From contig FN649734.1 in assembly GCA_000310025.1 (NCBI GenBank), forward strand, positions 2,530,632-2,553,601: a DNA stretch of 22,970 nucleotides. Direction: 5' to 3'. Positions 1 to 22,970 of the stretch are shown in pieces; position 1 is the stretch's first letter, and every line of letters begins with the position of its first letter. The notes beneath the pieces are model-generated. The model worked only from the letters and a program-made list of their open reading frames with translations. It ran no database searches and was not told the DNA's origin. Source of the DNA: Ectocarpus siliculosus (Eukaryota > Sar > Phaeophyceae > Ectocarpales > Ectocarpaceae). Both the position numbers and the translations under genes were made by a program.

Positions 1-249
1 GGGGGGGGGGGGGGGGGGTAGACGGTTTGTTTTTTCCGAGGAGGCGGAGATGCAGTTACATATTCAGTGTGTCGGGGTTCATGGCCCTTGTTCCTCGTTC
101 AGGTTAATTCGCTGCGCTGCGGGCCTCCCTGTCCCTAGGTGGTTTGAGCGCCCCCCCGCCGCCGTGAGATGCAGCGGCCTACCCTTTTTATGCACATGAC
201 AACGACCCCTCCCCCGCCCCCCCCCCCATCCTGCGTTACGTATTTTCAG
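1..249. other. Contig edge and intron sequence, no exon assigned
   Basis: The window opens with 18 G in a row, which looks like a contig or read edge. The rest is C- and G-run rich and ends in a pyrimidine-containing acceptor (ttttcag at 243-249). I read it as intron upstream of the first visible exon of the tyrosinase-like gene. No earlier exon could be recognised in it. Confidence 0.5.
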
Positions 250-3200
250 GGTACACCAACAAGGTCCCTTTGATGAGCAAGTACCTCTGGAGAAAAGGCT
301 ACCTACGGATGCCGACTTCTTGCTCGGTCGAGAGCGAAGGTATGGCACCGGAGTAGAACGTGGTCTGGTTGGTATGGTCGCGAATGTGTTGTTCGGGTTC
401 CAACCACGGGCGAATTTTTGTTTTTTGTGGGGCGCACTTGGATTTTTTTTATGTATGTTTTTAGCGGGAAAGATTGACGGCCTGCTATATTTGAAGAAGG
501 GGCGAAATGTGTTTTTGCATCATGGCGTAGTTTCCACCTGGCCCAAAAAACAGTAGGGCCCAATCGGTACACACATAATTTGCAACCCCCGCAGGCATGA
601 TCCATCCTACCGCTTCAGTAGCTCTCGTGACATGGAATGTCCTTTCCCGCAACGAAATGTTTGCCGGGATAAAGCAATCAAAACAAGAAAAAAAAAAATA
701 CCGGACCCCTTCCCCCCCCTCTCCCCATGTTCGTGGTGGCTCAGGAGAGGTGGGTCTTAAGCGATCCAATTCCCCCAGATGAACGCACATTCCAATAAAC
801 ACAAATGAGGAAAAGAATCGTCCAAAGCAGAAGCGAAATAGACTAATTTCCAATAAACACAAATGAGGAAAAGAATCGTCCAAAGCAGAAGCGAAATAGA
901 CTAATTTAGCGCTTTGATAATATCGAAAGCAGCACTCTTGCCGTAAATGCCGCTCGCTGTCTAGTCTTGTGTACGCACCAAAAGGTGTCAACTAGGATAA
1001 GCCGGATGGCACACGCACACCTCTGGTCTCAAAAAACGATTGAACCTGACACACAACGATGCGTGTACAGGCACTGGAGACGCCTCCACCTGCCGCTCCT
1101 CTTGCCCCGCTGAGTTGTACGAGTCGAAGGGAATGAAGCCCTATGACGTTCTGATGGACGTTTACGCGCTCCACTGGATCGCGGAAAGCGCGGGCGGGAT
1201 CGTGGTGAGTCACGAGAGCCGACCGGCGTGTGAACATTTATGCTTGTTGGAGATGGGTGCGCGCCATTGGGTGTTCCGTACACTGCTGTGCTCTCGGACC
1301 TATTTGTTTTTCAGTCGCTCTCTTTGCCCCCGTGGTCCATCCTTGTAAAAAGTAGCCTGGGCCGGCGAAAACCCGGCACGTCGCCCCGTTCCGGCGTTGT
1401 TGGTAGGGATGCGAGGCCAATGGTCTATGATTACGACTACGGCGTGCGTTTACGCGAGTACACCTCCCCCTCTACCGTCCCGACACCCATGTAGGTGTGG
1501 GACAACAACACGGAGCACTTCACGGTCGCCGGGCACGAACACGACGCAGAGTTCATGGAGGGGCTGTGGACCAAGGTGCTCACCTCGCTCTGCGACCCCG
1601 GGTAAGCTTCGCACCCAGCAGTACCGTGGTGGCCGTTGGAGTTTTGTACGTTTCCTCTCCTTTTCTTGGTGAACGACGCGCAAAATGTACCTTTGGCGGG
1701 CGGGCGGTTTTTCTCCTGCTTGTCTTAAAAAGGAATGGTTCGCCCGAACCTATCTCCCCTTGCGCAAAACTGACCCCTGTCTTTCGATGGATGTGCGGAC
1801 GTAAGGGTTCGTGGCCTTGTAAGCCTCCTACACCAGACGGCTTTGCTTATTCGCTCGTTGGATTCTTTTCCCGCTGAGGGTTGCGAAGTAGAGGCGGCAA
1901 TTGGCCGTGTGCCCCCCACCGGCTGCGTACAACGCATGCATCCGAAGCGTTCGGCAGCCATCGGTGTGCGCCCCCCGTCGTCGCGTGTTCTGTAGAAACT
2001 CGAAATCCTCCCTTTCGCCTGTTTGAGCCTCGACCAACCCCGCTACGCGCTTTTGCAGCTGGCTGGGGCCACAGGATTTTCGTAAGAATGAAACTCTTGA
2101 CGCCCAACCCCGTAGCATGCTGCAGCTGGAACCACAGGGGTTTCGAGAACAAGTAGATGACACCCCGGCTACACGCTGCAGCTGGGATCGTGAGAATGTC
2201 CAAAACAAGAAATGCTAGGAGTATATTGGTAGACACCTCCCGTAACATGCTGCACTGGGGGCCCTGGGAATGCGAGAATGCCTGTCTCAGCTCCCCCTCC
2301 CCCTTCTGCTTGCTTTTTTTTTTTGTTTTTGGCAGGCACGTGGGAGAGTTGTACTCGTCCTCGGCACCGTACGACCCCCTGTTCTGGGTCATTCACCCCA
2401 CCGCCGAGAGGTTCATGGGGTGGAAGAGGAAGCTGGCCAGAGAGCGACCAGACGTGTGAGTAAAGAAGCAAGCACCCCAACACCACGTACCTGTGCACGT
2501 AAACGGTGGTCAAAAAGAGTGTCTGCTGTTTGGCCCTTTGGCCCATGGTACATACCGTACGACCAGTTTTTTTTCGGGTAGTTTTGTGACCGATGCACAC
2601 GAGCGTGGGGTATTTATTGGTGAGGGCAGGATTTTCACCGGTGCAGACAAAATAGTGTGGGCTTTCTTCATCAAAAGGAGACATGTGGGGGTGGCAGCGA
2701 TGCCATAGAGTCGGACGTATCTCGCGCGTGGCCTTGTGGGTGAGCTCTTGAAAATGTTTTCCCGCTCGTCAGATGACGAAGCTGGAAGTACCACGTAATA
2801 ATCGGGGGGGCCGCAGACAACCCCCCCCCCCTGCGCTCTGCCCCTCCGCTGCCCGTGCATACTTAAAAAAAGGCACAGGAACAGGAGAACAGCCCCTGTC
2901 TTTGCCGATTTATAACGTTTCGAAATTGTCAAATGCTGTTGTGGGTGTACATGGGCTATTCTTATATATGTCAATGAAGCGATAAGATAGTTCGAGAGGC
3001 AGCGATGTAGATTCTGGGAAGGCGAACACAAGGCTTCCGCACAACTATCCAGTTTCTGGGTATTTGGAGTGCCGCGGTCCCGATGCGACACACCGATAGC
3101 CCGAAACGACACTTAGTTGTCCCGAAAACGACACACCGTTGCCTCGAGATGACACTTAATTTCCCGACCGACACGTACTTGTCCCGAGGCGACACATCAT

Positions 3201-4182
3201 TATCCCGAAGCGGCACTTCGTTTTCCCGAAACGACCCATCGTGTTTTCTTTTGTTGTCGTTTCGGCTAGTTTTGGGTACGAGGCGCCGACCAACAAAAAT
3301 CGCCTTTATTCAAACGCTTGCGTTATTGCAATTAAGCTCCTACAGCGGCACAAAAGAAGCGAAAAAGAGAGACTGGCAGACAGGCAGGCAGACAGACAGA
3401 ACGTCTGCCGACGAGTCAAACGGCACCCTTGAGCGGTAGACAAGACACCCGCAGATTGGATGTGCCTCACACGCGCTGCTTTTTAAGCCTACCGCCTTTC
3501 GTTTGTGTTTGAAACTCTCTCTTCCCCCCCCCCCGCCACCGCTGCCACAGGCACCCCTTTAGCGAAGACTGGGGCTACACCCACGGCAATGTTGTCGGGG
3601 AGACGGGGATGGTGTGTGACTGGTCGGGAGTGCGGCAGGGCACCCTCGACATGCCGACGTGCGTCAAAGGCATCTGCGGGGGACACTCCGCCGGGGACTT
3701 GCTTCCTTTCAAAGTCAAGGTGTGACGAGTGTCATTGTACGTCTACTACAGGGGCGAAAGAAAATTGTGGTTCTTTTTTTTGTTGTTGCTCTCTCTGCCT
3801 GGTACGATTTGTACTGTCTAGACCTTGTATTTTGTCCTTTTTTAGTTGATCTCTCTGCCTCGAACTAGACCACGTAGTATGACGTTTTTCGCCCTTGGTT
3901 GGAGCATTGTTGTTGTGTTGACGTTAACAACCGTTCGGTTTCTACCCCGCACCTTGTAGTACACGCGATAGTTTTCTTACGGAGTGGTACTTGGGTTCGT
4001 GCGAATTGGACAAGGTAAAGACTGATCTGTTTGTGCATGGTGAGGTTGTGTCTCTTCGGATGAGGCGCGCCGCTTGCTGGATGAGCAAACCCTCAAGACG
4101 CTTTTGACAACATGACGAACGCCTCTCCCTCCCTCTGTTGCTTCTTCTCCCGTCTCTCTCCCGTCTCTCTCTCTCTCCCTCT

Positions 4183-4239
<57 letters not shown>

Positions 4240-4391
4240 CTGCCCCCTTTGGGAACAAAAAACCAACAACGGTGAAGATCGGCGGGGAAGTGCGCAAGAT
4301 GACCAACGCAGAGTGGCTAGACTTCATCTACCCGGACAACGAGGAGCTACCCTACATGTACGACAGCTTCGGCTGGGACCACTGCGCGTGA
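250..4391 (+). CDS. Tyrosinase-like (type-3 copper domain) protein, 5'-partial, six exons
   Basis: Exons are 250-339, 1071-1204, 1495-1601, 2336-2455, 3551-3719 and 4278-4391 (TGA stop). The donors are GTATGG, GTGAGT, GTAAGC, GTGAGT and GTGTGA; all acceptors are AG and the phases agree at each junction, giving 243 visible residues and a stop. The exon-4 segment YDPLFWVIHPTAERF, preceded by GHVGELYSSSA, resembles the CuB half of the tyrosinase/hemocyanin central domain (family consensus: His, small residues, DPxFFxHH, D-R-[LF]). Further His residues lie in exon 3 (EHFTVAGHEHDAEF). Exons 5-6 are Cys-rich and end in YDSFGWDHCA. Family members oxidise phenols with a di-copper centre. Here the usual second His after the F-x-x-H is Pro, and a Cys sits four residues before the first CuB-like His, so activity is doubtful. 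The N-terminus (CuA) is outside the window. The gene structure is well supported; the family call is moderate. The last intron's acceptor (AAG at 4275-4277) is the first AG after the CT tract. Confidence 0.7.
790..907. repeat. Exact 58-bp tandem duplication in intron 1
   Basis: Positions 790-847 are repeated without a mismatch at 848-905, and the first two bases of a third copy follow. The unit begins ttccaataaacac and ends gactaat. It lies in the first visible intron of the tyrosinase-like gene. Perfect identity means either a recent duplication or an assembly duplication. Confidence 0.95.
2041..2280. repeat. Degenerate tandem repeat, four units, intron 3
   Basis: A core tgcagctgg recurs at 2054, 2121 and 2177, with a variant tgcactggg at 2251. 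Each is followed by a related tail that includes ccacagg in some copies and a gaatg motif in others. Spacing is 56-74 bp. The unit has drifted, so this is an old minisatellite. It lies just upstream of the acceptor of the exon carrying the CuB-like motif. Confidence 0.6.
3067..3241. repeat. Degenerate ~21-bp minisatellite in intron 4
   Basis: About 7.5 imperfect units with consensus cgacac(a/t)(c/t)(c/a)gttgtcccgaa run from 3086 to 3241, preceded by part of an earlier unit (gtcccgatg). The units alternate cgacac starts with tcccga ends, and period and sequence vary slightly (19-22 bp). The repeat reads open in some frames but lies between a clear donor at 2456 and a clear acceptor at 3550. 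Confidence 0.85.
3375..3400. repeat. Short GACA/GGCA tetranucleotide repeat
   Basis: Six to seven copies of a 4-bp unit (ggca/gaca) lie in intron 4 of the tyrosinase-like gene. This is a simple microsatellite; no function is suggested. Confidence 0.8.
4120..4250. repeat. CT microsatellite forming the acceptor tract of intron 5
   Basis: The stretch is almost purely pyrimidine, with an uninterrupted (CT)n from 4191 to 4234. The first AG after it is at 4276-4277, where the last exon of the tyrosinase-like gene starts in the correct phase. The long tract therefore probably doubles as the polypyrimidine tract of this intron. Length variation here could affect splicing. Confidence 0.85.
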
Positions 4392-4429
4392 GTACTGCCT
4401 ACCACCAGCTTTCTATGCCCATGTATATG

Positions 4430-4566
4430 CAGCAGCGAGACGCCCGTTTGGCTGCTTGCTATGCGGCAGCCGGGACGCCCGTTTATGGCTGTTTTCTTTT
4501 CAGGAGCCGAGACGCCTGTCTGGCTGATTTCCATGCAGCGGTGGAGACGCCCGTTTGGCTGCTCTC
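4430..4566. repeat. Four-unit ~36-bp tandem repeat in the 3' flank or UTR
   Basis: The core gacgcccgtttggctgc, with variants, starts at 4439, 4474, 4511 and 4546, a period of 35-37 bp. It begins about 40 bp past the stop of the tyrosinase-like gene. If the exon ending at 4387 used its GTGAGT as a donor instead of reading to the stop, this repeat would be intronic. I prefer 3' UTR or flank. Confidence 0.85.
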
Positions 4567-6323
4567 CCACTTACTCCCGTTCGCGATTCTATACACTCGT
4601 TCTGGAGGCGAATCGAGAAGGAGTATGCCGCAGCGTCGGTGAATGGGGATTTGCGGGTCTGTTGTTGTGCGCATTGAGTGGAACATTTCCTGCCCAATAC
4701 TTCGACTTGGGCCTATGTACATTCTGGAGGTGATTTGTGTTTGTGTGCGATTGCAAAGGTGTTGAAATGTATTTCCGTGTGTCGGTTGCTTGTTCCCAAC
4801 ATATGTGCCCGGGTGGATGGATCTACTAGGACGATACCTCGGCCACATTGTCGAATGTGTATGTGCGCGTGAAATCTTGTCGGGCTCATCTCGGCCATGC
4901 TCTTCTCTGGTTTTCCCGACCACCTCAGCTCTTCGCGCGTTCGCGGTTGACCCCTCGATACCGTATTAGATCGTCCCCGCCGCCACCACCCTTTAGTTGT
5001 GCTTTTCGAGAGCGGGGCGAATCCACCTCGTGGCGCCTTTCGTTACGGCTACCGCAAAGGCTAACTTTCCTCTCCCCCCACCCTCCGCTGTCGCAATCCG
5101 CCGCCGTTTGACAAGCAGAGCCAGCGGATATCTGATAGGAGCTCCTGCACCTGAAGGCGATGACTGAATTTCCAAAAAGGAATATACTTCCAACATGTTT
5201 TTACTGCTTGTTGAAGAAGGGTTCTTCTGGTGGAAAGAAGCGAACCGCCGGAAGAAGGAACGTCCCATTTTTGTTTTGATTTTTTCCAGCATTTTCATGC
5301 TGTGTGTTTTGGGGCGGGTGAGCGTGCAGGGCTTTGCGGACGAGAGAGATGTCGTTGCCGTTGCCACAGGTGCACGGGGCTGAGGCCGTCTTGTGGTGCC
5401 GGAAAGTAGGGACTCAAGTAGGTACCGGGTAGGTTTCGCGTTTTTTGTTTTGTTTTGTTTTTTCGAGTGTGTCTGTTGATAATGTGTGTCTACGTGCTGG
5501 TGTATCGCATCGCACGAATTTTGTCCTCGGCATTGGCGTGGCATCTGTTGCTTGGCGTGAAATATTGATGTGTGTGGTGGTGGTGGTGATCGCGCAAGGG
5601 TATGAATGCTGCTGCGTTGCGTTGGTGTGTAGGGGTTGGCGGTTTAGAGTTACCATCGCTTGGCCGTGCCACACGCGCGTAGCACGTGTACCATATATGT
5701 GTCTTTTGCTTCTTCGTTGTTTGAGGCGTGTTTGCCCATTCTTGGTAGGCATTGTTCGGATATCTTCTTGTATGAAAGAGATTTCGTGTCGTGCGACTAC
5801 TCATGAATGCGCGCGATGCAACCTTCTCTCCGCGCCTATGTTGCTGTGTGGACCTCGCTACCCCGTTGATTACTATTTGGTTTTCCTTCTATTTTTGCGC
5901 TTGTCGTCGGTCGTCCAATTCCCCGTGCTTGACGAAGTACCAAGCGTTGCTGGATGAGCCTCTCTCGAGCGGTAATGGCCAGAGGTCGATGATAGTGTTC
6001 CCGTAATGTTGGTGTTAATTTCGGTGATGTATCGTGAGAGACTTTCGGTCATTTTTGAGTGCTTGCAAGCTGTGAATTTTTCCGTTTTGGACGAGTGATC
6101 ATGATGACTACTGTTAATACATTTATTGTGGTGTTTTCTTTGCCTGAGGTGTTTATTTGGAGAGGTTCCTCCAAAGGCATGCGTGGCCTAACGTTTGTCG
6201 CAAACGTTCCTGGTACGTGGCTTTGATCAGTAGGGGTTGTTCCGTTAGACCCTTCACCTTTGGCTGTCGCTATTCTACATTCACCCGAACTAACGAGGCG
6301 GTTCCAAGTTCGACCCCGACAAC

Positions 6324-6363
6324 GTTGTTGTGGTGGTTGTTGCTGTTGTTGTGGTGGTTGTTG
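6324..6363. repeat. GTT/GTG-rich repeat, two identical 19-mers
   Basis: The 19-mer gttgttgtggtggttgttg occurs at 6324-6342 and again at 6345-6363, separated by CT. On the minus strand it would read as a Gln/Pro run. This is a simple repeat in the intergenic stretch. Confidence 0.85.
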
Positions 6364-8243
6364 GTTGTGTTCGCATTGGAAACCGTACCGGCCTCGATGC
6401 GTCATGTCCCCCACCCTGTCCTTCAAGGAAGAAAACACAACACTCGGTGGCTGCTCACAGATGAACGTGAACGAAAAGAGATTGATCCAGAGTTGGAAGT
6501 CTGACCACTCGCAAGAAACGATGGAATGAAGTGTTTGCCTGCGACACAGTACTGTACCCAAGGCATCGCGAAGGGGCGATGGGCCGTGCAACAAGACAGG
6601 CCAACTTATAGTTCAAGGGGTTCGCCGCGTTGTGGCAAATTGGTACGGACTGAGTACCATTGGAATGAAGAGTGGGGTGAACGCCCGGTCGCACGCAGCG
6701 AAATTAAGCGATCCACCGCGAATCTTTTCCTGGGCTGTTGCTCGCCACCAGTAGGGTTAGTCTGTTTTGTGTTTCTGTGAGGCAAAGAAGTACTGGTACG
6801 ACGTCTATCGTGGAGCATCCCTGGTGAAAGAGGGATGTTGCTCGTTGCTCGGAGATGAACGTGTGTATCCAGGTTGGTGTCTCTGTGGCAACCAGACTCT
6901 TTTGTCGACTGGAGAAACACGGAACACGACTCTAAGTCGTCGTCTCCAGCGTGTCACCGTGAACAGGCAGATGATTTTTGCATTGTACCGGCGGAGGCTC
7001 GTTTTGTTCACTTGCGTTGTGGCTAGAATTGCCAAACAATCGTGGACGAGGTTGTTTATTGTACTCGAACAAGCAAGCGTGGTTCAACAAAATGGCGGAA
7101 GATGAAGGTGAGACCTTCTCCGTCGATACACATTGATTGATTGGCCTACGTTCTTTTTCTTCCCTATTTATCAAGAAAGATCCATCCTGTTCGAGCAATA
7201 GGCGGACCGCTATTCTTGGAAAAAAATCCTGGGCGATATGTCTACATCGCGAGTGCGTCTACATCTAGCTAGGAAGGATACTCTTATCCAGACTTGGACG
7301 TTGTCCTGCCCTTCGTTCTGTTCGCCGAAAATCAATTTCTCTCGCTTTACGTATGCAACAAGTTTATGAGGCTCTCAGTTTTTTTCTGAATAGAGGTGTT
7401 GTCTACCACAGTAATACAATATCGCAATGTAGGATTATTATGTAGATTATCTCCGGTTGTACGCTTGCCCACAATTGATTGAATACTTCTCTATTCGATG
7501 TATCTATAATGCTGCGGCAACAACCCCCCCCAGCATCCTCAAGCTACCGTTCTCACAAAACAAGGGTTTCCGCCACCTGCCGTGGGGCAACTTTACCGGG
7601 TGACCGATTGCTTCAACATGAATTTGCCAGTAATGTTTTTTCACCTACTGTAGGAACTATATAATCTCTCTGCGACATTCATTTATGGATTTGTTTTCTT
7701 TTCAGATGAAAGCTAAAGTCCTAGGTGGGGGGATGGCAAACCACATATATCTCTCTATAGCAAAAGCTCTACCTTACAAACCACACCGTTCGAGACCCGA
7801 TATTGTTTTCCTCTACAAATGAACGGCGAGCAACTCGTTGACGTCGCTCGCACAAGGCTACCAACCATTACCGCACCCCAGCAGAGCTAAAAAAAGCACC
7901 GCGCCGCCTTTGATTTCGTCCGCGGAACCCCAAGCAGCATGGTCTAAAAACGCCTCGGGGCCGGACCAACGTTAGTACGTTCAAACCTCACTACTACAAC
8001 ACTTTTTCGTCTCACGCCCGGTTCGCTCTAACCCAGCAACTCTCACCCATCGCTATCTGCAGAAACGAACATAGGCCAGGGCAACCTACTCTTCATATTG
8101 TCACACGCGGGAGGGCAACTGGCTTCGTCCCCAACGGCACATACACGCACGTGCTCCACCATTACCAGTTCCCGAAAGTCTACCTCTCTCTCCCGTCTTG
8201 GAGTGCGTTGCGTGGCAGCCTCTCACGGCCGTACCACGGACGG

Positions 8244-8277
8244 GGTCATCGCTGTTGTTGCGGCAGCAGCGATGACC
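8244..8277. other. Perfect 11-bp stem hairpin
   Basis: The arms ggtcatcgctg (8244-8254) and cagcgatgacc (8267-8277) are exact reverse complements around a 12-base loop. There is no T run after it and no gene nearby that it clearly serves. It may be a chance palindrome or part of an unrecognised element. Confidence 0.6.
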
Positions 8278-9222
8278 ACGGAGCGAGTATTACGCCATGA
8301 TTCTTGCAATAGCAGCAGCTGAATCTCTGTCTAGCCCCAGTTTACGCCAACCTGTCGAGCGTTTTATAGTAAAAGCAGCACAGACAGTCGTGAAAACAAG
8401 GGGGGGGTAGGACTACTAGATCGACTTATTGCCAGTTGCCCGTTACCGAGCAGCATTCATACCGTGCAAAACTAGGTATTCCTCCAAGGCTCTAAAACCG
8501 GTCTCTTCTCAAACGAAGTTCGCGGTCCATAAAATAATAATAACTCATTCGTCGTCCGTGGGAGACTAATTTTCTAGGTTGTCGAGCCATGTGTGGTATG
8601 TTGTTCGCACCCTTTTCGAGATCGTCGTACTTGAACCTCCCACCAATCGATAGTGCTTGGTTTTGTCGCGAGTGATGCAGCAACCAAGGCCAGGACATGG
8701 CCTAACGAACACCCTGGGCTTTCTTACAGTATTTTCACCCGGAAAGGTTGACTACCAGATCTTACCGCTACGCCTGTAGCCCCGTCATCAGCGTACGAGT
8801 TGAAGCCCGCCCGATTCGTAGTACCATTTGCTGGCAGCAGTGACGGACGCTGATGCTGCCTTTGCGCTTGGTTCATCGCTTGATACACTGGGCTCCGAGA
8901 CTGTTCGCTCCATCGAGGATGGGGGGAGGGGGGGGTGTCACCGCGTAGCGACAACATCGAGAGGGAATTATCAAGACAACTTGAGGTTCGAAACTCCATG
9001 CTTTCGACACATATTTGTGGATGAAGCACTTCCAAACGTTCTTGTGTATGCGAGGGGTAGCGAAAGAAGTGCACACGCGAACGTATCTAGCATGCTGGGT
9101 TGTCCATTGGCGAGAAAATCATGCCCAAAGAGAACAAGCAAGCGCCGTTTTGAAGTTCAGGTGCGCAGAATAGACCCCTCCTCTCGAAAAGACCCCTGGC
9201 TATTCCTATAACCGTACATAAA

Positions 9223-12200
9223 TTATCGTGTTGTCAAACAAGGATAATAATTATATTCATCTTGCCCGTGTACCTCGGCCTTGTTTCGAGCGATTGCCTT
9301 CGGGGCGGCCGGTTGTGGTTCCGGGCTGCTGCCGCGCAGTGGCGATCTGGCGGGCGGCTGTGTTGCATCCACGAACAATGTCATCGAGCGAAAACAAAAG
9401 ACAAACAAGGACGCGAAACAGGCGTTTCTCAAGTTCTACGTAGGACATAGAACACAATGTGGTGTTGAGTGTCTCTTCCGTCAGTCTGAGACATAAACCG
9501 GTCCGTTTCGCCTACTTTCGTGAAAGTGTTAGCAGTGGCGCGAACGGCCGCCTTGGAGACCAACCAGGGTCGTACTGTCTTTTCGATGAGCGTCCTTACT
9601 CGCTCAACGCCTTTCACTCGAGCCACGAGTAGATAGTAGCAGCTGCTTTTTCGCCAGGCGTGCAAGCCCACGGTGATTCATTCTCGACAGAACCTCTCGC
9701 ATTGTACAGTAGTGGAATTTGCAGCACCTTCGCGGTCTTTCCTGCCACGAGGTAGACTCCCAAGATGGACGGCCATACACGTAGAGTCTTGACAAGACAA
9801 TCAACGCTCCCACGCGCTCACCAATAACAACGTGAAACCGCGACGTTGTTGGTGTTGATCAATATTCCGCGAGCACGTACCGGTCCAAGACTCGAGGAAA
9901 AACCGTCGTCTACTGTGATTTTGACTCTCCAACAACGACGAACAGCAAGAACAACAACCGAGGATCCGGTGATCCAAGGGCCTGAACAATGAGGCGCTTG
10001 CTTTCTTTTGAGCATTTCAAGTTCTGCAATCAATCGCGTTTTGTACACGCTATCTAGATCTGTTGGTGGAAAATCCTGGCGTTGAAATCCGGACAGCGGC
10101 CGACTATTGACCGCGGGTGAGGAGTACTGATTTAACGTACGGCAGGAAACCGTGCTTGTCTCGCCGCGCTCATACCTCGACAACAAAGAAACTTCTTTGG
10201 CAAGATGTTGGTAACGCTTCCAACTCCAATCCTTTCATAAACAAACGGACCATTCCTGCTGTTGTGGGGATATCGACAATGGCACATCGACCTGAAGGGT
10301 ACACGGCACCTCGGATTGAACGAGACGTCGAAGCCGAGGAGGGGAAACGGCCTGGTGGTGGTGGTGACCTGCCGCAGGCGGGGCCGCCGACAAGGGCTCT
10401 ATCCTGCCCGAGTCGCCGTTGACCTCTGCCACCATCGACCTCGCCAGCCGGCCTCGCTGCTCGAGCTGCCTCTGCCGCCTGCCCTCGACCCTCTCGCTCC
10501 AGCCCCCGTCCCCCTGTCCGAAGCCGGACATTTTCCCGAGGGGTGCGCTGCTGTTGACCGGCGACCGGTTTCGAGCCGCTCGCGTGCTCTTCGTCGGTAA
10601 CGGGGCCACACGCCCGGCAACAGCGCCGGCGCCCGAGCTGCTCTTCAAGCCGTATCCGTCGCCATCTGCTCGCTCCCGTCGTCTCCGAGGGTGGCTCGGC
10701 ACGAGACCGTCGGCGCCCCCGGGTCCCGTGTTGGTGGACAATGAGCGATGTTGATCTGGCGGGCGCGTATGTGCACCACCACCACCACCACCATCACCAT
10801 CACCACCACCACGCCCGTTGCCTCGCCGCCCCCCAGTAGCTTCGGCTGCCGGCCAGTCTTTCCCTCTCTGCGTACCCTCTCTTGCCCAGCTTCTACTTCT
10901 ATCTCTACCCCCGCTAGTGCCACCACCGCCGCCCGCCCCAACGCCGCCGGCTCCCCCCGGGTGCCTTTGCCGGCCTTCGCCTTCGATATCGGCGTTGTCT
11001 CTCCTCCTGCTCATTCGCACAACCCCGGCTTCCTCCTGCACAAAGAGAAAAATAAATACCACAATCTCAGCTTGTCGGTGCCGTGTGTGTTCCCCCAAAA
11101 CATACCGTGACGGATCGTTTCAAACAACCTAAAAAAAAACGGAAATGGTGACACCTTCGGTTGCTCTTAGTACACCAACCGTGGTACATCTCGGTTTAGA
11201 TACACCCATCTACAAATTATGGCAACCGCACCTCTCTTGCGAGTCCCCCTATCGCCCTCTGACCGCCGCCGTAACTTCGCGGCTTGTCGTTCCTCGGGGT
11301 GGCCGGTGCGGGGGCAGCGGCAGGGCCGTCGCGAGGGCGCCTTCTCCTTCCTTCCGGCAGTGCCGAAGGGGGGAAGGACGGGTAGTCGTATCCACCGCCG
11401 CCGTGGCCTTCGGCATGCCCGCCGCCACCGCCACCGCCGCCGCCGCCGCCGCGGCGGCCCCCTGGCCAGGTCCCGAAGGACTGCTTCGGGGGTTGGGCGG
11501 TGGTGGCCGCGGCGGGTTGGGGTGCCCGTCGTCTCGGGGTTGCGAACGGGGTCGAGAACGCTGCGCCCTCTTCGTTGTAGTCGTAGTCGTTGTTGTTGCC
11601 TTGACGGTCTCTGCCCCCCCCACGCCGGCGGTCGTCGTGGCCGTCTTCTCTGTAACCGAAGTCCCTCGCCTGGCCGTGGCGGCTACGGCTAGCCGCTCCG
11701 ACGGGAGCCGCCGCAGAAGCAGCAGTAGCGTACGCTGCACGCCCAAAGTAGGCGTCTGCTCCTTCGCCGTTGTTGTTGTCGCGCCTGTCGTTGCTGTTGC
11801 CGCCGCTCCTCGCGCGGTGTCGTGCCACGCCCCCCTTCTCGTCGATCTCTGTGCTTCTCTCTCTCCACAAGGGAGATGTTCTTGACCGGTTTGATTCCGC
11901 CGCCGCTCTTCTGGGTTGCCGACGGCGGGGGCTCGTATCGCCTTCTTCAAAACTAGACCCCTGATCGCTGACATCTCTCAGTGCCATTGCTTGATGACGG
12001 GCGCCCCTAGCATCCCCATCGAATACTTGGCCGTCTCCGAATCGCTCGGCTCGGTGGTGCCGGAAATGCTCATCGTCTAGCCTGCCATCTCGCCGCTGCT
12101 GCCGCGGCCGTCGCCGCCGCCGCCGCCGCCTCCTGTGGTACTCTCTTTCTTCCCCCCCAACCGAGGGGTCGCTCTGGCCACCCGGTGCGGTCGTTTCGAA

Positions 12201-15200
12201 GTTCACTCCTCTGACTACTCTATGACGACGGCGGTTTCCACGGTCATCGTCGTCATCGCTGGCGAATCCGAAGCCCCTTCGACGACTCCTTGCCGGACGG
12301 TGCCGCCCTTCGTAGCTCGATGAACCGTCGCTCTCCTGGTATCCAGGCGCCCTCCCCAGCCGCCTTGGGCCCACCTTGACCGCCCGCCGTACCAGCCCTT
12401 CCCCTCCGTCTCTCACGTTGCCGAAACCTCTGGTGTCTCGTGGCATCGCCCTCCGGCCACCACCGCCCCTTCCGCCAGCGCCTTCCACACCGCCACCTCT
12501 GTCCACGAGATCGCTGTCAGGGCTTGCTCTTCTTCGCCCCCCTTCAACGTTGCCGAGGGCTCTGCCTTCCCGCTTTGCTGGGTCCGCGTTGGAGAACGCT
12601 TCCCCAGGGGCGTAGCTCCGCGACCGTTTGCCCGGTTCTTCCTTTCCGCGGGCGTCTTTTGCTGCCGCCTTGCCTCTGCCCTCCCCGCCCGTTCGCCTCG
12701 ATTCGTGGAACTCCTCGGCGTTCCTTTTTTTTCGCGTGCCACGTAGGGGACAGGGAAAGGAAGTTTGAGCACGCTGTAACGCACGAAGAACAGTAGTTAT
12801 CAAGGTTCTACCAGACTGTGCAGCTGTTCGCAATCACAAGTGGCGAGTGATTGTTCGCGTTGAAGATCTTTGGAACTGACGCAACAGGCACAATTCACCG
12901 CGGTGCGTGGAGACGATGTTCAAACGAGAAAACTCCTTCTGTTTCAACACAGGAGCTCACATCCCGAAGGAACGGTGTGGAAGACAGCATGGTTTTGTGA
13001 GGTACCCAACCCGACATTGGTGTGTGATATCCGACGAGTTGCACGCTACTGTACTGGGAGGACCTCAAACACGAATTGTGTTTGCCGCTTTTGTTCCTTC
13101 TCGCAAGCTACGTCCAACACCAAACACATCTTGAAAGAAGACCGCGAATCGTGCAACGAGGGTGATGGAGAGGATTTTGCTCTTTTGGAGAGGAGAGACA
13201 AGAACAACGCCCGACTTGCGTGATGAAATTGACGCTTGGATTAGTCTTATGACCATCCGAGTGAGACTTCGTGTCCAAAGCCCAGGCTTGCATTGTATCC
13301 CGTAACAGAATGGTAAAAGGTCGCAAACAATCCCAAACACAACCATGCTGTAGTCGTATGGGTTTGAGAGGGTGATGACGACACACGAGGGAGGGGTGCG
13401 AGCTGAACGGGGCGCCCACATAATCGGCTTGGCATATGGTGGGGAGGATTGGGCCTTTCGGATTCAGGCCTTACCACAGCCTCCACATACCTGCCGTACA
13501 AACACAATGCGGTTGTTACAGGGGGGCGAAAAACCCACCTGATCGATGCAGCTGGAAGGGAGGACGACCTCTTCCACCCGCCACCAACACCACTCGCTCG
13601 TCTACCACTGTTTTCGGGAACGTTCGCGCCGGTGGCAGCCAGCATCCTCATCATCTCCTCCTCCTCCATGTCGCTCCTTCGGCGGTCGGTGAAGCGTTTG
13701 TAGATTTGAACTTTTCGTCTGCCACGCAACAAAAATGGGTGGAGTAACGGGGTAGGCGCACAGGTTGTCATCGGAGGAATCCTCATTCGCTGTGTTAACG
13801 AAACAGTTCCACAGATCTTTCTCTCTCAAGGACATGAAACCCATGCCCCTGCTATTTATCGTTCGCAGGAGAGAGGATGGCCCACACGGGAGGAGGGCAA
13901 CCCAGGTGCTGCGTCTCTGGAAACGTAGGGTGGCTGGAAGTATAGACTATGATGTCCAAGGGTTTCTGCAATCGGCAAAACTGAATCCTGTGGAGATGGA
14001 CCACTCGCGACCCCGTCCTCGGACGCCGACCAATGAGAAGTTGCAGCTTCCCAAATAATCGGTTGGCATTGGTTGCTGGCCTAGGGATTCGTGGCGAACT
14101 TCGAATATACACCACCTACGGGGACTGAAGAGAACTCCCCCCCGCCCCCCCCTGGGTTCTGTAATATAGGCGAAAGGAGCTAAATATCCCCGGGTTTCTG
14201 GCATCCCTCTTTTTCCCCTTTAGTTCTTCTCCGGGCAGTTCCGTGAAGGCATCGGAACTGTTGCTGGCCTCACATACCAGCGAACGAAGAGCGACTGGTG
14301 GCCGTTGGCTTCGTTGTTGAGTTGTACGGTAACGTCAGAGCTTTGGTTCAGCAGAAATACGTGTGATATGAACGGTGGTGGCGTTGATTGTGTACCTGCA
14401 TGAGCGGCGACTCTTTAAAAAGCTGATTGGTTTCGGGTATGGGTTGTAAAGAACGTGGAGGCACTGTCGGTAAGCTGTCGCAATCGACTAGTATAAGAGC
14501 GCAGTGGGTTAATTGCCCCCTTTCGGCCTACATGTAGTGTGCAGCATCTTTTCTCTAAGCCGTGGAATCTAGTAACATTTCAGAATGTCCCGCCGCAGAA
14601 AAACGCGCGAGCTCACGGCCCTTTTCTGTCGTCGTGTTTCTCGACAAGCTAGCGCCTGACGTTGGAGGACTATGTGTCACATCCACAACTTCCACACTCT
14701 TCGATAGAAAGCTATGCACACTCACGGCTCTTGGTTCCTCGTTTTCGTGTCCTGAAAGTTCTGATTTAGCTGTCTGACAGAGATGATGGCCCGCCTCCGA
14801 TGACAAAAAGCTTGCTTCCTTTGGTATTGACTGGTTGTCCTGGTGGAATTAGTCCCCCGTTGTACGTGCAGCAGAAGTCGATTCGTCCCACGTTGCCTAC
14901 CCAAATACCCTCTGTGTACCCACTCGATCAGGTAGTGTTCGCTCCCATCCCAGACGAAACTCAAGATGCTGGTGACCCGGTTCTCAACCCCCCCCCGGAA
15001 GCGACAAAAGTTTTTTCGGTGAACAGTTCGAGTCCCATCGGGGTGGGCAGGAGGGGAAAACACTGATAACGTATCCTGTTGTGTATTCTTGCCTTGCCGG
15101 TGGGGCTCGGAGATGCGCCGGGGCTATCCCCGCCAGGGGGGGCACCAATCCGTCCGCGAGTAGGAAGGCATAGAGCCCCGCGAGAACCCGGCTAGCCGCC

Positions 15201-18200
15201 TCGACCCCTTCCTCCGCCGGCATCGGCACCTGCGATGCGAGCGAACGTACATGCACGTGCTATTTAGTTTGCCACCGGAAGAAAGTTTTTTTCTCTGTCT
15301 TGGTCCTACGAGTTCTAAACGCTGTTTGGTTCCCGTTGTACAAGTCCCTCTTCGGCAATACGCACCGAGTAGCACTAAATGGTGCACTTTTCCGAAAACA
15401 GGACAAAATGAGGAGTTCGTGTTCCTCAGCGAAAAGAGATGAGTGATCACGACTCATGCGCTTCGTAAATTTCCAACAGCGTCAACCTTAGCCTTCTACA
15501 GAATGTGGCTCCAACGTTTTGCTCCAAACTCGGGCCGCATCGATTGGGTGATGAATAAATGGAATGTGCAGGAGGAAATTCTCCGCGGTTGTTGTTGCTA
15601 CCCTACGTGTTAGCAGAGCGCTCAAGAGGAAGACTTCGCCGTTTTCTATCTCTCGGGCATCTTCTGAGGCCTTTTTCGACTCTCCCAGGCTCGTTGAGTC
15701 GGCGTAGGGATGACTCCTAAGAGGCAGTACACCGCGCTGCCGTCCCGCCCGACAAGGGCACGCCACACGTGTTCCAAGTCTCATTTGCATTTGAACACCT
15801 ACATCAATCGACGGATCAATCTGCCTTTGTACCCGGACAAGGGCAAGCGTAAAAGCCATTGAAACGGGATGGTTGGCGAACACAAAACGCCGATGCACAA
15901 CCAAGTGCTTCAGCAATAAATCCTTCCCCCCGACGTGTTTTGCTGTCGTTTCTCGCCATCACCGCCCGCAAGGCGCTCCGACAAACAAAGTACAGCACCT
16001 GGTGCCACTTCCATCGATACGTCTATTTTCTGGTTCCTGTCATCATGACACGTCGGCCCAATCTCTCGGGACCCGAGGTGACAGGCGGAACACCCGTTTG
16101 GATGCCTCGTCGCTTCAACTCGGCTCCAGCCGGAGGGAGGGAAGGGAAGACACCTCCACTGTGTGGCATCCCTCGACAACAAGTCAATACGAAACGAAGC
16201 GTGAATCTACTGTATTATGACTGATAGCTTGGATTTCGATCCGCTCCGCTCCTCTTCCGCGTTTGCTCACCGTACACAGACACCGCACGTCCTCGTGGGG
16301 GAGGGAATAGCTCCTTCTCCCAAGAAACTTCTGCACGAACTCCCAGTTGGCGGCCTTGTTGGCGGGACTGTTGCCGCGGTTGAAGTCCACGCTGTCGATC
16401 TTTCGCGGGTGGTAGTGAGCCAGGCATGCGCCGACGAGGTAGCCGTTCGCAATCTGCGCTTGCGCGTGTACGGGCAAGACAGGTGATTCGGGGCGTACGT
16501 ACAAGACTTCACCGAACAAGCTGGGTTTTTCTCGATCCCTCTTGAGATTCACAAAAAACAGCAACAGGCTGGTTCTTTCTCGATCACTCCTGAGATTCAC
16601 AAACAACAGCAACAGGCTGGGTCTTGCTCGATCCCTCCTGAGATTCACAAAAACAGCAACAGGTCCTTGAGGCAGAGGTATACCTAACACGACAGGGAAC
16701 TGGGAGGCCCACGGCAGCCGCACCGACTGACCTTGTGCCGGAGCTTGAAGTCGCAGTCAATCTCTCGGCGGTCGAAGTGACTCCGAAACCACCGCAGCAA
16801 TTTCTTCGCTTGTTCGTCCGTGGGGGATGCGACTCCGGGCGTCGTTGTCGTGGTAGCAGTCGTTCCGGTCGTCGTTGTAGTCTCCCTCACGTTAGACGAC
16901 ACCAGCTGCTTGTCCGTGCGATCCGCTGGACGAGGCTTGGTTGGTGTAGACTGCTGCGTTGATTGCGGCGACTTCTGGAGTGCCCTGCCGCTTGCCGCCA
17001 CGGGTGCGCACCAGCAGCGAGAGAGCAAGAACCAGAGAGACAAGAGGTCAAGAGGTGCTTGCGTGTGCGAGGGATAACTAGAGGCGACGACACAAAAGAT
17101 GGAGAACACGAGTGGTAAAACGAAAGCCGACGACGGAGTTCGTATTGCGGTGAACAGAAGCTACGTGGCGGCAGATTGCAGGAATGAAGCGTGGACTAGT
17201 AATGGGAAATACAATCGAATGACGTTGTCAATACCACAGAACACAACGTGCTTTGAAGTGTAAATGTAGATGAATCTGTAAAGCAGGGACCCTACCGTAA
17301 TTGCAGCTTAGAATCGTTTCTCGTTTTGTCAGGCCTGGGTCTCTAGTATTTTTCGTTTTTCCTACCCACACACATACAGTACAGCGATGCCAGAATGATG
17401 GAACGGTTGAAACGATACAGGTTACCTTTCTTCCCGGTAGTTCTTGTCAGCTTAGTTTTACCGCCTTGCTCCGCTGCAAACCGTATCCAGAGTGAGTTGC
17501 AAATACACGCGAATACATGCAGATCGCGTTGTTCGTCTTACCTATTGTCATTGTACGGGTCCTTTGTCGCTGGCACACCGTGCGAAGGCCCTGCCGGATC
17601 GCGCGGTGGCTTGGGAAAACGCGGGGCATGCACGGAAGGGGGTCGATCGGTATGGGCCGCGTGGGTTCCGACATGGGTTCCGATGTCGAGCCCCTTCTTT
17701 CTGCGGCCCTTGTGTTATCCCACGCAACCTGGCATGGTCCCTTCCCGAGATGGATCCCTCTCCTCCCAAACGCCTTGGAAACCCGAAGCCATGTCTTGTA
17801 CGTATAAAGCATGGACAAACAACTTTCCGTCCTCTTTTTAGGCAAAAACTAAAAGAATATTCATGGTACAGGGCTCACCGTGGCTTCGGTCGGCCCCGGC
17901 GTCTGTATAGGAACTCCTCCTCCCTCGACCCTCGGGCTAGTCAGTCTCCATGATGTACCGGCGTACTTCCCCAGATCTCCGGAGAGGCTCGCCGCATCGA
18001 CCTCTAGCTCCAAGGTGAGCTTCAAACCCTTGCCCCCCCCCGCTTTCCCCCCTCCCGCCGACGCTCCTGGAGACACTTCTTCTTCTGTAGGTTGTGGGTT
18101 TTGTTCTGTCGATGGAGGTTTTTCTTCTGCCGGTGGCGGTTGTTCTTTTGCCGGCGGTGGTGGTGACGGCTCGGGTTCTTCTGGTGGTGTTTTCGGTGGC

Positions 18201-18394
18201 GTTTGTTCTGTCTCCTCGCTCGATCCGTTGCTAGCGTCGGAGTCGAGATCGTCCAGGAGGCCGCTGTACTCCCTGACGAGGCTGCTTGGCGCCATGAAGC
18301 GAACGAGGCTCTTGAACTTTTGCATTGGTTTGCGTTCTGGGTGGTCGGGGCTTTTGTCGTCCTCCGACTTGTATTGCAGCATTTCGCGAGGCAT
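9223..18394 (-). CDS. CH_2 (SPATA4/CLAMP-type calponin-homology) protein with long Arg/Gly-rich tail, about ten exons
   Basis: Exons in transcription order: 18394-17879, 17696-17542, 16984-16732, 16453-16271, 15229-15093, 13718-13539, 12723-11232, 11035-10310 (or 10292), 10126-9881 and 9357-9223 (TAA). Phases agree at every junction, giving about 1,340 residues. ATG 18394 is the first Met after an in-frame TAA. Residues 1-172 are acidic and Pro/Glu-rich. At about 283-400, LLRWFRSHFDRRE, then IANGYLVGACLAHYHP, NKAANWEFVQKFL and ASRVLAGLYAFLL follow the CH_2 pattern (L-R-W, NGYLVAE, Y-P, K-NW-x-E-KF, acidic helix). Exon 6 has an acidic, Met-rich helix (DMEEEEMMRML). Residues about 476-1214 are low complexity: Arg/Gly, poly-Gly, poly-Arg and Asp runs. 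CH_2 proteins such as SPATA4 and CLAMP/SPEF1 act at microtubules or cilia in other eukaryotes; that role is inferred here. Intron 5 is GC-AG. Exons 1-7 are most certain. The gene could instead stop at 10235, leaving out exons 9-10, and the acceptor of exon 2 is less certain. Confidence 0.75.
16520..16662. repeat. Three-unit 48-bp tandem repeat in an intron of the CH_2 gene
   Basis: The units are 16520-16567, 16568-16615 and 16616-16662 (the last one base shorter). They share ctcgatc, gagattcacaaa and cagcaacag with few differences. They lie between the exons carrying the two halves of the CH_2 domain start. On the minus strand the repeat stays open in the frame of the downstream exon, but the upstream exon is in another frame, so it is read as intronic. 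Confidence 0.9.
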
Positions 18395-19126
18395 GGGGAG
18401 CAGGTCCGAGATTCTACGTCGTTACATGTGGATGGTTGTTGTTGAAGATGGCGGTGGTAGTGAGATGGCGGTATGTACTGGTTGTAGGTGGTCGAAACCG
18501 CCCAGAACCGTAGGCTCTTTACCGTGCGCGGCGCTCGTTTTGTGTCGCCTCTGGTGGGAGGAAGCCAACATTGGCCACATGCAGGCGTAAGAGTGAAGAA
18601 AGACCAAAATATAATACCGTATATGAATGACCTCAGCATCGTAGCCACTACTATTGGTGGCCGGTGCTACAATGTATCTCCTCGGAAATGCGACGCTTTG
18701 AAATGTTGCAGAGCAAATTATGTAGGTGTATTAAGGTTTTGGATCCCAGCAATGCACCGCCAGTGCGACAGGCAACGAATCGTTCAGTAATGTCCAAGTC
18801 CTCGAACCCAGCTCCGAATGTAGCAAAGGGATAGCCGACGGATGCCCTCACGGTCTGCCGGTCATCAACGCAGTGTGTATTGTGCCGTGAACTTTAGTGT
18901 AGGGTACAGGACCAGGATGTATCGAATTTAGTCGACAGGTACTCTCACCTGGTACCGTCGGCATCTGCCACAGTGTTTCCCGACTACTGTACGTGCTAAA
19001 GCAGCAATAGCGCTCTGCACTGTAGACTAAAGCACAGGTGTTGATTCCTCCAAAAAAAGACGTTAGATAAGAAAAAATCTGATCTACTGTATATTATCAA
19101 CAGCAAATTTTTCCATAGTTTCTTAC
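18395..19126. other. Region between two minus-strand starts, no settled exon
   Basis: This is either the 5' region of the CH_2 gene or intron of the gene starting at 19420. A minus open frame ending at 18651 contains a plausible protein stretch (FGAGFEDLDITERF) that an acceptor near 18860 could join in phase 0. Its acceptor has only a weak pyrimidine tract and no convincing donor follows, so it is not called. An in-frame TAA lies just upstream of ATG 18394. Confidence 0.4.
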
Positions 19127-19420
19127 CCCGGACGAGGTCAACCGTCCCGCAGGCGACGTAGTGCCGGGTAGTGTGCTGTCGGCAAACTGGACCGATGGAA
19201 ATGACGCCATTTCTTCCAACATCGCGTCAGCGTCACCATCACCAAAATCGGGCATATCATCAAGGTCTTCAGAACTGCTGTCAGCAGCTTTTCCAGGTGC
19301 TGGCATTGATGCCGGTGCAGGTGACTTAACCTCCGCATTGTCTGTCACCACTGGCGGTTGGGAGCTTGACGACGATTTCCTGGCCGCGGCGACGGTCGCC
19401 GGGTCGTCGGTCTGGTTCAT
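19127..19420 (-). CDS. Acidic Ser/Ala/Pro-rich first exon, 3' part not resolved
   Basis: ATG at 19420 opens 98 codons that end at a strong donor (GGG|GTAAGA, donor G at 19126) in phase 0. The peptide starts MNQTDDPATVAAARKSSSSS, contains an Asp/Glu-rich core (EDLDDMPDFGDGDADAMLEE) and ends RLTSSG. The base composition is GC-rich and coding-like against AT-richer flanks. Read without splicing, it stops nine codons later. I do not recognise the family. It does not join in phase to the CH_2 start exon, so it is probably a separate gene or needs an unseen intermediate exon. It points away from the plus-strand gene starting at 19992. Confidence 0.5.
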
Positions 19421-19991
19421 GGCAGTGCTGAGGTCCCGACTAAGGTGAGAGATTCATGTCCACCGCCGTTCAACAGGACACACGGCGCAGATGGCGATAC
19501 GGTCTCAGTTGCATCCTTGACGTGTTCTCCGCACAGCGAAAGAAGGGGCAATCGCCAGGCCGAACGATTGGCAACAAAGGACGCCTGTGGGTCTCTCCTC
19601 TTACGACGAAATTGACACGTCTGTCCGAGGAACCGGTCCACCCCGTCGTGTGCTGCTGGTTCCTCGTAGATTATTAGCTGTCGATGCAAGTCGATGGGCC
19701 TGGGAAAGCCTGTGGTTGTTAGTTGTTTGCTTGCTTCCGAGCTAGTGTCATGCTTATCGGCAACAAGCTGGCTTCTGAAAGCAGCAAGTATTGGCGATAG
19801 TAGTGTGCAAAGGCAGCAGCAATGGTGCTGTGGGGGTTCCGAGGGCTCTTTTGTTTGTCGGGTTTCATTTCTCCGCGTCGAAAGGTCGAAAGGAGACACA
19901 GAAATGAAACCGTCAAGAAGGTTCTGAACTCGGAACTGGGAACTCGGGGCTGGGGGGGGGGCTGTGAGCAGCTGGTTGTGACGCGGTGCGT
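19421..19991. promoter_or_regulatory. Putative divergent promoter region
   Basis: These 571 bp separate a minus start (19420) from a plus start (19992), so a shared or back-to-back promoter is expected here. I see no clear TATA box or other motif. A minus open frame spans most of the region (to 20013), but it has no recognisable protein content and overlaps both start exons. Confidence 0.3.
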
Positions 19992-22437
19992 ATGCCGCGA
20001 GGCACAGCGTCACCCTCTTCTACCTCTGCTGCGTCGCTCGGTCGTGGAGGCACGATGCTGTTACGACACGCAGCCGTTCGCGATGCGGCTGCTCGAGCTG
20101 CTAGCATCAGGGGTGCTGCTTGTGGGGTGAGTGGTCACATAGCGGGGCTGGTGTACATACGTGTCTCAAAATACGTTCCGAACGTCTCCAGCGGGCGGAG
20201 ACTTTGTTGTCGTCGCTACTGCTTGCTGTGTGTACCTGAAATCTGTGCTCACAAACCAGCATGCACGCGGACACAGCCTGTCTCTTTCGCCTCTCTCACA
20301 CGCCCATCCCAAGCGCACGCCGCTTTGATTTATTAGACACAGTGTTTGAAGGGCGCATGTTGAACTGCTGTTGAATGCTCTCCGTCTGTTGGCGCGCTTC
20401 AGCAATGGTTGCGTTATCGCTGCAGCCGTTACGTGGGTGCAATCACGCCGGCACGCCGGCACGCCGGCAGTGCCTCGCCAGCTACAGCACTCACGTAGCA
20501 GCAATGGTGTTGGAGCTGATTTGCAACATCAAGCGATGTCGGGGTCAGAATGCAGTTCAATTGCTGGCCCTCTGTACTCGGCATCGCACTCGTCCGCCGC
20601 CTGAAGTTTACCGCTGTCTACTGTCTTATATCGTGTAGATAGGTCTCCTGACTGCTGCACCGCTGTAGCTGTAGACCAAAGCGGCACTGCCGTATCGTAC
20701 GATAGTTAGTGCTGAGCTTTTTCTGAACAAGACAACCCCACATGACCACCAATTGTCGGGAAACTGTGATACACCAGAGTGCATTTCTCAGAATCTCAAT
20801 ATACAGAAGTACCTCCGCCGAAATTCAGTTTGTGTCATGAACAACTGCTCTGCTGCCGTTGCGGACGGATGCGCCCACTACAACAGGTGCTGCATCCAGT
20901 CGGCTACACAGCAGTGCATGTGCAGAGTTACCATCACCCAACAGTACCCCGCCGGGTGACGGTACAGCAGTCGGATAGCAACCCAACTCATGCTTAGAGC
21001 CTCTCAGTGACTGCTTTTGGGTGTTAACGTTTACAAGTGTACTTGTCGTGGCGGCAGGACTTGCCACGTATACCGCACAACGTACATGTGCGACTGCTCT
21101 GCAGCATGTGTACTACTGCTGTCGCTGAAGGTCGCGACCCCCACCCCTCTCCCGTGTGTGGGTTTGTGTGGGTTTGTGTGGGTGTGTGAATTCGTCCTAT
21201 CTATGCTGACGCTGACACGTTAACGTGCAAGTTCATACCATACCAGCCGGGGTCAACATAGTGTAAGTCAAACACTTTTTTTTTTTTATTGTGACCCAAC
21301 CTCTCATCCTGAGGTATGTATCACTTGCCTTTTGAAGTAGTTTTCGCCAGCAGGGTTCAGCCGCCCCTTTCTCTCTTGGAGGCAGACTCTCGAAACGCAG
21401 AAAAACATCCCTCCTGAGAGAGAATCGAACCCACAACGCGCCACCTGTAGGTTTGCGAGGTTACTCACTACATTCGGGACGACCGGTTGATGTCATCTTT
21501 ACCCCTTTCCCTGCTTCATTCCCACCCAATCCCCCCCCTTCCCCTCTCGAGACACCCCTATCCCCCCTTTGCTATCCGTTTCGGCAGTTTTTGCACGTCG
21601 GCGACAACGACCCAAACGGCCAAGCGCTCTCTCAAGCCCCCCGGCGCTCGGCGCGCCGCCGCCCTCTCTCTACGGAGGCCAACCCGCCCCAACAACAACC
21701 AACGCGAGATCGAGAGCCCCCGCCCCCGCCCCCTCCCGCGCCGCACAAGAGTGGACTGCTCTCCGGTAGCGGAGGCGGTGGTGATGGAGGCGGCGGCGAA
21801 GCTCGGGGTGGTGCGGCCGCTGCTGCGGCTGCTACGGGGGTGACGGTGGACACGACCGGCGGCAGCGGCGGGGGGGGCGAGGACCCTGTCGACCTGCCAT
21901 TTCAGCCCTGTGATGACCATCTCGAAAATGGCAGCAGCAACCTTGGTGGTGGTGGTGGTGGTGGTGGGAGTGTTGGGACCTCTTTGGACGATGCCTGGGA
22001 AATCAACAACAACAGCAGCGACGCAAGAGGGCTGCTGAGGACGCCGGCGGACTCCACCGCTCCGCTGAATGATGGCGTAGGGGCGGGGGCGCAAAATTCT
22101 CCAGAAAGTCAGCCTAAGGCAGCGCGCCCGGGGGATGAGAGGGCGCACAAGATTTGGGTTACTGGGGGCGGCGTGGGCGACAGCGTCTCAGGTGAGAAAA
22201 CTTGACTTTTGGTTGTTGCTTCCCCTTTGTCGATGCCGCTGTTGCTGCTGTGGCTATCTTGAGGTTGTAGTGGTAATGGTGGCCTTGTTGTTGTTGATGA
22301 TGATGTTGTTGCTAGCAGTGGTCATCGTCGTCGTCATAGCCGCCATCGTTGGTATCGTTTGTGCTGTCACAGTTGAGGAACGCGGCAACACCATCAGGGA
22401 AAAGCGCAAGCGCAACGACCGTTGGGGTGTGTCTTGA
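19992..22437 (+). CDS. Hypothetical low-complexity protein with a C-terminal membrane segment, three exons (tentative)
   Basis: Exons: 19992-20126 (donor GTGAGT, phase 0), 21588-22191 (acceptor ttcggcag, donor GTGAGA, phase 1) and 22319-22437 (acceptor ctagcag, TGA), about 285 residues. Exon 1 is Ala/Arg/Ser-rich, with an inner MLLRHAAVRDAAARAASIRG that looks like an amphipathic mitochondrial-type presequence. Exon 2 begins FLHVGDNDPNGQ and has an Arg cluster followed by PLSTEAN, then Gln/Pro and Gly-rich runs and an Asn/Ser patch (WEINNNSSDARG). Exon 3 supplies about 19 hydrophobic residues (VVIVVVIAAIVGIVCAV) followed by a charged tail (EERGNTIREKRKRNDR), as in a single-pass membrane protein. 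No family was recognised. Exon 2 is the best-supported part. The link to exon 1 across 1.46 kb rests on matching phase only, and other exons could lie between. An organelle target and a membrane anchor are both inferences. Confidence 0.45.
20444..20467. repeat. Three copies of an 8-bp unit
   Basis: The unit cacgccgg is repeated three times exactly within the first intron of the tentative plus-strand gene. It is a small simple repeat. Confidence 0.85.
21153..21188. repeat. 10-bp G/T-rich tandem repeat
   Basis: The unit gggtttgtgt is repeated, with partial flanking copies (gtgtgtgggtttgtgtgggt and on). It is mildly telomere-like in composition but has no telomeric unit. It lies in the first intron of the plus-strand gene. 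Confidence 0.7.
21276..21490 (-). mobile_element. tRNA-derived SINE-like element (candidate)
   Basis: On the minus strand, 21432-21422 reads GGGTTCGATTC, a good match to the RNA polymerase III B-box and tRNA T-loop. About 30-60 bases upstream lies a tRNA-like but degenerate head (region 21475-21435). About 130 bases downstream of the B-box the element ends in a run of 12 A (plus-strand T run at 21276-21287). Head, body and A-tail in this order are the layout of a SINE. The A-box match is weak, the cloverleaf stems have mismatches, and I found no clear target-site duplication. It sits antisense in the first intron of the plus-strand gene. A chance B-box next to a poly-A run is the alternative. 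Confidence 0.4.
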
Positions 22438-22970
22438 GCTTCTAGCGCTCTCGAGTTCAAAATCCGACACGTTCGTTTTTCACACACACACAAGCACGCG
22501 CGCGCGTCGCAAGTAGGTGGGAACGATTGGCCATCGGTGATCGGTCCTGTGGGAATACTGTTCCGTCCTGACGCGTGGTCAATGGTCTAGCCGGTAAGGC
22601 ATTCAAAACAGGAGTTCGCCCCCCCCCCCCCCCCCAAATAAGAAAGAAACAATGGGCCTCCGGGAACCGGCCCGGGGGAAAAAAGGTCCCTCCCCTCCAG
22701 GGGGCGGGGGCCAAGGGCTAACCCCTAAAGGATGGAAAAAATAAAAATGGGCCCCCCCCCCCGGCCTCTTTTCGAACCCTTAAGCCTCCCGAAAACCAAT
22801 GGGGGGAAAAGGGGGGAAGGATCGGAAAAAAAGAAACCCCCCTCCTTTAATTTTCTTTCCCTTCAGGAGGCGCTCTCCCCCCCTTTTAAAGGTTAAGGGG
22901 GAACAAAAAAGTAAAGGCAAAGGTATGGGTGGGGGTGGAAGGGTTTTTAAAGGCTCCACCGGGGTTTGCC
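22438..22970. other. 3' flank merging into probable low-quality sequence
   Basis: Up to about 22600 the sequence looks normal and includes a short CA repeat (22482-22492). From the C run at 22620 onward, homopolymers of 3-12 bases dominate (runs of g, a, c and t doubled or tripled almost everywhere). This is typical of a poor read end. No gene can be read from it. Confidence 0.6.

Follow-up and report, generated by a model that had tools for sequence, protein, structure and literature searches.

The minus strand of the window (the whole stretch of 22,970 nucleotides that was analysed, positions 2530632-2553601 on contig C9 of a 189-Mb assembly) is confirmed to carry a CH_2 domain, spread over at least two exons. 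Taken as a whole, the evidence makes it fairly probable that the window holds a fourth, divergent CH_2 gene of a eukaryote with the central-pair set of such genes, whose product would dock on microtubules, together with basic low-complexity frames downstream. The features considered for the CH_2 part of the gene are the following.

17879-18394, minus strand: candidate first exon, acidic and Pro/Glu-rich, 172 codons, with an ATG and a donor of 5.9, phase 0.
16732-16953, minus strand: first-helix CH_2 exon (LLRWFRSHF...RHK), donor 5.2; its 5' end is uncertain, with several phase-0 acceptors at 16905-16953.
16271-16453, minus strand: CH_2 core exon, phase 0 at both ends; use of an inner donor at 16288 gives 16289-16453.
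15146-15229, minus strand: probable last-helix CH_2 exon (AEEGVEAASRVLAGLYAFLLADG), acceptor 4.9; its 3' end is uncertain and its support modest.
14984-14986, minus strand: in-frame stop after an unspliced last CH_2 exon, an alternative end of the CH_2 protein (from translation).

The PF06294 profile (length 96; curated Pfam cut-off 27 bits) was searched against all six frames of the genome; all seven candidates were scored, and six exon matches resulted, among them window positions 16271-16465 on the minus strand at 42.3 bits. The core frame scores 41.2 bits by hmmscan (E=1.7e-10), and the core exon on its own scores 40.9 bits, above the cut-off; the exon also has a coding-like codon bias, the highest of the six frames, and matches SPATA4 in the PDB at E=1.4e-5. 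When the upstream exon ending at 16732 is added, the CH_2 score rises to 45.1 bits, compared with 41.0 bits for one alternative upstream exon. When the 599 phase-0 candidates of the window were compared with the first helices of this genome's three other CH_2 genes, the same exon shared first place. Core and first-helix exons are thus both well supported, and profile positions 1-10 stay unmatched even in a three-exon join.

The earlier note had rebuilt the domain from three exons, and in the PF06294 profile check the score does climb from 40.9 bits (core) to 45.1 (two exons) and 49.1 (three), against the cut-off of 27. The reconstruction holds for two exons; that 15146-15229 is a third, carrying the last helix, is probable. 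The value of 49.1 bits (profile positions 11-95 of 96) is obtained when this exon is joined at the inner donor 16288, where nine decoy joins gave 41.0 to 44.8 bits and the model without any third exon 41.9 bits. This is the highest of 18 joins, with a lead over the best decoy of only 1.8 bits, the decoys having been picked among the best-looking of 112 candidates and not from all 112. At donor 16270, which has the stronger splice signal (5.9 versus 2.4 for 16288), the third exon adds nothing: the joins score 44.8-45.0 bits, with the match ending at profile position 80, and five of the seven decoys there (44.2 to 47.3 bits for all seven, 45.0 to 47.3 for the five) beat it. Nor is the exon outstanding in a simple alignment, in which it ranks 7 of 112 and 38 of 891. 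Further upstream, a 328-residue 5' model that includes the candidate first exon has its CH_2 match at residues 242-321 (45.8 bits, profile 16-95), and the codon usage of that first exon, 17879-18394, resembles non-coding sequence (score -0.128, z -3.2).

SPEF1, FAP178 and SPATA4 are CH_2 proteins located at the seam of the central-pair microtubules. In phmmer searches against the PDB, the closest matches to the window gene are SPATA4 (9ijj_b, E=3.5e-6) and FAP178 (7n61_0E, E=3.6e-5), followed by SPEF1 chains at 7e-4 to 3e-3. The comparison with SPATA4-type proteins, which had been drawn before, is apt insofar as SPATA4 and FAP178 are the nearest solved relatives of the gene, but it does not extend to orthology. 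The other CH_2 exons of the genome fall into three loci that, when spliced, score 95.8, 87.1 and 72.3 bits. The first of these, L001 (C3:5827413; 95.8 bits), matches FAP178 at E=6.3e-24 and SPATA4 at E=3.3e-22; the second (C25:476590-477963; 87.1 bits) matches SPEF1 at E=9.7e-27; and the third (C9:2286156-2286873; 72.3 bits), which lies on the same contig about 260 kb from the window gene, matches SPEF2 at E=5.8e-15 and CPC1 at E=6.3e-7. By these matches the genome retains the usual central-pair CH_2 set (SPATA4/FAP178-, SPEF1- and SPEF2/CPC1-like), which points to a flagellated life stage. The CH_2 domain of the window gene is 25% identical to that of the SPATA4-like locus, 21% to the SPEF1-like and 20% to the SPEF2-like one. 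Intron positions also differ: read by eye, the window gene has a phase-0 intron before IANG, whereas the SPATA4-like gene has a phase-2 intron within the Arg before DFSNG. Because a much closer gene sits on another contig (95.8 bits, and E=6.3e-24 to FAP178 as against 3.6e-5 for the window gene), the identification as a SPATA4/FAP178 orthologue was ruled out. On sequence grounds, the window gene is a fourth, divergent CH_2 gene, related to SPATA4/FAP178.

Residues at the presumed microtubule contact bear on what such a protein might do. As excerpted from PMC11642885, the SPEF1A residues likely to face tubulin at the seam include R32, H55, S62, Y68, T72, R76 and K80, and the mouse R31A mutation, equivalent to R32, impairs both microtubule binding and bundling. 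Numbering of the Tetrahymena SPEF1A agrees with chain 9nw3_1A, and two further residues, R25 and K28, had no placeable counterpart. In our alignment the window gene has H, V, S, A, F, K and R at the seven excerpted places, that is, one identical residue (S62), two conservative changes (R76 to K, K80 to R) and four other changes. The R32 place is Arg in six of the seven other alignment rows and His in the SPEF2-like row, and the arginine common to the four seam-binding chains compared is His in the window gene. Because this arginine is replaced, docking of the window CH_2 domain on microtubules may be weaker or lie elsewhere, and the domain would be expected to bind differently from its seam-binding relatives, if not simply less tightly. 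The His-for-Arg change makes for a clear binding prediction.

Downstream of the CH_2 exons, the following features come into consideration.

13539-13669, minus strand: short candidate exon (MEEEEMMRML...) with its own ATG and a donor of 6.6 at 13538; its phase fits the acceptor at 12723.
11217-12833, minus strand: open frame of 538 codons, stop to stop.
11232-12723, minus strand: Arg/Gly-rich frame, 497 codons in the exon of the earlier reader; donor 5.0 at 11231, weak acceptor of 1.6 at 12723.
10235-11119, minus strand: open frame of 294 codons.
10235-11035, minus strand: second Gly/Arg-rich frame, acceptor 4.6 at 11035, in phase with the preceding frame; stop at 10235-10237.

A single protein of about 1,340 residues, combining the CH_2 domain with a low-complexity tail, had been proposed in the earlier note. 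The Arg/Gly frames of 538 and 294 codons are indeed present; the junction signals that would join them to the CH_2 exons are weak, and we rate the chance that both parts belong to one mRNA as slightly less than even. Since the second tail frame already ends in a stop at 10235, the gene need not extend to 9223. There is a competing scenario, also quite conceivable if short of an even chance, in which two separate genes are present. One would encode a CH_2 protein of only about 330-400 residues, short as SPATA4 is, and stop near 15.0 kb; the other, Arg/Gly-rich, would start from an ATG of its own, such as that at 13669, and end at 10235. Splice signals speak for two genes, in that the GT donors behind the last CH_2 exon are weak, scoring 1.8 (15145) and 0.6 (15070), with one of 1.9 (15187) located in the last CH_2 helix; the acceptor at 12723 is likewise weak, at 1.6. 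Of the 37 donors used for kinesin training, 30 reach at least 4.1 and the other seven fall between 1.4 and 2.3, while 34 acceptors, scored with a slightly different matrix, range from 2.0 to 8.1. An in-frame stop at 14984 would provide the end of the CH_2 protein, but the 53 codons that precede it are not coding-like (codon score -0.093, z -1.7). The strong donor of 6.6 at 13538 follows a possible start codon, and 13669-13539 may either serve as the first exon of a second gene or be an internal one. Distances do not discriminate against joining, as the gaps of 1,476 and 815 bases between candidate exons are equally usable as introns.

The gene finder gave a divided answer: CH_2 and tail were joined in six of nine settings and kept apart in three, all three at the lowest gene-start cost, and 12723-11232 was never a single exon among the models given in full. 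This splice and codon model was home-made and trained on 38 kinesin exons of this genome, which derive from 56 of 138 matches, inside 22 loci, after eight rows with in-frame stops had been dropped; its cut-offs and penalties are guesses of ours, and GC donors were allowed, with a penalty, in the path search. Three of the kinesin matches (C12:2504576, C20:1008914 and C15:2643498) are located in open frames 6971, 5489 and 4546 codons long, and these giant frames may be assembly-gap artefacts, with N runs counting as open.

On balance the tail frames are more probably coding than non-coding, whichever gene they belong to. When 9800-13000 was shuffled 300 times with dinucleotides preserved, the longest frame measured 233 codons in the median and 448 at most, short of 538 in every shuffle. 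Sixteen 10-kb stretches sampled from the genome (12 of them without N) contain 47 frames of at least 250 codons, several of which are N-run artefacts; a frame of 538 codons or more is present in one of the N-free stretches. The alternative that the Arg/Gly frames are non-coding, part of an intron, UTR or intergenic stretch that is GC-rich, purine-biased and full of repeats and is open by chance, is in our judgement unlikely. It draws on the synonymous-codon score of the two tail frames (-0.013 and -0.004), which is the highest of the six frames yet near zero, the best plus-strand frame being barely lower at -0.018; the score is positive in 33 of the 38 kinesin exons, which are favoured since they also trained it. 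Third-position GC points in the same direction (0.67 and 0.65 versus 0.77 in kinesin exons), as do searches in which the tail frames had no match in Pfam and the 538-codon frame, with all 17 candidates scored, matched only itself in the genome at an E threshold of 0.001. Against a chance origin, besides the shuffles, are the usage of Asn codons (AAC 17, AAT 0) and Asp codons (GAC 27, GAT 10) in the tail, which is coding-like, and the junction 11231/11035 between the two frames, which has good signals on both sides (donor 5.0, acceptor 4.6) and is in phase 0.

As for the nature of the tail, poly-Gly and poly-Arg segments had been reported from the sequence, and they are borne out: there are runs of Gly11, Arg9 and Gly6, and over the 763 residues of the two frames GGG (24 versus 4.6) and RRR (18 versus 3.6) are enriched. 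The three runs overlap period-3 TRF arrays at 11419-11452, 12091-12130 and 10774-10812, respectively; Gly11 and Arg9 are written in mixed codons and Gly6 in pure GGT. At least in part, the homopeptide runs are trinucleotide expansions. Runs of four or more identical residues also occur in four of the 38 kinesin exons, and in the kinesin motor exon of locus L021 a Gly8 run lies within the motor domain match, an example of homopeptide insertion even in a conserved domain of this genome. The tail is basic, with a net charge of +33 and +13 for the two frames and +46 over 763 residues.

RNA-binding proteins of the RGG/RG type are defined by clustered motifs (di-RGG, tri-RGG, tri-RG). That the window encodes a flagellar CH_2 protein whose RGG tail binds RNA and forms condensates, as the first reading of the sequence had it, is very improbable: Arg and Gly account for 36% of the residues in the 538-codon frame versus at most 27% among the 47 sampled frames of at least 250 codons (some inflated by N runs), but RG occurs 15 times versus 23.7 expected (2,000 shuffles, 99% of which have as many or more), RGG occurs five times versus 4.3 by chance, the 763 residues contain one di-RG and no di-RGG, tri-RGG or tri-RG cluster, and fusion to CH_2 is unproven. 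An RGG RNA-binding module was accordingly rejected, and the condensate reading of the tail is weak. A narrow literature search found no paper that mentions both SPEF1 and low-complexity sequence.

Other features of the window are listed here for completeness. Its repeats include a perfect 58-base tandem duplication at 790-907, a 35-base unit present 3.9 times at 4426-4563 and, in the intron directly upstream of the CH_2 core exon, a 48-base unit present 3.1 times (89% matches) at 16515-16663; the frame 16184-16756 is open through this last array and encodes repeats such as VNLRRDRARPSLLLLF. On the plus strand, exons 1071-1204, 1495-1601, 2336-2455, 3551-3719 and 4278-4387 recur in four gene-finder runs (with mis-oriented training loci). 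When spliced (1071-4387), they show a copper-enzyme-like pattern by eye (DPLFWVIHPTAERFM), and neither this spliced guess, at a threshold of 0.01, nor its single frames matched Pfam. Ten neighbouring frames gave nothing in Pfam at E up to 0.1, and the window contains no tRNA genes and no Rfam families at gathering score.

Returning to the reading of a fourth CH_2 gene, we suggest that its CH_2 domain would dock on the microtubule more weakly than, or at a place other than, that of its seam-binding relatives. If this gene continues into the low-complexity frames as its 3' exons, for which the chances are close to even but not quite so, the frames would encode a disordered basic tail that might act as a spacer and, through its charge, contact acidic partners, for example tubulin tails. 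A more elaborate version, which we regard as rather doubtful, is that of a lineage-specific fourth CH_2 protein in which the seam arginine was lost and a basic, disordered, repeat-expanded tail of about 760 residues acquired, with the tail taking over microtubule or nuclear binding in a long tethering protein. An extra divergent copy beside the usual three raises the question of whether this lineage uses the CH_2 domain for a second task. Were the two parts fused, the tail would represent a repeat expansion that lengthened a normally short cytoskeletal protein, and not a demonstrated RNA-condensate device.

Finally, we compare the window gene with known systems. With SPATA4 of animals and FAP178 of Chlamydomonas, which are central-pair C2 seam proteins, it shares the CH_2 type and the K..NW core; it differs from them in having His at the R32-equivalent position, a longer loop before it and other intron positions, and possibly in a long tail. 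As excerpted from PMC12297659, mouse sperm SPATA4 lies at the C2 microtubule seam, is bound by SPAG16 and has an extra C-terminal domain that adds microtubule contacts. With SPEF1/CLAMP, which binds the microtubule seam and bundles microtubules, the CH_2 fold is common and S62 and the basic residues at 76 and 80 are kept, whereas R32, H55, Y68 and T72 are changed and the match is weaker (E=7e-4). SPEF2/CPC1 likewise has a CH_2 domain, and the SPEF2-like gene of this genome also has His at the R32 place, although the window gene differs from it in overall sequence and exon structure. The likeness to the CAMSAP CH domain (PF11971) is weak, with 24.3 bits for the core frame and 25.2-26.9 bits in four joins of the window, all below the cut-off of 27, and 28.0 bits in one decoy join; the scores of the core frame and the four joins are also far below the CH_2 score of the window gene.
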